Shown one piece after another: positions 1-64,000 of a stretch of DNA of 64,000 bases (within the stretch, counting starts at the first letter, position 1; each line of letters begins with the position of its first letter). A program made the position numbers and the translations under genes. This DNA comes from Polaromonas sp. AET17H-212 (GTDB lineage: Bacteria > Pseudomonadota > Gammaproteobacteria > Burkholderiales > Burkholderiaceae_C), in NCBI RefSeq assembly GCF_002379085.1, contig NZ_NBZW01000003.1, positions 1 to 64,000 on the forward strand. The letters are read 5' to 3'. The notes below the pieces were generated by a model that was not told where the DNA came from, searched no databases, and saw nothing but the letters and a program-made list of their open reading frames with translations.

Positions 1-175
1 TCTCCAAAGGGGGTGGGAGGCCTGCCTGTGTGCATAAATCGCAACTCAGGAGGCCGGGTCGGGAAGGATGATGGTGAGAGCATACGCGCAGCCCGGCACC
101 CGGCGCAACCGATGATTTGGCACGGATGTGTGCAAAAATGGAACTCCAAGCAAGCCGCCCAGGCAGGAGCCCGCC

Positions 176-1087
176 ATGCGACGAAAAATCCCTTCCACCA
201 CGGCGCTGGCGCTGTTTGAAGCGGCCGCGCGCCACCAGAGTTTTACCCAGGCGGCGCAGGAGCACGCGGTCACCCAGAGCGCGGTGTGCCGCCAGATTGC
301 CGGTCTGGAAGACTTCCTCAACGTGAAGCTGTTCCGGCGCACCAAACGCGGTGTGCTGCTCACCGAAGCGGGCACCAACTACGCGCGCAACGTGCGTGCC
401 CGACTCGACGACGTGGAGCGCGATACGCTGGCCTTGATGGCCAAGGGCGGGGCCGGCGGGGCGCTGGAGCTGGGGGTGGTGCCGACCTTTGCCGCCAAGT
501 GGCTGGTGCCGCGGCTCGGCGATTTCCAGCGCCTGCACCCCGATATTGCGGTGCACCTGTCGTCGCGCACCCGGCCCTTCCTGTTTGCCGACACCGCGCT
601 GGACGCGGCCATTTTCGCGGGTGACGCCGGCTGGCCGGGCACGGCGTCCTGTTTCCTGATGGATGAACGCCTGGTGGCGGTGGGCAGCCCGGCGCTGGTC
701 AAGACACGGCGCACGCTGAAGGCCGCCGACCTGGCGCAGCTGCCGCTGCCGCTGCTGCAGATGAGCACGCGGCCTTACGCCTGGCGGCAGTGGTTTGAGT
801 CGCTGGGCCTGCACATCGACAACGACCTGGCCGGGGCGCGCATGGAGCTGTTTTCCATCACCACCGAAGCGGCTATCCATGGGCAGGGGCTGGCGCTGAT
901 CCCGCGTTTCCTGATTGAAGAGGACTTGAAGCAGGGCCGCCTGGTGCCGCTGATCGAGCATGAGTTCGTCAGCGACCGGCGTTATTACTTCATCTACCCG
1001 GAACAGAAGTCCGACAACACGGTGCTGGCATTGTTTCGCAGCTGGCTGGATGCGCAGGCCACCCGTTACCGCGAGGCGCAGCCCTAA
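176..1087 (+). CDS. LysR-family transcriptional regulator (GcvA-like)
   Basis: A 303-residue LysR-type regulator. The N-terminal winged helix-turn-helix (about residues 5-65) has the typical run ALALFEAAARHQSFTQAAQE followed by TQSAVCRQIAGLE. The rest is the substrate-binding-like effector domain of two alpha/beta lobes. The order and spacing resemble the GcvA/AmpR branch. The ATG at 176 is preferred over the in-frame ATG at 128 because AGGAG lies 8 bases upstream of it and the protein then begins at the usual distance from the helix-turn-helix. The target is unknown; it may control genes to the left of the window. Its stop overlaps the stop of the convergent gene by 4 bases. Confidence 0.85.
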   Translation: MRRKIPSTTALALFEAAARHQSFTQAAQEHAVTQSAVCRQIAGLEDFLNVKLFRRTKRGVLLTEAGTNYARNVRARLDDVERDTLALMAKGGAGGALELGVVPTFAAKWLVPRLGDFQRLHPDIAVHLSSRTRPFLFADTALDAAIFAGDAGWPGTASCFLMDERLVAVGSPALVKTRRTLKAADLAQLPLPLLQMSTRPYAWRQWFESLGLHIDNDLAGARMELFSITTEAAIHGQGLALIPRFLIEEDLKQGRLVPLIEHEFVSDRRYYFIYPEQKSDNTVLALFRSWLDAQATRYREAQP

Positions 1088-1617
1088 CGTTTGTCGCCGC
1101 TGGAAATGCGGCCCTGTTCGCGCCGGTTCTGCGCCTGCTCGCGCAGGGCGCGCTGGCCCAGCGACTCCTCGCTTTGCCGTTGCCGCTGGTCATCCTGGCG
1201 TGTTAGCTCGCGCTGCTGCCGCCACTGGTCACGCTGCAACTGCTGCTGTTCGCGCCAGGCCTGCTCCTGGTCGCTCGGGCCAGGCCGCTGGGGCACCCAG
1301 GTGCCATTGCGCTGCGCCTGCTCCCGCAACGCACGTTCGCCGAGGCTATCCTGGCTCTGCCGGATCTGGGCATCCTGCAGGCGCGTCAGCTCACGTTGGC
1401 GTCGCTCCTGTTCGCGCTGCAACTGCCATTGTTCCCACTGCGCCCGCTCGATGGCGCTGTAGTCGGGCGGCGGGCCGGTGCCTGACCAGGTTTCGGTCCG
1501 GGTGGTGACGGTGGGCCACTGCGCCCAGGCGGGCGCCAGCGCCAGCACCAGCAGGCTGGTGCCGAGCGAGGCCAGCGTGTGCCCCCGCCATTCACGTGGT
1601 TTCAAAGTTGTGTTCAT
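1084..1617 (-). CDS. Exported Gln/Arg-rich protein with internal duplication, function unknown
   Basis: A 177-residue protein of unknown function. Residues 1-32 look like a signal peptide (basic start, hydrophobic LASLGTSLLVLALAP, cleavage after AWA). The mature part is very rich in Gln, Arg and Glu and should be helical, perhaps coiled-coil. Two units of about 40 residues are related: each starts with QLQR[ED]Q, runs through QRELTR, and ends S[LE]ESLG/DSLGERALREQAQ-like; they are separated by a WVPQRPGPSD linker. The start at 1617 has GGAG just upstream; in-frame ATGs at 1629 and 1662 are alternatives. No recognised domain. Confidence 0.6.
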   Translation of the reverse strand: MNTTLKPREWRGHTLASLGTSLLVLALAPAWAQWPTVTTRTETWSGTGPPPDYSAIERAQWEQWQLQREQERRQRELTRLQDAQIRQSQDSLGERALREQAQRNGTWVPQRPGPSDQEQAWREQQQLQRDQWRQQRELTRQDDQRQRQSEESLGQRALREQAQNRREQGRISSGDKR

Positions 1618-1820
1618 GGGTGTCTCCATCTGCTGCGCCCTGCGCCCTGCGCATTGCAACACCCTACTGTACGCAAAGCAAAAAAACAGCGTCGGCCACC
1701 CGGACGCAGGGCGGGTCGGTGGCCGCTGCCTTTTCTACCAGGGCCTGAGCGCGCCAGAACCGGCTTTGCGGATTTTGTATGACAAATACCCGTTTCTCCC
1801 TTATTCCACGGGTGCAAGCA

Positions 1821-1837
1821 GCTATTTAATTGATAGC
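1821..1837. repeat. 17-base palindromic repeat GCTAT-N7-ATAGC, copy 1
   Basis: GCTAT and ATAGC arms flank TTAATTG. It lies in the leader of the 1875 gene. The left flank GCAAGCA matches the flank of the copy at 7351-7367 read on the other strand. Confidence 0.7.
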
Positions 1838-1874
1838 AATTGGCCTGCCTGCGCAATGTGCGACGATTGCCCCC

Positions 1875-2936
1875 ATGCAAAATTTCTGGCCTTCCAGTGG
1901 CTTCAGCCAGCTCCAGATCACCCCACGGGGTTGGCTGGCACCCACCGACGATTACCTGCGTCTCTTCTTGAGCCGCCCCGAACTGGCCCTGGTGCCCGAG
2001 TCCTGCGCGGCCGAACAGGCGTTGCATGCGGCCTTGCTGGCCGCGCCGTCGCGGCCGGTGACCGAGGCCGAACTGCAGGCCCTGCAGGACGCAGACGCCC
2101 GCGAGAGTTACAGCCTGTTTTTGCGTTTTCGCGACGGCTTGCTGGCGGCCGGCACGCTGGAGGCTTATTACCTGGGCTTGTTCCGCAGCGGCAGCATCAG
2201 CATTGCGCCGCTGTTCATCGACCTGCTGGCCCAGGCCATCCTGCGCCAGGTGCTGGACGACACCACCGACGCCTACGAGGTGCGTGCCGCCGAGATGCTG
2301 TTTCGTGCCCAGCGCATCAGCACGCAGGACGGCCAGGTGCTGGCCGGCGACCGCGAGGTACTGGACATGTTCAACGAAACCGGCGGGCTCGGCGACTTCG
2401 GGCGTTTCCTGGCCGAGGCCCAGGCACCGCTGCGCAGCATTGACATGCAGGTGCTGACGGATGCCAACGCGCCCGACTACTGGCCCGCCAGCGACCGCCA
2501 CCACTTCCTGCTCGACCTGACGCATGAAATCAGCAACGATCTGAGCCACGGCCTGGTGTTCACCATGACGCGCGCCCGCTCGGGCCTGACAGCGTTGGCG
2601 CGTGTGCTGGAAAAGTGGGTGCAGCATTTTCTCGGTGTGGAGGTCAGCATCCGGCCGTTGCAAAAGGTCGATGACGCCGCCTGGCGCTGGCATGTGGGGC
2701 TGGACGTGGAGGCGACGGCGCTGCTCAATGACCTGTACGAGGGCCGGGAGGTGGAGGCCGGACGTTTGCAGCGCCTGCTCAGCCTGTTCCGGCTCGATTT
2801 TGCCGACCCGCAGGAAATGCGCGCCGATGTGGCCGGCAAGCCGGTGTACCTGGGCCTGATGATGAATGCCGGCCAGTCGGTCAAGCTCAAACCGCAGAAT
2901 CTGCTGCTGAATCTGCCGCTGAAGGGGGCCATGTAA
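1875..2936 (+). CDS. Uncharacterised protein, DUF6352-like
   Basis: A 353-residue cytoplasmic protein with no signal peptide or membrane segment. From memory its pattern (MQNFWPSSGF start, TDDYLR, RPELA, ESCAAEQALHAALL, a WRWHVGLDVEA stretch and a C-terminal KPQNLLLNLP) matches an uncharacterised betaproteobacterial family annotated DUF6352. I cannot assign a function. The ATG at 1875 is chosen because the family begins with an M-x-x-FWP motif; no strong ribosome binding site is visible, and an in-frame ATG at 1830 would add 15 unlikely residues. A dispersed 17-base palindrome sits in the leader. Confidence 0.75.
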   Translation: MQNFWPSSGFSQLQITPRGWLAPTDDYLRLFLSRPELALVPESCAAEQALHAALLAAPSRPVTEAELQALQDADARESYSLFLRFRDGLLAAGTLEAYYLGLFRSGSISIAPLFIDLLAQAILRQVLDDTTDAYEVRAAEMLFRAQRISTQDGQVLAGDREVLDMFNETGGLGDFGRFLAEAQAPLRSIDMQVLTDANAPDYWPASDRHHFLLDLTHEISNDLSHGLVFTMTRARSGLTALARVLEKWVQHFLGVEVSIRPLQKVDDAAWRWHVGLDVEATALLNDLYEGREVEAGRLQRLLSLFRLDFADPQEMRADVAGKPVYLGLMMNAGQSVKLKPQNLLLNLPLKGAM

Positions 2937-3033
2937 ATCGGTTCCGGACGGCCGGCTGGCCCTGCCTTGCCCCGACCGGGGCGCGGTAGCTTAAAATGCC
3001 GGGTTCTGCCAATTTTTTAATCCGGAGTCTTCC

Positions 3034-3198
3034 ATGTCCAAAAAAATCCGCGTCGAAGCCGACATCTGCGCACCCAAGCCCGTTCCCGCCCCCGGCATGA
3101 CCCGCACGGCCGGCCGTGGTCAAAAGATCAGCCTGGAGCGCGGCACCTGGACCCGCAGCAAAAAGAACCCCGGCAAGCGCCCGCACAAAGGCGGCTAA
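3034..3198 (+). CDS. Small basic protein (54 aa), function unknown
   Basis: A short gene with ATG at 3034, GGAG at 3023-3026 and a stop at 3196-3198. The product is 54 residues, rich in Lys/Arg and Pro, starting MSKKIRVEADICAPKP and ending in SKKNPGKRPHKGG. The good ribosome binding site, coding-like third positions and a strong terminator 57 bases downstream support it as a monocistronic gene. It could bind nucleic acid or ribosomes given its basic tail, but this is only a guess. Confidence 0.6.
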   Translation: MSKKIRVEADICAPKPVPAPGMTRTAGRGQKISLERGTWTRSKKNPGKRPHKGG

Positions 3199-3254
3199 GC
3201 CGTTCGCGGCTGCACCTTCCATCGTGATCCACTGATGGGGGTGCCTTTGCAGCA

Positions 3255-3277
3255 AGCCCCGGCTCGCGGGGCTTTTT
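3255..3277 (+). terminator. Rho-independent terminator after the 54-aa gene
   Basis: A 7-bp GC-rich stem (AGCCCCG / CGGGGCT) with a 5-base loop is followed by a run of T at 3273-3277. It separates the small gene from the TauE/SafE gene. Confidence 0.8.
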
Positions 3278-3307
3278 GCTGCGCGCCGTCCGGACGAGTT
3301 TGAGGCC

Positions 3308-4033
3308 ATGGCCGCCTACACCTTTGTCCTGCTCACCGGTTTTGCAGCCGGTTGCCTGAGCGGCGTCATCGGCACCGGTTCGTCCATCATTCTGCTGCCG
3401 GTGCTGGTCCATGCCTTCGGGCCGAAACAGGCCGTGCCCATCATGGCCATCGCGGCGGTCATGGCCAACCTGTCACGTGTGCTGGCCTGGTGGCGCGAGG
3501 TGGACTGGAAGGCGGTCGCCGCCTACACCGTCACCGGCGTGCCCGCGGCAGCCCTGGGTGCCCGCACCTTGCTGGCCCTGCCGCCGCACGTCATCGAGAT
3601 CGGCCTCGGCATTTTTTTCCTCGCCATGGTCCCGGTGCGCCACGTGCTGGCACGCCTGCAGTGGAAGGCGCGGCTGTGGCACCTCGCCGTGGCTGGCACA
3701 TGCATCGGTTTTCTCACCGGCCTTGTGCTGTCCACCGGGCCGCTCAGTGTTCCGGTCTTTTTGTCCTATGGCCTGCTCAAGGGCGCCTTCCTCGCAACGG
3801 AAGCAGCCAGTTCGCTGTTTATCTACCTCAGCAAGGTCGTGACTTTTCATGAATTCGGCGCGCTGCCCGTCGACCTGCTGCTGCAGGGCCTGATCGTGGG
3901 CGCCTCGCTGATGGCTGGCACCTTCGCAGGCAAGGCGCTGGTGCTGCGCATGAGCGTGGCTGTGCATGGGCATGTGCTGGACGGGTTGTTGGTTTGCTCG
4001 GGGTTGGCGTTGTTGTGGACGGCGCTGGGCTGA
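3308..4033 (+). CDS. TauE/SafE-family anion exporter
   Basis: A 241-residue integral membrane protein with about eight hydrophobic segments. The first half holds GFAAGCLSGVIGTGSS and the second a related GFLTGLVLSTGPLSVPVF, the inverted duplicate Gly-rich motifs of the TauE/SafE (sulfite/sulfoacetate exporter) family. The family exports sulfite or other small sulfur or organic anions across the inner membrane; the actual substrate is not shown by the sequence. It stands alone between the small basic gene and a non-coding block, so context does not help. Confidence 0.8.
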   Translation: MAAYTFVLLTGFAAGCLSGVIGTGSSIILLPVLVHAFGPKQAVPIMAIAAVMANLSRVLAWWREVDWKAVAAYTVTGVPAAALGARTLLALPPHVIEIGLGIFFLAMVPVRHVLARLQWKARLWHLAVAGTCIGFLTGLVLSTGPLSVPVFLSYGLLKGAFLATEAASSLFIYLSKVVTFHEFGALPVDLLLQGLIVGASLMAGTFAGKALVLRMSVAVHGHVLDGLLVCSGLALLWTALG

Positions 4034-4055
4034 GGGCTGGACCGGATTTGTCCTT

Positions 4056-4078
4056 CCGGACTTGATCCGGGATCCATG
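4056..4078. repeat. Intergenic palindrome with GATCCATG tail, copy 1
   Basis: CCGGA and TCCGG arms flank CTTGA and are followed by GATCCATG. A related copy lies at 60026-60049. Confidence 0.55.
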
Positions 4079-4116
4079 TCTGATAACTCATACCGTTCGG
4101 GCTGAGCTTGGTCTGT

Positions 4117-4134
4117 CCTGAGCTTGTCGAAGGG
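4117..4134. repeat. CCTGAGCTTGTCGAAGGG repeat, copy 1
   Basis: An 18-base word that recurs at 14366-14383 (one change) and 35815-35832 (identical, there paired with an inverted arm). All copies are intergenic. Confidence 0.65.
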
Positions 4135-4424
4135 TCGACGCCGCGTGTTGATCCGTGGGTGGTGGTTCGCCAGCAAGCCGGGTCTCGCCCCGGCGGGCGA
4201 GGCACTTTACTTTTGCGTCGCCAAAAGAAAGTACCCAAAGAAAAGGCGACCGGATGGTCTGGGTCCCTTCGCTTCGCTGCGGGCAACCTGCGGTGCTCGG
4301 CAAAAGCGGGGTTTCGCTCGAACTCGGCTTCGCCTCAAACAATCGCGAGCCCTGATCCGCTCTTGCCTGTGCTCCTCGGCCCAGCCCGACGGGTGGAGAC
4401 GAATACGGGAGCGGATACGGGGAG

Positions 4425-4449
4425 ACATGACGCGCGCAGCGCGTCATGT
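4425..4449. repeat. Perfect hairpin with 11-bp arms
   Basis: ACATGACGCGC and GCGCGTCATGT flank a GCA loop. There is no T run on either side, so it does not look like a terminator. Its role is unknown. Confidence 0.6.
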
Positions 4450-4653
4450 CGGAGCCAAGCGGCCGTGATGTATGCACGCGGGCGCAGCACACGCGGCCAA
4501 ATGAAGCTCCCCTCCATCGCCCAGCGGGGCGAGGGAGGGGCGGGGGGAGGGAGTGGGGAGTCGGACCTACTGTCCGAGGCAAATCGCGGGCGCAGCGTGA
4601 TGCCGGATCATTAATAAAAAGTGCCCACAGCCCTTACGCAGAAAGCGCTAGAA

Positions 4654-4670
4654 GCTACTGTATTAATAGC
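4654..4670. repeat. 17-base palindromic repeat, copy 2
   Basis: GCTAC-TGTATTA-ATAGC; one arm base differs from the consensus. It lies immediately downstream of the icmF stop. Confidence 0.6.
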
Positions 4671-4673
4671 AAT

Positions 4674-7600
4674 CTACATGTTCCGCCGGTACTGCCCACC
4701 CACCTCGAACAGCGCGTGGGTGATCTGGCCGAGTGAGCAGACGCGTACCGCGTCCATCAGCACCTCGAACACGTTGTCATTGGCAATCACCGCCTGCTGC
4801 AGGCGCTTGAGCATCGCCGGTGCTTCCTTGACATGGCGCTGGTGGAAGTCTTGCAGGCGTGCCAGCTGGCTCTGCTTTTCCTCGTCGGTGGAGCGGGCCA
4901 GCTCCAGTTTGTCCTGCACCGCGTCGCCATGTGGGTTGCGGAAGGTGTTGACGCCGATGATGGGCAGCTCGCCCGTGTGTTTGAGCATCTCGTAATGCAT
5001 GGACTCGTCCTGGATGCGGCCGCGCTGGTAGCCGGTTTCCATGGCGCCCAGCACGCCGCCGCGCTCGGCGATGCGCTCAAATTCGAGCAGCACGGCTTCT
5101 TCCAGCAGCTCGGTGAGTTCCTCGATGATGAAGGCGCCCTGGGACGGGTTCTCGTTTTTCGCCAGACCCCACTCGCGGTTGATGATGAGCTGGATCGCCA
5201 TCGCGCGGCGCACCGACTCTTCGGTGGGCGTGGTGATGGCCTCGTCGAAGGCGTTGGTGTGCAGGGAGTTGCAGTTGTCGTAAATCGCAATCAGCGCCTG
5301 CAAGGTGGTGCGGATGTCGTTGAACTGGATCTCCTGCGCGTGCAGGCTGCGGCCCGAGGTCTGGATGTGGTACTTGAGCTTCTGGCTGCGTTCGTTGGCA
5401 CCGTATTTTTCCTTCATCGCCACGGCCCAGATGCGGCGCGCGACGCGGCCCATGACCGTGTATTCCGGGTCCATGCCGTTGGAGAAGAAAAAGCTCAGGT
5501 TCGGCGCGAAGTCGTCGATGTGCATGCCGCGCGCGAGGTAGGCTTCCACGAAGGTGAAGCCGTTCGACAGCGTGAAGGCCAGCTGCGAAATCGGGTTGGC
5601 GCCGGCTTCGGCGATGTGGTAACCGCTGATGGAGACGCTGTAGAAGTTGCGCACGCGGTTGTGCACAAAATATTCGGCAATGTCGCCCATCACCTTGAGG
5701 CTGAACTCGGTCGAGAAGATGCAGGTGTTCTGGCCCTGGTCTTCCTTCAGGATGTCGGCCTGCACCGTGCCACGCACGTTTTCCTGCACCCATTCGCGGA
5801 TTTTTTCAAGCTCGGTCGGGGTCGGGTCGCGCCCGTTGTCCTTCCTGAATTTTTCGAGGTTCTGGTCGATGGCGGTGTTCATGAACATCGCCAGAATCGT
5901 GGGCGCCGGGCCGTTGATGGTCATGCTGACCGAGGTGCTCGGGCTGCACAGGTCAAACCCGTCGTACAGCACCTTCATGTCGTCGAGCGTGGCAATCGAC
6001 ACGCCGCTGTTGCCGACCTTGCCGTAAATGTCGGGCCGCAGGTCGGGGTCGTTGCCGTACAGCGTGACCGAGTCGAAAGCCGTGCTCAGGCGCTTGGCGG
6101 CCATGCCCTGGCTCAGCAGCTTGAAACGCGTGTTGGTGCGAAACGCATCGCCTTCACCGGCAAACATGCGGGTCGGGTCCTCACCCTCGCGCTTGAAGGC
6201 GAAGGTGCCGGCGGTGTAGGGGTAGCTGCCCGGCACGTTGTCCAGCATCAGCCACTTGAGGATCTCGCCGTGGTCTTCGTACTGCGGCAGCGCCACCTTG
6301 CGGATGGTCGTGCCCGAGAGGGACTTGCTGGTCAGCGCCGTGCGGATTTCCCTGTCGCGGATCTTCACCACGTATTCCTCGCCGGCATACGCCTGCTGCA
6401 TGTCGGGCCACTGGCCCAGCAGCTGCCGTGCATCGCTGTCCATGCGGGCCTTGCGCTTGCCGGCCAGGTCCAGCGCGGCCTCGGCGGCGGGCGCGCGGTC
6501 CGGCTTGTCGATCTTCAGCATGGCGGCCGCGGCTTGCAGCTGCTGCACTTCGCGCGCCAGCCTGGCTTGTTCGCGGGCGCGCTTCTTGTAGCCGCGCACG
6601 GTGTCGCTGATCTCGGCCAGGTAACGCGTGCGCGCGGCCGGCACCACCGGCGTCTGGTTGGTGCTGTGGCGCACGTCGACGGCGGGCAGGGCGCCGTCGG
6701 CCAGCTTCAGGCCGAGTCCGGCCAGGCGCGGCTTGAGGGCCTGATACAGCGCGGTGACACCGTCGTCGTTGAAACGCGCGGCCATGGTGCCGAACACCGG
6801 CATTTGGTCGGGCGCGGTGCCCCAGGCTTCCTTGTTGCGCTGGACCTGCTTGGCCACGTCGCGCAGGGCGTCGAGCGAGCCCTTGCGGTCGAACTTGTTG
6901 ATGGCCACAAATTCGGCGAAGTCCAGCATGTCGATTTTTTCGAGCTGGCTGGCGGCGCCGAACTCGGGCGTCATCACATACATGGGCACGTCCACATGCG
7001 GCACGATGGCGGCATCGCCCTGGCCGATGCCCGAGGTCTCGACCACGATCAGGTCAAAGCCGGCGACCTTGCAGGCGGCAATCACTTCGGGCAAGGCCTT
7101 GCTGATCTCGCTGCCGAATTCGCGCGTGGCCAGAGAACGCATGAAAACGCGCGGGCCCTGCTGCCAGGGGCTGATGGCGTTCATGCGGATGCGGTCGCCG
7201 AGCAGCGCGCCGCCGCTCTTGCGCCGCGACGGGTCGATGCTGATGACGGCCACGCGCAGCTGGTCGTTCTGGTCCAGCCGCAGCCGGCGTATCAGTTCGT
7301 CGGTCAGCGAGGACTTGCCGGCGCCGCCGGTGCCCGTGATGCCCAGCACCGGTATCTTTTTGATAGCAGCTTGCGCCCGCAGCGACTGGACCAAAGCCGA
7401 ATCTGCGTTATCGTTTTCAAGCGCGGTGATCAGCTGCGCCAGCGCCCGCCAAGCCATCTCGCCATGGCCTTCGATCGCCTGGAGGTCTGTAGGGGCGAAA
7501 CCGGTCAGGTCCTTGTCGCAGCGCATGACCATCTCGCCGATCATGCCGGCCAGGCCCATTTTCTGGCCGTCTTCGGGGCTGTAGATGCGGGCGACGCCGT

Positions 7601-7967
7601 AGGCATGGAGCTCGCGGATCTCCGGCGGCACAATCACGCCGCCGCCGCCGCCGAACACCTGGATGTGTTCGCCACCCCGGCTCTTGAGCAGGTCGACCAT
7701 GTACTTGAAGTACTCGACGTGGCCGCCCTGGTAGGAGCTGATGGCAATGCCTTGCGCATCCTCCTGCAGCGCCGCTGTGACGACTTCGTCCACGCTGCGG
7801 TTGTGGCCCAGGTGAATCACTTCGGCACCCATGCCCTGCAGGATGCGCCGCATGATGTTGATCGCGGCGTCATGGCCGTCAAACAGCGAGGCGGCAGTGA
7901 CAAAGCGCACCTTGTGCGTGGGGCGGTAGTTGGCAAGGGCCTGGTAGTCGGCGGACAGGTCGGTCAT
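4674..7967 (-). CDS. icmF: Fused isobutyryl-CoA mutase IcmF
   Basis: A 1097-residue single-chain acyl-CoA mutase with its own G-protein chaperone. The N-terminal cobalamin-binding domain (about 15-150) has DGHDAA with His32 as the expected cobalt ligand. The MeaB-like GTPase (about 205-500) has the P-loop [11 protein letters not shown] (about 210-220). The C-terminal TIM-barrel mutase domain (about 560-1090) carries [16 protein letters not shown] and the [12 protein letters not shown] segment. Domain order B12-GTPase-mutase and length are those of IcmF, which interconverts isobutyryl- and butyryl-CoA (some members act on isovaleryl/pivalyl-CoA). It lies 46 bases downstream of ppk2, probably in one transcript. 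A 17-base palindrome is embedded in frame in the linker just before the P-loop. Confidence 0.93.
7351..7367. repeat. 17-base palindromic repeat, copy 3, inside icmF
   Basis: GGTAT-CTTTTTG-ATAGC with the AGCTTGCGC flank. On the coding strand it reads GCT ATC AAA AAG ATA CC and encodes A-I-K-K-I in the linker between the cobalamin and GTPase domains. Confidence 0.65.
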
Positions 7968-8013
7968 GGCGGCGCTCTCTGGAGGTTGTCTCGTGGCTTG
8001 GATGCGGGAGGAG

Positions 8014-8859
8014 TTATTCGATTTTCAATCCGGCCAGCGCCGGATCGTCAGGCGGGTAGCGCAGGTCCAGCGACTTCAGTTTGTCGCGCACCAGCGTGGC
8101 CACCATCAGGTTGCGGTGGGTTTTGGAGTCGGCGGGCACCACGGTCCAGGGTGCCCAGGGCGTGCTGGTTGCCCCCAGCAGCGCCTCGTAGGCCTTCTGG
8201 TAGTCGGCCCACTGCTTGCGTACCGCGAGGTCACCCATGCTGAACTTCCAGCGCTTGGTCGGATCGTCCACCCGTTCCTGCAGGCGCTGGCCCTGTTCCT
8301 CGAAGCTGATGTGCAGCATGAACTTGAGGATCACCGTGCCGGTTTCGGCCAGCAGGCGTTCGAACGCGTTGATGTGGGCAAAACGCTGCGCGGTCTGCTC
8401 CGGCGTGATCCAGCCCTGGACCACCGGGACCAGCACGTCCTCGTAGTGGCTGCGGTTGAAAATCATGGTTTCGCCCGCCCCGGGCATCTGGCGGTGGATG
8501 CGCCACAGGTAGTCGTGTGCCCGCTCTTCCTCGCTCGGTGCCTTCCAGCCCACGGTGTGCACGCCCAGCGGGCTGGTTCGGCTGAACACGGCGCGAATCG
8601 TACCGTCCTTGCCGGAGGTGTCGGTGCCTTGCAGCAGGACCAGCAGCTTGTAGCGCTTGTCGGCAAAAAAAAGGTCCTGCAGGCCATCAAGTTCCATCGC
8701 CAGGGCGTCCACGGCGACCTTGTCTGCCTCCTTGTCCCCGGTCGACAGGGGCTTGGCCGAGGCCTTGAGTTCGGACAGCCCGAACGGCCGGCCGCGACCG
8801 GTGCTGGGCGGTTGCCAGGGGGCCAGCAGGGCCGCGCGCTTGCTGTTGCCGTTGGACAT
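8014..8859 (-). CDS. ppk2: Polyphosphate kinase 2 family protein
   Basis: A 281-residue PPK2-type kinase. Walker A is [14 protein letters not shown] (about 73-86) and the Walker B/lid region has [10 protein letters not shown], both typical of the single-domain PPK2 enzymes that phosphorylate nucleotides with polyphosphate (the SHYEDVL form suggests class III, which can act on NMP and NDP). Cytoplasmic, no signal peptide. The ATG has GGAGA 7-12 bases upstream. A perfect 26-bp palindrome begins 19 bases before the start codon. It is followed by icmF on the same strand, so it may supply GTP to the IcmF chaperone domain (inference). Confidence 0.88.
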
Positions 8860-8877
8860 GGCTGTCTCCGTGTGGGT

Positions 8878-8903
8878 GATTGACGTTTACGTAAACGTCA
8901 ATC
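8878..8903. promoter_or_regulatory. Perfect 26-bp palindrome with three ACGT boxes, candidate operator of ppk2-icmF
   Basis: The arms GATTGACGTTTAC and GTAAACGTCAATC meet without a spacer, giving ACGT-TT-ACGT-AA-ACGT. Each 16-base half overlap fits TTKACGTTWACGTMAA, which I recall as the site of LiuR-type MerR regulators of branched-chain amino acid catabolism in proteobacteria. It is placed between the TRAP terminator and ppk2. No regulator gene of that kind is in the window. Confidence 0.65.
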
Positions 8904-8920
8904 TTACCGTTTTTCCAAAA

Positions 8921-8946
8921 CAAAGGGGCGCCTGCGCGCCCCTTTG
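8921..8946 (-). terminator. Rho-independent terminator of the TRAP operon
   Basis: An 11-bp stem (CAAAGGGGCGC / GCGCCCCTTTG) with a 4-base loop is followed on the minus strand by TTTT. It lies 33 bases past the dctM stop. Confidence 0.8.
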
Positions 8947-8978
8947 GTTTCCGACTGGTGGGCGATGCCCGCTTGGTT

Positions 8979-10946
8979 CTATTTGTACAGCAACTGCGGC
9001 AACCACAGGCCGATGGCGGGGAACTGGTACAGCAGGACGATGGCCAGGATCTGGATGCCCATGAAGGGCAACATGCCGGCGAAGATCTGGTTCAACGTCA
9101 CATGCTTCGGTGCCACGCCCTTGAGGTAAAACGCGGCCATGGCCACCGGCGGGCTCAGGAAAGCCGTCTGCAGGTTCAGGGCGACCAGCAGGCCGAAAAA
9201 CAGCGGATCGACGCCGAAGTTATCCAGCAGCGGGATGAAGATGGGCATGAAGATCACGATGATCTCGGTCCACTCCAGCGGCCAGCCGAGAATGAAAATA
9301 ATCGCCTGGCTCATCACGAGGAACTGCGTCTTGCTCAGGTTCATGCTGAGTACCCAGGTCTCGACCAGTTCCTGGCCGCCCAGCAGCGCAAAAGCCGCCG
9401 AGAAGATGGCCGAACCGACAAACAGCCAGCACACCATGGCCGAGGTCTTGGCCGTCAGGAACACCGACTCCTGCAGCACCGATAGTGTGAGCCGCTTGTA
9501 GGCCGCCGCCAGCAGAAAGCCGCCGAGGGCGCCCATCGCGGCCGCCTCGGTCGGAGTGGCCAGTCCCATCACGATGGACCCGAGCACCGAGATGATGAGG
9601 ATCATCAGCGGGAAAAACGAGGTCAGGAGCATCTTGAAGATTTCCAGCCGCGCAAAACTCAGGAACAGGTAGAAGAGGGCGACCAGCGCGCCAAAAATGG
9701 CAAAGCAGACCCACCACCAGGTGGGCGCGTCGCGCGTGGTCGCGTCAGCAGGTGTCTTGTCGGCGCTGGCGGCAACTGCGGCGGGAGGTGCTGCCACACT
9801 CGCGGCCGCCGGCGCGGCGGGGGCTTCGGCGGCTGGTGGCTCCTTGACATCACCCGACGGGGGTTCCTGCAGGCCGCCCTCGGCAACCGGCTCTTTCAGG
9901 CCACCTTCCTGGGGAGGTTCCTGCAGACCACCGGCATCAGCGCCTGGTGCTGCTGACGAGCTGGACGCGCCTATCTGCTGGATGTCATACATCGCTTCGG
10001 CTTCGACGGTGGTAACCGCCCGGTAACTGGTCACCAGCACCAGCAGAAAGAGCAGGCCCGGCAGGACCACCACCGTCAGTTGTCGCAGGATGTGGCCCAA
10101 AGGCACGTCGGCATTGCGCTTTCCCTTGAGCGCGCTGAACAAGGCTGTCAGTGCGTGGGTGGCCGTGCTGCTCGTCAGGCGCTGCGTCAGGGGCGGCAAC
10201 GTGACCACGCGGTCGGCGGCCGACAGCGGAGGAGCCCATTGCGGCTTGAGCTTGGCGACGATGATGACGTAGAGGATATACAGGCCGGTCAGCATCAGGC
10301 CCGGGAAAAACGCACCAGCGTACAACTGAACGACGGAAACGCCGGCGGTCGCGCCGTACACGATCAGCAGCACCGAAGGCGGAATCAGGATGCCCAGGCA
10401 GCCGCCCGCCGTGATGGCGCCGGCCGCCAGCGGGACGCTGTAACCGGCACGCAGCATCGCCGGCAAGGCCAGCAGGCCCATCAGCGTGACCACGGCACCC
10501 ACGATACCGGTGGCCGTCGCAAAGATGGCGCAGGTGACCAGGGTCGCCACGGCCAGCGAACCGGGAATCCGGGCCATGGCCAGATGCAGGCTCTTGAAGA
10601 GTTTTTCGATCAGGTTGGCCCGTTCGACCAGGTAACCCATGAAAACAAACAACGGTATCGCAATCAGCACGTCGCTGGCCATGGTCTTGAAGGCCGCCTG
10701 GACCATCAGGTCCAGCGTCTTCGTCGTGTCCCGGTTGTAGGCCAGCCAGGTGAAAATCATGCCCATGCCCATCAGCGTGAAGGCCGTCGGAAAACCGAGC
10801 ATGATGGCGGTCACCACCAGGGACAGCATCAGCAGCCCCAGGTGCCCGTTGGTGATTTTCTCGACGCTCAGAAGCAGCGTGGCGGCGCCGATGATGACCA
10901 GCGCCATGAAGGTCAGGCCGAACCAGAGTTCTTTGCGGATCTTCAT
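8979..10946 (-). CDS. dctM: TRAP transporter large permease (DctM) with a long repeat-bearing loop
   Basis: A 655-residue membrane protein of the TRAP DctM family, the sodium- or proton-coupled permease that takes substrate from the DctP binding protein. There are many hydrophobic segments, with the family's ITAGGCLGILIPPSVLLI and a second ATPTEAAAMGALGG motif. Between the two halves is an insertion of roughly 85-100 residues, rich in Ala, Pro and Glu, with GGLQEPP, GGLKEPV, GGLQEPP and DVKEPP repeats. Family members are usually 420-600 residues, so this loop is the main oddity. The ATG at 10946 overlaps the dctQ stop as ATGA. Confidence 0.9.
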   Translation of the reverse strand: MKIRKELWFGLTFMALVIIGAATLLLSVEKITNGHLGLLMLSLVVTAIMLGFPTAFTLMGMGMIFTWLAYNRDTTKTLDLMVQAAFKTMASDVLIAIPLFVFMGYLVERANLIEKLFKSLHLAMARIPGSLAVATLVTCAIFATATGIVGAVVTLMGLLALPAMLRAGYSVPLAAGAITAGGCLGILIPPSVLLIVYGATAGVSVVQLYAGAFFPGLMLTGLYILYVIIVAKLKPQWAPPLSAADRVVTLPPLTQRLTSSTATHALTALFSALKGKRNADVPLGHILRQLTVVVLPGLLFLLVLVTSYRAVTTVEAEAMYDIQQIGASSSSAAPGADAGGLQEPPQEGGLKEPVAEGGLQEPPSGDVKEPPAAEAPAAPAAASVAAPPAAVAASADKTPADATTRDAPTWWWVCFAIFGALVALFYLFLSFARLEIFKMLLTSFFPLMILIISVLGSIVMGLATPTEAAAMGALGGFLLAAAYKRLTLSVLQESVFLTAKTSAMVCWLFVGSAIFSAAFALLGGQELVETWVLSMNLSKTQFLVMSQAIIFILGWPLEWTEIIVIFMPIFIPLLDNFGVDPLFFGLLVALNLQTAFLSPPVAMAAFYLKGVAPKHVTLNQIFAGMLPFMGIQILAIVLLYQFPAIGLWLPQLLYK

Positions 10947-11563
10947 TTGTGGTTCTCCTTGAGGGCCAGATCGCGCTCGAGCGCTGCCATGTCTTCGTCT
11001 TTCACGTGCACCATTTCCTTGAGTTTTTCCACGTCCACTTCCTCCACGTCGCCTTCGCGCACCGGCCAGGCGCCGGTCTGTATGCACTGGATGCAGCGGA
11101 TGATTTCCACAAAGCCCTGCAGCAGCAGCACAAAGCCCGACACCGGAATCACGAACTTGAACGGATAGATCGGAATCGGGTCGGCGTTGAAGGTCTGCTC
11201 GCGGATCGCCAGCGACTCATTGGCATAGGTCCAGCCGGCCCAGGTCAGCGCGACAACGCCCGGCAGGAAGAAAAGGATGTACAGCGTCAGGTCGACGATC
11301 GCCTGCGTGCGCGGCCTGAGAAAGCCGTAAAGCACGTCGCCGCGCACATGGCCGTTTTTGCTCAGGGTGTAGGCGCCCGCCATCATGAACAGCAGGCCAT
11401 AAAGCATGATCTGGGCGTCGAGCACCCAGGCGTGGGGGTGGTTGAGCACGTAACGGCTGAACACCTCCCAGCTGATCAGCACGGTCAGCAGGACCACGCT
11501 CCAGGCGCAGGCCTTGCCGATCCAGGTGGAAAACCGGTCCACCGCCAGTAAAAACGATTGCAT
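10943..11563 (-). CDS. dctQ: TRAP transporter small permease (DctQ)
   Basis: A 206-residue membrane protein with four hydrophobic helices and the family signature WEVFSRYVLNHPHAW. DctQ links the binding protein to the large permease in the inner membrane. The start at 11563 is chosen because AGGAG lies 9 bases upstream; an in-frame ATG at 11614 would extend it into the terminator-like hairpin. The C-terminus has an unusual charged tail (about 165-206) rich in Glu and Lys. It overlaps dctM by 4 bases. Confidence 0.88.
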   Translation of the reverse strand: MQSFLLAVDRFSTWIGKACAWSVVLLTVLISWEVFSRYVLNHPHAWVLDAQIMLYGLLFMMAGAYTLSKNGHVRGDVLYGFLRPRTQAIVDLTLYILFFLPGVVALTWAGWTYANESLAIREQTFNADPIPIYPFKFVIPVSGFVLLLQGFVEIIRCIQCIQTGAWPVREGDVEEVDVEKLKEMVHVKDEDMAALERDLALKENHK

Positions 11564-11605
11564 TGCAACTCCTAGCGCCGCCAAAGGACGGTCCCTGAAA
11601 AAATA

Positions 11606-11628
11606 AAGGGGCACCCAAGGTGCCCCTT
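11606..11628 (-). terminator. Attenuator-like hairpin between dctP and dctQ
   Basis: A 10-bp stem (AAGGGGCACC / GGTGCCCCTT) with a 3-base loop is followed on the minus strand by TTTATTTTTT. It would let the binding protein be made in excess over the permeases. Confidence 0.75.
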
Positions 11629-11645
11629 AGATGCCGAAGCTTGAT

Positions 11646-12767
11646 TTAAGCCTTTTTGCCTTTGCTGAAGTAATGGTTATAAGCCATCTTGAAGTCGACC
11701 GTGTAGTCGTTTTGCCATTGGCCTGCACGTTCGGCAAAGGCCTTCTGCGAGTCGAGCACCTTCTTGAACAGCGCGTTCTCTCCCCCCTTCTTGACCATGA
11801 TCTTGTCCCAGGAAGCTAGCTGTGCGCGCAGGATGGCGTCGGGCGTCTTGTAAAACTTGACGCCGGCCTTCTTGAGCTCGATGTAGTCCTTGGAGTTGCG
11901 CTCAATGGCCTTCCAGCTCATGTCTGCGCTGGCTGCCTGAACGGCGTAGTCGATGATGGCCTTGAGTTCCGCCGGAAGGGCGTTGAGCTTGGTCTTGTTG
12001 AACAGGATCTCGAACTGTTCGCCGCTCTGGTGGAAGCTCTGCAGCATGCAGTTCTTGACCACGTCAGGGAAGCCCAGAAGCTTGTCCGATGAAGCGTTGT
12101 TGAACTCGGCGCCATCGATCAGGCCGCGATCCAGCGCCGGCACGATTTCGCCGCCCGGCAGCGGATTGACGGCCGCGCCCATGTCGGTGTACATGTCGAC
12201 GGCTAGACCCACAGTACGGAACTTTATGCCCTGGATATCAGAGACCTTGGAGATCGGCTTCTTGAACCAGCCGAAGGGCTGGGTCGGCATGGGGCCATAG
12301 AGGTAGGACACCACGTCCATGTTGATGGACTTGTAAATCTCGTCCAGCAGGGCCTTGCCGCCGCCGTAGTTGTGCCAGGCCAGCAGCATGTTGGGGTCCA
12401 TGCCGAAGGACGGGCCGGAACCCCACAGTGCGAGCGCCGAATTTTTGCCATAGTGGTAAGCGACCACGCCGTGACCACCGTCCAGCGTGCCCTTGTTGAC
12501 GGCCTCGAGCAGCTGAAACGCAGGAACGACAGCGCCCGCGGGCAACACTTCGATCTTGAGCTTGCCGCTCGCCATGTCGTTGACTTTTTTGGCGAAGTCG
12601 GAGGCGTACTCGTGGAAGATGTCTTTCGACGGCCAGGTGCTCTGGAAGCGCAGCGTGGTGGCCGTTTGCGCGGTCGCCAGCATCGGTGCGGACATGGCGC
12701 CGGCGCCGGCTGCAACAGCTGCGCCCTTGAGCAGGCTGCGGCGGCGAGGGGTCTTGATATCGGTCAT
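11646..12767 (-). CDS. dctP: TRAP transporter substrate-binding protein (DctP family)
   Basis: A 373-residue periplasmic binding protein. The leader has a twin-arginine motif (PRRRSLLKG) and ends after ATAQ, so export by Tat is likely. The mature protein begins TTLRFQSTWPSKD and holds the DctP-family block GIKFRTVGLAVDMY. It resembles the TakP-like branch reported to bind 2-oxo acids, but the ligand cannot be read from the sequence. The ATG at 12767 has AGGAGAC upstream. It is first in the dctP-dctQ-dctM operon, transcribed from the 12768-13107 gap. Confidence 0.9.
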   Translation of the reverse strand: MTDIKTPRRRSLLKGAAVAAGAGAMSAPMLATAQTATTLRFQSTWPSKDIFHEYASDFAKKVNDMASGKLKIEVLPAGAVVPAFQLLEAVNKGTLDGGHGVVAYHYGKNSALALWGSGPSFGMDPNMLLAWHNYGGGKALLDEIYKSINMDVVSYLYGPMPTQPFGWFKKPISKVSDIQGIKFRTVGLAVDMYTDMGAAVNPLPGGEIVPALDRGLIDGAEFNNASSDKLLGFPDVVKNCMLQSFHQSGEQFEILFNKTKLNALPAELKAIIDYAVQAASADMSWKAIERNSKDYIELKKAGVKFYKTPDAILRAQLASWDKIMVKKGGENALFKKVLDSQKAFAERAGQWQNDYTVDFKMAYNHYFSKGKKA

Positions 12768-13107
12768 GGCTTGTCTCCTGTTGTGAAAAAACGTTAGCGC
12801 ACTATCTTTTTCCATAGCGGCCCGGCATGGAAGAGGGTTTTTACCAACGGGGCAGCGGCAATTGCCTCCAAATGGGGTGAAACTGTTTATCTGGGCCGTG
12901 TCTAACGATGGTTGAAAGCTGTCAGCTTTCAGTCAATGTTCAGATCGATCCCGTCCGTTCCGCGTCGGCAAACGGCGTGTGGCGACGATGGTTCCGGCGC
13001 ATGCTTCTTTTTTTGGAGGGGGCGACAGGCTGTCGCCGGCCATGAGGTTCTAAACTGGGGCTCACGCAGGCAGGCCTTTTGCCTGCCTGCGGCCCTGGAA
13101 ACCTGTC
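12768..13107. other. 340-base divergent intergenic region, dctP and persulfide dioxygenase promoters
   Basis: No gene seen. It holds three inverted repeats: 12913-12931, 13021-13037 (GGCGACAG-G-CTGTCGCC) and 13066-13090 (10-bp arms GCAGGCAGGC/GCCTGCCTGC with a CTTTT loop, 17 bases before the downstream ATG). Promoters for both divergent genes must lie here, but I cannot place -35/-10 boxes with confidence. Confidence 0.6.
12913..12931. promoter_or_regulatory. Palindrome TGAAAGCT-GTC-AGCTTTCA, candidate operator
   Basis: Perfect 8-bp arms around a 3-base centre, about 145 bases upstream of dctP and 175 bases upstream of the 13108 gene. The cognate regulator is unknown. Confidence 0.5.
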
Positions 13108-14229
13108 ATGACACCGATTCAGCTTTTTGACCCAGCCTCCAGCACCTATACCTATCTGCTGTTTGATCCGTCCACGCGCGAGGCCCTGATCATCGACCCG
13201 GTGGACCAGCAGGTCGAGCGCGACCTCGCGGTGCTGCGGGAGCACCAGCTCAAGTTGTTGTGGACGGTGGAGACGCATGCCCATGCCGACCACATCACCA
13301 GCGCGGGGCAACTGGCGGAACACACCGGCGCCCGCACGGCGGCGCCGCAAGGCTGCGGCATTGCCACGGCCGCCCGGCAGCTGGGCGACGGTGATGTGCT
13401 GCAGGTCGGCGGTGAACAGGTCCGCGTGATGCATACCCCGGGTCACACGGCCGGCAGTGTCAGTTACCTCTGGCGCAACCATGTGTTCACCGGCGATACC
13501 CTGCTGATCAACGGCTGCGGCCGGACCGACTTCCAGTCCGGCAGCGCCGAAGACCTCTACCAGAGCATCACCGGGCGGCTGTTCACGCTGCCGGACGACA
13601 CCGTGGTCTGGCCGGGCCACGACTACCAGGGCCGGACCCATTCGACGATTGCGGCCGAGAAGGCCGGCAATGCCCGCATCGCCGGGAAAAGCCTGGCCGA
13701 GTTTGTGGCCACCATGGCACAGCTCCAGCTGCCCCGGCCCGCGCGCATGGACGAAGCGCTTCCTGCCAACCAGAGTTCCGGCATGGGGACCGGTCGCCAC
13801 GATGCCGGTGGGGCCGACCTGTTCCAGGTCCTGCCGGCCGAGGGTTATGCCGGCAATGTGTCGCCCGAACTGGCCTGCCAGTGGTGGCAGGCCGGCCAGG
13901 CGGTGCTGGTCGATGTACGCACCGATGCGGAGCGTGAATGGGTGGGTTTTGTGCCGGGTGCGATAGCGCTGGCGTGGAAGCAATGGCCGGGCATGGCCAT
14001 GAACCCGCAGTTCGACGAAGGCCTGCGGGCCGCCGTGCCGGCGGGCCACAAGGCCGTGCTGCTTTGCCGCAGCGGTGTGCGTTCGATCGCCGCCGCCCGA
14101 CGTGCCACCGAACTGGGGCTGGAGGCCTACAACATCCTGGAAGGGTTCGAAGGCGATCCCGATGCGCAGGCCCATCGTGGTGCACGCGGCGGCTGGCGTT
14201 ACCGCGGCCTGCCGTGGCGGCAGAATTAG
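13108..14229 (+). CDS. Persulfide dioxygenase-rhodanese fusion protein
   Basis: A 373-residue two-domain enzyme. The N-terminal metallo-beta-lactamase-fold domain (about 1-240) has THAHADH (His57, His59, Asp61, His62), HTPGHTAGS (His113), GDTLL (Asp130) and WPGHDY (His171). This is the mononuclear-iron ETHE1-like arrangement, which oxidises glutathione persulfide to sulfite. The C-terminal rhodanese domain (about 250-365) has LVDVRTDAEREWVG and the active loop CRSGVRS with Cys320. The fusion matches the described PRF class (for example from Burkholderia), in which thiosulfate and glutathione persulfide are linked. Likely role: sulfide/thiosulfate handling in the cytoplasm. Confidence 0.87.
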   Translation: MTPIQLFDPASSTYTYLLFDPSTREALIIDPVDQQVERDLAVLREHQLKLLWTVETHAHADHITSAGQLAEHTGARTAAPQGCGIATAARQLGDGDVLQVGGEQVRVMHTPGHTAGSVSYLWRNHVFTGDTLLINGCGRTDFQSGSAEDLYQSITGRLFTLPDDTVVWPGHDYQGRTHSTIAAEKAGNARIAGKSLAEFVATMAQLQLPRPARMDEALPANQSSGMGTGRHDAGGADLFQVLPAEGYAGNVSPELACQWWQAGQAVLVDVRTDAEREWVGFVPGAIALAWKQWPGMAMNPQFDEGLRAAVPAGHKAVLLCRSGVRSIAAARRATELGLEAYNILEGFEGDPDAQAHRGARGGWRYRGLPWRQN

Positions 14230-14447
14230 AGCCCCCACGTTCGCTCACTTCGTGTAGCTCTCTGCCCCCCGAGGGGGCGCTGCGCCTGCGGGCCGGCGGA
14301 GCCGGACCCGCGGCCCCTGCTGGTGAGGAGGGAGCCCCCCACGCTTGTCGCTTCGGACGGATCGCCCTGAGCCTGTCGAAGGGGGCCCCCGAGGCCGTGC
14401 ATGAACTGCCATGAGACAGCCGGGCCCGGTTCACATAAACTGGCTGC
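14230..14447. other. 218-base intergenic region with hairpin and dispersed repeat
   Basis: No gene. A GCCCCC-CGA-GGGGGC hairpin lies at 14264-14278 without a clear T run, and an 18-base repeat copy at 14366-14383. The sequence resembles GC-rich spacer DNA commonly seen between genes in this family (from memory). Confidence 0.45.
14366..14383. repeat. CCTGAGCCTGTCGAAGGG repeat, copy 2
   Basis: One base different from the copies at 4117-4134 and 35815-35832. Confidence 0.6.
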
Positions 14448-15764
14448 ATGAACAATGACAGCCTGCTCAAACGCATTGAATCCAAACGCGACGAGGTGAT
14501 TGCGCTCACCCAGGACCTGGTTCGCATTCCCACCATCAACCCGCCAGGGAACGCCTACGAAGCCTGCGCCCGACTGCTTGGCGAGCGGCTGCAAAAACGC
14601 GGCTTCGCCGTCGAATACATCCGGGCCGAGGGAGCCCCGGGCGACCGCAACTCCCATCCGCGCATCAATGTGGTGGCGCGCTACGAAGGTGCGCCCGGTG
14701 GTGAGTGTGTGCACTTCAACAGCCACATCGATGTGGTGGAAGCCGGTTCCGGCTGGACCACCGATCCCTTTGGCGGCGAGATCCGGGACGGCAAGGTCTA
14801 CGGCCGCGGCACTTGCGACATGAAGGGCGGACTGGCGTCCAGCGTGATTGCCTGCGAGGCGATTCTTGAAGAAGGCTTGCCGTTTGCCGGCGCGCTGGAA
14901 ATTTCAGGCACCGTCGATGAAGAGTCGGGCGGCTTCGCCGGCGTGGGTTATCTCGCCGAGCGCGGTTATTTCACGAAACCGCGCGTGCACCATGTGATCA
15001 TCCCCGAGCCGCTCGGGGTGGACCGCATCTGCCTCGGGCACCGCGGTGTCTGGTGGGGCGAGGTCGAGACCCTGGGCCGCATTGCGCATGGCTCCATGCC
15101 CTTCCTGGGCGACAGCGCCATCAACCACATGAGCGCCTTCATCCATCTGCTGGAGACGCAGCTGCAGCCGCGGCTGTCCGGGCGCCATACCGCGGAACCG
15201 GTGGAGCCGCCTGGTGCCCGGGTGAGCACGCTCAACATCAACAGCCTGCACGGTGGCCAGGTGGAGCAGCTGTTTGCCATGGACGCGCGCGGCCGCCCCA
15301 CCGGCGATCTGCCGGCGCCGGTGGTGGCGCACTCATGCCGCGCCGTGCTGGACCGCCGCTTCATCGCTGAAGAAAACCTGGAGGCCGTGAAGGCCGAGAT
15401 TGTGGCCATGCTCGAGGAGCTCAAGCGCAGCCGCCCCGGCTTTGACTACGGCATCCGGGACATCATGAGTTTTGTGCCGACGGCCACCCCCAAGGACGCG
15501 CCGGTGGTGCTGGCCACCGCGCGCGCCATCGCCCGGGTGCTGGGCCGCGAGGCCAGCTACATCTCCAGTCCCGGCACTTACGACCAGAAACACATCGTGC
15601 GCACGGGCAAGCTCGATGCGTGTATCGCCTACGGTCCAGGCATTCTCGATCTGGCGCATCAGCCCGACGAATATGTGGGCATTCAGGAGCTGGTGGACAG
15701 CGCAAAAATCATGGCACTGGCCGCTTTAAGCCTGACAAGTGGTCGCCATGCAACATCAAAGTAA
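14448..15764 (+). CDS. M20-family deacylase/peptidase (ArgE/DapE-like)
   Basis: A 438-residue zinc-dependent M20 hydrolase. Motifs in order: LVRIPTINPPG, FNSHIDVV (metal His and Asp about 88-92), GRGTCDMKGG, GTVDEESGGFAG (catalytic Glu pair), and a late HQPDEYV. The family includes ArgE and DapE, but the second argE-like gene at 46696 fits that role better, so this one may act on another N-acyl amino acid or dipeptide. Substrate unknown. It stands alone, followed by the quorum-sensing synthase promoter. Confidence 0.83.
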   Translation: MNNDSLLKRIESKRDEVIALTQDLVRIPTINPPGNAYEACARLLGERLQKRGFAVEYIRAEGAPGDRNSHPRINVVARYEGAPGGECVHFNSHIDVVEAGSGWTTDPFGGEIRDGKVYGRGTCDMKGGLASSVIACEAILEEGLPFAGALEISGTVDEESGGFAGVGYLAERGYFTKPRVHHVIIPEPLGVDRICLGHRGVWWGEVETLGRIAHGSMPFLGDSAINHMSAFIHLLETQLQPRLSGRHTAEPVEPPGARVSTLNINSLHGGQVEQLFAMDARGRPTGDLPAPVVAHSCRAVLDRRFIAEENLEAVKAEIVAMLEELKRSRPGFDYGIRDIMSFVPTATPKDAPVVLATARAIARVLGREASYISSPGTYDQKHIVRTGKLDACIAYGPGILDLAHQPDEYVGIQELVDSAKIMALAALSLTSGRHATSK

Positions 15765-15824
15765 TACCAAGGTAGTGATTTAGGGCAATTACTACACCGG
15801 AATCCGACTTTCGGGAGCTGACCC

Positions 15825-15840
15825 CTGTCAATGTTGACAG
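15825..15840. promoter_or_regulatory. Lux-box-like inverted repeat CTGTCAA-N2-TTGACAG upstream of the autoinducer synthase
   Basis: Perfect 7-bp arms around TG, extending to 10-bp arms with flanking CCC/GGG (15822-15843). It fits the CT-N12-AG pattern of LuxR-type operators. It lies 65 bases upstream of the synthase ATG. The identical arms recur at 19591-19606 beside the LuxR-type gene. Confidence 0.75.
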
Positions 15841-15905
15841 GGGGGGCAACCCTGAATTTGTTAAATTCATCTTCAATGGTGGTACTTTTTCACAAGGTAA
15901 CCACC

Positions 15906-17165
15906 ATGCACGCTCAACTTCTCGAAAAATCCCCCGCACAACTGGTAACAAAAGCAGTTGTCAACCCGGGCCTCTCTCCGCATCTGCAGCAGCGCATTGC
16001 GCGCGAATTCACGCCCCGCTGGCAACAGCAATGGGGTGGCAAGTTTGTCCTTCACGGCCGAACGGCCGGCCCCGATGCCGTTCGGCTGGACGGCAACGAT
16101 TACCTCAGCGTGACCGGCCATCCCGACATCGTCAGCGCCCAGGTGGCAGCCCTGCGCAACGACCGGGAGTTCGTGATCCAGTCCGGCGTGTTTGTGCATG
16201 GCGAGCATCCCGCCCGGACACTGGAAAAAAACCTGGCCCAGTGGGTCGGCAAGGAAGACGGGTTTGTCTGCCAGTCCGGCTACGCGGCCAATGTGGGTTT
16301 GCTGCAGGCCATTGCCGATCCGCAAACCCCGGTCTACCTCGACACGCTGGCGCACACGTCGCTGTGGGAGGGCGCGCATGCGGCGCGCGCACCGGCGCAT
16401 CCGTTTCGCCACAACGACCCGGCCCACCTGGACCGGGTGTTGTCACGGCACGGTCCGGGTGTGGTGGTGGTGGACTCGGTGTACAGCACCACCGGCGCCC
16501 TGTGTCCCCTGCGCGAGATGGTGGAAGTGGCCGAGCGCCACGGCTGCATGATTCTGGTGGACGAATCACATTCGCTCGGCACGCATGGACCCGGCGGCGC
16601 CGGGCTGTGCGCCGAACTCGGTCTGACGGACCGGGTGCATTTCATCACGGCCAGCCTGGCCAAGGCCTTTGCCGGGCGCGGTGGTTTTTTCACGGCGCCT
16701 GCAGAGCTGCGTTACTACATCCTCAGTTCCAGCTACCCCAATATCTTCAGCTCCTGCCTGCTATCCCACGAGATCGCCGGCCTGGGCGCCACACTCGCCG
16801 TGATCGGCAAACGCGACGAACAACGCCAGCGCCTGCGGGCCCATACGCTGAGGCTGCGCGGCAGCCTGTCGGACATGGGTTACCCGATCCATCAGGGCAC
16901 GGAGCAGATCATTTCCCTGGAGGCCGGCACCGAACCTGACACCATGGTGCTGCGCGACCACCTGGAGGAACGCGGTGTTTTTGGTGCAGTGTTTTGTGCC
17001 CCGGCGACCAGCCGCAACCGGGCCATGGTGCGCCTGACCCTGCACGCTGGGCTGACCGATGCGGAGCTCAGCCACGTGGAGGCGGTCGCGTACGAGGTCG
17101 CGCCGCTGGTCAAGCCCTGGGACTGGCCGATTGCCCGCCGGGCGCGGACGGCTGAAACAAGTTAA
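15906..17165 (+). CDS. cqsA: Alpha-hydroxyketone autoinducer synthase (CqsA/LqsA family)
   Basis: A 419-residue PLP enzyme of the alpha-oxoamine synthase superfamily (BioF, KBL, ALAS, CqsA). The N-terminus has GNDYLSVTGHP, the middle LVDESHSLGTHGPGGAGL (Asp219, His222) and the PLP lysine is Lys253 in TASLAKAFAGRGG. The DESHSLGTHGP and SYPNIFSSCLL blocks are typical of CqsA/LqsA rather than of BioF or KBL. CqsA-type enzymes condense acyl-CoA with an amino acid substrate to make the precursor of alpha-hydroxyketone signals (CAI-1, LAI-1). The ATG at 15906 has AAGG 8-11 bases upstream; the earlier in-frame ATG at 15831 lies inside the operator. The adjacent regulators support a signalling role. 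Confidence 0.85.
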   Translation: MHAQLLEKSPAQLVTKAVVNPGLSPHLQQRIAREFTPRWQQQWGGKFVLHGRTAGPDAVRLDGNDYLSVTGHPDIVSAQVAALRNDREFVIQSGVFVHGEHPARTLEKNLAQWVGKEDGFVCQSGYAANVGLLQAIADPQTPVYLDTLAHTSLWEGAHAARAPAHPFRHNDPAHLDRVLSRHGPGVVVVDSVYSTTGALCPLREMVEVAERHGCMILVDESHSLGTHGPGGAGLCAELGLTDRVHFITASLAKAFAGRGGFFTAPAELRYYILSSSYPNIFSSCLLSHEIAGLGATLAVIGKRDEQRQRLRAHTLRLRGSLSDMGYPIHQGTEQIISLEAGTEPDTMVLRDHLEERGVFGAVFCAPATSRNRAMVRLTLHAGLTDAELSHVEAVAYEVAPLVKPWDWPIARRARTAETS

Positions 17166-17187
17166 GCCGCTGGAAGGTTCGGCAAGA

Positions 17188-18165
17188 CTAGTCCCGCACA
17201 GTGCGCCGGCCGTGTTTTTTGAGCCAGTGTTTGTAACCGGTCAACCCCGGCGGACTGGCGGCCAACTCGACCGGAAACAGGGCACCCAGCAAGGTGCCAT
17301 CGTGGCCAATGGAAAACGCCGGAACCAGGCGCGCGGGTCCGGGTTGCCCCAGGGCTTGCTGAAGCTCGAGGTCCACCAGGTGGCGGCCGGCCCGGATGTC
17401 GTCAGCGGCAGCCGTCTTCAGGCCCTGGGACTCTGCCAGCTCCGCCAGGTCGGCGAGGCCTGCGGCAGACTCCAGCTGCAGCCAGCTGGCGCGACCGTCC
17501 GCGCCCATGCCCAGGATGCCGAAGGGCTGGCCAATGACCACATGTTCGACCCAGTGGCTGCTGGCCAGACTGGTGAGCTGGCGCGCCACCGACGGCACCT
17601 GCAACAGGGCATGCTGGGGCTGGGTCAGCGCGGCCCGCCATATCTGGGAATGGCGGATTTGCGGCTGGGCCAGCATGCGCTGGATCACGGTGATCAGGTG
17701 CTGGGAGATGTCGACGGTCTGCTTGGCAATGAACTGGTCGATCAGCCCCCGGTTGAAGGCGCTCACCGCCACATGCTCGTCGGCCTGCCCGGTCAGCAGC
17801 ACCCGGCCCCCTGGCCAGTCCGTCAACTCGCCCAGTGCCTGCAGGCCGTCCATGCCGGGCATGGCGTAGTCGAACACGCAGACCCTGGCCAGTCCGAAAC
17901 GTTCGGTGTGGTTGGCCCAGTAGTTCAGGACCTGCGGAATCAGCGGGCTGCCTGCACGCCAGCGCTCGATCATCTCCTGCTGCGTCCATGCGTCGGCCTC
18001 CCACAGCGGCGGTTCCTGTTGCAGCTGGTTGATGCAGGTCTGCGGCCGCAGGAACAGCTTGACGTACCACTGGCGTGGCAGCACCATCGCCAGCATTTCG
18101 AGGTAGGCAGAGTCATCGTCAAGGAAAACGATGGCGCCCGGGCGATGAAACAAGGGAAAACTCAT
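17188..18165 (-). CDS. LqsR-like response regulator with extended receiver
   Basis: A 325-residue response regulator. The receiver has the acidic triad Asp16-Asp18 (FLDDDSAY), phospho-acceptor Asp99 in VFDYAMPGMDG, Thr125 (LLTGQAD) and Lys148 (FIAKQ). The spacing from acidic pocket to Asp99 is about 45 residues longer than in a standard receiver, an insertion I also recall in Legionella LqsR (phosphorylated at Asp108). The C-terminal half (170-325) has no recognised DNA-binding motif, so the output is unknown. The start is 20 bases after the kinase stop, so kinase and regulator form an operon. It converges on the synthase gene. Confidence 0.8.
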   Translation of the reverse strand: MSFPLFHRPGAIVFLDDDSAYLEMLAMVLPRQWYVKLFLRPQTCINQLQQEPPLWEADAWTQQEMIERWRAGSPLIPQVLNYWANHTERFGLARVCVFDYAMPGMDGLQALGELTDWPGGRVLLTGQADEHVAVSAFNRGLIDQFIAKQTVDISQHLITVIQRMLAQPQIRHSQIWRAALTQPQHALLQVPSVARQLTSLASSHWVEHVVIGQPFGILGMGADGRASWLQLESAAGLADLAELAESQGLKTAAADDIRAGRHLVDLELQQALGQPGPARLVPAFSIGHDGTLLGALFPVELAASPPGLTGYKHWLKKHGRRTVRD

Positions 18166-18185
18166 GGATGCGCGTATGGGTTGGG

Positions 18186-19553
18186 TTACCTGAGAACCGG
18201 AAGCTCGATGATGAAAATGGCGCCGCGCCCGGGCTCGGACTTCACCCGGATGGTGCCGCCGGCACTTTCCACGACCTGCTGGCAGAAAGCCAGCCCCAGT
18301 CCGTGACCGGTCCCCCGGTCGGTCGAGAAAAACGGCTCGAAGATGCGTGCCTGCAATTCCGGCGGAACCCCGGTGCCCTGGTCGGTGACGATGATGCGCC
18401 CATAACCATTGAGCACCCCGACCTCGATGCGCAGGTCACCGGGTTTGGCGGCCGAGCTGGTTGCCGCCAGCGCACGAAAGGCGTTTTTGAGCAGGTTGTT
18501 GATGACCTGCGCGAACAGCCGGTAGGACGATTCGAATGAAAAATCCTTGCGCAGCACCAGCACCACAGATTCGCGTTCGCGCGAATTGCGATACGGGTAG
18601 TCCTTGACCACGTTGCGCAGCAGCGCAGCGGCAGCCACGGATTCCCGGTGTGTCGGCAGGCGCAGCAGGCGTGCATTGGCGATCTGCGTGTCGATCTGCT
18701 GGTTCATGTTGCGCACCAGTGTATGCAGCCTGACCACCAGTTGGTCCAGCCGCTGGCCGCCGCCGGACTCCTTGATCTGCCGGCCTTCATTGCGCACGGC
18801 GTCGCCGATCAGCGACATCGTGGCCAGCGGCGTGCGCAATTCGTGCGCCATGATGCCCATGGTGGTCAGCGTGTGCTGCAGGTGCTCACGCCGCAGGTTG
18901 GCCGACGACAGCCCCAGCAGCAGGGCGCTGGCCCAGCTGAAGCCGATCACGACGGCGTTGATGGAAAACTGCTCCTGGCTCATGGGGGTCACCGCCGGAC
19001 CAAACACCTGGAACAGCGCCCAGGCCAGCAGGGCCCCGCTGACCGTCCCCAGGGTGGCTGCACGCCAGTCGGTCACATGGTAATAAATCAGCACCATGGC
19101 GCAATAGCTGGCCAGCCAGACCGTGTTTCCGTTGTTGCAAAGATACATCCAGCTGAAAAAAACCGGCAGCTGGATCCAGAAAACCACAGAAAAAATTCGC
19201 GCCGAGAGCTTGCTGGAAGGATCGTTGGTGATGCTCTCCGAGATCAACAGCAAGCCCAGCGTGCCCATGACAGCGCGAAGCGCGGGGCTCTCGTAAGGCT
19301 GCGGCAGCCATTGTCCCCAGATCCACCCAAACAGGGGATGACCGACCAGCGTGAACAGCCCGAGCCAGCGCAGTCGCCAGCGCGACGGGTGCAAAATGAG
19401 AACCAGCTGCTCCTGAAGCAGTTCAGCCCTGATTCGCGCACACCACAGCCGCACCCACGCGCCGGGGCTGCTCCATAGCGTGTGAATCAATTGTTTGATC
19501 GTGGCGGGTACTCCGGAAGTCATGCGTAAATTTTCCAACATATCACAATACAT
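18186..19553 (-). CDS. Membrane histidine kinase, CqsS/LqsS-like autoinducer sensor
   Basis: A histidine kinase of about 455 residues from the ATG at 19553. Downstream in-frame ATGs at 19541 and 19523 are alternatives, and the open frame runs up to 19832. The N-terminal half has about six hydrophobic helices with almost no periplasmic domain, as in CqsS/LqsS, which bind alpha-hydroxyketones in the membrane. The kinase core follows: H-box IMAHELRTPLATM (His237 from this start), N-box NNLLKNAFRAL, G1 VTDQGTGVP, F-box FEPFFST and G2 GTGHGLGLAFC. There is no attached receiver, as in LqsS and unlike Vibrio CqsS. It probably phosphorylates the downstream regulator. Confidence 0.85.
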   Translation of the reverse strand: MYCDMLENLRMTSGVPATIKQLIHTLWSSPGAWVRLWCARIRAELLQEQLVLILHPSRWRLRWLGLFTLVGHPLFGWIWGQWLPQPYESPALRAVMGTLGLLLISESITNDPSSKLSARIFSVVFWIQLPVFFSWMYLCNNGNTVWLASYCAMVLIYYHVTDWRAATLGTVSGALLAWALFQVFGPAVTPMSQEQFSINAVVIGFSWASALLLGLSSANLRREHLQHTLTTMGIMAHELRTPLATMSLIGDAVRNEGRQIKESGGGQRLDQLVVRLHTLVRNMNQQIDTQIANARLLRLPTHRESVAAAALLRNVVKDYPYRNSRERESVVLVLRKDFSFESSYRLFAQVINNLLKNAFRALAATSSAAKPGDLRIEVGVLNGYGRIIVTDQGTGVPPELQARIFEPFFSTDRGTGHGLGLAFCQQVVESAGGTIRVKSEPGRGAIFIIELPVLR

Positions 19554-19574
19554 TGTCACAGTTCCGGGGCTTAA

Positions 19575-20249
19575 ATGACGATGCGGCCCCCTGTCAACTT
19601 TGACAGTATTGCGCTGGATAGCATGTTGAGTGACTGGATTTCTGCACTGCGCGAATTTTCCGTCGAGGCGGTGGTGGTGCTGAGCCCCGACCCGTTTGGC
19701 CAGCGGCAGGATCGGCTGGTGGCAGCGGTCCACCCGCCCCGCTTTTTCGACGCAGCGCTGGCGCTGGCAGAAAGCGAGGATTTCGGCGCGCCCTGGCGCG
19801 AGTCGGATGCATCCCTCGTGGCCTGGCAGCACATTGGCAAGGCAGAGTCCGGCAACACCAGCCGCTGGCGCCTGTTGTGGCTGGCCCTTGGTTTCCAGAG
19901 TGTGGTGCGGATCGAATTTCCGCTGCCGTCAGGACGGGCCTTCGAGTGTTTCATTTTCAGTCCACGCCAGTTCCACGACCGCGCCGAGGCTGCGGCGCTG
20001 GTCTGGTCGGCCCTCAATATCTGGCCCTTGTTCAAGCGCACCCTGGCCCAGGCCAGCAGTCCGCTGAGCCCGCGCGAGGGCGAATGCCTGGCGCTGGCCT
20101 TCGAAGGCTTGACGGCGCGCCAGACCGCTGAGCGCCTGCAGTGCGCCGAGCGGACCGTGAACTATCACCTGTCCAATGCCATGGCCAAACTCAAGGTGGA
20201 CAACAAGATGTCGGCGATTCAGCGCGCCTGCTGGCTCGGGGTGATCTGA
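19575..20249 (+). CDS. LuxR-type transcriptional regulator in the quorum-sensing cluster
   Basis: A 224-residue protein with a C-terminal LuxR/GerE helix-turn-helix (about 163-224): LSPREGECLALAFEGLTARQ, then AERTVNYHLSNAMAKL. The N-terminal domain (about 20-150) has the size of a small ligand-binding domain, but I do not see the usual acyl-homoserine-lactone residues with confidence. It is divergent from the kinase gene, 21 bases apart by the starts used here. A lux-box-like inverted repeat covers codons 6-11 if the ATG at 19575 is used; the ATG at 19623 (208 residues) would place the operator in the leader and may be the real start. The 3' end overlaps the convergent amidase by 31 bases. 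Confidence 0.82.
   Translation: MTMRPPVNFDSIALDSMLSDWISALREFSVEAVVVLSPDPFGQRQDRLVAAVHPPRFFDAALALAESEDFGAPWRESDASLVAWQHIGKAESGNTSRWRLLWLALGFQSVVRIEFPLPSGRAFECFIFSPRQFHDRAEAAALVWSALNIWPLFKRTLAQASSPLSPREGECLALAFEGLTARQTAERLQCAERTVNYHLSNAMAKLKVDNKMSAIQRACWLGVI
19591..19606. promoter_or_regulatory. Lux-box-like inverted repeat, second copy, at the LuxR gene
   Basis: CTGTCAA-CT-TTGACAG: the same arms as 15825-15840, also preceded by CCCC. It sits between the kinase and LuxR-type genes, or just inside the latter depending on its start, so it could control both divergent genes. Confidence 0.75.
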
Positions 20250-21691
20250 AGAATGTCCTGCGCCACACCTTCGTAGGCCTGCGCCAGTTGCAGCACGGCC
20301 CGGTCGCCGCGCGGTTTGCCGATCAGTTGCAGCCCCATCGGCAGGCCTTGCGGGCCGAAGCCTGCAGGCACGCTGATGCACGGCAGGCCGGCGAACGTGG
20401 CGTAAATCACCACTTCCATCCAGCGGTGATAGGTGTCCATGGGGTGGCCGTTGATCTGGCGGGGCCAGCGCTCGCCCGCATCAAACGGCCACACCTGCGC
20501 CGCAGGCAGGGCCAGAAAGTCATACCGCTCGAAGAGGGTGAGCATGTGCTGGTAAAACGCGGTGCGCTGCGCACTGGCCGCTGAAAAACCGCTGGCGCTC
20601 AGGCCCTGGGCCTGGTCGTATTCCCACAGCGCTTCCGGCTTGATCTTTGCCCGGTTGCTGTCCTGGACCAGAAATGGGGCAATGCGCGAGGCGACGAGGG
20701 CGCGCCGCCACACCAGCCAGGCTTGCCAGACCCGGTCGGCGGGTGTGCCCAGCGCCGTCGCCTCAACCGCACAGCCGAGCTGTTCGAAGCGCCGCAAGGA
20801 CTGCTCGCAGGTGTCGATGATGCCGTGCTCCATCGGCAGATAGGCCTCGAGGTCGCCGAGCCAGCCAATCCGGACAGTTCGGGTGTCCGGCGCAGGCAAG
20901 GTCAAAAACTGGGCGCCATCTTCCGCAATCGACAGCGGCGAACGCGCATCCCAGCCGGCCTGGATGCTGAGCAGCCTGGCGACGTCCTCGACGGTGCGAC
21001 CCATGGGCCCTTCGGTCCCGAGCTGGCTGAGGTAGACGTCCTGCACCGGCCACATCGGCACGCGGCCCTGGCTGGGCCGCAGGCCAAACACATTGTTCCA
21101 GGCGGCCGGGTTGCGCAGGCTGCCCATGAAGTCGCTGCCGTCGGCCACCGGCAGCATGCGTGTGGCCAGCGCCACCGCCGCACCGCCGCTGCTGCCACCC
21201 GCGCTTTTTGACGGGTCATACGCGTTGCGCGTGACGCCGAACACCTCATTGAAGGTGTGCGAACCCAGCCCGAACTCCGGTGTGTTGCTCTTGCCGATCA
21301 CGATGCAGCCCGCGGCCTTCATGCGCGACGCCATGAGGCCGTCTTCCCGGGCGACAAACTCCCGCATCAGGGGTGAACCGAGGGTGGTGGGCAGGCCTTG
21401 CACGGCGGCCAGGTCCTTGATGGCCTGCGGCATGCCGTGCATCCAGCCCATGCTTCCCGTGCGCGACTTGCCGGGCGCCAGCTGCGTATCGCGTTCGTCG
21501 GCCTGTGCCAGCAGATGGTCCGTCTCCTGCAGGCTGACCAGCGCGTTATGGAGCGGGTTGACCTGGGCGATGCGGTCCAGGTAGGCCTGCATCACTTCGC
21601 GGCAGGAAACCCAGCGTGCATGGATGGCGCGCGACAGTTCGGTGGCGGTCCAGGCAGTGATGGGGTTGCCGGGCTGTGAGCTGTTTTTCAT
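20219..21691 (-). CDS. Amidase (amidase signature family)
   Basis: A 490-residue amidase-signature enzyme. The catalytic triad region is visible: the lysine in MPQAIKDLAAV, the Gly/Ser-rich SAGGSSGGAAVALA, and DGSDFMGSLRNPA with the nucleophile serine. The N-terminus has TATELSRAIHARWVSCREVM, usual for the GatA-like group. Substrate unknown; the divergent peptide/amide transporter next to it suggests hydrolysis of an imported amide or peptide. Start is the ATG at 21691; an ATG six codons upstream (21709) is possible. It ends by overlapping the LuxR-type gene tail-to-tail. Confidence 0.85.
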   Translation of the reverse strand: MKNSSQPGNPITAWTATELSRAIHARWVSCREVMQAYLDRIAQVNPLHNALVSLQETDHLLAQADERDTQLAPGKSRTGSMGWMHGMPQAIKDLAAVQGLPTTLGSPLMREFVAREDGLMASRMKAAGCIVIGKSNTPEFGLGSHTFNEVFGVTRNAYDPSKSAGGSSGGAAVALATRMLPVADGSDFMGSLRNPAAWNNVFGLRPSQGRVPMWPVQDVYLSQLGTEGPMGRTVEDVARLLSIQAGWDARSPLSIAEDGAQFLTLPAPDTRTVRIGWLGDLEAYLPMEHGIIDTCEQSLRRFEQLGCAVEATALGTPADRVWQAWLVWRRALVASRIAPFLVQDSNRAKIKPEALWEYDQAQGLSASGFSAASAQRTAFYQHMLTLFERYDFLALPAAQVWPFDAGERWPRQINGHPMDTYHRWMEVVIYATFAGLPCISVPAGFGPQGLPMGLQLIGKPRGDRAVLQLAQAYEGVAQDILQITPSQQAR

Positions 21692-21790
21692 ATGGCTTGA
21701 ATATTGCATCAGAAGTGTGGTTACATTACAAAGCAGCTTTGTGATTGCTGCCTGACTGTCCCCAACTCTTGTTGCCAAGGAAAAATTGTC

Positions 21791-23374
21791 ATGAAACGTC
21801 GCTCCCTTTTCACCCTGGCTGCTTCGGTGGCCCTGGTTTCCGGTTTGCTGTTGCCGCCCGCGGCCCAGGCCCAGGCAAAAACGCTCAAGGTCGTGCCGCA
21901 TTCGAACATCACCATTCTGGACCCGATCTGGACCACCGCCTTTGTGACCCGCAATCACGGCTACATGATTTATGACACGCTGTTCGGGACCGACCTGGCG
22001 GGCAAGGTCAAGCCGCAGATGGTGGACACCTGGAGCGCTTCCAAGGACAACAAGGTCTGGACCTTCACGCTGCGGGACGGCCTGGAGTTCCACGACGGCA
22101 AACCCGTCACCAGCGAGGACGTGGTGGCATCGCTCAAGCGCTGGTCCAGCCGCGACAGTTTCGGCGGTGTCATGGCCAAAAGCCTGGCGAGTTACGAAAC
22201 CCCCAATGCCAAGACCTTTGTCGTGAAGTTCAACCAGCCCTTTGGCGTGATGCTCGAGGCGCTGGGCAAACCCTCGTCGAACGTGCCCTTCATCATGCCT
22301 GCCCGCATTGCGGCCACGCCCGGTAGCGAGCAGATCAAGGAAAACATCGGCTCCGGCCCCTACAAGTTCGTCACGGCCGAGTACAAGCCGGGCGAGAAGC
22401 TGGTGTACGTCAAGAACGAGAAGTACAAGCCCCGCGCAGAAGCGCCGGACGGCACCACCGGCGGCAAGGTGGTGTACCTGGACCGGGTCGAGTGGATCAT
22501 CATCCGCGATCCGCAGACGCAGTTCAATGCGCTGATTGCCGGCGAGGTCGACATCATCGAGCAGCCTGCCTTCGAGCAGTACGCCTCGCTGAAGGCCGCC
22601 AAGGATGTGCAGATTGTGGATGCCCAACCGGCCGGCCTGCAGTACATCTTCCGCTTCAACCACCTGCATGCCCCGTTTGACAACGTGAAGATCCGCCAGG
22701 CGGCCATGGTGGCCATGGGCCAGGAGGCTTTCCTGAAAACACAGGTGGGCGCGCCCGGCATGTACAAGTTCTGCAAGAGCATGTTCCCTTGCGGCACGCC
22801 TTATGCCAGCGACAACACCGGCATCTATACCGGCATGGCCAACCCGGCCAAGGCCAAGCAGATGCTGGCCGAGGCCGGCTACAAGGGCGAACCCATCGTG
22901 CTGATGCGGCCAACCGACTTGGCCTCGATAGCCAAGTTGCCGCTGGTCGCCAAGCAGCAGCTCGAAGCCGCCGGCTTCAAGGTGGACATGCAGCAGTCCG
23001 ACTGGGCCACACTGCTGGCCCGCCGTGCCAAGAAGGATGCACCGGACAAGGGCGGCTGGAATGCCTTCATGACGGCCTGGACGGCCGGCGACATCCAGAA
23101 TCCGCTGACCATGGCCATGCTCAATGCATCCGGCGACAAGGGCTGGTTTGGCTGGCAGGATGACAAGGTCATTGAAGACCTGAAGGTCAAGTTCGCCCAG
23201 GCCGGCACCGAAGCCGAGAAGAAAAAACTCGCCGAGCAGTTGCAGTTGCGTGCGATTGAGACCGCCAGCCACGTGCATCTTGGTCAATACAACAACCCGG
23301 CGGCTTTGCGCAGCAACATCAGCGGGCTCGTTCCAGGCGGTGCGCAGGTGTACTGGAACATCAAGAAAAACTGA
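21791..23374 (+). CDS. ABC transporter substrate-binding protein (peptide/nickel SBP family 5)
   Basis: A 527-residue periplasmic solute-binding protein of the DppA/OppA type. The signal peptide is MKRRSLFTLAASVALVSGLL with cleavage after AQAQA. The mature start TLKVVPHSNITILDPIWTTA and GLEFHDGKPVTSEDVVASL are family signatures. It captures di- or oligopeptides or related amides for the permeases encoded downstream. The ATG at 21791 has AAGGAAAA upstream. First gene of the uptake operon, divergent from the 20219 amidase. Confidence 0.9.
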   Translation: MKRRSLFTLAASVALVSGLLLPPAAQAQAKTLKVVPHSNITILDPIWTTAFVTRNHGYMIYDTLFGTDLAGKVKPQMVDTWSASKDNKVWTFTLRDGLEFHDGKPVTSEDVVASLKRWSSRDSFGGVMAKSLASYETPNAKTFVVKFNQPFGVMLEALGKPSSNVPFIMPARIAATPGSEQIKENIGSGPYKFVTAEYKPGEKLVYVKNEKYKPRAEAPDGTTGGKVVYLDRVEWIIIRDPQTQFNALIAGEVDIIEQPAFEQYASLKAAKDVQIVDAQPAGLQYIFRFNHLHAPFDNVKIRQAAMVAMGQEAFLKTQVGAPGMYKFCKSMFPCGTPYASDNTGIYTGMANPAKAKQMLAEAGYKGEPIVLMRPTDLASIAKLPLVAKQQLEAAGFKVDMQQSDWATLLARRAKKDAPDKGGWNAFMTAWTAGDIQNPLTMAMLNASGDKGWFGWQDDKVIEDLKVKFAQAGTEAEKKKLAEQLQLRAIETASHVHLGQYNNPAALRSNISGLVPGGAQVYWNIKKN

Positions 23375-23471
23375 TCTAGCGGATCGGTCCGGCGATTTTC
23401 ACCACAGGCCAGGCCGCGGCCCGGCCTGTGGATAGCCAGGCCTTGTTCCAGATTTTTATGCCCGTCCACCC

Positions 23472-24425
23472 ATGCTGAGATTTCTGCTGCAGCGCCTGCT
23501 GGCGACCATCCCCGTCCTGTTGGTGGTGGCCGTCGTGGTGTTCCTGATCCTGCGGCTGACGCCCGGTGATCCGGCCGCCGTGATTGCGGGCAACAACTCG
23601 ACCAACGAAGACATCGAGAAGATCCGCGAGACCCTGGGCTTGAGCAAACCCCTGCTGACCCAGTTCTGGATCTGGTTCAGCCATGTGCTGCAGGGGGACC
23701 TGGGTTACTCCTTTTATCTGAACAAACCCGTCACCGAGCTGATCGCCCAGCGGCTGGAGCCGACGCTCAGCCTGGCCGTGGGGACCCTGGTGCTGGCGGT
23801 GCTGGTGGCCGTGCCGCTGGGTACCATCGCCGCTTGGCGCATGGGGGGCTGGCTGGACCGGGTGCTGTCGGGTTTTTCGGTGGCCGGGTTTTCGATTCCG
23901 GTGTTTGTCACCGGTTATCTGCTGATTTACATCTTTGCGGTGCAACTCGAGTGGTTCCCCGTGCAGGGCTACCGCCGGCTGTTCGGCGCCGACGGGCAGG
24001 GCGTTTGGGCCTGGGCGCGCCAGCTGGCCTTGCCCTGGCTCACGCTGGCCATGATTTACGTGGCGCTGATTGCCCGTGTCACACGCGCCAGTGTCTCCGA
24101 GGCGCTGACCGAGGACTACATCCGCACGGCGCGCGCCAAGGGCCTGGCTGAATCGGCCGTGCTGATGCGTCATGCGCTGGCCAATGCGGCGGTGCCCATC
24201 GTCACCGTGATCGGCATCGGCGTCGCGCTGCTCATCGGCGGCGTGGTGGTCACGGAAACGGTTTATTCCATTCCCGGTCTCGGCTCGCTGACGGTGGACG
24301 CCGTGCTGAACCGCGACTTTCCGGTGATCCAGGGCCTGGTGCTGTTTTTCAGCCTGCTCTATGTGGGGGTCAACCTGCTGGTTGACGTGAGTTACCTGTT
24401 TCTCGACCCGAGGATCCGTTACTGA
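23472..24425 (+). CDS. ABC transporter permease, DppB type
   Basis: A 317-residue inner-membrane permease with about six hydrophobic helices. MLRFLLQRLLATIPVLLVVA at the start and the EAA-loop region (SEALTEDYIRTARAKGLAES) are typical of DppB/OppB. It follows the binding protein after 97 bases; its stop overlaps the dppC-type start (TGATG). Confidence 0.92.
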   Translation: MLRFLLQRLLATIPVLLVVAVVVFLILRLTPGDPAAVIAGNNSTNEDIEKIRETLGLSKPLLTQFWIWFSHVLQGDLGYSFYLNKPVTELIAQRLEPTLSLAVGTLVLAVLVAVPLGTIAAWRMGGWLDRVLSGFSVAGFSIPVFVTGYLLIYIFAVQLEWFPVQGYRRLFGADGQGVWAWARQLALPWLTLAMIYVALIARVTRASVSEALTEDYIRTARAKGLAESAVLMRHALANAAVPIVTVIGIGVALLIGGVVVTETVYSIPGLGSLTVDAVLNRDFPVIQGLVLFFSLLYVGVNLLVDVSYLFLDPRIRY

Positions 24426-25312
24426 TGCAGGTCTGGCAACTTCTTTCCCAGCGCCTCTGGCGCAACAGCGCCTTCCGCTTCGGCGTGCTGGTGCTGGGCG
24501 TGTTGCTGGCGCTGGCCGCGCTGGCGCCCTTTCTCGGCACGGTGGACCCGGCCGCCATGGACTCGGCCCATATCAACACCGCCGCCGGCGTGCGCGGCGA
24601 GTTTGCGCAGCTTGATGGCACGGTGGTGGCGCACACCTTCTGGATGGGCGCCGACAACTTCGGCCGCGACATTTTCAGCCGCGTGTTGTACGGCACCCGC
24701 ACCTCGTTGCTGGTGGCGGCCTTCACCGCGGCGGTGGCGATTGGCGTGGGGGCGCTGCTGGGCATGCTGGCCGGCTACTTTCGCGCCGTGGATGCCGTGC
24801 TGATGCGTTTCATGGACGGGCTGATGGCCATCCCGGCCATTCTGCTGGCGATTGCGCTGGTGGCGGCGCTGGGCGCGCAACTGTGGACGGTGGTGGTGGC
24901 CATTGCCATTCCGGAAATTCCGCGTGTGACGCGCCTGGTGCGGGCCATGGTGCTGACCCTGCGCGAGGAACCGTTTGTGGAAGCCGCGCGGGCGCTGGCC
25001 ACGCCAACGCCGGTGATTTTGTGGCGGCACATCCTGCCCAACGCCATGGCGCCGCTGATCGTGCAGGGCACTTTTGTGGCGGCGTCGGCCGTGTTGACCG
25101 AAGCCATCCTGAGTTTTCTCGGCCTGGGCCTGCCGGCCGACATCCCGACCTGGGGCAACATCATGGCCGAGGGCCGGGTGCAGTTCACCCAGTACCCGGG
25201 CAATGTGCTGTTTCCGGCGCTGTTCCTGGTGCCCACGGTGCTGGCCATCAACCTGCTGGGCGACGGATTGCGCGATGTGCTGGACCCGAAATTTTCAAAG
25301 CGCACCTCATGA
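24425..25312 (+). CDS. ABC transporter permease, DppC type
   Basis: A 295-residue permease. The N-terminal helix, a periplasmic stretch with HTFWMGADNFGRDIFSRVLYG, and the EAA loop (EEPFVEAARALATPTPVI) mark the DppC/OppC family. It pairs with the DppB-type permease. Its stop overlaps the ATPase start as ATGA. Confidence 0.92.
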   Translation: MQVWQLLSQRLWRNSAFRFGVLVLGVLLALAALAPFLGTVDPAAMDSAHINTAAGVRGEFAQLDGTVVAHTFWMGADNFGRDIFSRVLYGTRTSLLVAAFTAAVAIGVGALLGMLAGYFRAVDAVLMRFMDGLMAIPAILLAIALVAALGAQLWTVVVAIAIPEIPRVTRLVRAMVLTLREEPFVEAARALATPTPVILWRHILPNAMAPLIVQGTFVAASAVLTEAILSFLGLGLPADIPTWGNIMAEGRVQFTQYPGNVLFPALFLVPTVLAINLLGDGLRDVLDPKFSKRTS

Positions 25313-26955
25313 GTGAGAGCACTTCCCCGGTTCTGGTCATCGACAGGCTGCACGTCGCCCTGCCGCCCGGCAGTGACCGGCCCTACGCAGTGGAAGACAT
25401 CAGCCTGCGCATCCATCCCGGCAAGACCCTGTGTGTGGTCGGTGAATCGGGCTCTGGCAAGTCGGTCATGGCCACGGCCGTGATGGGCCTGCTGGCCCGC
25501 GAACTCCAGCCCGGTCCGGGCCGCATCGTGCTGCAGGGCGAGTCGCTGCTGGAAGCTTCGGACCAGCGGCTGCGCGCGTTGCGCGGTCAGGCCATGGGCA
25601 TGGTGTTCCAGGAGCCGATGACCGCGCTGAACCCGGTCATGACTTGCGGCGACCAGATTGACGAACTGCTCAGGCAGCACACCGACTGGGGCGCGAAACG
25701 GCGCAGCGAGGCGGTGCTGGACATTCTGCGGCGCGTCAAGTTGCCGGAGCCCGAACGCATGGTGCGCAGCTACCCGCACCAGCTTTCGGGCGGGCAGCGC
25801 CAGCGCATCGTGATTGCCATGGCCGTCATCTTGCAGCCGGCCCTGCTGATCTGCGATGAACCGACCACGGCGCTGGACGTGACCACCCAGAAGGAAATCC
25901 TCCGGCTGATCGAGGAACTGCAGGCGGACCTGTCGGGTGGCCATCGCTGTGCCGTGCTCTTCATCACGCACGACATGGGGGTGGTGGCCGAGATTGCCGA
26001 CGAGGTGCTGGTCATGCACCAGGGCCGGGCGGTCGAATACGGCACGCGCGAAGCGGTGCTGCAGTCGCCGCAGGCCGACTACACCAAGATGCTGCTGGCG
26101 GCCGTGCCCAGCATGACGCCGCCGCCGGCCCGGCCGGCGCCGCTGGGCGCGCCGCTGCTGCGCGGCCAGGACGTCAGCAAAACCTACAGCGCCCGCGACT
26201 GGCTGGGCCGCAGCCGGCTGACCCATGCGCTGAAGGCTGCCTCGGTGGCCGTGTCGGCTGGTGAAACTGTCGGCATTGTCGGCGAGTCCGGGTCGGGCAA
26301 GTCGACGCTGGCGCGCTGCCTGATCCGGCTGATCGATCCGACCGCTGGCCAGGTCTTGTGGCGCCAGAACGCAGGGGGCGGGGACGATGCCATGCTTGAC
26401 GTGGCCCGCTTCAGCGAAGGCCGGCTCCGGCCCTTGCGCAGCCAGGTGCAGGTGGTGTTCCAGGACCCCAACCGCTCGCTCAACCCGCGCCGCAAGGTCG
26501 GTGATTCCATCATCGAAGGTGCTATGAATTTCGGAGCTACCCGCGAAGAAGCCATGGCGCTGGCGGCCAGTTTGCTGGACAAGGTCCGGTTGCCCGCCGA
26601 AGGCCTGCAGCGGTACCCCAGCCAGTTCTCGGGCGGGCAGCGCCAGCGCATCGCGATTGCCCGCGCGCTGGCCTGCCGGCCGCGTGTGCTGGTGGCCGAC
26701 GAGGCGGTCAGCGCCCTCGACGTGAGTGTGCAGGCACAAATCCTGAGACTGCTGCGCGAGATCCAGACCGAGTTGGGCCTGGGCATGCTGTTCATCACCC
26801 ATGACCTGCGCGTGGCGGCGCAGCTGTGCGACCGGGTGATCGTCATGCACCAGGGCGAAATTGTGGAAGAGGGCCCGACCACCGCGCTGTATGCGCGACC
26901 GCAACACGACTACACACGCCGGCTGTTCGCGGCCGCGCCGGGAGCCATATTTTGA
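25309..26955 (+). CDS. Fused dual ABC ATPase (DppD-DppF type)
   Basis: A 548-residue protein with two complete ATP-binding cassettes. First: Walker A GESGSGKSV, signature LSGGQRQRI, Walker B LLICDEPTTALD. Second: Walker A GESGSGKST, signature FSGGQRQRIA and VLVADEAVSALD. Such fusions power peptide/glutathione-type importers. The start ATG at 25309 overlaps the permease stop. A 17-base palindromic repeat lies in frame inside the second cassette (26521-26537). Its stop overlaps the TTG start of the next gene. Confidence 0.92.
   Translation: MSESTSPVLVIDRLHVALPPGSDRPYAVEDISLRIHPGKTLCVVGESGSGKSVMATAVMGLLARELQPGPGRIVLQGESLLEASDQRLRALRGQAMGMVFQEPMTALNPVMTCGDQIDELLRQHTDWGAKRRSEAVLDILRRVKLPEPERMVRSYPHQLSGGQRQRIVIAMAVILQPALLICDEPTTALDVTTQKEILRLIEELQADLSGGHRCAVLFITHDMGVVAEIADEVLVMHQGRAVEYGTREAVLQSPQADYTKMLLAAVPSMTPPPARPAPLGAPLLRGQDVSKTYSARDWLGRSRLTHALKAASVAVSAGETVGIVGESGSGKSTLARCLIRLIDPTAGQVLWRQNAGGGDDAMLDVARFSEGRLRPLRSQVQVVFQDPNRSLNPRRKVGDSIIEGAMNFGATREEAMALAASLLDKVRLPAEGLQRYPSQFSGGQRQRIAIARALACRPRVLVADEAVSALDVSVQAQILRLLREIQTELGLGMLFITHDLRVAAQLCDRVIVMHQGEIVEEGPTTALYARPQHDYTRRLFAAAPGAIF
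26521..26537. repeat. 17-base palindromic repeat, copy 4, inside the ABC ATPase gene
   Basis: GCTAT-GAATTTC-GGAGC: left arm perfect, right arm degenerate. It reads GCT ATG AAT TTC GGA GC, coding A-M-N-F-G, between the Q-loop region and the signature motif of the second cassette. Confidence 0.5.
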
Positions 26956-28460
26956 AAAGCCTGAAAGTCCTCGTCGCTGGTTACCAGCATGAAACCAACA
27001 CCTTTGCCCCCACCAAGGCCGACTGGGCGGCATTCAACCGGGGCGACTCCTTTCCCGCGTTCATCCATGGCCAGGCCATGCTGGACAAACTTGCCGGCAT
27101 CAACATTCCCATCGGCGGCTTCATCGAGGCGGCGCGGACCATGGGGTGGCAACTTGTGCCCAGCAGCTGGTGCGGCGCCATTCCTTCGTCGTATGTGACC
27201 GAAGACGCGTTTGAGCGCATCAGCGCCTCCATCCTGGCCGATGTGCACCGGGGCGGTTTCGATGCGGTCTACCTGGACCTGCATGGCGCGGCGGTGGCCG
27301 AACATGTCGCCGATACCGAGGGCGAATTGCTGGCACGCATACGCCGCGTGGTGGGTGCCGACCTGCCCATCGTGGCGAGCCTGGACCTGCATGCCAATGT
27401 CACGCGGCGCATGCTGCAGGAGGCCGATGCGCTGGTGTCCTACCGCAGCTACCCCCACGTGGACATGGCCGCCACCGGCGAGCTGGCGGCGCAGTTGCTG
27501 GCGCGCCGGCTCAAGCTCGGGCGGCGCGAGCCGCTGCACTTCCGGCGCCTGCCTTTCCTGATTCCACTCAATGCACAGAGCACCTGGATGGAGCCGGCCA
27601 AAAGCATTTACGAAGAACTGCTGGACCTGGATCGCGACCTCGGCTCGGTGCTGAGTTTTTGCATGGCCTTCCCGGCGGCGGATTTTGCAGAGTGCGCGCC
27701 CATGGTCTGGGCCTATGGCGACCGTGCGCAGCAGGCGGTGCAGCGCTTTGGTGAGCGCGTGGCCGAACCGGCGCAGTGGCGGCTCACCACGCTGGACGCG
27801 GGCGATGCGGTGGCGCATGCCATGGCGCTGGCGGCGCGCAAGGGCACACCGGTGGTGATGGCCGATACGCAAGACAACCCGGGCGCCGGCGGCGACAGCA
27901 ACACCACCGGGCTGTTGCACGCCCTGCTGCAGCAGGGCGCCGGGCGGCGCTTTCCCGGGCAGGTTGCGCTGGGCCTGATGTTTGACCCGGAGGCGGCCGC
28001 GATGGCGGTGGCGGCCGGCGTGGGTGCGACCATGACCACCACGCTGGGCAAGGCCGTCCCCACCTTCACTGGACACCGCAGTGACCCGCCGGTTTCCGGG
28101 ACGTTCAAGGTGCGCGCGGTCCACGACGGCAAGGTCACGCTCAAGGGCGCGATGATGACCGGGCTCACCGTGCACCTCGGCCCCTGTGCCTGCCTGGAGA
28201 TCGACGGCGTGCTGGTGGCCGTCAGCAGCGGCAAAAAACAGATGCTGGACCGCGAGTTGTTCCGCATGGTCGGCATCACGCCCGAGGCGATGAAAATTAT
28301 CGTGGTCAAAAGCTCCAACCACTTCCGCGCGGACTTCACGCCGCTGGTGGAAAATGCGGCGACCGACATCCTGGTGGCCAAAGCCGCGGGGCCGATGGCG
28401 GCGGATCCGGCCGATCTGCCATGGAAAAACCTGCCCGACGCGATCCGGCGCCGCCCTTGA
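26952..28460 (+). CDS. M81-family metallopeptidase (MlrC-like)
   Basis: A 502-residue protein of the MlrC/M81 family, named after the microcystin-degrading enzyme; family members are zinc peptidases acting on small peptides. Visible blocks are VAGYQHETNTFAP at the start, YLDLHGAAVAEH, SLDLHANVTRRM, ADTQDNPGAGGDSNTTGLL and a C-terminal KSSNHFRADF. I choose a TTG start at 26952: GGGAG lies 8 bases upstream, it overlaps the ATPase stop as TTGA, and no suitable ATG exists before the conserved N-terminus. It lies within the uptake operon and probably hydrolyses the imported compound. Confidence 0.85.
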   Translation: MKSLKVLVAGYQHETNTFAPTKADWAAFNRGDSFPAFIHGQAMLDKLAGINIPIGGFIEAARTMGWQLVPSSWCGAIPSSYVTEDAFERISASILADVHRGGFDAVYLDLHGAAVAEHVADTEGELLARIRRVVGADLPIVASLDLHANVTRRMLQEADALVSYRSYPHVDMAATGELAAQLLARRLKLGRREPLHFRRLPFLIPLNAQSTWMEPAKSIYEELLDLDRDLGSVLSFCMAFPAADFAECAPMVWAYGDRAQQAVQRFGERVAEPAQWRLTTLDAGDAVAHAMALAARKGTPVVMADTQDNPGAGGDSNTTGLLHALLQQGAGRRFPGQVALGLMFDPEAAAMAVAAGVGATMTTTLGKAVPTFTGHRSDPPVSGTFKVRAVHDGKVTLKGAMMTGLTVHLGPCACLEIDGVLVAVSSGKKQMLDRELFRMVGITPEAMKIIVVKSSNHFRADFTPLVENAATDILVAKAAGPMAADPADLPWKNLPDAIRRRP

Positions 28461-28500
28461 AGGCCGCCTCGCCCGGACCAAGCAACGACTGGAGTAGCTG

Positions 28501-29946
28501 ATGACCTCTTCCCCCCCTTTGCCCGGTCTGGCTGATTGCACCGCCACCGAGCTGTTGCAGCTGTACCGCAGCGGCCAGGCCTCGCCGGTCGAGGCCACCC
28601 GTGCCGTGCTGGCGCGTATTGACGCGCTCAACCCCGCCCTCAACGCCTTCTGCCTGGTGGCGCACGAGTCTGCGCTGCAAAGCGCCCGGGACAGCGAGGC
28701 GCGCTGGCAAAAGTTTCGCCAGGGCGGCAAGCCCTGCGGTGAACTCGACGGCGTGCCGGTCTCGATCAAGGACCTGATCCTGACCCGCGGCATGGCGACC
28801 CTGCGCGGCAGCCACACGGTGGATGCGAACCAGCCCTGGGAGGTGGACGCACCGGCCACCGCGCGGTTGCGCGAAGCCGGGGCGGTGCTTCTCGGCAAAA
28901 CCACCACGCCGGAGTTCGGCTGCAAGGGCGAAACCAATTCACCGCGCACCGGCATCACGCGCAACCCCTGGGATGTCAGCAAGACCCCGGGCGGCTCCTC
29001 CGGCGGTGCGGCGGCGGCGGTGGCGTCCGGCCTGGGGCCGCTGGCCATTGGCACCGACGGCGCGGGCTCGGTGCGTATTCCGGCGGCGTTTTGCGGCAAC
29101 GTCGGCCTCAAGCCCAGCTTTGGCCGGGTGCCGGCCTACCCGCTGTCGCCGTTCGGCTCGGTCGCGCACCTGGGGCCGCACAGCCGCAGCGTGCGTGATG
29201 CGGCGCTGATGATGAACGTGCTCAAAAAGCCGGATGCCCGGGACTGGACCTCGCTGCCGCCGGACAGCAGCGACTACCTGTCAGGGCTGGAAGACGGCAT
29301 CCGCGGGCTGCGCATCGCCTGGTCGCCGGCCCTCGGTTATGCGCGCAATGTGGATCCCGAGGTGGCCCGGTCCGTGGCCCGCGCTGTGGCGCTGCTGGCC
29401 GACCTTGGCGCGTTGGTCGAGCAGGTCGATCCGGGCTTCGAAGACCCGCTCGAGATCACCACCGGCCTGTGGTTTGCCGGTGCGTGGACGGTATGGAACA
29501 CGCTCACACCCGCGCAGCAGGCGCTGACCGACCCCGACTTTCGCGCCCAGGCGCTGCTCGGTGAGAAGTTCAGCCTGCTGGACATCCAGCGCCTGCACCT
29601 GCAGCGCGGCGCGCTGGGTTCGCACATGCGCCAGTTCATGCAGCGTTTCGACCTGCTGGTCACGCCCAGCGTGGCGGTGCCGGCGTTCGAGGCGCGGCCG
29701 GCCGGGCACAGTCCCATGAGCCCGGCCGCGATGCTGGGCTGGACACCGTTTTCCTACCCCTTCAACCTGACCCAGCAACCCGCCAGCACCGTGCCCTGCG
29801 GTCTGACCGCGGCGGGCCTGCCCATCGGCCTGCAGTTTGTCGGGCCGATGTTTGGTGACGCGCTGGTGCTGCGCGCCTCGCGCGCCTACGAGGCCGCACG
29901 GCCGGCCGATGTGGATTTCAAGCGGCCGGTGGCCATCGCCCCCTGA
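28501..29946 (+). CDS. Amidase (GatA-like amidase signature family)
   Basis: A 481-residue amidase-signature protein. Catalytic features: Lys in VSIKDLILT, SKTPGGSSGGAAAAVA, and GTDGAGSVRIPAAFCG with the nucleophile serine. It is last in the operon, 40 bases after the M81 gene, with no GatB or GatC nearby, so it is a catabolic amidase rather than a tRNA amidotransferase subunit. Two amidases flank this transporter (the other at 20219), which suggests an amide or N-capped peptide substrate. Confidence 0.88.
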   Translation: MTSSPPLPGLADCTATELLQLYRSGQASPVEATRAVLARIDALNPALNAFCLVAHESALQSARDSEARWQKFRQGGKPCGELDGVPVSIKDLILTRGMATLRGSHTVDANQPWEVDAPATARLREAGAVLLGKTTTPEFGCKGETNSPRTGITRNPWDVSKTPGGSSGGAAAAVASGLGPLAIGTDGAGSVRIPAAFCGNVGLKPSFGRVPAYPLSPFGSVAHLGPHSRSVRDAALMMNVLKKPDARDWTSLPPDSSDYLSGLEDGIRGLRIAWSPALGYARNVDPEVARSVARAVALLADLGALVEQVDPGFEDPLEITTGLWFAGAWTVWNTLTPAQQALTDPDFRAQALLGEKFSLLDIQRLHLQRGALGSHMRQFMQRFDLLVTPSVAVPAFEARPAGHSPMSPAAMLGWTPFSYPFNLTQQPASTVPCGLTAAGLPIGLQFVGPMFGDALVLRASRAYEAARPADVDFKRPVAIAP

Positions 29947-30056
29947 GGCGCCTGCGGCCCTTCGCTGCGGGGCGCGCTCCTTGAGCCTTGATTTACTGGA
30001 AAACCTCTAGGCTTGCCGGCGCTCCTGGCCCCGGAAGCTGTTCATAATCGGGGGGC

Positions 30057-30830
30057 ATGACTTTTTTAGCACTCGATGTGGGCAACACCCGGCTGAAGTG
30101 GGCCCATTACGCGGCCCCGGTGGTCGGGTCGCCCGTGCTGGCTCATGGCGCGGTGTTTCTGGAAAACATCGACAAGCTGGCCGACGAGGAGTGGCGCGGT
30201 CTGCCCGCACCGTCGCACATCCTGGGCTGCATCGTGGCTGGCGACGCGGTCAAGCGGCGTGTCGAGGAGCAGATGGAGCACTGGGATGTCCAGCCGCGCT
30301 GGGTCGTTTCCAGCGCCCAGGAGGCCGGCGTGACCAATGGCTACGACCACCCGGCGCGTCTTGGCGCCGATCGCTGGGTCGCGATGATTGGGGCGCGGCA
30401 CCGGCTGCTGGGCCGCGGCATCCACAAACCCTGCGTGGTCGTGATGGTGGGAACGGCAGTCACGGTCGAGGCCATCGACGCTTCCGGCAAGTTCCTGGGC
30501 GGCATCATCCTGCCGGGCCACGGCATCATGCTGCGTGCGCTCGAGTCCGGCACCGCCGGCCTGCATGTCCCGACGGGGGAGGTGAAAGACTTCCCCACCA
30601 ACACCAGCGATGCCCTCACCAGTGGCGGCACCTTTGCGATTGCCGGCGCCGTGCAGCGCATGGTGGAAAACACCGCCCGGCATTGCGGCGAGGCGCCCGA
30701 ATGCATCATGACGGGCGGCGCGGGCTGGAAGATGGCGCCCAGCATGTCGGTCAACGTGGAGCTGGTGGAAGGCCTGATTTTCGACGGCCTGCTGGAAATC
30801 GCCGCGCAACGCTTTGCCGCCTCCGCCTGA
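30057..30830 (+). CDS. coaX: Type III pantothenate kinase
   Basis: A 257-residue CoaX. The N-terminal phosphate-binding [10 protein letters not shown], the [13 protein letters not shown] block, [14 protein letters not shown] and the [22 protein letters not shown] stretch are characteristic of this acetate-kinase-fold enzyme, which phosphorylates pantothenate in the first step of coenzyme A synthesis. Length is normal for the family. The usual betaproteobacterial partner birA is not visible upstream in this window. Confidence 0.92.
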
Positions 30831-30844
30831 TCGCGGCGCCGATT

Positions 30845-30861
30845 GCTATCAATTCAATAGC
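30845..30861. repeat. 17-base palindromic repeat, copy 5
   Basis: GCTAT-CAATTCA-ATAGC, in the 77-base gap between the convergent coaX and wax ester synthase genes. Confidence 0.75.
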
Positions 30862-30907
30862 TGTCGGCGCTTGTCCTTGAAGGTCTGGGGGCCAAAAACG
30901 CTGGGAA

Positions 30908-32440
30908 TTACGACGCGGCGTCACCCCAAGGCAGCATCAGGGTCACGATGGACAGCTTGGCGAACTCCGGCACAAACTCGTCGATGATGCGCTGTGGCTC
31001 CGGGCACAGCGTGCTGTCGGTGATCACGCCGAACTGCACGCCGCCCCCATAACTGAGGATGGATACGCCGAGCCCGACATCGCCCGACTGCGGCACCCAG
31101 AACATGCTTTGCTCCAGCGTCGCGCCGCAGAACCTGAGCTTTTCGCGCGGCCCCGGCACATTGGTCATCACCGCCGTGGTTTTTTTCGAGAACAGGTTGA
31201 GCATCGCGTCCTGCGCCGGCTTGATCAGCAGCCCGGCCACCGCCAGCAGGCTGAAGGCCAGCAGCGGCTGGTAGCTGCCCTTGAGCGCCGCCATGCGCCG
31301 CCGCACCTCGTAGACCCGTTCCACCGGGTTGTCGACGCCAATGGGCAGCACCAGCGGCACCAGGCCGAAGCGGTTGCCGAGCTTGTAGGCCTGCTCGAGG
31401 GGCCGCAGGTTCACCGGGACCATGGCGCGTATCTCCTGGCCCTTCACGTCGTCGCCGTGCGACTTGAGGTATTCGCCAATCGCGCCGGCCACGCAACTGA
31501 GCAACACATCGTTGATCGAGCAGTTCAGCGCCTTGCCGACGGCCTTAACTTCATCCAGCGGTATCGGCTGGCACCAGGCGACTTTTTTGCTGGTGCCCGG
31601 CTTGCCCTTGAGCCGGGTTTTCGAGTCGTCGGGCATCAGCGCCAGCGCGGCGCTGTCCTTGAGAACCTGCAGCATGACCTTGGCCATGTCGAGCGAGCCG
31701 GCCATGCCTTTGTGCGGGTCACTCAGCAGGTGCAACGAGCGCGCCGCGCCTTCGCCGGCCGCGCCCAGCGCCTTGACCGTCAAATCGGTGAAAGGTTTGA
31801 GCAGGGTCTCGGCAATCCAGTCCTCGGCGCCGCCGCTGCTTTCCTTTTTGTTCCGCTCGGGCGGTGCGGCGCCGCCGTCCACCAGCGACATCGTCACCGA
31901 AATCAGCGCAATGCCGTCGGCAATGCAGTGGTGGATGCGCACAATCATGGCGCTGCCCTTGACGCCGTCAGGGCCGGTGTAGTCCTCGATCAGGTGGATT
32001 TGCCAGAGCGGGCGCTTGCGGTCCAGCGGCTGCATGGCGAGTTCGGCCACGCGTTCCTGCAGCGCTTCCTGCTCCTTGCCCCGGGCCACCTTCGGCAGCT
32101 TGTCGGCAATCACGTGGTTCTGCAAGTCGAAATAACGGTCCTCGACCCAGGTGGCGCCGGCGGCGTCTTCCATCACGCGCTGGCGAAAGCGCGCGTACTT
32201 GAGCAGGCTGTTTTCAATGCGCTCACACACGGCGGCATGGCTGACACCGGGTTGCAGCGACCACACGCCCACAATCATCATCAGGTTCGACGGCGTGTCC
32301 ATGCGCAGCCAGGCGGTGTCGACCTTGCTCATGCGTTCGCCCGACAGGCCCAACGTGCCGGAGACGGCGCGTTTGACGTTTTTCTGAACGTTCTTTGCGA
32401 CTTTTTTGCCCGCTGCCTGGGCCGAAACGCGTGTGACCAT
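30908..32440 (-). CDS. Wax ester synthase/diacylglycerol acyltransferase (WS/DGAT)
   Basis: A 510-residue acyltransferase. The catalytic HHxxxDG motif is IHHCIADG in the N-terminal half, preceded by PLWQIHLIEDY; the C-terminal half has the NDVLLSCVAGAI and TNVPGPREKLRFCG blocks of the family. It joins fatty acyl-CoA to fatty alcohol or diacylglycerol at the inner membrane to make storage wax ester or triacylglycerol. The start at 32440 has GGAG upstream and gives a basic Lys/Ala-rich leader of about 35 residues, perhaps for membrane or lipid contact. Divergent from the acyl-CoA-binding protein gene. Confidence 0.9.
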   Translation of the reverse strand: MVTRVSAQAAGKKVAKNVQKNVKRAVSGTLGLSGERMSKVDTAWLRMDTPSNLMMIVGVWSLQPGVSHAAVCERIENSLLKYARFRQRVMEDAAGATWVEDRYFDLQNHVIADKLPKVARGKEQEALQERVAELAMQPLDRKRPLWQIHLIEDYTGPDGVKGSAMIVRIHHCIADGIALISVTMSLVDGGAAPPERNKKESSGGAEDWIAETLLKPFTDLTVKALGAAGEGAARSLHLLSDPHKGMAGSLDMAKVMLQVLKDSAALALMPDDSKTRLKGKPGTSKKVAWCQPIPLDEVKAVGKALNCSINDVLLSCVAGAIGEYLKSHGDDVKGQEIRAMVPVNLRPLEQAYKLGNRFGLVPLVLPIGVDNPVERVYEVRRRMAALKGSYQPLLAFSLLAVAGLLIKPAQDAMLNLFSKKTTAVMTNVPGPREKLRFCGATLEQSMFWVPQSGDVGLGVSILSYGGGVQFGVITDSTLCPEPQRIIDEFVPEFAKLSIVTLMLPWGDAAS

Positions 32441-32564
32441 GAAAACTCCGTGCACCGACTGCCCCGGATGGGGTGAATTCCCTATTCTGCAGGCAAGGCA
32501 GTGGCTAAGATACCGGGCAGTTACCCGAATTCATTGCCACTTCCAACCCCCACGGAGCATCTTC

Positions 32565-32819
32565 ATGTCAGATATCAAAGCCGCTTTCGACAAGGCCATG
32601 GCCGATTCCAAAAACCTCAGCGAGCGGCCCGACAACGCCACCCTGCTGAAGATCTATGCGCTCTACAAGCAGGGCAGCGTGGGCGACAACACCGACAAGA
32701 AGCCCGGCTTCGGTGACATGGTGGCACGCGCCAAGTGGGATGCCTGGAACAACCTCAAGGGCACGTCGCAGGAAGATGCGATGCAACAGTATGTGGATTT
32801 GATTGAGTCGTTGAGCTGA
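32565..32819 (+). CDS. Acyl-CoA-binding protein
   Basis: An 84-residue ACBP. It shows the four-helix pattern with LKIYALYKQGSVGDNTDKKP and the AKWDAWNNLKGTSQEDAMQQY block whose Lys, Trp and Tyr residues contact the acyl-CoA. It keeps a cytosolic long-chain acyl-CoA pool. It is divergent from the WS/DGAT gene by 124 bases, which fits delivery of acyl-CoA to that enzyme. ATG at 32565 has GGAG 9-12 bases upstream. Confidence 0.92.
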   Translation: MSDIKAAFDKAMADSKNLSERPDNATLLKIYALYKQGSVGDNTDKKPGFGDMVARAKWDAWNNLKGTSQEDAMQQYVDLIESLS

Positions 32820-32860
32820 ACCGCCGAGTTATCCAAAAAGGCCCGTCATGGACATGCTTC

Positions 32861-33706
32861 TCATTTAAAGAGCAGAGGAATCGTTCCAACCAGTGAAAGT
32901 ACTCCGAAGGCCAATTGCCCTGCTGCCTGCCCCTCTTTGAACACAAAAGATGCAATCAACATCAAGAGGGGAACCCTCAGACTAATTGCTAAATAGCCAT
33001 AGCTAACAGGAAGAATGTCGGAAAGCGCAAAACTGAAAAACAGCTCCGGGATGGCCCAGCATAAGGCGATGATCAACCAGGTCGAAACACCGACATGTAC
33101 ACGGTGACGCTTTAAAACTGCAGCGGATAGAAAATTCCCGAGGCCAGTATAGAGCAGGTATATGTACCAGCCAGAAGCCGGGATGCCGATTTTGTCGCAA
33201 CAAGCGAATCCGACCACCGCTGCAATCATGAACGAAAACCGCTTCTTGTCCCCAAATGACATTGCACCTAGGTGGCCGAAAATCATGAAACCTACTCCCG
33301 ACAAGAAAAGCACAGAAATGGCGAACATTCCTCTCACAGAAATTGCGCTACCGAACATGATCACATCGAGAACAGCAATTGCACCTAGTGCTACCGGGAA
33401 TACATATGTCGTTGCCGAGAGACTACGACCAATCAATTGCTGCTGAGCTACTAGTAAAGCCGTAAGAAGGGCTCCTTTGACGAGTCCTGCGCCGATCCCG
33501 GCAAGGTTGTGCAGCATACCCAAGTCCGCGACATTGGCACCCCAAGCAAAGGGCAAAAAAATCAGACATACAAGGACTGTTCCCGAGCCGACCCCCAATG
33601 CAGTGGCCGCAGGCGCCGTGCTGACTGCCACACGACGAAAAATCAGGGTTCTTACTGTCACCAGTACCAGAATTGCGAGAAAAACCGAGGTTTGGAGCGT
33701 ACTCAA
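32861..33706 (-). CDS. DMT/EamA-like membrane transporter
   Basis: A 281-residue membrane protein with about ten hydrophobic helices in the drug/metabolite transporter pattern, but without motifs that give a substrate. I choose a TTG start at 33706, where GGAG lies upstream and 4 bases separate it from the racemase-fragment stop; the open frame extends to an ATG at 33772 inside that gene. Codon use is noticeably more AT-rich than that of flanking genes, and it is the first part of a low-GC island (about 32.8-35.6 kb). Export of an amino acid is a guess based on the racemase remnant beside it. Confidence 0.65.
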   Translation of the reverse strand: MSTLQTSVFLAILVLVTVRTLIFRRVAVSTAPAATALGVGSGTVLVCLIFLPFAWGANVADLGMLHNLAGIGAGLVKGALLTALLVAQQQLIGRSLSATTYVFPVALGAIAVLDVIMFGSAISVRGMFAISVLFLSGVGFMIFGHLGAMSFGDKKRFSFMIAAVVGFACCDKIGIPASGWYIYLLYTGLGNFLSAAVLKRHRVHVGVSTWLIIALCWAIPELFFSFALSDILPVSYGYLAISLRVPLLMLIASFVFKEGQAAGQLAFGVLSLVGTIPLLFK

Positions 33707-33710
33707 AGCC

Positions 33711-33971
33711 TCACATCTCCATCGCAGTTGACTGTTGCGAATGGCGCAGTGCAGCTGAGATATGGACATCAATCGAATCGATCAGTTGGATACTGTCGTA
33801 ACTGGTTTCGCCGTTAAGGATTAGCGGGATCTCAGTGCATCCCAAGATGATGGCTTGAACATCTTGTGCCGCCAAGTCATCCATAGCACTGAAAATTACC
33901 TCTTTTGCATTTGAGGAGAAATAGTGACGGCAAACTACGTTGCACAAGTCCATCAGTAGCGGAAGATTCAA
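33711..33971 (-). pseudogene. Truncated aspartate/glutamate racemase, C-terminal fragment
   Basis: An 86-residue frame that matches only the C-terminal third of the Asp/Glu racemase family: AQDVQAIILGCTEIPLIL contains the second catalytic cysteine region (GCTE), followed by IDSIDVHISAALR. The N-terminal half with the first catalytic cysteine is missing, and an in-frame stop lies 8 codons upstream of a TTG. A complete enzyme is about 230 residues. It could still be translated from the TTG at 33971 (AGGGAG upstream), but it cannot be a functional racemase. It lies just upstream of the transporter on the same strand. Confidence 0.65.
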
Positions 33972-34146
33972 AGGTAGCTCCCTTCGTGATTTTTAGCGGA
34001 GAGTGCTGATGAGATGTGAATTTTTTGATTCAATTCCAACCGTCTTTCGAGCAATTCAGCACGTTTTGAAGAATGAACTCTATCTGTTCAATCCGTCGAA
34101 GTAGTGCGAAAATCGGCCATCGCAGCTGCAATTCGGGTCAATATTT

Positions 34147-34956
34147 ATGAGACTAAAACGCGCAAAAGCGGTAGGGCTCGACGTGACCGCACCGGCCGCC
34201 ATCGCGCCCTCGTCGATGGCACCAATAAAGCGGAGACAACGTAAGCTTGTTGCTGGCGAGCGATTTCATTCACATCAGCATTCGTGGGATCAGCTCGCTG
34301 TGAGCTTAAATGGCAGTGTGCTTATTCTTATGGGGGGTAGCGGGGGCCAAGCGCAGTTTGTCTCGCCTTCACGCAGCGCTTGGATTCCAGCTGGCCAGAC
34401 GCATGCCCTGGAAGCTTTCACCGATTGCACCTATGTATCTCTGTACCTCGACCCGCTTCAGCCGCTATTTTCTTCGCGCGAAGTCCAAACTGTGGAGCTT
34501 AGGCGCTTTGCCGTCGAGTTGATTGGGCAGCTTGACAGCCATACGATGGAGAACACGTCGGCGCGCTATCGGGCGATAGTCTTTCTACTTTACGAAGAAC
34601 TTAGGTCAGGCTTGTCTCAAGGGGATCGGTTTTTTTTACCATTCGATAAGCGATTGAACGCAGTGTGCAACCATGTTTTTGATCACCTCGGAGAACGGGA
34701 ATCCAATGCGGCTATTGCGGCCAGGTACGGTCTGAGCGCAAGAACACTCTCGCGGTTATCTAGAAATCAATTAGGTACAAGCTTTGCGCACTGGCGCTCT
34801 TTAGTTACGCTTTCCTTTGCTCGAACGCTGCTACAAGATGGGCTGCCGATTGCACTAGTTGCCTATACCTGCGGATTTTCAAGTGTGAGTGCATTTCACC
34901 TCCGATTCAAATCGATGTTTAAAGCGTCTCCAGGTCGATTTCGTCAGGACTCTTGA
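34147..34956 (+). CDS. AraC-family transcriptional regulator
   Basis: A 269-residue regulator. The N-terminal cupin-like domain (about 28-110) has FHSHQHSWDQLAVSLNGSV and WIPAGQTHALEAF; the C-terminal double helix-turn-helix (about 170-265) has AIAARYGLSARTLSRLSRNQ and ALVAYTCGFSSVSAFHLRFK. This cupin plus AraC layout often controls a transporter or detoxification gene nearby; the divergent transporter/racemase pair is the likely original target. Low GC like its neighbours in the island. Confidence 0.85.
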   Translation: MRLKRAKAVGLDVTAPAAIAPSSMAPIKRRQRKLVAGERFHSHQHSWDQLAVSLNGSVLILMGGSGGQAQFVSPSRSAWIPAGQTHALEAFTDCTYVSLYLDPLQPLFSSREVQTVELRRFAVELIGQLDSHTMENTSARYRAIVFLLYEELRSGLSQGDRFFLPFDKRLNAVCNHVFDHLGERESNAAIAARYGLSARTLSRLSRNQLGTSFAHWRSLVTLSFARTLLQDGLPIALVAYTCGFSSVSAFHLRFKSMFKASPGRFRQDS

Positions 34957-35101
34957 GCATGCTATGAATATGTGGAGCTACCTCAAAGTGCGCCGCTGTT
35001 TCCGAGATTTTGTTGCCTCGATTCCTAGCCAGATGGCCAGCTTCTCGGCGTGGGGATCGAGCTTGCTTGAGCTGACCCGTCTTTCGTACCTGGGCTCAGT
35101 C

Positions 35102-35587
35102 TCATCTGATCGCAGATGGGCGCCGAGCGGTGGTTTGGCTAAGCGTGGCGACGACAGGAGGCAGAACGCCATCTTCGAGCGACTTTAGAGTTTCGCGAAG
35201 ACTTGGGAAGCTGTTGTATGTGGTGATGCTGCCGTCTGGCATTCGCATCATGCGCCCAGCCTCGCATTCGATGACGGCGGTTGGTCCTACAGCTACGAGT
35301 AGAAACGGCCCTGTCGCTTTGACCTCTTTAAGCCATTCTGACTCGGACTCTGCGAAGTCGTCACCGATTAGGCGCTGAGAACCCGCATTGACGCTTTTGG
35401 ATAGGGCGATTCGATAGTTGGCACCTGCGACGTGAGTCCGTCGCGCATCTGCAAAGCTTTCCGGAAGCGTAATTCCTCCGATCTCATAGACAGTCACGCC
35501 CATGAAGCTCGCAGCAAGACTGCCTTTGTCGATGAGATCTCGAAATCCCATTGAATCGAGTGCGTAGGTGGAGAAAGTTGCCGTCAT
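35102..35587 (-). CDS. Orphan ORF in low-GC island, function unknown
   Basis: A possible 161-residue protein that I do not recognise. It has mixed alpha/beta-like composition, no signal peptide and no clear motif; GPFLLVAVGPTAVIECEAGRM looks like a beta-sheet core. No good ribosome binding site precedes the ATG at 35587. It could be a fragment of a larger protein or a spurious frame in imported DNA. Confidence 0.4.
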   Translation of the reverse strand: MTATFSTYALDSMGFRDLIDKGSLAASFMGVTVYEIGGITLPESFADARRTHVAGANYRIALSKSVNAGSQRLIGDDFAESESEWLKEVKATGPFLLVAVGPTAVIECEAGRMMRMPDGSITTYNSFPSLRETLKSLEDGVLPPVVATLSQTTARRPSAIR

Positions 35588-35814
35588 GAGTGCAGATCGC
35601 CTGCGACACTTAACTTAATGGATGCCGCGCAGCCTGCGGTATCCCTTGGCCGCTGCGACTGAGCCCGGTCCGGATTGACCGCGAGGGCGCTAAGCGCTAA
35701 GGTTGCAAGAGTTCTTATGCATGGACGCTCCTGTCATGGAATTCAACCGCACAGTAAACACGGCGATTCTATGGAGGTTCCAGTAGATCATGGCGAAAAC
35801 TTGCTACTGTTCGC

Positions 35815-35847
35815 CCTGAGCTTGTCGAAGGGCTTCGACAGGCTCAG
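35815..35847. repeat. CCTGAGCTTGTCGAAGGG repeat, copy 3, as an inverted pair
   Basis: The 18-base word (35815-35832) is followed directly by CTTCGACAGGCTCAG, its reverse complement with one change, making a hairpin of about 15 bp. Confidence 0.65.
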
Positions 35848-35945
35848 CCTGAACGGGGTGGTGTCAAGAATGATAAAAAATCTACAGACTTGACCGGATT
35901 AATAGTAAAAATCCGTCCTCAGCCCTTGTCCCACGTTCGCAATCA

Positions 35946-35962
35946 GCTATCAATGTAGTAGC
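35946..35962. repeat. 17-base palindromic repeat, copy 6
   Basis: GCTAT-CAATGTA-GTAGC, 27 bases past the stop of the Bug-type gene; one arm base differs from the consensus. Confidence 0.6.
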
Positions 35963-35989
35963 AGCCAGGGCTCGCTGAACCCGCTGCCA

Positions 35990-36979
35990 TCAATCCGCCT
36001 TGATACCCGACACCTTGATGATGCGGCTCCACATGCCGCGCTCGGTGGTCTCGAGCTTGGCCAGTTCCGCGCTGTTTAGAAACACGGCCTTGGCACCCTG
36101 TTCCTCGGCACGTTTGCGGAAGGTGTCGGACTCCACCACCTGCTTGATCGCGGCTGAAATCCGTGCCGACGTTTCGGTGGGGATGCCATTCGGGCCATAC
36201 ACGGCGAACCAGGAAGACGCCACCAGCGGCACACCCTGTTCGGTCGCGGTCGGCACCTCCGGCAACGCCGCCAGCCGCGTGCGGCCGGTCACCATCAGCG
36301 CCCTGAGCTTGCCCGAGCGGATATGCGGCAGCAGCGGTGGCGGCGTCGTGATGGTGAAGTCGACAGAGCCGCCCAGCAGGTCGGTCAGGGCCTGGCCGGT
36401 GCCGCGGTAGGGGATGTGCACCAGGTAGGTTTTGGTCAGGTCCTTCAGCAATTCCGTGGTCACGTGCTGCAGTGACCCATTGCCGCTGGAGGCGTAGTTC
36501 ACCTTGCCCGGGTTGGCCCTGGCGTACTGGAGGAACTCGGCAAAGGTGTTTGCGGGGAAATTGCTGCGCACCACCATCAGTTGCGGCGCGTCGATCAGGT
36601 GGCCCAGGGGCTTGAGGTCCTTGCCGGGGTCAAAGCCGGCGGCGGGCTGCAGCAGCGGCGTGATGCATTGGTAGCCCGAGTATTGCACCAGCAGGGTGGT
36701 GCCATCGGCGGGCGCACGGGCGACCAGCTGACCGCCGATGTTGCCGTTGGCGCCACCGCGGTTGTCCACCACCACCGAGGTGCCCAGGAGCTTGCCCAGC
36801 GGCTCGGCCAGCAGGCGCGCCGCAATGTCGGTGGTGCCGCCCGCGGGCGTGGGCACCACCAGCGTGATGGGCTTGCCGGCGGGCTGCGCGAAGGCGCTGC
36901 CCATGAAGGTGGGGGCGGCGACTACGGTGGCCGCGGCGGCGGCGCCGGTGATCAGTGTTCTTCTGGAAATCGGGGTCAC
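35990..36979 (-). CDS. Tripartite tricarboxylate transporter substrate-binding protein (Bug/TctC family)
   Basis: A 329-residue periplasmic binding protein. The leader has twin arginines (SRRTLITGAAAAATVV) and ends near AFAQ. The mature start PITLVVPTPAGGTTDIAARLLAEPL and DNRGGANGNIGGQ are hallmark Bug-family sequences that bind carboxylates. The GTG at 36979 is chosen: AGGAGAC lies 7-13 bases upstream, and the earlier ATG gives a leader without a coherent signal. No TctA/TctB genes are nearby, as is common for these expanded families. It is the last gene of the CoA-transferase/lyase operon, suggesting uptake of that pathway's acid. Confidence 0.9.
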   Translation of the reverse strand: MTPISRRTLITGAAAAATVVAAPTFMGSAFAQPAGKPITLVVPTPAGGTTDIAARLLAEPLGKLLGTSVVVDNRGGANGNIGGQLVARAPADGTTLLVQYSGYQCITPLLQPAAGFDPGKDLKPLGHLIDAPQLMVVRSNFPANTFAEFLQYARANPGKVNYASSGNGSLQHVTTELLKDLTKTYLVHIPYRGTGQALTDLLGGSVDFTITTPPPLLPHIRSGKLRALMVTGRTRLAALPEVPTATEQGVPLVASSWFAVYGPNGIPTETSARISAAIKQVVESDTFRKRAEEQGAKAVFLNSAELAKLETTERGMWSRIIKVSGIKAD

Positions 36980-37037
36980 GGGTTGTCTCCTGGGATGTTG
37001 GGAAAGGCAAGCAAGGGAAAAAGGGAGGGGGCAGTGA

Positions 37038-37430
37038 TCAGGCCAGCTCGGAAATCTCAATCAGGTTCAGGTCCGGGTCACGGACATAGACCGAGCGGAT
37101 TTTTTGCGTGGCACCGGTGCGCAGCACCGGGCCTTCGAGAAGGGGCCAGTTTTCGCGTTGCAGCCGGGCCATGACCTGGGCCAGCGGCACGTTCGCGATG
37201 AAACACAGGTCCAGCGCGCCGGGCTGGGGCCGGTGCGCCTTGGGCTCGAACTCGGCCCCCTGGATATGCAGGTTGATCTTCTGCTGGCCAAAGCGAAAGG
37301 CCTGGCGCTCAACCGGTGGCGTGCCGCCGGTGAAGGTCTTCAGCGCCATGCCGAGCACGCGGGTGTAGAAGTCCACGCAGGCCGCTTCATGGGCAGTCGT
37401 CAGCACCAGATGGTCCAGGTGGTCGATCAT
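37038..37430 (-). CDS. VOC (glyoxalase/dioxygenase-fold) protein
   Basis: A 130-residue single VOC domain. It starts IDHLDHLVLTT with a metal-ligand-type His and ends DPDLNLIEISELA, where the terminal Glu is the usual second ligand. The family includes glyoxalase-like enzymes and epimerases; a specific reaction cannot be assigned. The start overlaps the lyase stop by 4 bases, so it belongs to that operon, perhaps as a methylmalonyl- or hydroxyacyl-CoA-type epimerase (guess). Confidence 0.8.
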   Translation of the reverse strand: MIDHLDHLVLTTAHEAACVDFYTRVLGMALKTFTGGTPPVERQAFRFGQQKINLHIQGAEFEPKAHRPQPGALDLCFIANVPLAQVMARLQRENWPLLEGPVLRTGATQKIRSVYVRDPDLNLIEISELA

Positions 37431-38368
37431 GAAAACTGGCTGCGGAGTGCCTGCACAAAGTCGGGCGCCGGATGCAGGTCGGTGATGCGTCCCGCCTTGG
37501 CGACCTGGCCCGGCACGTCGTGGCCGACGATGTCCGGCATCTGGCGTGCAATCGCCAGCAGCCGGGGCAGGTCCATGCCGGTGTCGTACCCCATGGCATC
37601 CAGCATGTGGATGGCGTCTTCGCTGCTGATGTTGCCGCTGGCGCCGGGGGCATAGGGGCAGCCGCCCAGGCCGCCGAGCGAGCCGTCAAAACGCGTGATG
37701 CCGCCCTGCACGGCGGCCAGCACATTGGCCAGGCCCATGCCGCGCGTGTTGTGAAAATGAAGCGTGAGCTGCAGGTCTGAAAAGCGCGCCTGCAGCGCCT
37801 CCACCATGCGGCTGACCTGGGCCGGGTGCGCCATGCCGGTGGTGTCGCAAATCGTCACGCCGCGCACGCCCTGGTCGGCAAAACGGGCCACCCAGTCCAG
37901 CACGTTGGCCTGCGGCACCTCGCCTTCCATCGGGCAGCCGAAGCAGCAGGACAGTGAGACGTTGACCGGCGTGCGGCCGTCGACGAGGGTGATGACTTCG
38001 GACAAGGCCGCAAAGCTGCGCGCCATCGGCATGCGCAGGTTCGCGAGGTTGTGTGTCTCCGAGGTCGACATCACCAGGTTGAGCTCGTCGGCCCTGGCCT
38101 CCAGCGCGCGTTCGGCGCCGCGCAGGTTGGGCACCAGCACCGTGTACTCGACACCCGGCACGCGCCGTACGCGGCCCATGACTTCATCCGCATCGCGCAG
38201 CATGGGAATCGCTTTGGGCGAGGTGAAGGAAGTGACCTCGATCTTGGCGTAGCCGCATTCGCTCAGTGCATCGACCAGCGCCACCTTGCTGTCGGTCGGA
38301 ATGAATGCTGGTTCGATCTGGAAACCATCGCGGGTCGCGACTTCGTTGAAAAAAATGCGTTGTGTCAT
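37427..38368 (-). CDS. Hydroxymethylglutaryl-CoA lyase family enzyme
   Basis: A 313-residue TIM-barrel lyase of the HMGL-like family. NEVATRDGFQIEP holds the catalytic Arg-Asp, CDTTGMAHP and TLHFHNTRGMGLAN carry the metal His pair, and GGLGGCPYAPGASGN holds the conserved cysteine. It cleaves HMG-CoA or a related beta-hydroxyacyl-CoA by retro-aldol reaction. The ATG at 38368 overlaps the CoA-transferase stop as ATGA, so activation and cleavage are coupled. The true substrate may be 3-hydroxy-3-methylglutarate or a similar branched hydroxy-diacid taken up with the Bug protein. Confidence 0.87.
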   Translation of the reverse strand: MTQRIFFNEVATRDGFQIEPAFIPTDSKVALVDALSECGYAKIEVTSFTSPKAIPMLRDADEVMGRVRRVPGVEYTVLVPNLRGAERALEARADELNLVMSTSETHNLANLRMPMARSFAALSEVITLVDGRTPVNVSLSCCFGCPMEGEVPQANVLDWVARFADQGVRGVTICDTTGMAHPAQVSRMVEALQARFSDLQLTLHFHNTRGMGLANVLAAVQGGITRFDGSLGGLGGCPYAPGASGNISSEDAIHMLDAMGYDTGMDLPRLLAIARQMPDIVGHDVPGQVAKAGRITDLHPAPDFVQALRSQFS

Positions 38369-39576
38369 GCCACGATTCCTTTGTCCCTGAGGCCGCGAAT
38401 CTGGTCGGGACTCAGGCCGAGTTCTTTCAGTACGGCGTCGCTGTCCTGACCGATCGCCGGTGCATTGCGCCGGTGGCTGCCCGGCGTGGCCGACAGCTTG
38501 GGCACGATGCCGGGCAGCATCAAGCTGCTGCCGTCGTCCATGCGGCATTCGTCCAGCATGCCGCGCGCCCGGTAGTGCGGGTCGGCGGCGATGTCGGCCA
38601 CGGTGTAGATGCGGCCGGCCGGCACCGAGGCCTGGTCGAGCAGCGCCAGCACCTCGTCGACCGTGTGCTGCGCTGCCCACTGGCCGATCGCCTCGTCGAT
38701 CTCCGCCACCCGCGCGACGCGGCCGGCGTTGTCGGACAGCGCGGGGTCCACCCCCAGGTCCTCGCGGCCAATCACGGTCATCAGGCGCTTGAAGATGCTG
38801 TCGCCGTTGCCGGCGATCAGCGCGTAACTGTCATCGTTGCAGCGGTAGGCATTGCTGGGCGCAATACCGGGCAGGGCGCTGCCGGCCGGGCCGCGCACTG
38901 CGCCGAAAGCGCTGTATTCGGGCAGCAGGCTTTCCATGCAGTTGAAGACCGCCTCGTACAGGGCCACGTCGATCACCTGGCCCTGGCCCGACGCATGGCG
39001 GTGCTGCAGCGCCAGCAAAATGCCGATCACGCCGTGCAGCGCGGCCAGCGTGTCGCCGATGCTGACGCCGACACGCACCGGCACGCGGCCGGGCTCGCCC
39101 GTCAGGTGGCGCAGGCCGCTCATGGCTTCGGCCACCACGCCGAAACCGGGCCGGTCGCGGTAGGGGCCGGTCTGACCGTAGCCGCTGATGCGCAGCATGA
39201 TCAGGCGCGGGTTGAGCTGCAGCAGTTCGTCCGGGCCCAGGCCCCAGCCTTCCATGGCGCCGGGGCGGAAGTTCTCGATCAGCACGTCGGACTCCAGAGC
39301 CAGCTTGCGCACGATGTCCTGGGCCTCGGGCGTCTTCAGGTCCAGTGCCAGCGATCGTTTGTTGCGCGACTGCAGTTGCCACCAGACCGAGGTGCCGTCC
39401 TTGAGCAAGCGCCACTTGCGCAGCGGGTCGCCCGCGCCGGGCGGTTCGATCTTGACCACCTCGGCGCCGAAGTCGGCCAGGGTCTTGGCGGCGAAGGGCC
39501 CGGCGATCAGCTGGCCGAGTTCGAGAACCTTGAGGCCGGCCAGCGGCCCGGCGGAGGAAGAAGAAGAGGTGTCCAT
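38365..39576 (-). CDS. CaiB/BaiF-family CoA-transferase
   Basis: A 403-residue family III CoA-transferase. KVLELGQLIAGPFAAKTLADFG, VKIEPPGAGDPLRKW, NKRSLALDLKTPE and ENFRPGAMEGWGLGP (whose following conserved Asp is expected to be catalytic) are family landmarks. It transfers CoA from a donor such as succinyl-CoA to an organic acid. Translationally coupled to the lyase gene. The ATG at 39576 is followed by a Ser-rich stretch; no strong ribosome binding site is visible. Confidence 0.88.
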   Translation of the reverse strand: MDTSSSSSAGPLAGLKVLELGQLIAGPFAAKTLADFGAEVVKIEPPGAGDPLRKWRLLKDGTSVWWQLQSRNKRSLALDLKTPEAQDIVRKLALESDVLIENFRPGAMEGWGLGPDELLQLNPRLIMLRISGYGQTGPYRDRPGFGVVAEAMSGLRHLTGEPGRVPVRVGVSIGDTLAALHGVIGILLALQHRHASGQGQVIDVALYEAVFNCMESLLPEYSAFGAVRGPAGSALPGIAPSNAYRCNDDSYALIAGNGDSIFKRLMTVIGREDLGVDPALSDNAGRVARVAEIDEAIGQWAAQHTVDEVLALLDQASVPAGRIYTVADIAADPHYRARGMLDECRMDDGSSLMLPGIVPKLSATPGSHRRNAPAIGQDSDAVLKELGLSPDQIRGLRDKGIVA

Positions 39577-39613
39577 GGCCGCGCAGTGTGCCGCCCCGGG
39601 CACCCGGCGTCCA

Positions 39614-40549
39614 TTACTTGTTGCGACGTCCGGCCTTCGCCTTTTGCGAAGGCTGGGCGCCCGCCGCCAGGAAATCCACCAGCGACACAATCGCCGCCTC
39701 GTTGTCGCCGGCGGCGGTGGCCACCAGCAGGCGGCGCTGCGCCCAGGCGTCGCTCAGGGGCCGCCAGCCGAGTTTCATGGTCTTGACGATGGGCAGGCTG
39801 GCGCCCTTGGGCAGCACCGCAATGCCCAGCCCGGAGGCCACCATGTGGCAGACCGCGTCGAAGCTGCGCACCTGCATGCGCAGCTTGAGAGGGCGGCTGG
39901 CGGCGAGCGCGGCCTGCTGCTGCTGTTGCAGCATGGCGGCACCGGCGGTCAGGCTGATCCATTCCTCGTCCAGCGTGTCGGCAAAGGCGATGGGCGTTTT
40001 TTTGCCCGCCAGCGGATGTCTGGCGGGCAACACCAGCACCAGCTCGTCCTCGCGAAACAGCCGCGTGGCCAGGCCGCTGGTGTCGGGCCCCTCGACAAAC
40101 ACGGCGACGTCGGCCCGGCCCTCGCGCAAGGTGCTCACCACGGCTTGCGACACCTGCTCTTCGAGATCGACGCGTACCTGCGGATGCAGCCGGCCGTACT
40201 GCGCCAGCAGGGTGGGCAGGAACTGGCTGATCGCCGCGCTGCTGGCACACAGGCGGATGTGGCGCGCAATGCCCTGGCGCAGGTCGGCCAGTTCGCCGCC
40301 GAGGTGCTCCATGGTCTGCAGCAGGGTCAGGCCGTGTTTCACGAAGACCCGGCCGGCCGCCGTCGGCAGCAGGCCGCGCGCATGGCGCTCGAACAGTGTG
40401 TCACCGAGGGCGCCTTCCAGTTCGCGGATGCGCCGGCTCGCCGCGGCCAGCGCCAGGTGCGAATCGCGCGCCGCGGCGGTCAGGCTGCCGGTCTGGGCAC
40501 AGGCCACCGCCAGCCGGATGGACACCAGGTCAAACCGCGCGAGGTTCAT
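39614..40549 (-). CDS. LysR-family transcriptional regulator
   Basis: A 311-residue LysR regulator. The helix-turn-helix (about 5-65) has LAVACAQTGSLTAAARDSHL and ASRRIRELEGALGDTLFERH; the rest is the two-lobed effector domain. It is encoded on the same strand, 37 bases upstream of the CoA-transferase gene, and probably controls that operon. The ATG has GGGGACT upstream. Confidence 0.87.
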   Translation of the reverse strand: MNLARFDLVSIRLAVACAQTGSLTAAARDSHLALAAASRRIRELEGALGDTLFERHARGLLPTAAGRVFVKHGLTLLQTMEHLGGELADLRQGIARHIRLCASSAAISQFLPTLLAQYGRLHPQVRVDLEEQVSQAVVSTLREGRADVAVFVEGPDTSGLATRLFREDELVLVLPARHPLAGKKTPIAFADTLDEEWISLTAGAAMLQQQQQAALAASRPLKLRMQVRSFDAVCHMVASGLGIAVLPKGASLPIVKTMKLGWRPLSDAWAQRRLLVATAAGDNEAAIVSLVDFLAAGAQPSQKAKAGRRNK

Positions 40550-40563
40550 TGAGTCCCCACGCC

Positions 40564-40896
40564 TCAGGCCTTCTTTTTCGCCGCAGCCTTTTTGGCGGCC
40601 GGCGCCTTCTGGGCCAGCAGCGTGTCGAGGTTTTTCACGATTTCGCCTTCGATCCGGTCCTTGAAGGCGCCGAGCAGAAAGCCCAGTTTCGCGTCGAGTT
40701 CAAACACGTCTTTGGTCACCTTCAGCGTACCGCTGACGCCCGAGCGGGTGAAGCTGACTTCGTCACAGGTGTCGCCTTCCTCGTAGGTGCAGCGCATGTC
40801 GAACTTTTCCTCGACCTGTTCGGCCCACTGGAAGGCGATCTTGCGTGCCTGGGCCAGGCCCAGGCTGTGCTCGCGTTCGATATGGATGTCAGCCAT
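40564..40896 (-). CDS. Polyhydroxyalkanoic acid system family protein
   Basis: A 110-residue protein starting MADIHIEREHSLGLAQARK, with a compact alpha/beta body and an Ala/Lys-rich tail (KAPAAKKAAAKKK). It fits the small PHA-granule-associated family found in PHA-producing proteobacteria; the lysine tail is like the histone-H1-type ends of PHA proteins. Its exact role in granule formation is not established. The start overlaps the end of the aminopeptidase gene by 8 bases. Confidence 0.78.
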   Translation of the reverse strand: MADIHIEREHSLGLAQARKIAFQWAEQVEEKFDMRCTYEEGDTCDEVSFTRSGVSGTLKVTKDVFELDAKLGFLLGAFKDRIEGEIVKNLDTLLAQKAPAAKKAAAKKKA

Positions 40897-41998
40897 GCGG
40901 TGTTTCCTTGCTTTGCGTCGTGAGGGAAGGGCGGAGGGCGTCGTGCCGCTCCTGTTTGGGCAGGGCGGCCAGCCGCCTGACCGCATCATAAAACCGCGGC
41001 CAGTCGCTGCCTTCGCGCGCAAACAGCGCCTCGAAGCCCGGTACCAGTTCATCATAGGCGGCCAGCGCGCCCAGCGAGGCGTTGTTGGTGCGGGCCACCC
41101 AGGGGTCGTAACCGGCGTAGCCGTCCCAGCCGGCCTTGAGCGCGGCGTAACGGGTGTGGAAGGTCTGCATGGCTATGATTTTCATAGCTGCTTGCGTAGG
41201 GCGGTCGGGGGCTGGGGCCATTTTTGGCTCATAAATTTCGCTGAGCTCGCGGCGCAGCCCCAGCGTCAGCGCGCGGAACTGCTGGCGGCGCTCGCTGTAC
41301 AGCGCGTACTCCTGGCGGACGGCGGCGCTGCCGTGGGTGGCCAGCCAGCGAGCGCTGCCCAGGCGTTCCACGGCGGTGGCAAAGGATTCGTTGAAGTCCA
41401 TGTCGTCGGCGGCGTACACCACCTGATGCGCCAGCTCATGAAAGATCAGCCGCGCCAGTTCGCCCTCGGGGTAGCCGATGAAGGTGCTGAGCAGCGGGTC
41501 GCCGCCGGCCCAGTTCATCCAGCCCAGGGTGGAGTAGGCCGGCACGCCATAAACGCTGACTTCCAGCCCCTGCGTGCTCAGCTTGTCGGCTTCGGCGCGC
41601 GCCTGGGCCTCGTCAAAATAACCCTTGTAACCCACGCAGCCGGTGACCGGAAAACACCAGGTCTGCAGGGTCAGCGAAAACTCGGGCGCGGCCGACACAT
41701 TCCACACCACGGCCTTGCGGCGCAGGTCGGCGTAGCGCTGGTAGCTGGCGTTGTCGGGCAGCTTCAGTTCGCTCACCGCAAAGCGCCGGATCTGCTGGGT
41801 CAGGGCCAGCCTGGCCTTGAGTTTGTCGGGGGTTTCGCTGTCCTGCAGCCAGTCGTCAACCGGCCGGGCGGCATTCATCAGCTGCAGATGCCCGCTGACC
41901 GACTGCCAGTAATAACCGAGGCTGGCGCAACCGGACAGACCCAGCAGGACGCCCGCAAGCAGGGCTGCTGTTTTGGGGGCGCACCGGAAGGAGGGCAT
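40889..41998 (-). CDS. Lipoprotein zinc aminopeptidase (DUF2265/PF10023-like)
   Basis: A 369-residue predicted aminopeptidase with a lipoprotein signal (LLGLSGCASLGYYWQ, lipidated Cys24). The zinc motif HELAHQ and a downstream NESFATAVE supply the two His and a Glu ligand. The family is annotated as aminopeptidase and lies at the periplasmic face of a membrane. A 17-base palindrome is embedded in frame (41172-41188). It is 5 bases from the molybdopterin oxidoreductase stop, on the same strand. Confidence 0.83.
   Translation of the reverse strand: MPSFRCAPKTAALLAGVLLGLSGCASLGYYWQSVSGHLQLMNAARPVDDWLQDSETPDKLKARLALTQQIRRFAVSELKLPDNASYQRYADLRRKAVVWNVSAAPEFSLTLQTWCFPVTGCVGYKGYFDEAQARAEADKLSTQGLEVSVYGVPAYSTLGWMNWAGGDPLLSTFIGYPEGELARLIFHELAHQVVYAADDMDFNESFATAVERLGSARWLATHGSAAVRQEYALYSERRQQFRALTLGLRRELSEIYEPKMAPAPDRPTQAAMKIIAMQTFHTRYAALKAGWDGYAGYDPWVARTNNASLGALAAYDELVPGFEALFAREGSDWPRFYDAVRRLAALPKQERHDALRPSLTTQSKETPHG
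41172..41188. repeat. 17-base palindromic repeat, copy 7, inside the aminopeptidase gene
   Basis: GCTAT-GATTTTC-ATAGC with the TGCTTGCGTAGG flank. On the coding strand it reads GCT ATG AAA ATC ATA GC and encodes A-M-K-I-I. Confidence 0.75.
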
Positions 41999-42003
41999 CC
42001 AGA

Positions 42004-44118
42004 TCAGAGTGCTGGCGCGGCGTCAAGTTGCACCTCGACCACGCAATCGTAGAACACCGGGCCGCGCCCCAGGTCGGTCAGGTGCTGGCTGGTCAGCTCG
42101 TTGACATTGGTGCCGTCCAGGCCGAACTTGCGCCACCAGATGCCCAGGCCGTGGACCACGCCGGCCCGCGCCCGGTCGGACACCCTGGCCTTGCAGCGGT
42201 AGCTGCCGCGCTGGTTGAACACCTTCACCACGTTGCCGGTGAGGATGCCGCGCGCGGCGGCGTCCAGTGCGTTAATTTCCAGCACCGGCTCGCCCTCGAT
42301 GTCGCGCAGGCTTTTCACGTTGACAAAGGTGGAGTTCAGGAAGTTGCGCGCCGGCGGCGAGATCATTGCCAGCGGGTAGCTGGCCGAGGTACCGGCCGTT
42401 TCGTAATTGGGCACATGGTCGGGCAGGCCGTCCAGTCCCTGCGCGGCGAGCCGTTCGCTGAAAAACTCGCACTTGCCCGACGGGGTCAGAAAGCGGCCCT
42501 CGGCAAACGGCGCGTCAGGACCGGGTAGCGTGGCAAAACCCTTGTCCAGCAGTTCGTTGAAATCAATCTTGTCCCCGTCCGGGTGGCTGAAGGCCGCGCG
42601 GCACAGGGTTTCGTCGTCCTCAGCAAAACAGGGGTCGGTGAAGCCCATGCGGGCCGCCAGGCCGCGGAAGATTTCGGTGTTGGGCCGGGCCTGGCCCACC
42701 GGGGCGATCGCCGGGCGGTTCAGCAGCACATCGGTGTGGCCGTAGGCGCCGTGCACATCCCAGTGCTCCAGTTGGGTGGTGGCCGGCAGGATGAAGTCGG
42801 CGTAGTCGGCGGTGTCGGTCTGGAAATGCTCCAGCACCACGGTGAACAGGTCCTCGCGCGCAAAGCCCTGCACCACCTTGCCCGAGTCCGGAGCCACCGC
42901 CACCGGGTTGCTGTTGTAGACGATCAGCGCTTCTACCTTGGGGCCGAAGGCCGGTGAGCTGTCCCGCAGCAGATCGTCGCCGACGGTGACCATGTTGAGG
43001 GTGCGCGGCTGGCGGCCGGCCAGCAGGTCGGGCCGCTGCAGGGCCGCTCGGTTGATGGGGAACATGCCCGAGCTCGACAACAACACGCCGCCGGCGCGGT
43101 GCCGCCAGGCACCAATGAGTGCTGGCAGGCTGGCCACGGCCCGGGTGGCGTTGCCGCCGCCGCGCGCGCGCTGCATGCCGTAGTTCAGGCGGATGGCCGC
43201 CGCTTGCCCATTGACGAAACACGCGCCGTAGTCACGCGCCAGCGAGCGCACCTGTTCCGCCGGCACCCCGCAGACGTCTGCAACACGCTCCGGATTCCAT
43301 AGCATGGAACGCTCGCGCAGCAAGGGCCAGCCGATGGTATGGCTTTCAAGGTAGGCGTGGTCCAGCCAGTCGTGAACGATCAGCTCATGCATGATGCCCA
43401 GCGCCAGCGCGGCGTCGGTGCCGGGTCGCAGGGCGATGTGTTCGTGGCATTTCTCGGCGGTTTCGGTCTTGCGCGGATCAATGCAGATGACCTTGGCACC
43501 CTGGCGTTTGGCTTCCTGCACATGACGCCAGAAATGCAGGTTGCTGGCGATCGAGTTGCTGCCCCAAATCAGGATGAGTTTTGCCTCGGCAAAAAATTCG
43601 ACCTTCATGCCGATCTTGCCGCCCAGCGTCTGGGTCAGGCCCTCGCCGCCGGCGGCCGCGCAGATGGTGCGGTCCAGCAGCGAAGCGCCCAGTTTGTTGA
43701 AAAAGCGTGCGGCAATGCTTTCGCTCTGCACCAGGCCCATGGTGCCGGCGTAGCTGTAGGGCGCGATGGCCTGCGGGTCGCGCTGCGCTATGGCCTGGAG
43801 CCGGGCTGCGATCTCGTCCAGCGCGCTGTCCCAACTGACGGATTCGAACTGCCCGGAGCCCTTGGGCCCCACGCGCTTGAGCGGTTGCAGGATGCGGTCG
43901 GGGTGGTAGCTGCGCTCGGTGTAGCGCGACACCTTGGTGCACAGCACGCCGCCGGTTTGCGCGTGTTCAGGATTGCCCTGGACTTTGACCGCCACACCGT
44001 TTTCCACGGTGGTCAACAGGGCGCAGGTATCGGGACAGTCGTGCGGGCAGGCGCCGCGCACCTTGGCCGTGCCGTTCACGAAACTGACACTAGGGGAGAT
44101 GCTGATGGGAACCGTCAT
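42004..44118 (-). CDS. Molybdopterin-dependent oxidoreductase (formate dehydrogenase/DMSO reductase family)
   Basis: A 704-residue Mo/W-bis-MGD enzyme. The N-terminal [4Fe-4S] motif is CPHDCPDTCALL with a further Cys in GGVLCTK. ILIWGSNSIASNLHFW, IDPRKTETAEKCHEH and the C-terminal molydopterin-dinucleotide domain (NALDAAARGILTGNVVKVFN) are family features. There is no Tat leader, so it is cytoplasmic. Neither the metal ligand nor the substrate is obvious, and no partner subunits are adjacent. It is divergent from the 44181 binding-protein gene. Confidence 0.86.
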   Translation of the reverse strand: MTVPISISPSVSFVNGTAKVRGACPHDCPDTCALLTTVENGVAVKVQGNPEHAQTGGVLCTKVSRYTERSYHPDRILQPLKRVGPKGSGQFESVSWDSALDEIAARLQAIAQRDPQAIAPYSYAGTMGLVQSESIAARFFNKLGASLLDRTICAAAGGEGLTQTLGGKIGMKVEFFAEAKLILIWGSNSIASNLHFWRHVQEAKRQGAKVICIDPRKTETAEKCHEHIALRPGTDAALALGIMHELIVHDWLDHAYLESHTIGWPLLRERSMLWNPERVADVCGVPAEQVRSLARDYGACFVNGQAAAIRLNYGMQRARGGGNATRAVASLPALIGAWRHRAGGVLLSSSGMFPINRAALQRPDLLAGRQPRTLNMVTVGDDLLRDSSPAFGPKVEALIVYNSNPVAVAPDSGKVVQGFAREDLFTVVLEHFQTDTADYADFILPATTQLEHWDVHGAYGHTDVLLNRPAIAPVGQARPNTEIFRGLAARMGFTDPCFAEDDETLCRAAFSHPDGDKIDFNELLDKGFATLPGPDAPFAEGRFLTPSGKCEFFSERLAAQGLDGLPDHVPNYETAGTSASYPLAMISPPARNFLNSTFVNVKSLRDIEGEPVLEINALDAAARGILTGNVVKVFNQRGSYRCKARVSDRARAGVVHGLGIWWRKFGLDGTNVNELTSQHLTDLGRGPVFYDCVVEVQLDAAPAL

Positions 44119-44180
44119 AAATAGAACTACATTTTCTTACAAGGAGTCGCCCTGCTGGCGTTTCAGCCAGGGCCATCAAT

Positions 44181-45311
44181 ATGAAAACATTACACACTCT
44201 GGGGCAGACCCTTATCGTAGCTGTCCTGGCGCTCGCCGGTGCCATGGTGCACAGCCAGGACGGGGTCAACAAAACCGCCATCGTGCTCGGCCAGAGCCTG
44301 GCGCTGACCGGTCCGGGTTCCTCGCTGGCCCAGCCGTTTCATCAAGGCGCCAAGCTTTACTTTGACAACGTCAACGCGGCTGGCGGGGTCAACGGGCGCA
44401 AGATCGAACTGGTCACGCTGGACGACCAGGGGAGCCCTGCCAACACCGCCGCCAACACCAAGAAGCTGCTCGACCAGGGGGTGCTCTCCTTGTTCGGGTT
44501 TTACGGGTCGCCCCAGGTGACGGCCGCTTATCCCCTGATCAAGGACCGCGACATCATTTTGTTCGCCCCCATGGCGGCGGCCGACGAGTTTCGCGGCGCG
44601 CTTTATGCCAATGTGTACTCGCTGCGTCCCGGCTACTCGGAAGAGGCAGCGGCCATCACCAAACATGCTGCCGCCCTGGGCGCGCGCAAGCTGGCCATTT
44701 TGCATGCCAGCGATGGTGAGTCGCTGGCTGCACTGGACTCGGCGCAACGGACCATGACCAGCATGGGCGCGAACCTTCTTGTCAGTGCTGCCTTTTCCAG
44801 CGGAGCCGTGGCCGGCAGCGTGGACAAGGCCTTGGCGCCCGGTCCCGAATCGGTGCTGGTGATCGGTGACTCGCAGAGTGCGGCGTCGGTGGTGCGGGAG
44901 CTGCGGGCCAAAGGGTTTCGCGGGCCGGTTTATGGTTTTTCCAATACCGGCGAAAGCCTGCTGGCCGAACAGCTGGGCAGGTCAGGTGCCGGCGTGGTGG
45001 TGGCACGCGTGGTTCCCAAAAGTGATGGCTCCAAGGTGGCCCTGGTGCGTGAACTGCAGGCCGACGCCGCCGCGGCCAAGCTGGGCAAACCCAATGTCTA
45101 CATGGTGGAAGGCTACATCGCTGCGCGCGTGTACACCGAGGCCTTGCGCCGCATCAGCAAGGACCCGACGCGAGCCAAGCTCAGAAAGGCCATTGAGGCC
45201 CTGGACGATCTCAGTATCGGCGGCTTTCGCATTCACTTTGTTGAAGACCGCGTGGGTTCGCGGCTGGTCGAGCTGGGCTTGATCGACTCGCAGGGGCGGG
45301 TCAGGGAGTAG
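44181..45311 (+). CDS. Branched-chain amino acid-type ABC substrate-binding protein, copy 1
   Basis: A 376-residue type I periplasmic binding protein of the LivK family. The signal peptide is about residues 1-25 (LIVAVLALAGAMVHSQ). The mature part has IVLGQSLALTGPGSSLAQPF, GGVNGRKIELVTLDD and VYMVEGYIAARVY, all standard. The Burkholderiales have many such orphan proteins for amino acids, aromatic acids or other organic acids. No permease or ATPase genes are adjacent. A paralogue of nearly the same length follows. Confidence 0.88.
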   Translation: MKTLHTLGQTLIVAVLALAGAMVHSQDGVNKTAIVLGQSLALTGPGSSLAQPFHQGAKLYFDNVNAAGGVNGRKIELVTLDDQGSPANTAANTKKLLDQGVLSLFGFYGSPQVTAAYPLIKDRDIILFAPMAAADEFRGALYANVYSLRPGYSEEAAAITKHAAALGARKLAILHASDGESLAALDSAQRTMTSMGANLLVSAAFSSGAVAGSVDKALAPGPESVLVIGDSQSAASVVRELRAKGFRGPVYGFSNTGESLLAEQLGRSGAGVVVARVVPKSDGSKVALVRELQADAAAAKLGKPNVYMVEGYIAARVYTEALRRISKDPTRAKLRKAIEALDDLSIGGFRIHFVEDRVGSRLVELGLIDSQGRVRE

Positions 45312-45481
45312 GGTGCAGTTGGTGAGGTACGACACAGGCTGTCAGTTTTCTGACTTGATTTCGAGGGTTAACCCCTGGGGTTGGGATTTTTTAAAACCAA
45401 ATCATTCAATTCCTTGCAGGGTGAAGCGGGAGGTGATCCGGCTGTCAGGTTCAGGGCATGTTGCATGCTGAAAATATACGC

Positions 45482-46615
45482 ATGCTTATCAATCGTCGCA
45501 AATTCTCATTCACCGCCGGCGCCGCCGTGCTGGCCGGCTTCAACATTGCCCGGGCCCAGTCCGACAGCAAGATCATCCTTGGCCAGTCGGCCGCCTTTAC
45601 CGGTCCTGCCGCGCAACTGGGCATCCAGTTTTACCAGGGGGCCAAGGTCTGTTTTGACCAGGTCAACGCCCAGGGCGGCGTGGGCAAGCGCCAGATTGAA
45701 ATCCGCAACCTGGACGACGGTTACGAGCCGGACCGCTGCGCCGAGAACACCCGCAAGCTGATTGCCGACGACGTGTTTGCGCTGTTTGGCTACATCGGTA
45801 CCCCGACCAGCCTGGCGGCCCTGCCGCTGGCGGTCAAGGACAAGGTGCCTTTTATTGCCCCGTTCACCGGCGCCATGGGCCTGCGCGAGCCGTTCAACAA
45901 ATACGCCTTTCACGTCCGCGCGTCGTACAACGACGAGACCGGTCTGATCGTCAAGCAGCTGACCAGCCTGGGTCTGAAAAAAATCGCGGTGTTCTACCAG
46001 AACGACGCTTACGGCAAGGCCGGTCTGGACGGCGTCACCTTGGCCCTGAACGGCCTGGGGCTCAAAGCGGTGGCGCAGGCCACGGTGGAGCGCAATTCCG
46101 TCGATGTGGCCAAGGCAGTCCAGACCCTGGTCGCCGCGGCCCCCGATGCCGTGGTGCAGATCAGCGCCTACAAATCCTGTGCCGCCTTCATTCGCGCTGC
46201 ACGCAAGGCCGGGTATGGCGGCACGTTCTACAACGTGTCTTTTGTCGGCACGCAGGCGCTGGCCGACGAGCTGGGCAAGGACGGTGCCGGTGTGGTGGTG
46301 TCCCAGGTCATGCCGTCGCCCTACAACGCGGCGCGCCCGATCGCGCGCGAGTTTGCCGATGCCGTCAAGGCGGCCGGCAAGGATGCCCAGGTCAACTTCT
46401 CCAGCATGGAAGGGTATGTGGCCGCGAAACTGTTGGTCGAGGGCCTCAAGCGCGCCAGCGGCAAGCTCAGCCGCGAGTCATTGATTGCCGGCCTGGAGGG
46501 CCTGGGCAGCCAGTCGCTGGGCGGCTTTTCCGTGTCCTTCTCACCGACCGACCATGTGGCCTCGAACTTTGTGGAGTTGTCCATGTTGACCGGCGACGGG
46601 CGTGTGCGCACCTGA
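45482..46615 (+). CDS. Branched-chain amino acid-type ABC substrate-binding protein, copy 2
   Basis: A 377-residue paralogue of the preceding gene. The leader MLINRRKFSFTAGAAVLAG has RRKF, a twin-arginine-like motif, and ends at ARAQ. IILGQSAAFTGPAAQLGIQF and VNAQGGVGKRQIEIRNLDDG align with the copy-1 blocks. The start is ambiguous: the ATG at 45482 gives the tidy leader, while an ATG 8 codons upstream (45458) is also in frame. It is followed by a strong terminator. Confidence 0.87.
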   Translation: MLINRRKFSFTAGAAVLAGFNIARAQSDSKIILGQSAAFTGPAAQLGIQFYQGAKVCFDQVNAQGGVGKRQIEIRNLDDGYEPDRCAENTRKLIADDVFALFGYIGTPTSLAALPLAVKDKVPFIAPFTGAMGLREPFNKYAFHVRASYNDETGLIVKQLTSLGLKKIAVFYQNDAYGKAGLDGVTLALNGLGLKAVAQATVERNSVDVAKAVQTLVAAAPDAVVQISAYKSCAAFIRAARKAGYGGTFYNVSFVGTQALADELGKDGAGVVVSQVMPSPYNAARPIAREFADAVKAAGKDAQVNFSSMEGYVAAKLLVEGLKRASGKLSRESLIAGLEGLGSQSLGGFSVSFSPTDHVASNFVELSMLTGDGRVRT

Positions 46616-46639
46616 GGTTCGCCTGCCTCACCGCCTGAA

Positions 46640-46671
46640 AAAAAAGCGCCTGATGGTTCAGGCGCTTTTTT
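46640..46671. terminator. Strong, probably bidirectional terminator
   Basis: A stem of up to 14 bp (AAAAAAGCGCCTGA / TCAGGCGCTTTTTT) around a TGGT loop lies between the convergent binding-protein and argE genes. T runs follow the stem on both strands. Confidence 0.85.
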
Positions 46672-46695
46672 CATGCTGACCGGGTGACCAGCATG

Positions 46696-47883
46696 TCAGG
46701 CGATGGTGGTCGTCGCGGCCAGCCCGCGCAGAAAGGCCTCGCAGCGTGCGAGTTGTTCCAGGCTGACAAACTCATCGGGCTGGTGCGCCTGCGTGATGCT
46801 GCCGGGCCCGCAGACCACGGTGGAAATGCCGGAGTTCTTGAAGATGCCGGCCTCGGTGCCAAACGCCACCTGCGTGGTGCGTGACTCGCCGCTCAGGCGC
46901 TGCGCCAGCCGCGTCACCGCGTCATTGGCCGACCCCAGAAAACTCGGAACTTCGCAAATCGTCTCGAAGCTGAAGCCGGCCTCGGGTGCTATCTTTTTCA
47001 TAGCTGGTTCCGCTTGCCGGGCATAGGCCAGTACCTCTTTTTGCATCGCGGCCGCGTCGGCCGTGGGCAGGTCCCTAAATTCGTAGCGGAACTCGGCATC
47101 ACGCGGCACCACATTGTCGGCAATGCCGCCGTGGAACTGGCCAACGCTGGCCGTGCTGAAGGGCACATCGAAACCTTCATAACGCGGCTCGTTGCGCTCG
47201 AAACCTTCGGCCATGTCGCGCAGCTTGCCCACCACCCGCGCGGCCATCTCGATGGCGTTGACCGATTGCGGTGTCAGCGACGAATGCGCTTCCTTGCCGC
47301 GCACACAGCACTTGTAGCGGTAAACACCCTTGTGGGCGATGGCCGGCACCATGCTGGTGGGCTCCCCCACGATGCAGGCCAGCGGCGCAATGCCGGCGTC
47401 CTTCATGTCGGCCACCAGCTCCCGCACGCCGAAACAGCCGACCTCCTCGTCGTAGCTGAGCGCCAGGTGAATCGCAAAAGGCGCGGGGCTGTTCAAAAAG
47501 GCGTCTGCCTGGGCCAGCGCCAGCGCGATGAAACTTTTCATGTCGGCGCTGCCGCGCCCATAGAGCTTGCCGTCGCGGACCAGGGCCGACAGCGGGTCGA
47601 CCGACCAGTCTTGACCGTCCCAGGGCACGGTGTCGGTGTGGCCCGACAGGATCACCCCGGCAGGTTTGCCTTCTCCCAGCGTGGCAAACAGGTTGGCCTT
47701 GGTTTTATCGGCGTTCCAGGTGATGCGGCTGGCCACGCCGGATTTTTTCAGCGTGTCGCGCACGAAATGGATCAGCTCCAGGTTGGAGTTGCGGCTGACG
47801 GTGTTCATGCGCACCAGCGTTTGCGCAAGCGCCAGGGCCGGGGCGGACAGGTCGGAAGAGGGCAGGGTATGGGCAAAGGTCAT
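46696..47883 (-). CDS. argE: Acetylornithine deacetylase
   Basis: A 395-residue M20 enzyme. SGHTDTVPWDGQDW holds the metal His and Asp, GRGSADMKSFIAL the bridging Asp, SYDEEVGCFGVRELV the catalytic Glu pair and GPGSITQAHQPDEFV the late metal His. The sequence and length fit ArgE, which removes the acetyl group from N-acetylornithine in arginine synthesis. A 17-base palindrome is embedded in frame (46988-47004). Confidence 0.88.
   Translation of the reverse strand: MTFAHTLPSSDLSAPALALAQTLVRMNTVSRNSNLELIHFVRDTLKKSGVASRITWNADKTKANLFATLGEGKPAGVILSGHTDTVPWDGQDWSVDPLSALVRDGKLYGRGSADMKSFIALALAQADAFLNSPAPFAIHLALSYDEEVGCFGVRELVADMKDAGIAPLACIVGEPTSMVPAIAHKGVYRYKCCVRGKEAHSSLTPQSVNAIEMAARVVGKLRDMAEGFERNEPRYEGFDVPFSTASVGQFHGGIADNVVPRDAEFRYEFRDLPTADAAAMQKEVLAYARQAEPAMKKIAPEAGFSFETICEVPSFLGSANDAVTRLAQRLSGESRTTQVAFGTEAGIFKNSGISTVVCGPGSITQAHQPDEFVSLEQLARCEAFLRGLAATTTIA
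46988..47004. repeat. 17-base palindromic repeat, copy 8, inside argE
   Basis: GCTAT-CTTTTTC-ATAGC. On the coding strand it reads GCT ATG AAA AAG ATA GC and encodes A-M-K-K-I, in the region between the dimerisation and C-terminal catalytic parts. Confidence 0.75.
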
Positions 47884-47999
47884 GCCTGATTCTGGCCCAA
47901 TTGCGTCCGCTGCGGGGGCGGTTATGCTTGAACCCGACCGCGCGCACGTGGTCTAAGCTTGTCCCCGCCCGACCGCCTCAACCGAGTTTTCCTCCGCCC

Positions 48000-48854
48000 A
48001 TGCGTTTATTGTTCCGCCTCGTCACCTTGATGCGCCCCCACCAATGGCTGAAAAACGCCTTTGTGTTCGCCGGGCTGGTGTTCAGTGAGAGCTGGAGCGA
48101 CGGGCCGGTGGCCTTCAAGGTGCTGAAGGCCTTTGCCGCGTTCTGCTGCTTTTCCAGCATGGTCTACATCCTCAACGACTGGCTGGACCGCGTCAGCGAT
48201 GGCCGCCATCCGGTCAAGCGCCACCGGCCGCTGGCCAGCGGCGCCGTGTTGCCCGCGATGGCGCTGGCGCTGGCAGCGCTGCTGCTGGCTGCGGGCCTGG
48301 CTTTTGCCGCCGGCAACGGGACCTTGCTGGCGCTGCTGGGCATTTACGTTGCGCTGAACCTGGCCTATTCCTGGCGGCTCAAACATGTGCCGGTGGTCGA
48401 TGTGTCCATCATTGCCTCGGGCTTCATGCTCAGGCTGCTGGCCGGCACCCTGGCGGTGGGGATTCCGCCGTCGCGCTGGATGCTGCTGGCCGGCCTGTTC
48501 GTGGCCCTGTTCCTGGGATTTTCAAAACGCAAGGCGGAAACCTTTCACGACCAGGCCGCCAAGCGCGCCGTGCTCGAGCACTACCCGCCGGCCCTGCTGG
48601 ACATGTTCATGGCTGTGACCATGACGGCCAGCCTCATGACCTACGGCCTGTTTGCCACCAGCGCCGAGGCGCAGCTGCAGCACGGCAACCGGCTGGTCTA
48701 CAGCGTGCCCATTGTCGTGTTTGCCATGCTGCGTTACGCCTACCAGGTGCACCGTGGGCGCGGCGAGGACGTGTCGCGCGACCTGGTGCGCGACCCCTGG
48801 ATTCTGGCGGCGCTGGCGGCCTGGCTGCTGGTGTTTCTGGGGCGCCGCTTTTGA
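48000..48854 (+). CDS. UbiA-family prenyltransferase, decaprenyl-phosphate phosphoribosyltransferase type
   Basis: A 284-residue membrane protein with about eight helices. NDWLDRVSDGRHPVKRHRPL has the NDxxDxxxD metal motif followed by HPxKxxRP, and YSWRLKHVPVVDVSIIASGF is the second loop. Both are characteristic of the DPPR-synthase branch of UbiA, which transfers 5-phosphoribose from PRPP to polyprenyl phosphate. I start at the ATG at 48000. The stop overlaps the TTG start of the next gene. First of a four-gene module. Confidence 0.85.
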   Translation: MRLLFRLVTLMRPHQWLKNAFVFAGLVFSESWSDGPVAFKVLKAFAAFCCFSSMVYILNDWLDRVSDGRHPVKRHRPLASGAVLPAMALALAALLLAAGLAFAAGNGTLLALLGIYVALNLAYSWRLKHVPVVDVSIIASGFMLRLLAGTLAVGIPPSRWMLLAGLFVALFLGFSKRKAETFHDQAAKRAVLEHYPPALLDMFMAVTMTASLMTYGLFATSAEAQLQHGNRLVYSVPIVVFAMLRYAYQVHRGRGEDVSRDLVRDPWILAALAAWLLVFLGRRF

Positions 48855-49777
48855 AGCCGCCGGGCCGGCCGGCGCCCCGCCTGCCGCTCAAGCCGCTGTT
48901 GCTGGTTCTGGGCCTGGCCGCCACGGCGTATGCGGTGGCACTGGCCGTTTTCGGCGAAGGCAGCGCCCTGGCAACCCTGCAGCGGCTGGGGTCGCTCGCG
49001 GGCCTGCAAGCCGCCGCCCTGTGCCTGTTGAATTACCTGCTGCGCGGCCTGCGCTGGCGCATGTGGATGGCCCATTACGGGCGGGCGTTCGGTCTCGCGG
49101 AAGGTCTGCGCCTGTACCTGGCGGGCTACACCTTCACGCCGACGCCCGGCAACATCGGCGAGGCGGCGCGTGGGCTGATGCTGGCGCGCCGTCCGCTGGG
49201 CCCGGCGCAAAGCCTGGCGATTTTCGGTGCGGAACGCCTGGCCGACCTGTTGTGCCTGCTGCTGATGTGCCTGCCGGTGGCCTGGTGGCTGGTCGCGCTG
49301 GGTGGTCCCGTGGCTTACCGCCTGGCGCTGGGCAGCGGCTTGGCCGCACTCGCTCTGCTGGTGCTTCTGTTCACGTTCCGGCGGCGCCTGCTGCTGCGGC
49401 TGTCCTGGCTGCGTGATGCCTGGCAGTGCCTGGCCACCCGTCCCGCGGTCTGGCTGGCGCTGACCGGGGTGGCCTGGGCCGCGCAGGGCCTGGCCGTCTG
49501 GCTCTTGTGCCGCGAGGCGGGCCTGGCCATTGGCCTGTTGCAAGCCGCTGGTTTTTACGCCATCGCCATGGTCGGCGGCGCGCTTTCCCTGTTGCCGGCG
49601 GGCCTGGGCGGCATGGAAGCGCTGTTGACTGGCCTGCTCGTCCTCCATGGCGCCGGCGCGGCGCAGGCGCTGGGCATCACCGTGCTGGTCCGGGTACTGA
49701 CCCTGTGGCTGGCGGTGGCCATCGGTGCGCTGGCGCTGGTCTATAGTGCCGCCATTCGCGACATCAGTTTCAGATAA
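48851..49777 (+). CDS. Flippase-like membrane protein (lysylphosphatidylglycerol synthase TM / UPF0104 type)
   Basis: A 308-residue membrane protein with about eight helices. RGLRWRMWM, FTPTPGNIGEAARGLMLARR and ALSLLPAGLGGMEALLTGLL are the landmarks of the LPG-synthase-TM/UPF0104 family, proposed as lipid or glycolipid flippases. A TTG at 48851 is the likely start because it overlaps the UbiA stop (TTGA) and no ATG occurs before the conserved part. It probably moves the polyprenyl-phosphate sugar across the membrane (inference). Confidence 0.78.
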   Translation: MKPPGRPAPRLPLKPLLLVLGLAATAYAVALAVFGEGSALATLQRLGSLAGLQAAALCLLNYLLRGLRWRMWMAHYGRAFGLAEGLRLYLAGYTFTPTPGNIGEAARGLMLARRPLGPAQSLAIFGAERLADLLCLLLMCLPVAWWLVALGGPVAYRLALGSGLAALALLVLLFTFRRRLLLRLSWLRDAWQCLATRPAVWLALTGVAWAAQGLAVWLLCREAGLAIGLLQAAGFYAIAMVGGALSLLPAGLGGMEALLTGLLVLHGAGAAQALGITVLVRVLTLWLAVAIGALALVYSAAIRDISFR

Positions 49778-49789
49778 GTCTTCCTGCCC

Positions 49790-51337
49790 ATGCTTGAACG
49801 TTCCGCCGCCCCGGCTGCCCCCCTTCTTTCCCCTTTCCTGGTGCGCGGGCTGGTCGCTGCCGGTGCGCTATCGCTGGCGTTGCGGCTGTGGCTCTCCGCC
49901 ACCTTCCCGATCACCGGCGACGAGGCTTTTTTCTACTGGTGGGGCGTTTACCCCGACTGGGGTTATTACGACCATCCGCCCATGGTCGGCTGGCTGATTG
50001 CGCTGGTGCGCGCGACACTGGGCGACACGACTTGGGCGATACGCCTGCCGGTGGTCCTGCTGCCGCTGGCCCTCGGCGCCCTGGTGGCTTGGGCGCTGGC
50101 CCCGCTGGACCGCGTGCGTGCGGCTTGGGCCGTGCTGTTTTTCTGGCTGGCTCCGATCAACTGGCTCAATGTGCTGATCACCACCGATACGCCGCTGATG
50201 GCCTGGTCAGTGTTGTCGGTGGCCCTGCTGCTGCGTGCCGAGCGGCGCGAGCGCATGGACCGCACGGCCTGGGGGCTGTACGCGTTATCGGGCCTGGCGC
50301 TGGGCTGTGCCTTCCTGTCCAAGTACTTCTCGGTGGTGCTCGGCCTGACCTATTTCGTGTATTTCGCGGTCTACCGGCGCGAACGCTGGGCGGCGTTTGC
50401 GCTGCTGGTGCTGTGCGCCTTGCCCGGTCCGGCCATCAACATCGCCTACAACATGTCGCACGGCTGGTCGAACATCATGTTCAACCTCTACAACCGCAAC
50501 GAAGGCGAGAGCTTCGCCTGGAACAAGCCGCTGCTCTACCTGGCCATGCTGGTCTACCTGGTCACGCCGGTGGCGGCCTGGCTGGTCTGGAAGCAGCGCG
50601 GGGCGCTGGCTGCCGCGGCGCGGCGGCAACGGCTGCTGGCCTGTGTGGTGGTCGTGCCGCTGCTGTTTTTTGCGTTGCTGTCGCTGAAGAAGGTGGTGGG
50701 GCTGCACTGGGTGCTGTCGTTTTACCCCTTCGGTTTTGCGTTGCTGGCCTTTGCCTTGCCGCGGGACAAGCTCAGGACCTGTGCACTGGGCATGGCCGCG
50801 TTTGCCGGCCTGCATGTGCTGGTGGTGGCCGGCCTCCATGCCACCTCACTCGAGAACTGGAAAAGCACAAAGCTCTATCCGCAAATCATCCGCAGTTACA
50901 AGACCACCGAGATGCTGCAGCAGGTGGCGGCACCCGGCGTGGAACTGATGGCCAGTGCCTACACGCCCGCGTCCATCTATGGCTACACGCTGCGCAAGTA
51001 TGTGCCGGTGTTCGGCCCGGGCAATTTCCATGCGCGGCAGGACGACATGCTGGTTGATTTTTCGCTGTACCAGGGGAAAACCGTGCGCATCCTGCGCATG
51101 GACGCCCCGCGCCTCGAGGAGTACCAGCCCTACTTCGACAGCGTGCAGGTCCTCAGTTTTTCGCAGGACGGCGTGCCCTTTTACGCGGTCGAGGGCCGGG
51201 GCTTCAACTACGCCGCTTATAAAAAGGGCGTGCTCGCCACCATTCACAGCCGCTACTACAACATCCCGGCCTGGTTGCCCATGACCGGCTGCCCGTTTTG
51301 CGAGCGCCTTTGCGGCCAGGTGCGATGCACGAAGTAG
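49790..51337 (+). CDS. Glycosyltransferase family 39/ArnT-like membrane glycosyltransferase
   Basis: A 515-residue membrane protein with 10-12 helices. FPITGDEAFFYWWGVYPDWG is the first periplasmic loop with the acidic pair expected in GT39/GT83 enzymes, and YYDHPPMVGWLI follows. Such enzymes use polyprenyl-phosphate sugars at the periplasmic face to modify lipid A, glycans or proteins. The C-terminal third (about 370-515) is a soluble, presumably periplasmic domain. It overlaps the HAD gene by 13 bases. Confidence 0.86.
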   Translation: MLERSAAPAAPLLSPFLVRGLVAAGALSLALRLWLSATFPITGDEAFFYWWGVYPDWGYYDHPPMVGWLIALVRATLGDTTWAIRLPVVLLPLALGALVAWALAPLDRVRAAWAVLFFWLAPINWLNVLITTDTPLMAWSVLSVALLLRAERRERMDRTAWGLYALSGLALGCAFLSKYFSVVLGLTYFVYFAVYRRERWAAFALLVLCALPGPAINIAYNMSHGWSNIMFNLYNRNEGESFAWNKPLLYLAMLVYLVTPVAAWLVWKQRGALAAAARRQRLLACVVVVPLLFFALLSLKKVVGLHWVLSFYPFGFALLAFALPRDKLRTCALGMAAFAGLHVLVVAGLHATSLENWKSTKLYPQIIRSYKTTEMLQQVAAPGVELMASAYTPASIYGYTLRKYVPVFGPGNFHARQDDMLVDFSLYQGKTVRILRMDAPRLEEYQPYFDSVQVLSFSQDGVPFYAVEGRGFNYAAYKKGVLATIHSRYYNIPAWLPMTGCPFCERLCGQVRCTK

Positions 51338-51978
51338 GGGTCGCCGGCACCACTCCGGTCGTCGTCGCGGCCTTCGACTTCGACGGCACCCTGACCCGGC
51401 GCGATACGCTGCTTCCCTACCTGCGCCGCAGCCTGGGCTGGCCGCGGTTTCTGCTCGCCTTGCTGCGCAGCAGCCCCTGGCTGGCCGCCTACGCCTGCCG
51501 GCTCACCAGCAACCACCGGGCCAAGGCGCGCTTGTTGCAGGCCAGCCTGGGCGGGTACAGCGCGGCGCAGATCGAGCGCTGGTCGGCCGACTTTGTGGCG
51601 CAGTACCTGCCCCGGCAATGGCAGGAGGAGACGCTGGCACGGCTGCGCTGGCACCAGCAGCAGGGCCATGGCTGTGTGATTGTGAGCGCCTCCCCCGGGA
51701 TTTATCTGCACGGGGTGGGTGACGTATTGCGCGTGGATGCGGTGCTCTGCACCGAGCTGGAGGTCAGTGACGGCATGCTTACCGGGCGCATGGCGACCCG
51801 CAATTGCCACGGCGAGGAAAAAGTGCTGCGCCTGCAGGCCTGGCTGGCCAATCGCGGCGTTCCTGCCGCAGCGGTTGTTTTGCATGCGTATGGCGATTCA
51901 CGCGGCGACGTGCCGCTGCTAAATCTGGCAGACTATGCGCACTACCAAGGTCAACCCTGGGTCCGCCAATCATCCTGA
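51325..51978 (+). CDS. HAD-IB family phosphatase
   Basis: A 217-residue HAD hydrolase. Motif I is AFDFDGTLTRRDT, motif II VIVSASPG and motif IV YGDSRGDVPLL; the cap is of the small helical subclass IB (SerB-like). In this module it could remove the 5-phosphate from polyprenyl-phosphoribose-5-phosphate. Start ATG at 51325 has AGGTG upstream, and it overlaps the GT39 stop. Confidence 0.84.
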   Translation: MHEVGVAGTTPVVVAAFDFDGTLTRRDTLLPYLRRSLGWPRFLLALLRSSPWLAAYACRLTSNHRAKARLLQASLGGYSAAQIERWSADFVAQYLPRQWQEETLARLRWHQQQGHGCVIVSASPGIYLHGVGDVLRVDAVLCTELEVSDGMLTGRMATRNCHGEEKVLRLQAWLANRGVPAAAVVLHAYGDSRGDVPLLNLADYAHYQGQPWVRQSS

Positions 51979-52018
51979 AACCAGCGGGTGGGGTGGGCCT
52001 GATCATCCAAAGGTTTTC

Positions 52019-53215
52019 ATGAAAGTCATTGATTCCATCGTCACCCAGGCCGCCGGCATTGCCGCCGTGCGCCGCGATATCCACGCCCACCCGGAGCTGT
52101 GTTTCGAAGAAGTGCGCACCGCCGACGTGGTGGCGCAAAAATTGACTGAGTGGGGTATCCCGATTCACCGCGGCATGGGCACCACCGGTGTGGTCGGCAT
52201 CATCAAGAACGGCACCTCCAGCCGCGCCATCGGCCTGCGCGCCGACATGGACGCGCTGCCGATGCAGGAGTTCAACACCTTCGAACACGCCAGCCAGCAT
52301 GCCGGCAAGATGCACGCCTGCGGCCACGACGGCCACACCGCCATGCTGCTGGCCGCCGCGCAGCACTTTGCAAAAAACCGCAATTTCGACGGCACGGTCT
52401 ACCTGATTTTCCAGCCGGCCGAGGAGGGTGGCGGTGGCGCGCGCGAGATGATCAAGGACGGCCTGTTCGACAAGTTCCCGATGGACGCGGTGTTCGGCAT
52501 GCACAACTGGCCGGGCACGCAGGTCGGCAAGTTTGCCGCCAGCACCGGCCCGGTGATGGCCTCGAGCAACGAGTTCAAGATCACCATTCGCGGCAAGGGC
52601 GGCCACGCCGCCTTGCCGCACAACGGCGTCGACCCGGTGCCGGTGGCCTGCGAGATGGTGCAGGCCTTCCAGACCATCATCAGCCGCAACAAGAAGCCGG
52701 TCGATGCCGGTGTGATTTCGGTCACCATGATCCATGCCGGCGAGGCCACCAACGTGATCCCCGACAGCTGCGAGTTGCAGGGCACGGTGCGCACCTTCAC
52801 GCTGGAAGTGCTGGACATGATTGAAAAACGCATGCAGCAGATCGCCGAGCACCTCTGCGCCGCGCACGACGCCCAGTGCGAGTTTGCGTTTGTGCGCAAC
52901 TACCCGCCCACCATCAACCATGCGAAGGAAACCGAGTTTGCGCGCAAGGTGATGGCCGAGATCGTTGGCGAGGCCAACGTGATCGCCCAGGAACCAACCA
53001 TGGGCGCGGAAGACTTTTCCTACATGCTGCAGGCCAAACCGGGCTGCTATGTCTTTATTGCCAACGGTGACGGCACGCACCGCGAGATGGGCCACGGCGG
53101 AGGGCCTTGCATGCTGCACAACCCGAGCTACGACTTCAACGACGACCTGATCCCGCTGGGGGCCACCTTCTGGGTGCGCCTGAGCGAAAGCTGGCTGGCC
53201 ACGGACGCCGCATGA
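52019..53215 (+). CDS. M20D amidohydrolase (hippurate hydrolase type)
   Basis: A 398-residue metal-dependent amidohydrolase. RRDIHAHPELCFEE, KMHACGHDGHTAML (metal Cys and His), FQPAEEGGGGAREM and GAEDFSYML are the expected M20D motifs. Family members hydrolyse N-acyl amino acids, for example hippurate or indoleacetyl-amino acids. The stop overlaps the next gene as ATGA, so the two hydrolases are coupled. Confidence 0.9.
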   Translation: MKVIDSIVTQAAGIAAVRRDIHAHPELCFEEVRTADVVAQKLTEWGIPIHRGMGTTGVVGIIKNGTSSRAIGLRADMDALPMQEFNTFEHASQHAGKMHACGHDGHTAMLLAAAQHFAKNRNFDGTVYLIFQPAEEGGGGAREMIKDGLFDKFPMDAVFGMHNWPGTQVGKFAASTGPVMASSNEFKITIRGKGGHAALPHNGVDPVPVACEMVQAFQTIISRNKKPVDAGVISVTMIHAGEATNVIPDSCELQGTVRTFTLEVLDMIEKRMQQIAEHLCAAHDAQCEFAFVRNYPPTINHAKETEFARKVMAEIVGEANVIAQEPTMGAEDFSYMLQAKPGCYVFIANGDGTHREMGHGGGPCMLHNPSYDFNDDLIPLGATFWVRLSESWLATDAA

Positions 53216-54309
53216 GCGGAGTGACTGACGCTTTTTCCGGCACCTATGCCGAGGCGCGCGGCAAATTCCTGGAAGCGGCCGCTGCGGCCGGCCTGCAGGC
53301 GGATTCGCAGCTGCACCCCGAAACCGGCCGCGAGGGGGAAGTGCTGGCCATGGACGTGGTGCTGGACGGCCCGGCCGACGCCCGCTCCCTGCTGATCCTC
53401 AGCAGCGCCTGCCATGGCGTTGAAGGGTATTGCGGCTCCGGCGTGCAGGTGTTTGCCCTGAGGGACGCCGAGTGGCGTGCCAAGGCCAGGGCGCAGGGCG
53501 TGGCGGTTCTGTATGTGCATGCGCTCAACCCCTATGGCTTTTCGCACATCCGGCGCACCACCCACGAAAACGTGGACCTGAACCGCAACTTCCATGACTT
53601 CTCGCAGACCTTGCCCGTCAACGAGGCCTACCGCGAGTTGCAGCCGCTGTTGCTGCCTGACCAGTGGCCGCCCAACGACGACAACAAGGTGGCCACCGAC
53701 CATTACATCGGCAGCCGCGGCATGGATGCCTACCAGGCAGCCATCACGCGCGGCCAGCATGAATTCCCCGAGGGCCTGTTTTTCGGTGGCACCGCGCCGA
53801 CCTGGAGCAACCAGACCTTGCGCAAGGTGCTGCAGACCCATGCGCGCCAGGCCAGGCGGGTGGCGTGGATTGACATCCACACCGGCTTGGGCCCCAGCGG
53901 GGTCGGCGAACGCATTTGCGCCTGCCGCGATGACAAGGCGGCGCTGGCCCGGGCACGCGCCTGGTGGGGCGGCGGCGGCGCGACACCGGTCACCTCGATT
54001 TACGACGGCTCGTCGAGTTCGGCTTTCCTGACCGGCCTGATGTGGACCTCGATCTACGACGAGTGCCCCGACGCGGAATACACCGGCATCGCGATGGAGT
54101 ACGGCACCTTGCCGCCCTTCGAGATGATGCAGGCGCTGCGCGCCGAACACTGGCTCAATGTCCACCCCGATGCGCCACCGGCGTTGGCGACGCAGATCCG
54201 GCAGCAGATGATGGATGCGTTTTACGTGGACACCGACGCCTGGAAAGACCGGATCATCAGCCAGGCACGGGAGTCGCTGTTCCAGGCGGTGGACGGCCTG
54301 ACTTCATAG
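53212..54309 (+). CDS. M14-type metallopeptidase (DUF2817)
   Basis: A 365-residue protein of the DUF2817 group, related to M14 zinc carboxypeptidases. SSACHGVEGYCGSG carries the His and Glu zinc ligands, NPYGFSHIRRTTHENVDLNR the substrate-binding Arg/Asn region, and DIHTGLGPSG the third zinc His. No signal peptide, so it acts in the cytoplasm. Function unproven; a peptidase acting in sequence with the coupled M20D enzyme is likely. Confidence 0.84.
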   Translation: MSGVTDAFSGTYAEARGKFLEAAAAAGLQADSQLHPETGREGEVLAMDVVLDGPADARSLLILSSACHGVEGYCGSGVQVFALRDAEWRAKARAQGVAVLYVHALNPYGFSHIRRTTHENVDLNRNFHDFSQTLPVNEAYRELQPLLLPDQWPPNDDNKVATDHYIGSRGMDAYQAAITRGQHEFPEGLFFGGTAPTWSNQTLRKVLQTHARQARRVAWIDIHTGLGPSGVGERICACRDDKAALARARAWWGGGGATPVTSIYDGSSSSAFLTGLMWTSIYDECPDAEYTGIAMEYGTLPPFEMMQALRAEHWLNVHPDAPPALATQIRQQMMDAFYVDTDAWKDRIISQARESLFQAVDGLTS

Positions 54310-54339
54310 TATTTTTTGGCTCCAGCCCATGAGGTACGC

Positions 54340-54382
54340 GCGCATCCAGCTATAAAAAATATAGCGGATGCGCTTTTTTTTT
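54340..54382 (+). terminator. Rho-independent terminator built around a 17-base palindrome
   Basis: GCGCATCC/GGATGCGC outer arms enclose the GCTAT-N7-ATAGC element (54349-54365) and are followed by a run of nine T. It terminates the two-hydrolase operon. Confidence 0.85.
54349..54365. repeat. 17-base palindromic repeat, copy 9, inside a terminator
   Basis: GCTAT-AAAAAAT-ATAGC forms the upper stem and loop of the terminator at 54340-54382. Confidence 0.75.
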
Positions 54383-54387
54383 GTGGC

Positions 54388-55161
54388 TCAGTCTTCCAGT
54401 TCGACCTTGGCCATTTCCACGTCGAGCCGCTCCATCGCGTCCGCTGGGGTACTGGCGGCGGCCTGCTCGTAGAGCTTGGTGGCCTCTTTCATCCGCTTGT
54501 CGCCTTCGAGCATCACCATGCCGTTGGCGTATTCGATCATGGCGATGGCCGAGCCCGGGTTGAGCTTGAGGGACTCCTTGAACAGCGACAGGCCCACGTC
54601 CTTCTTGGCGCCGTAGGTCATGCCGCCAATCAGGGAACCGACCTTGTCAATCACCTCGGCGTGAAAGGCGGCCAGCGCAATGTGCGCGTCGGCATGTTTG
54701 GGGCAGAGCCTGATGGCCTGCTCCAGCGCGTTCTTGACCTTGCTGCCCAGGCCCTGGGCGAGCGCCTTGGCCACGCTGATGCCCTGGCTGTAGCGCCCGA
54801 GCGCGTAGGCCTGCCAGTACCAGGCGTTGGCGTTCTGGGGGTCGGCGGCTTGCTGGGCTTCGGCGCGCTGGGCGACTTCCATGAACAGCTCGAGTTTGGT
54901 CTTTTCCTTGTTCTCGAGGTAGTTGGCGTAAATGGACGTGGCCTTGTTGACCACGGAGATGCCAGCGCCGCCTGCCTTCAGGCCCGCTTCGGCGGCCTGC
55001 TGGAATTCACCGTTGTGGAACAGCACCCAGGCCTGCAACACGGCGGCGTCCTTGGGCAGGGGCTCGCAGTCCCCCTGGTGCAGGCGTGCCCAGTTTTTTT
55101 TCAGGCTGGCGGCATCGAATGCATAGTCGCCAGCGTGGGGGAAAGCAGTCCATTTGGCCAT
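54388..55161 (-). CDS. TPR-like repeat protein, function unknown
   Basis: A 257-residue all-helical protein with TPR-like helix pairs: AVLQAWVLFHNGEFQQAAEAGLKAG, NAWYWQAYALGRYSQG, AIRLCPKHADAHIALAAFHAE and LKLNPGSAIAMIEYANGMV. No signal peptide or membrane segment. It probably serves as a scaffold; partner unknown. The ATG at 55161 has AAGGAGACGAC upstream. It lies 46 bases after the TetR gene on the same strand. Confidence 0.78.
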   Translation of the reverse strand: MAKWTAFPHAGDYAFDAASLKKNWARLHQGDCEPLPKDAAVLQAWVLFHNGEFQQAAEAGLKAGGAGISVVNKATSIYANYLENKEKTKLELFMEVAQRAEAQQAADPQNANAWYWQAYALGRYSQGISVAKALAQGLGSKVKNALEQAIRLCPKHADAHIALAAFHAEVIDKVGSLIGGMTYGAKKDVGLSLFKESLKLNPGSAIAMIEYANGMVMLEGDKRMKEATKLYEQAAASTPADAMERLDVEMAKVELED

Positions 55162-55207
55162 CGGTCGTCTCCTTGGGAATTATTGTTGGTTGGCTGAAAA
55201 ATCGGGG

Positions 55208-55867
55208 TCAGGCGGGGCTGGTGTAGGCACCCACCAGGGCCTGCAAGTGCATGCGCTGGCCCTGCTCGAGGTAGGGAATCAGCAAGTTGAGGACGTGGTG
55301 CGCACCGCGCAGCAGGGCGGCCTGGGCGTTTTCCGGCTCCAGTGCATGGCGCGGGTCGCGCACGTATTCGAAACTCAGCCAGTAGGTCAGCACCACCACC
55401 ATGCTGGTGGCCGTGGCCTCGACCTCGCGCGAGTCGATGCTGACGGTGTTGGCCCGGCTCATGCTGTCGAGCATGGTCTTGACCGAGCGGGTCTTGTTTT
55501 TCAGCACCCACTGGAAGTGGGTTTCCAGCCGCCGGTTCTTGCTGAGCAGGTCGTTGAGGTCGCGGTACAGGAAGCGGTATTGCCAGATCAGTTCGAACAG
55601 CGTGTGCATGAAAAACCAGGCGTCCTCCACGTCACGCACGCTGTCGCTGGCATTGAGCAGCTCGCTCAGGGAACGCTCGTAGCGGTCGAACAAGGAGTTG
55701 ATCAGCTCGTCCTTGGCGGGGTAGTGGTAGTACAGGTTGCCGGGGCTGATGCCCAGTTCGGCCGAGATCAGCGTGGTCGACACATTGGGTTCACCAAAAC
55801 GGTTGAACAGATCAAGCGTCACTTCCAGGATGCGTTCAGCAGTTCGGCGCGGCGCTTTTTTCGCCAT
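55208..55867 (-). CDS. TetR-family transcriptional regulator
   Basis: A 219-residue TetR regulator. The helix-turn-helix is at about residues 25-48: PNVSTTLISAELGISPGNLY followed by YHYPAKDELINSLF. The C-terminal ligand domain is long and helical. The gene lies between the phasin gene and the TPR gene, all on the same strand, so it may be part of PHA or lipid control. A short palindrome 70 bases upstream of its start (55937-55952) could be its own operator. Confidence 0.86.
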   Translation of the reverse strand: MAKKAPRRTAERILEVTLDLFNRFGEPNVSTTLISAELGISPGNLYYHYPAKDELINSLFDRYERSLSELLNASDSVRDVEDAWFFMHTLFELIWQYRFLYRDLNDLLSKNRRLETHFQWVLKNKTRSVKTMLDSMSRANTVSIDSREVEATATSMVVVLTYWLSFEYVRDPRHALEPENAQAALLRGAHHVLNLLIPYLEQGQRMHLQALVGAYTSPA

Positions 55868-55936
55868 GGTGTCTACCTCGTGTTTTTGTTCGACTCTAAC
55901 CCACTCGCCCGGGTGTTGGAATTATTGATCTTTTGT

Positions 55937-55952
55937 AACTACTCAGGTAGTT
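55937..55952. promoter_or_regulatory. Palindrome AACTAC-TCAG-GTAGTT upstream of the TetR gene, candidate operator
   Basis: Six-base perfect arms around a 4-base centre in the TetR promoter region. Short, so chance occurrence is possible. Confidence 0.4.
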
Positions 55953-55967
55953 TGGGCTGGTTTTACG

Positions 55968-55988
55968 CCCTCTCCCCCTGGGAGAGGG
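55968..55988. repeat. CCCTCTCCC-CCT-GGGAGAGGG inverted repeat
   Basis: Nine-base perfect arms between the phasin terminator and the TetR promoter. It resembles a C-rich inverted repeat widespread in proteobacterial intergenic DNA (from memory). Confidence 0.6.
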
Positions 55989-56008
55989 ACGGGGTGAGGG
56001 GACGAAAA

Positions 56009-56030
56009 AAAGGACGCTTCAACGTCCTTT
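56009..56030 (-). terminator. Rho-independent terminator of the phasin gene
   Basis: An 8-bp stem (AAAGGACG / CGTCCTTT) with a 6-base loop is followed on the minus strand by TTTT. It begins 22 bases past the phasin stop. Confidence 0.75.
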
Positions 56031-56051
56031 GGGGGTTCGAGGTGCCAGGTA

Positions 56052-56576
56052 TCAGGCGGACTTGCGAGCCGGCGCGCGCTTGGCGGCTGGTTTGCGCACT
56101 GCGGCTTTTCCGGCGGCGGGTTTTGCTCTGGCGGCACGCGGCGCTGACTTGGATGCAGCCGGTTTGGCGCCCATCTTCTGCACGTTCTTGTTGAGCTCGT
56201 CGATCCGCGCGATAAGGGCTTCCACGTCCTTGGCAGAGGGCACGCCCAGCTTGTTCAGGGCCTTGGCGACGCGCTCTTCAAAAATGTTCTCCAGCTTGTC
56301 CCACTGGGTGCCGGCTTTCGAGGTGATGTCGGTCGCCATGGTGGCCATCTTGCTGGTGGCGGTGGAAATCTTCTCTTCGGCAACAGCCTGCGTCTTGCGC
56401 TGGATGGACAGACCCTCCTTGACCAGGGTCTCGAAGACCTTGCCCCCTTCTTCCTGCGCCTTGGAAAAAGCACCCAGGCCGGCCAGCCAGATCTGCTGGG
56501 CCGATTCCTTCACGGCACCCGAGAGTTGGGGGCCTGATTTTTTGTCGGCGCTCATTTTTTGCAGTTTCTTGACCAT
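56052..56576 (-). CDS. Phasin-like polyhydroxyalkanoate granule protein (PhaI/PhaF type)
   Basis: A 174-residue phasin-family protein. The core AQQIWLAGLGAFSKAQEEGGK and the amphipathic coiled-coil VFEERVAKALNKLG-like stretch match PhaF/PhaI-type granule proteins. The C-terminus (about 135-174) is Ala/Lys/Pro-rich with KPAA and AAKR repeats, resembling the histone-H1-like tail of PhaF that binds DNA and helps partition granules. The ATG at 56576 has AGGAG 8-12 bases upstream. Located at the granule surface. Confidence 0.83.
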   Translation of the reverse strand: MVKKLQKMSADKKSGPQLSGAVKESAQQIWLAGLGAFSKAQEEGGKVFETLVKEGLSIQRKTQAVAEEKISTATSKMATMATDITSKAGTQWDKLENIFEERVAKALNKLGVPSAKDVEALIARIDELNKNVQKMGAKPAASKSAPRAARAKPAAGKAAVRKPAAKRAPARKSA

Positions 56577-56799
56577 GGGGGACTCCTGTCGATGGGTGGA
56601 TGGCTGGTTGGCGCCGCCATTGGGCGACACGGTTATGAAAATATAAGCGCTGCAGGGGTGCAGGTTTAGGTGTTTGCTCCTAAAACGCTAGTGGTCCGCC
56701 CCTATGGAAAAACGGTGCCAGACAGGGTGGGCGCGGGTTTCTGCTGACCGGCGGGCAGCGGGGCTTGCGCAAGAATAGAGTGATCTTGCGGAGAACACA

Positions 56800-58797
56800 A
56801 TGCAGTATTTCGTCACTGGAGCCACTGGCTTCATCGGTAAACGGCTGGTCAAAAAGCTTCTGGCGCGCAAGGGTGCGACGGTGTATTTCCTCATCCGCAA
56901 GGAAAGTGCCGGCAAGGTCGATGCCTTGCGTGAGTACTGGGGCGTCAGCGCCGCCAGGGCGGTTCCTGTGCATGGTGACCTCACGGCGAAGAAACTCGGC
57001 GTCTCGAGCGACGACGCCAAAAAACTCAAAGGCCAGATTGACCATTTCTACCACCTCGCGGCTGTTTACGATCTGAGTGCCGACGAGGAAAGCCAGATTG
57101 CCGTCAATGTGGACGGTACCCGCCACACGGTCGAGTTCGCCAAGGCCATCGAGGCCGGGCATTTTCACCATGTGAGTTCCATCGCCGCGGCCGGGCTGTA
57201 CGAAGGCGTGTTCCGCGAGGACATGTTCGAGGAAGCCGAGAACTACGACCACCCGTATTTCATGACCAAGCATGAAAGCGAAAAAATCGTGCGCAAGGAG
57301 TGCAAGGTGCCCTGGACCGTGTTCCGCCCGGCCATGGTGGTGGGCGACAGCACCACCGGCGAGATGGACAAGATCGACGGGCCTTATTACTTCTTCAAGC
57401 TGATCCAGCGCATGCGCCAGCTGTTGCCACCCTGGATGCCGGCCGTGGGCCTGGAGGGGGGGCGCATCAACATCGTGCCGGTCGATTTTGTGGTTGATGC
57501 GCTGGACGTCATCAGCCACAAGGCCAGTATTGCCAAAAAATGCTTCCACCTGGTCGATCCGGTGGGGTACCGCGTTGGCGACGTGCTCGACATCTTCAGC
57601 CGGGCTGCGCATGCACCCAAGATGAACCTGTTTGTCAATGCGGCCCTGCTCGGCTTCATTCCGCGCAGCGTCAAGAAAAGCCTGATGGCCCTGGCGCCGG
57701 TGCGCCGTGTGCGCAATGCCATCATGGCCGACCTGGGCCTGCCCGAGGACATGCTGACCTTCGTCAACTACCCGACGCGCTTTGACTGCCGCGAAACCCT
57801 GGCAGCGCTCAAGGGCTCGGGCGTCGAATGCCCCAACCTGAAAGACTACGCATGGCGCGTGTGGGACTATTGGGAGCGTCACCTCGACCCCGACCTGCAC
57901 ATCGACCGCTCGCTCAAGGGCACCGTCAGCGGCAAGGTGGTGCTGATCACCGGCGGGTCCTCGGGCATTGGTTTGGCGGCCGCCCACAAGTTTGCCGAAG
58001 CCGGCGCCATCACCCTCATCTGCGGCCGCGACCAGGACAAGCTCGATGAGGCCTGCAAGGAGGCCCGGGCCAGGGGCTGCCACTTCATCGCCTACCCGGC
58101 CGATATTGCCGACATGGCCGACTGCGACCGCTTTGTACAGGCGCTGATCGAAAAACACGGCGGCGTTGATTTCCTCATCAACAACGCGGGCCGGTCGATT
58201 CGCCGCGCCATCGAGGCCAGTTATGACCGGTTCCATGACTTCGAGCGCACCATGCAGCTCAACTACTTCGGCTGCCTGCGGGTCACCATGGGTTTTTTGC
58301 CCGGTATGGTCGCCAAACACAAGGGCCACGTGGTCAATATCAGCTCGATCGGCGTGTTGACCAATGCACCGCGCTTTTCGGCCTACGTGGCCTCCAAATC
58401 GGCGCTGGACGCCTGGACACGCTGCGCGTCCAGCGAATTTGCCGACCAGGGCATCACCTTCACCACCATCAACATGCCGCTGGTGCGCACACCGATGATC
58501 GCCCCGACCAACCTCTACAACAACGTCCCGACCCTGAGCCCGGAAGAGGCTGCCGACCTGGTGGCCCAAGCCTGCATCTTCAAGCCGGTGCGCATCGCCA
58601 CCCGCCTGGGCATTGCCGGCCAGGTGCTGCATGCCCTGCTGCCGCGCGTGGCGCAAATCGCCATGAATACCAGCTTTCGCATGTTCCCCGACTCATCGGC
58701 CGCCAAGGGCGCGAAGCCGGGCGACAAACCGGTCAAGCAGACGTTGTCCCCGGAAGCCGTGGCGCTGCAGCAGATGATGCGGGGCATTCACTTCTGA
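56800..58797 (+). CDS. Bifunctional fatty acyl-CoA/fatty aldehyde reductase (alcohol-forming)
   Basis: A 665-residue protein made of two Rossmann dehydrogenases. The N-terminal extended-SDR (about 1-370) has GATGFIGK (7-14) and Tyr153-x3-Lys157. The C-terminal classical SDR (about 380-640) has [17 protein letters not shown] and YVASK (Tyr about 529). Length, domain order and many blocks ([34 protein letters not shown]) match from memory the 661-residue Marinobacter enzyme that reduces fatty acyl-CoA or aldehyde to fatty alcohol. It would supply alcohol to the WS/DGAT at 30908. It is followed by its own terminator. Confidence 0.82.
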
Positions 58798-58821
58798 CCG
58801 TCGTGCGGTCTGAAAAAAAGA

Positions 58822-58845
58822 ATCGCTCCCAGAGGGCGATTTTTT
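58822..58845 (+). terminator. Rho-independent terminator after the acyl reductase
   Basis: ATCGCTC / GGGCGAT stem with one G-T pair and a 5-base loop, followed by six T (58840-58845). Confidence 0.75.
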
Positions 58846-58949
58846 GTTTGTGCTGCTGGCGACGGAGTTGGGGCGACGAGAGCGCCAAAGGCATAATGCA
58901 AGCGGGCGTCGAGCGGCGCAGGTGCATAGAGACACAGAGGGACGGGCTC

Positions 58950-60017
58950 ATGATTGTGGTTACCGGAGGTGCGGGTTTCATCGGCGCCAATTTTGTTCTT
59001 GACTGGCTGGCCGGGCGCAATGAGCCGGTTATCAATCTGGACAAACTCACCTATGCCGGCAACATGGAAACCCTGGCGACGTTGCAGGACGATCCGAGGC
59101 ATGTTTTCGTCAAGGGAGACATCGGTGACAGCGCGCTTGTGGGCGGCCTGCTGGCCCGGCACCAGCCGCGCGCCATCGTCAATTTTGCAGCCGAATCCCA
59201 TGTCGACCGGTCCATTTCAAGCCCGGAAGATTTCATCCAGACCAACATCGTCGGCACTTTCCGCTTGCTGGAGGCGGTCCGGGCCTACTGGGGTGGCCTG
59301 GGCGCTGAAGCCAAGGCCGGCTTTCGTTTCCTGCATGTGTCAACCGACGAGGTCTACGGCTCACTGGCACCGACGGAACCTGCCTTTACAGAGACGCACC
59401 GGTACGAGCCCAACAGCCCCTATTCAGCCAGCAAGGCCGCCAGCGACCATCTCGTACGGGCCTATCACCACACCTATGGTTTGCCGGTGCTCACCACCAA
59501 CTGCAGCAACAACTACGGCCCCTACCATTTTCCCGAAAAGCTGATTCCCCTGATGATTGTCAACGCGCTGGCCGGCAAACCTCTGCCGGTTTATGGCGAC
59601 GGCATGCAGGTGCGCGACTGGCTTTATGTGAAAGACCATTGCAGCGCAATCCGCCGCGTGCTCGAAGCCGGCAGGGCGGGCGAGGTCTACAACGTGGGCG
59701 GCTGGAACGAAAAGCCCAACATCGCCATTGTGAACATCGTCTGCGACCTGCTCGACGAACTTCGGCCGCGCACCGATGGAAAACAATACCGCGAGCAGAT
59801 CAGCTATGTCAAGGATCGCCCGGGCCATGACCGCCGCTACGCCATCGACGCCGGGAAAATCCAGCGCGAGCTGGGCTGGAAGCCTGCGGAGACCTTTGAA
59901 ACCGGCATACGCAAGACGGTGCAGTGGTACCTGACCCACCCGGAGTGGGTGGCGCACGTGCAAAGCGGCGCTTACCGCGAATGGGTGAGTCGGCAGTACG
60001 CCCCGGTTTCCGAGTAA
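58950..60017 (+). CDS. rfbB: dTDP-glucose 4,6-dehydratase
   Basis: A 355-residue extended [15 protein letters not shown] is the NAD-binding start, STDEVYGSL and [10 protein letters not shown] supply Thr-Asp-Glu and Tyr-x3-Lys of the catalytic site. It converts dTDP-glucose to dTDP-4-keto-6-deoxyglucose, step 2 of dTDP-L-rhamnose synthesis. The ATG at 58950 has GAGGGAC upstream. First gene of rfbBDAC. Confidence 0.95.
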
Positions 60018-60025
60018 GTTGTCAC

Positions 60026-60049
60026 GCCGGGCCTGACCCGGCATCCATG
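60026..60049. repeat. Intergenic palindrome with ATCCATG tail, copy 2
   Basis: GCCGGG and CCCGGC arms flank CCTGA, followed by ATCCATG, in the 46-base gap between rfbB and rfbD. Related to the copy at 4056-4078. Confidence 0.6.
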
Positions 60050-60063
60050 CCCCCGCATTACCC

Positions 60064-60987
60064 ATGAAAATTCTCCTCTTCGGAAAAAACGGCCAGGTTG
60101 GCTGGGAACTGCAGCGCAGCCTGGCGCCATTGGGTGAACTTGTCGCGCTGGATCGCCACAGCACCGAGTTGTGCGGCGACCTCGCAAATCTGGCCGGGAT
60201 CAGCGCGACGGTGCGCCAGTTGCGGCCCGATGTCATCGTCAATGCCGCCGCCTATACGGCGGTCGACAAGGCGGAGGGCGACGCCGAACTCGCCCGGACG
60301 GTGAATGCCTTGGCGCCCGGCGCCCTGGCGGAGACGGCGCAAGGCATAGGCGCGTGGCTGGTGCACTATTCGAGCGACTATGTGTTTGACGGCAGCGGCA
60401 CAAGCGCCTGGAAAGAAACGGACACCCCCGCGCCGCTGTCCGTCTATGGCCGGTCCAAGCTTGAAGGCGAAGGCTTGGTGGCCGGACGTTGCGCGCGGCA
60501 TCTGGTTTTCAGGTCAAGTTGGGTATATGCCGCGCGCGGCGAAAACTTCGCCAAGACGATTTTGCGGCTCGCCGCGGAGCGCGACCGCTTCGACGTGGTG
60601 GATGACCAGGTCGGGGCGCCCACGGGCGCCGAGCTGGTGGCCGACGTGACGGCTCATGCCCTGCGCCGGGTCCTGCAGGAGCGGCCGGCAGAGGGCCTCC
60701 GGTACGCGGGCCTGTACCACCTGGCGGCCGGCGGCGAGGTATCGCGGCACGCTTATGCGCGTTTTGTGGTGGCCCAGGCGCAGTGCCTGGGCATTCCCCT
60801 GAAGGCAAATGTGGCTAATATTGCGCCAGCCAGCAGTGCTGCATTTCGGGCGCTGGCCACGCGCCCCTGCAATTCCCGGCTCGACAGCACCAAGCTCAAA
60901 AGCGCTTTCGGCCTGAACTTGCCGGTCTGGCAGCCCGGTGTCGAACGAATGTTGAACGAACTACTTATGACTGTCCCCCAAACATGA
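60064..60987 (+). CDS. rfbD: dTDP-4-dehydrorhamnose reductase
   Basis: A 307-residue [14 protein letters not shown] is the cofactor-binding start, [22 protein letters not shown] and [10 protein letters not shown] (Tyr-x3-Lys) are RmlD landmarks. Last enzymatic step, reducing dTDP-4-keto-rhamnose to dTDP-L-rhamnose. Its stop overlaps rfbA as ATGA. Confidence 0.94.
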
Positions 60988-61871
60988 CTCAGCGCAAAGG
61001 CATTATTCTGGCCGGAGGATCCGGCACACGTTTGCACCCGGCAACGCTGGCCATCAGCAAACAGCTTCTGCCGGTGTACGACAAGCCGATGATTTACTAC
61101 CCGCTCAGCACGCTCATGCTGGCCGGGATACGCGACATACTGGTGATCAGCACACCGCAGGATACGCCCCGCTTCGAGTTGCTGCTGGGCGATGGTTCGC
61201 AGTGGGGCCTGAACCTGCAGTATGCGGTGCAGCCGTCGCCCGACGGCCTGGCGCAGGCTTTCCTGATCGGTGAAGAATTCATCGGCGACTCGCCCAGCGC
61301 GCTGGTGCTGGGCGACAACATCTTTTACGGCCACAGTTTTGCGCAGGTGCTGACCGATGCGCATGCGCAGACTTCCGGTGCCACGGTGTTCGCCTACCAC
61401 GTGACCAACCCCGAGCGTTATGGCGTTGTCGCCTTCGACGCCGAGGGCAAGGCCAGCAGCATTGAGGAGAAACCCGAGCGGCCGAAAAGCAGCTTTGCGG
61501 TGACGGGCCTGTATTTTTACGACAACCAGGTCGTGGACATCGCAAAAAGCATCAAGCCCAGCGCGCGCGGTGAACTTGAAATCACCTCCGTCAACCAGGC
61601 CTACCTGGATCGCGGCGAATTGAATGTCCAGACCTTGCAGCGGGGCTACGCCTGGCTGGATACCGGGACGCACGAAAGCCTGTTGCAGGCCGGCCAGTTC
61701 ATCGCCACGCTGGAGCAGCGCCAGGGCCTGAAAATCGCCTGCCCCGAAGAAATCGCGTGGCGCAGCCATTTCATCACGGACGCTCAATTGGAAGTGCTGG
61801 CGGCAGCCTTGTCAAAAAATGGGTACGGGCAATACCTCCAGAGGATATTGAGAGAAAATCCGGGCCCATGA
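60984..61871 (+). CDS. rfbA: Glucose-1-phosphate thymidylyltransferase
   Basis: A 295-residue nucleotidyltransferase. [20 protein letters not shown] is the nucleotide-binding signature, and LGDNIFYGH and [17 protein letters not shown] are typical of RmlA. It makes dTDP-glucose from glucose-1-phosphate and dTTP, step 1 of the pathway. Overlaps rfbC by 4 bases. Confidence 0.95.
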
Positions 61872-62413
61872 AAGTCACCCCCACCGCTTTGCCGGAAGTG
61901 CTCGTCATCGAGCCGCAGGTTTTCCGCGACGATCGCGGTTTCTTCTTCGAAAGCTTCAATCGGCGAAATTTCGCGCGTGCCACCGGTGTGGATGCGGAGT
62001 TCGTCCAGGACAACCTCTCGTACTCCGGCAGGGGCGTGCTGCGCGGCCTGCATTACCAGATCCGGCAGCCGCAGGGAAAGCTGATGCATGTGATCCAGGG
62101 CAGCATTTTTGACGTTGCCGTCGATATCCGGCGCTCCTCCCCCACCTTCAAGCACTGGGTTGGGATAGAACTGACAAGCCAGGACCACAAGCAGCTATGG
62201 ACACCCCCAGGCTTCGCGCACGGGTTTGTTGTGCTTAGCGAGGCGGCTGAAGTCTTCTACAAGGTCACGGACTACTATGCCCCGGAGCATGAGCGCAGCA
62301 TACGCTGGGACGACCCCGACTTGGCCATTGAATGGCCAGCCTTGCCCTCCATCCTGCTCTCGAAAAGAGACCAGGACGCCCCCTTCTTGCCCTCCTGCGA
62401 GCTTCCATCTTGA
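61868..62413 (+). CDS. rfbC: dTDP-4-dehydrorhamnose 3,5-epimerase
   Basis: A 181-residue cupin. [30 protein letters not shown] (catalytic His) and [15 protein letters not shown] are RmlC signatures. Step 3 of dTDP-rhamnose synthesis. Translationally coupled to rfbA, closing the set of four enzymes. Confidence 0.94.
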
Positions 62414-62555
62414 GGCGAGCCGGCGGCGCCGCGGGCCGTTTGCCTGCAAGCATTACAGGGAGACTTGCCCGAATGGCTGGAGAATTGTCTATCGACCCGG
62501 GCCCAGCTCGGCATTCGCATAAGCGGTTGGCGCGCGTTCCGACGATGGAGCGGCC

Positions 62556-64000
62556 ATGAGCATCGTCAAATACCGGCCGGACATCGACGGCCTGCGCGCG
62601 CTGGCGGTGATGTCGGTGCTTGTGTTCCACGTGAACCCCGGGCTGCTGCCGGGCGGGTTTCTGGGCGTGGATATCTTTTTTGTGATTTCCGGCTACCTGA
62701 TCTCCCTGATCCTGTTTCGGGAGCAGGCCGAAGGGGCCTTCAGTTTTGCCGGTTTTTACGGCCGGCGCGTCAGGCGCCTCTTTCCGGCGCTGATGCTGGT
62801 TCTTGCCGCGAGCCTGATGTTCGGGTTTTTTGCCCTGTTTGCCAATGAGTACGAACGCCTGGGCAAGCACGCGGCTGCGGCCATTGTTTTCATCCTGAAT
62901 TTTCAGCTGCTTGGCGAGGCGGGCTACTTCGACGCCGTTTCCTACAGCAAGCCGCTTTTGCACCTTTGGTCGCTGTCGGTGGAGGAGCAGTTTTACCTGC
63001 TGTGGCCGATTCTGCTGTTGGCGTCGCGCCGTTTTCGCTGCAATCCCGGCTGGGTAATTGCCGCCTGCGCCGCGTTGTCGCTTCTTTACGGGCTCCACCT
63101 GGGCCGCATCAGCCCGGACAAGCTGTACTACCACTCCCTTCCCCGATTCTGGGAGTTGCTGTCGGGGGTGGCGATTGCCTGGATGCACCAGAAGAACGGC
63201 ACCAACTGGCTGCCGTCGAAGCTGCATCCGGCCCGCGCGCGCGATGCCCTGTCGCTGGCCGGGCTGGCCTTGACGGCAAGCGCCTTGCTCGCGTTCAACA
63301 AGACCTTGCCGCACCCCGGCTTGGCCACCCTGTGGCCCATCATGGGGGCGGTCATGCTGATGGCCTCTGGGCCGGGCGCCGTGGTCAACCGTATGCTGTC
63401 CTGGCGCCCCCTGGTGTGGATAGGGCTGATCAGCTACCCGCTTTACCTGTGGCATTGGCCGATTTTGTCCTATGCCCGGATTGCCGAATCCGGCAGCCCT
63501 GCGCCATGGGTTCTCTGGCTCGGTGCCGTGTTGGCGATAGTGCTGGCCTGGGCGACCTATGCGGGTGTTGAGTTGCCGCTGCGCCGGGCGGCAGGCAATG
63601 GCCAAGGCAAACGCAGGGTGACGGTTTTCCTGTGCTGCGCCATGGGCGCCTTGCTGGCGGCCGCGCTGGCCGTCGTCCTCGGCAAGGGCATGCCGGAGCG
63701 TCCGGCACTCCAGTATTTCAAGAAAAACGAGGGGCAGATGGTCCGCGAAGCGCGCCAGGACGCCTCCTGCCTGGCGCTCTTTGCCGGGAAGGTTGCCCCC
63801 GTCTATTGCCGGCAAAACCACGCCGGCGAACGCATGATTGCCGTGGTCGGGGATTCGCATGCGCACGTCCTCTTTTCCGGCATCTCCGAGCTTGCCGCTC
63901 AACAGGGTTACGGTACTCTTTTGCTGGCGAACTCCGGCTGCCCGCCTTTCATCGGCGCGGTCACGGGGCGCACGCCCGCCGAGCACGCGCAGTGCGCGCA
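62556..64000 (+). CDS. Acyltransferase 3 with SGNH domain (OatA-like), cut by window end
   Basis: At least 481 residues, open at the right edge. The N-terminal acyltransferase-3 domain (about 1-375) has about ten helices, starting YRPDIDGLRALAVMSVLVFH, then GGFLGVDIFFVISGYLI, HLWSLSVEEQFYLLWPILL and SYPLYLWHWPIL. After a last helix a periplasmic SGNH-type domain begins, with the nucleophile block AVVGDSHAHVLFSG. Such proteins O-acetylate surface polysaccharides such as lipopolysaccharide O-antigen. It lies 142 bases after rfbC, consistent with modification of a rhamnose-containing glycan. The ATG at 62556 has ATGGAG upstream. Confidence 0.9.
   Translation, partial: MSIVKYRPDIDGLRALAVMSVLVFHVNPGLLPGGFLGVDIFFVISGYLISLILFREQAEGAFSFAGFYGRRVRRLFPALMLVLAASLMFGFFALFANEYERLGKHAAAAIVFILNFQLLGEAGYFDAVSYSKPLLHLWSLSVEEQFYLLWPILLLASRRFRCNPGWVIAACAALSLLYGLHLGRISPDKLYYHSLPRFWELLSGVAIAWMHQKNGTNWLPSKLHPARARDALSLAGLALTASALLAFNKTLPHPGLATLWPIMGAVMLMASGPGAVVNRMLSWRPLVWIGLISYPLYLWHWPILSYARIAESGSPAPWVLWLGAVLAIVLAWATYAGVELPLRRAAGNGQGKRRVTVFLCCAMGALLAAALAVVLGKGMPERPALQYFKKNEGQMVREARQDASCLALFAGKVAPVYCRQNHAGERMIAVVGDSHAHVLFSGISELAAQQGYGTLLLANSGCPPFIGAVTGRTPAEHAQCA

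What the first reader, a model, noticed from the sequence alone, without database searches (positions are those of the whole stretch)
15825..20249. Alpha-hydroxyketone quorum-sensing cluster that also carries a LuxR-type regulator
A CqsA/LqsA-type synthase, a receiver protein resembling LqsR, a membrane kinase resembling LqsS/CqsS and a LuxR-type DNA-binding protein are contiguous. Cqs/Lqs systems are known from Vibrio and Legionella, and related clusters have been noted in some Burkholderiales (from memory). The added LuxR-type gene, divergent from the kinase, suggests a circuit in which the DNA-binding output is a LuxR-family protein rather than a sigma-54 regulator or an unknown LqsR output. 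This is the best candidate in the window for an undescribed system.
Basis: partly seen in the sequence, partly recalled or inferred. Interest (0 to 1): 0.85.

Follow-up and report, generated by a model that had tools for sequence, protein, structure and literature searches.

The report
Quorum-sensing cluster with its own regulator
A soil and water bacterium (Polaromonas) and its relatives carry a known type of chemical cell-counting system, to which one bacterial family has added a dedicated DNA-binding regulator whose probable binding sites lie at the signal-making gene, at its own gene and at genes for secreted products.

Summary
Four contiguous genes encode an alpha-hydroxyketone (AHK) autoinducer synthase, an LqsR-type response regulator, a membrane histidine kinase and, divergently, a LuxR/GerE-type DNA-binding protein. 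The genome is nearest to Polaromonas. The LuxR-type gene was detected in 73 of 76 named AHK loci of Comamonadaceae (one true absence) and beside 0 of 22 more distant AHK synthases. The synthase tree fits one gain and at least two losses.

New: a palindrome, CCCTGTCA-N4-TGACAGGG, lies in the synthase promoter (at least 13/16 in 69 of 73 regions tested). A second copy at the start of the LuxR-type gene is constrained at DNA level. In the genus, copies recur before an ABC transporter of type I secretion kind, a GH5 cellulase-like protein and other genes. A locus that lost only the regulator also lost the palindrome. A conserved, covarying hairpin covers the synthase start codon.

Best reading: an Lqs/Jqs-type AHK system whose output and feedback run through a dedicated GerE-family regulator. 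DNA binding, the sign of control, the link from the kinase and the AHK itself are untested. Some results do not fit neatly and are told. New variant of a known kind.

The parts
15823..15842 (.). Palindrome CCCTGTCA-N4-TGACAGGG in the synthase promoter, probable operator
   Evidence: Exact match; at least 13/16 in 69 of 73 related upstream regions, 2 of 730 shuffles reach 13
15876..15907 (+). RNA hairpin that includes the ribosome-binding region and part of the synthase start codon
   Evidence: Mean fold z -2.99 in 49 loci, controls near 0; arms of one locus pair better than swapped arms
15906..17165 (+). AHK autoinducer synthase (CqsA/LqsA/JqsA family)
17188..18165 (-). LqsR-type response regulator; receiver residues D16, D17, D99, T125, K148 invariant in 58 sequences
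18186..19541 (-). Membrane histidine kinase (LqsS/CqsS position), start codon uncertain
19575..20249 (+). LuxR/GerE-type regulator with an N-terminal domain that has no Pfam match
19589..19608 (.). Second palindrome (2 mismatches) inside the start of the LuxR-type gene, probable autoregulatory site
   Evidence: at least 12/16 in 68 of 69 loci; codon choice constrained

Best explanation
This is an Lqs/Jqs-type alpha-hydroxyketone quorum-sensing module with a dedicated GerE-family transcription factor. Inferred circuit: the synthase makes an AHK; the membrane kinase senses it and sets the phosphorylation of the LqsR-type regulator, which has no recognised DNA-binding domain; by a link not yet known, signalling changes the activity or level of the LuxR-type protein. 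That protein binds, as a dimer, CCCTGTCA-N4-TGACAGGG palindromes at the synthase promoter (feedback on signal production), at the start of its own gene (autoregulation) and upstream of a small set of other genes, in several species for secretion and secreted enzymes. A hairpin over the synthase start codon adds a translational brake. Shown: genes, synteny, co-occurrence, palindromes, DNA-level constraint, recurring target genes, hairpin covariation. Inferred: DNA binding by this protein, activation at the synthase promoter, the coupling step, the identity of the signal.
For: Family membership of synthase, LqsR and kinase. LuxR-type gene in 73 of 76 named AHK loci, LqsR and kinase in 75 of 76 each; in 24 of 27 family-sample hits outside the genus; beside 0 of 22 loci outside the family; full-length relatives in only 2 of 369 genomes of a class-wide sample, both with the cluster. 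One clade in the synthase tree holds the loci with the gene (27 rows, 100/99). Palindrome at the synthase promoter in 69 of 73 regions and at the LuxR-type gene in 68 of 69; codons P=CCT 100% (background 16%), F=TTT 100% (42%), S=AGT 74% (12%) there. L125 lost only the regulator and has no copy. In the genus 30 of 44 genomes with the gene have a copy at one mismatch or less, 3 of 43 without it. Copies before the same gene families: 26 of 34 examined distal sites fall in five recurrent groups. Distance from palindrome centre to the TCAAT motif 38-40 bp in 61 of 70 loci.
Against: No binding or expression data. 14 of 44 genus genomes with the gene have no copy at one mismatch or less; G002 and G017 have a copy before the ABC transporter but no detected LuxR-type gene, G011 a copy inside a coding region. 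L109 and L117, and in the family sample L194, L202 and L209, have the LuxR-type gene but no good copy at the synthase (L194 is the same locus as L109 and L202 the same as L117). L147/L223 keeps a perfect copy though the regulator is broken and LqsR and kinase are gone; L219 keeps a 14/16 copy with neither synthase nor regulator. L215 lost LqsR and kinase as well as the regulator, so its missing palindrome is not specific to the regulator. The window's own genome has only one other exact site, and no homolog of the ABC transporter at E <= 1e-100.
Confidence: 0.72

Rival explanations
1. The LuxR-type protein binds the palindrome, but as a repressor: it limits the synthase and its own expression, and AHK signalling or a ligand relieves it.
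For: The copy inside the LuxR-type gene lies downstream of its start codon, a place that suits repression. The right half of the synthase copy reads TTGACA in the window, like a -35 element, so a bound protein could block it (sequence reading).
Against: The rigid 38-40 bp from palindrome centre to TCAAT would put the centre near -40, where LuxR-type activators sit (recalled), if transcription starts there; the start site is unknown. No clear -10 element was found to settle it.
Confidence: 0.3
2. The LuxR-type protein is a direct intracellular receptor of the AHK, working beside the kinase pathway.
For: Predicted full-length fold nearest to AHL receptors; gene tied to the synthase; LuxR-type proteins that bind non-AHL signals made by a neighbouring non-LuxI enzyme exist (PpyS/PluR, PMC3824090, passages).
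Against: No PF03472 match in 53 members; GAF domains fit the N-terminal domain as well; ligand-contact residues could not be aligned.
Confidence: 0.2
3. The palindrome is bound by another protein, such as LqsR or an unlinked regulator, and the LuxR-type gene only travels with the cluster.
For: Palindromes persist in a few genomes without an intact LuxR-type gene (L147, L219, G002, G017).
Against: LqsR is detected in 14 of 22 outgroup loci, none with the palindrome by the synthase; L125 keeps LqsR and kinase but not the palindrome; the palindrome lies inside the LuxR-type gene itself.
Confidence: 0.1
4. Ordinary Lqs/Jqs cluster with an accidental neighbour.
For: Lqs and Jqs clusters elsewhere lack the gene (PMC5080296, passages).
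Against: Conserved order across at least five genera, co-occurrence 43/1/1/42, mean column identity of the LuxR-type protein higher than that of LqsR (76% against 63%).
Confidence: 0.03

Closest known systems
Jqs system of Janthinobacterium/Duganella (jqsA-jqsS-jqsR; PMC3566124, PMC5080296, passages and one section)
   Same: CqsA-type synthase beside a sensor kinase and an LqsR homologue in Burkholderiales; a palindrome, the JAI-1 motif, lies upstream of signal-regulated genes and of jqsA itself.
   Different: Reported as three genes; the motif is TTGA-N6/7-TCAA, of which the N6 form is absent from the window (N7 not tested). Here a LuxR-type gene and a different palindrome (CTGTCA-N4-TGACAG) are added.
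Lqs system of Legionella pneumophila (LqsA, LqsS, LqsR; PMC3376566, PMC11237717, passages)
   Same: Synthase family, membrane kinase, LqsR by sequence profile and predicted fold.
   Different: No LuxR-type gene in the cluster; the transcription factor LvbR acts downstream but is not described as part of the cluster in what I read.
Cqs system of Vibrio (CqsA/CqsS)
   Same: Synthase matches the solved CAI-1 synthase over residues 22-395.
   Different: Vibrio cqs genes lack an LqsR homologue (PMC3566124) and signal through LuxU/LuxO and small RNAs (PMC3376566).
LuxR solos and AHL-receptor LuxR proteins (QscR, SdiA, TraR; PMC10134790, PMC3824090, passages)
   Same: GerE helix-turn-helix, similar predicted full-length fold, palindrome of the form CTG-N10-CAG (resemblance to a lux box recalled).
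   Different: No PF03472 match in 53 of 53 members, so a survey defined by PF03472 such as PMC10134790 would not list it; it sits beside a CqsA-type synthase, not a LuxI.

Membership tests
AHK quorum sensing (Cqs/Lqs/Jqs) | Synthase of the CqsA/LqsA equivalog family | tested here: met
   NF005526 576.9 bits over cut-off 428; CAI-1 synthase structures E 5.5e-104; tree
AHK quorum sensing (Cqs/Lqs/Jqs) | Membrane histidine kinase adjacent to the synthase cluster | tested here: met
   Kinase domains, hydrophobic segments; present in 75 of 76 named AHK loci
AHK quorum sensing (Cqs/Lqs/Jqs) | LqsR-type response regulator (Lqs and Jqs only) | tested here: met
   Profile match to 6sy9 E 1.6e-31; Foldseek top hit LqsR, TM 0.75/0.79
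AHK quorum sensing (Cqs/Lqs/Jqs) | Production and sensing of an alpha-hydroxyketone | not testable with these tools
   Needs chemistry and mutants
AHK quorum sensing (Cqs/Lqs/Jqs) | CAI-1-binding residues in the kinase membrane domain | not tested
   No named CqsS/LqsS sequence was aligned
Jqs system with JAI-1 motif | TTGA-N6/7-TCAA motif upstream of the synthase | tested here: not met
   N6 form: none in the window; N7 form not tested
GerE/LuxR-type DNA-binding proteins | GerE helix-turn-helix | tested here: met
   E 1.6e-16 in the window protein; 53 of 53 members
AHL-receptor LuxR family / LuxR solos | Autoinducer-binding domain PF03472 | tested here: not met
   No match up to E 1 in 53 of 53 members
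AHL-receptor LuxR family / LuxR solos | Ligand-domain fold and AHL-contact residues | tested here: inconclusive
   QscR Z 13.5 over 203 residues at rmsd 7.4; GAF domains score alike for the N-terminal domain; alignment to E. coli SdiA has no confidence there
AHL-receptor LuxR family / LuxR solos | Lux-box-like operator in target promoters | tested here: inconclusive
   Palindrome found at synthase, own gene and other genes, but binding by this protein is inferred

The most novel reading that the evidence does not exclude
The LuxR-type protein is itself an intracellular receptor for the AHK made next door, so that the module reads one signal twice: from outside through the LqsS/LqsR phosphorelay and from inside through a LuxR-fold receptor that controls the synthase through its own palindrome. 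That would merge two classic Gram-negative quorum-sensing designs in one cluster.
Probability: 0.2. Interest if true: 0.85.

Novelty: new variant of a known kind. Interest (0 to 1): 0.62.

Why it matters
In Lqs and Jqs systems the response regulator has no known DNA-binding domain, and the protein that acts at signal-controlled promoters is unclear. This lineage offers a linked candidate regulator, its probable operator, a short list of likely targets and a natural loss as a control, in environmental bacteria. It makes the output step of AHK quorum sensing directly testable, and suggests how a GerE-type regulator was recruited into a non-AHL system.

Tried and rejected
Rejected: BioF/KBL identity of the synthase; accidental neighbour; the palindrome as a transcription terminator (no T-run after it, other copies upstream of unrelated genes); the JAI-1 motif in its N6 form.

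Led nowhere: Pfam for the N-terminal domain of the LuxR-type protein; Rfam for 15600-20400; alignment to SdiA for ligand-contact residues; a TATTGTC motif before the LuxR-type gene, perhaps a -10 element, not resolved; a -10 element at the synthase promoter, not found. Sites at 3 mismatches in the own genome were not used: 27 sites at up to 3 mismatches against 13 for the reversed control. Fisher tests are not corrected for phylogeny. Gene calls around distal sites come from a simple ORF script, so distances to starts are rough. The hairpin test used mononucleotide shuffles and 49 of 76 loci, those with a TCAAT anchor at a set distance and not near-identical. Alignment rows were thinned: 53 of 69 full-length LuxR-type proteins for A1 (54 after removal of near-copies, the window's row standing for the nearest), 58 for A2. 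Tree: 55 rows chosen from the loci, L168 not among them. Folds absent from the list are not taken as excluded.
Full report
What is there. The window lies in a 4.65-Mb genome whose nearest named relatives are Polaromonas. At 15906-20249 there are four genes: synthase (+), LqsR-type regulator (-), membrane histidine kinase (-) and a LuxR/GerE-type regulator (+). The synthase passes the AHK-synthase equivalog cut-off and fails BioF's, matches the solved CAI-1 synthase at E 5.5e-104, and in a 55-row tree stands apart from the genome's own two BioF/KBL-like paralogs. The receiver protein matches Legionella LqsR by profile over both domains and by predicted fold; D16, D17, D99, T125 and K148 are invariant in 58 sequences (that these are the receiver's working residues is recalled).

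Is the fourth gene part of it? Yes. Of 78 named loci found with the synthase, 76 are AHK-type (62% identity or more); L167 and L168 are about 30%. The LuxR-type gene was detected in 73 of the 76, LqsR and kinase in 75 each. Of the 73, L145 and L146 run into contig ends, L147 is broken and L151 gives two pieces. Of the three without a hit, L101 ends inside the kinase, L163 ends just after a palindrome like that at the gene's start, and L125 (Polaromonas OV174) truly lacks it: the kinase is followed by the gene that follows the LuxR-type gene in L120. In the family sample 31 of 299 genomes have the synthase; of the 27 outside the genus, all fetched, 24 have the LuxR-type gene; L215, L216 and L217 do not. 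Some of these genomes are also among the named loci. Outside the family the order and class samples gave 23 hits; 22 form the outgroup set L169-L190, and none encodes a full-length relative of the LuxR-type protein (L176 has an HTH-only match); the 23rd, L228 (34% identity), has none either. Several of these contigs are short. In 87 genus genomes regulator and synthase co-occur 43/1/1/42. In a class-wide sample of 369 genomes full-length relatives occur only in G000 and G223, both with the cluster; G1103 has an HTH-only hit. In the synthase tree the loci with the gene form one branch (27 rows, 100/99) that also holds L125 and L215, so one gain with at least two losses is the simplest history.

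A probable operator. Upstream of the synthase lies CCCTGTCAATGTTGACAGGG (15823-15842). Of 73 upstream regions tested, 48 match all 16 positions and 69 at least 13; shuffles reach 13 in 2 of 730. The four below 13 are L109, L117, L125 and L167 (the last not AHK-type). The centre is mostly 68-76 bp before the start codon, and 38-40 bp before a TCAAT motif in 61 of 70 loci. A second copy lies just inside the LuxR-type gene (19589-19608): at least 12/16 in 68 of 69 loci, against 8 of 690 shuffles. Its codons are constrained beyond the protein: CCT for P in 100% (background 16%), TTT for F in 100% (42%), AGT for S in 74% (12%), three of the four most biased of 105 conserved columns. None of the 22 outgroup loci has the palindrome by its synthase; L187 has one 13/16 match elsewhere.

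How well does it track the regulator? L125 lost only the LuxR-type gene and has no copy. L215 has none either, but it also lacks LqsR and the kinase. Against strict tracking: L147/L223 keeps a perfect copy with a broken regulator and no LqsR or kinase; L219 keeps a 14/16 copy without synthase or regulator; L109/L194, L117/L202 and L209 have the gene but no good copy at the synthase. In the genus, at one mismatch or less, 30 of 44 genomes with the gene have a copy and 3 of 43 without it (G002, G011, G017).

Likely regulon. The window's genome has two exact copies: the synthase promoter, and one 91 bp before a small unknown gene of about 120 aa, which is followed by a receiver-domain gene. In the genus 33 of 87 genomes have copies at one mismatch or less, against 1 of 87 for the reversed pattern. 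I examined 34 distal sites: 33 fetched and the own one. By similarity 26 of 34 fall in five groups: an ABC transporter of type I secretion kind in ten genomes, about 119-136 bp downstream of the site (L279, L281, L283, L285, L288, L299, L301, L303, L304, L305); the 120-aa gene in six (L247, L278, L282, L284, L286, L287); a GH5 cellulase-like protein with a Tat-like leader (read by eye) in five (L289, L294, L296, L297, L307); a TctC-type protein in three (L292, L295, L308); and a FeeM-like N-acyl amino acid synthase with a hybrid kinase in two (L290, L298). Not assigned: L280, L291, L293, L300, L302, L306, L309 and L310, the last inside a coding region. The own genome has no homolog of the ABC transporter at E <= 1e-100.

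A hairpin at the synthase start. In 49 loci (of 76; those with a TCAAT anchor at a set distance, near-copies removed) the start region folds with mean z -2.99, 36 of 49 below -2; starts of LqsR, kinase and LuxR-type genes give 1 of 73, 1 of 73 and 2 of 69. Within a locus 292 of 378 cells pair; swapping arms between the 42 aligned loci gives a mean of 231 and at most 259 in 1000 trials; a shift by one position gives 246. By eye it is also present in L125, so it looks like a separate layer of control. No Rfam family matches.

The regulator. The predicted structure has mean pLDDT 89. The best full-length matches are AHL receptors: 2q0o at E 3.3e-9, QscR at Z 13.5 over 203 residues with rmsd 7.4, which suggests like domains in another arrangement. 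For the N-terminal domain GAF domains score as well (3hcy Z 10.7, rmsd 3.7 over 141; CepR2 Z 10.3, rmsd 3.9 over 147). No member of 53 matches PF03472. A ligand domain is plausible; its ligand is unknown.

How it most likely works is given in Best explanation. The step from kinase and LqsR to the LuxR-type protein is the weakest link: protein contact, control of its expression, or a ligand. The sign at the synthase promoter is open: its place fits activation if transcription starts near TCAAT, while the copy inside its own gene fits repression.

What is known. PMC3376566 (passages) lists lqsA/lqsS homologues in Polaromonas and other Burkholderiales, some with lqsR. PMC3566124 (passages and section 22) describes jqsA-jqsS-jqsR and names synthases of Polaromonas naphthalenivorans and Ramlibacter tataouinensis in a tree. 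PMC5080296 (passages) describes the JAI-1 palindrome TTGA-N6/7-TCAA at jqsA, vioA and chiA; no binder is named in what I read. PMC11237717 (passages) describes LqsR's putative nucleotide-binding output domain and LvbR. PMC7683790, PMC4427320 and PMC3824090 (passages) describe lux boxes and solos; PMC10134790 (passages) defines solos by PF03472. Ten searches of the paper library listed no paper whose title or abstract start tells of a LuxR-type gene in an AHK cluster; most listed papers were not opened, figures were not seen, and most subscription journals are not held.

Verdict. Observation confirmed; interpretation supported and extended. The genes are of a known kind; the conserved regulatory branch appears undescribed. 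Interest 0.62: not a new kind of system, but a linked regulator, operator and target list for an open question.

Noticed in passing
L290 3203-5703; L298 3085-5581: In two Polaromonas genomes the palindrome lies before a FeeM-like N-acyl amino acid synthase and a hybrid kinase that is 26% identical to the window's kinase over 420 residues, membrane part included: perhaps a second signalling system under the same regulator.
   Followed up: partly
L224 7920-11427; L225 7998-10359: Second, synthase-less partial clusters in two Polaromonas genomes: LqsR plus a LuxR-type protein (53% identical) in G024, LqsR plus kinase in G065. They may be receivers only.
   Followed up: partly
L147 1-2000 (same locus as L223): A decayed cluster: synthase and perfect palindrome kept, LuxR-type gene broken, LqsR and kinase gone.
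   Followed up: partly
G000 C35:87159-87178 (L247 7160), outside the window: The only other exact palindrome of this genome, 91 bp before an unknown gene of about 120 aa followed by a receiver-domain gene; the same arrangement of site and small gene occurs in five other genomes.
   Followed up: partly
window 32001-36000: Segment with G+C 0.53-0.54 where most of the window has 0.61-0.69, with a membrane protein (32861-33772) and what looks by eye like an AraC-type regulator (34147-34956): perhaps a recent insertion.
   Followed up: no
L097: A locus with 86% identical synthase and the full four-gene cluster is titled Brevundimonas sp.; more likely a mislabelled Polaromonas contig or bin.
   Followed up: no
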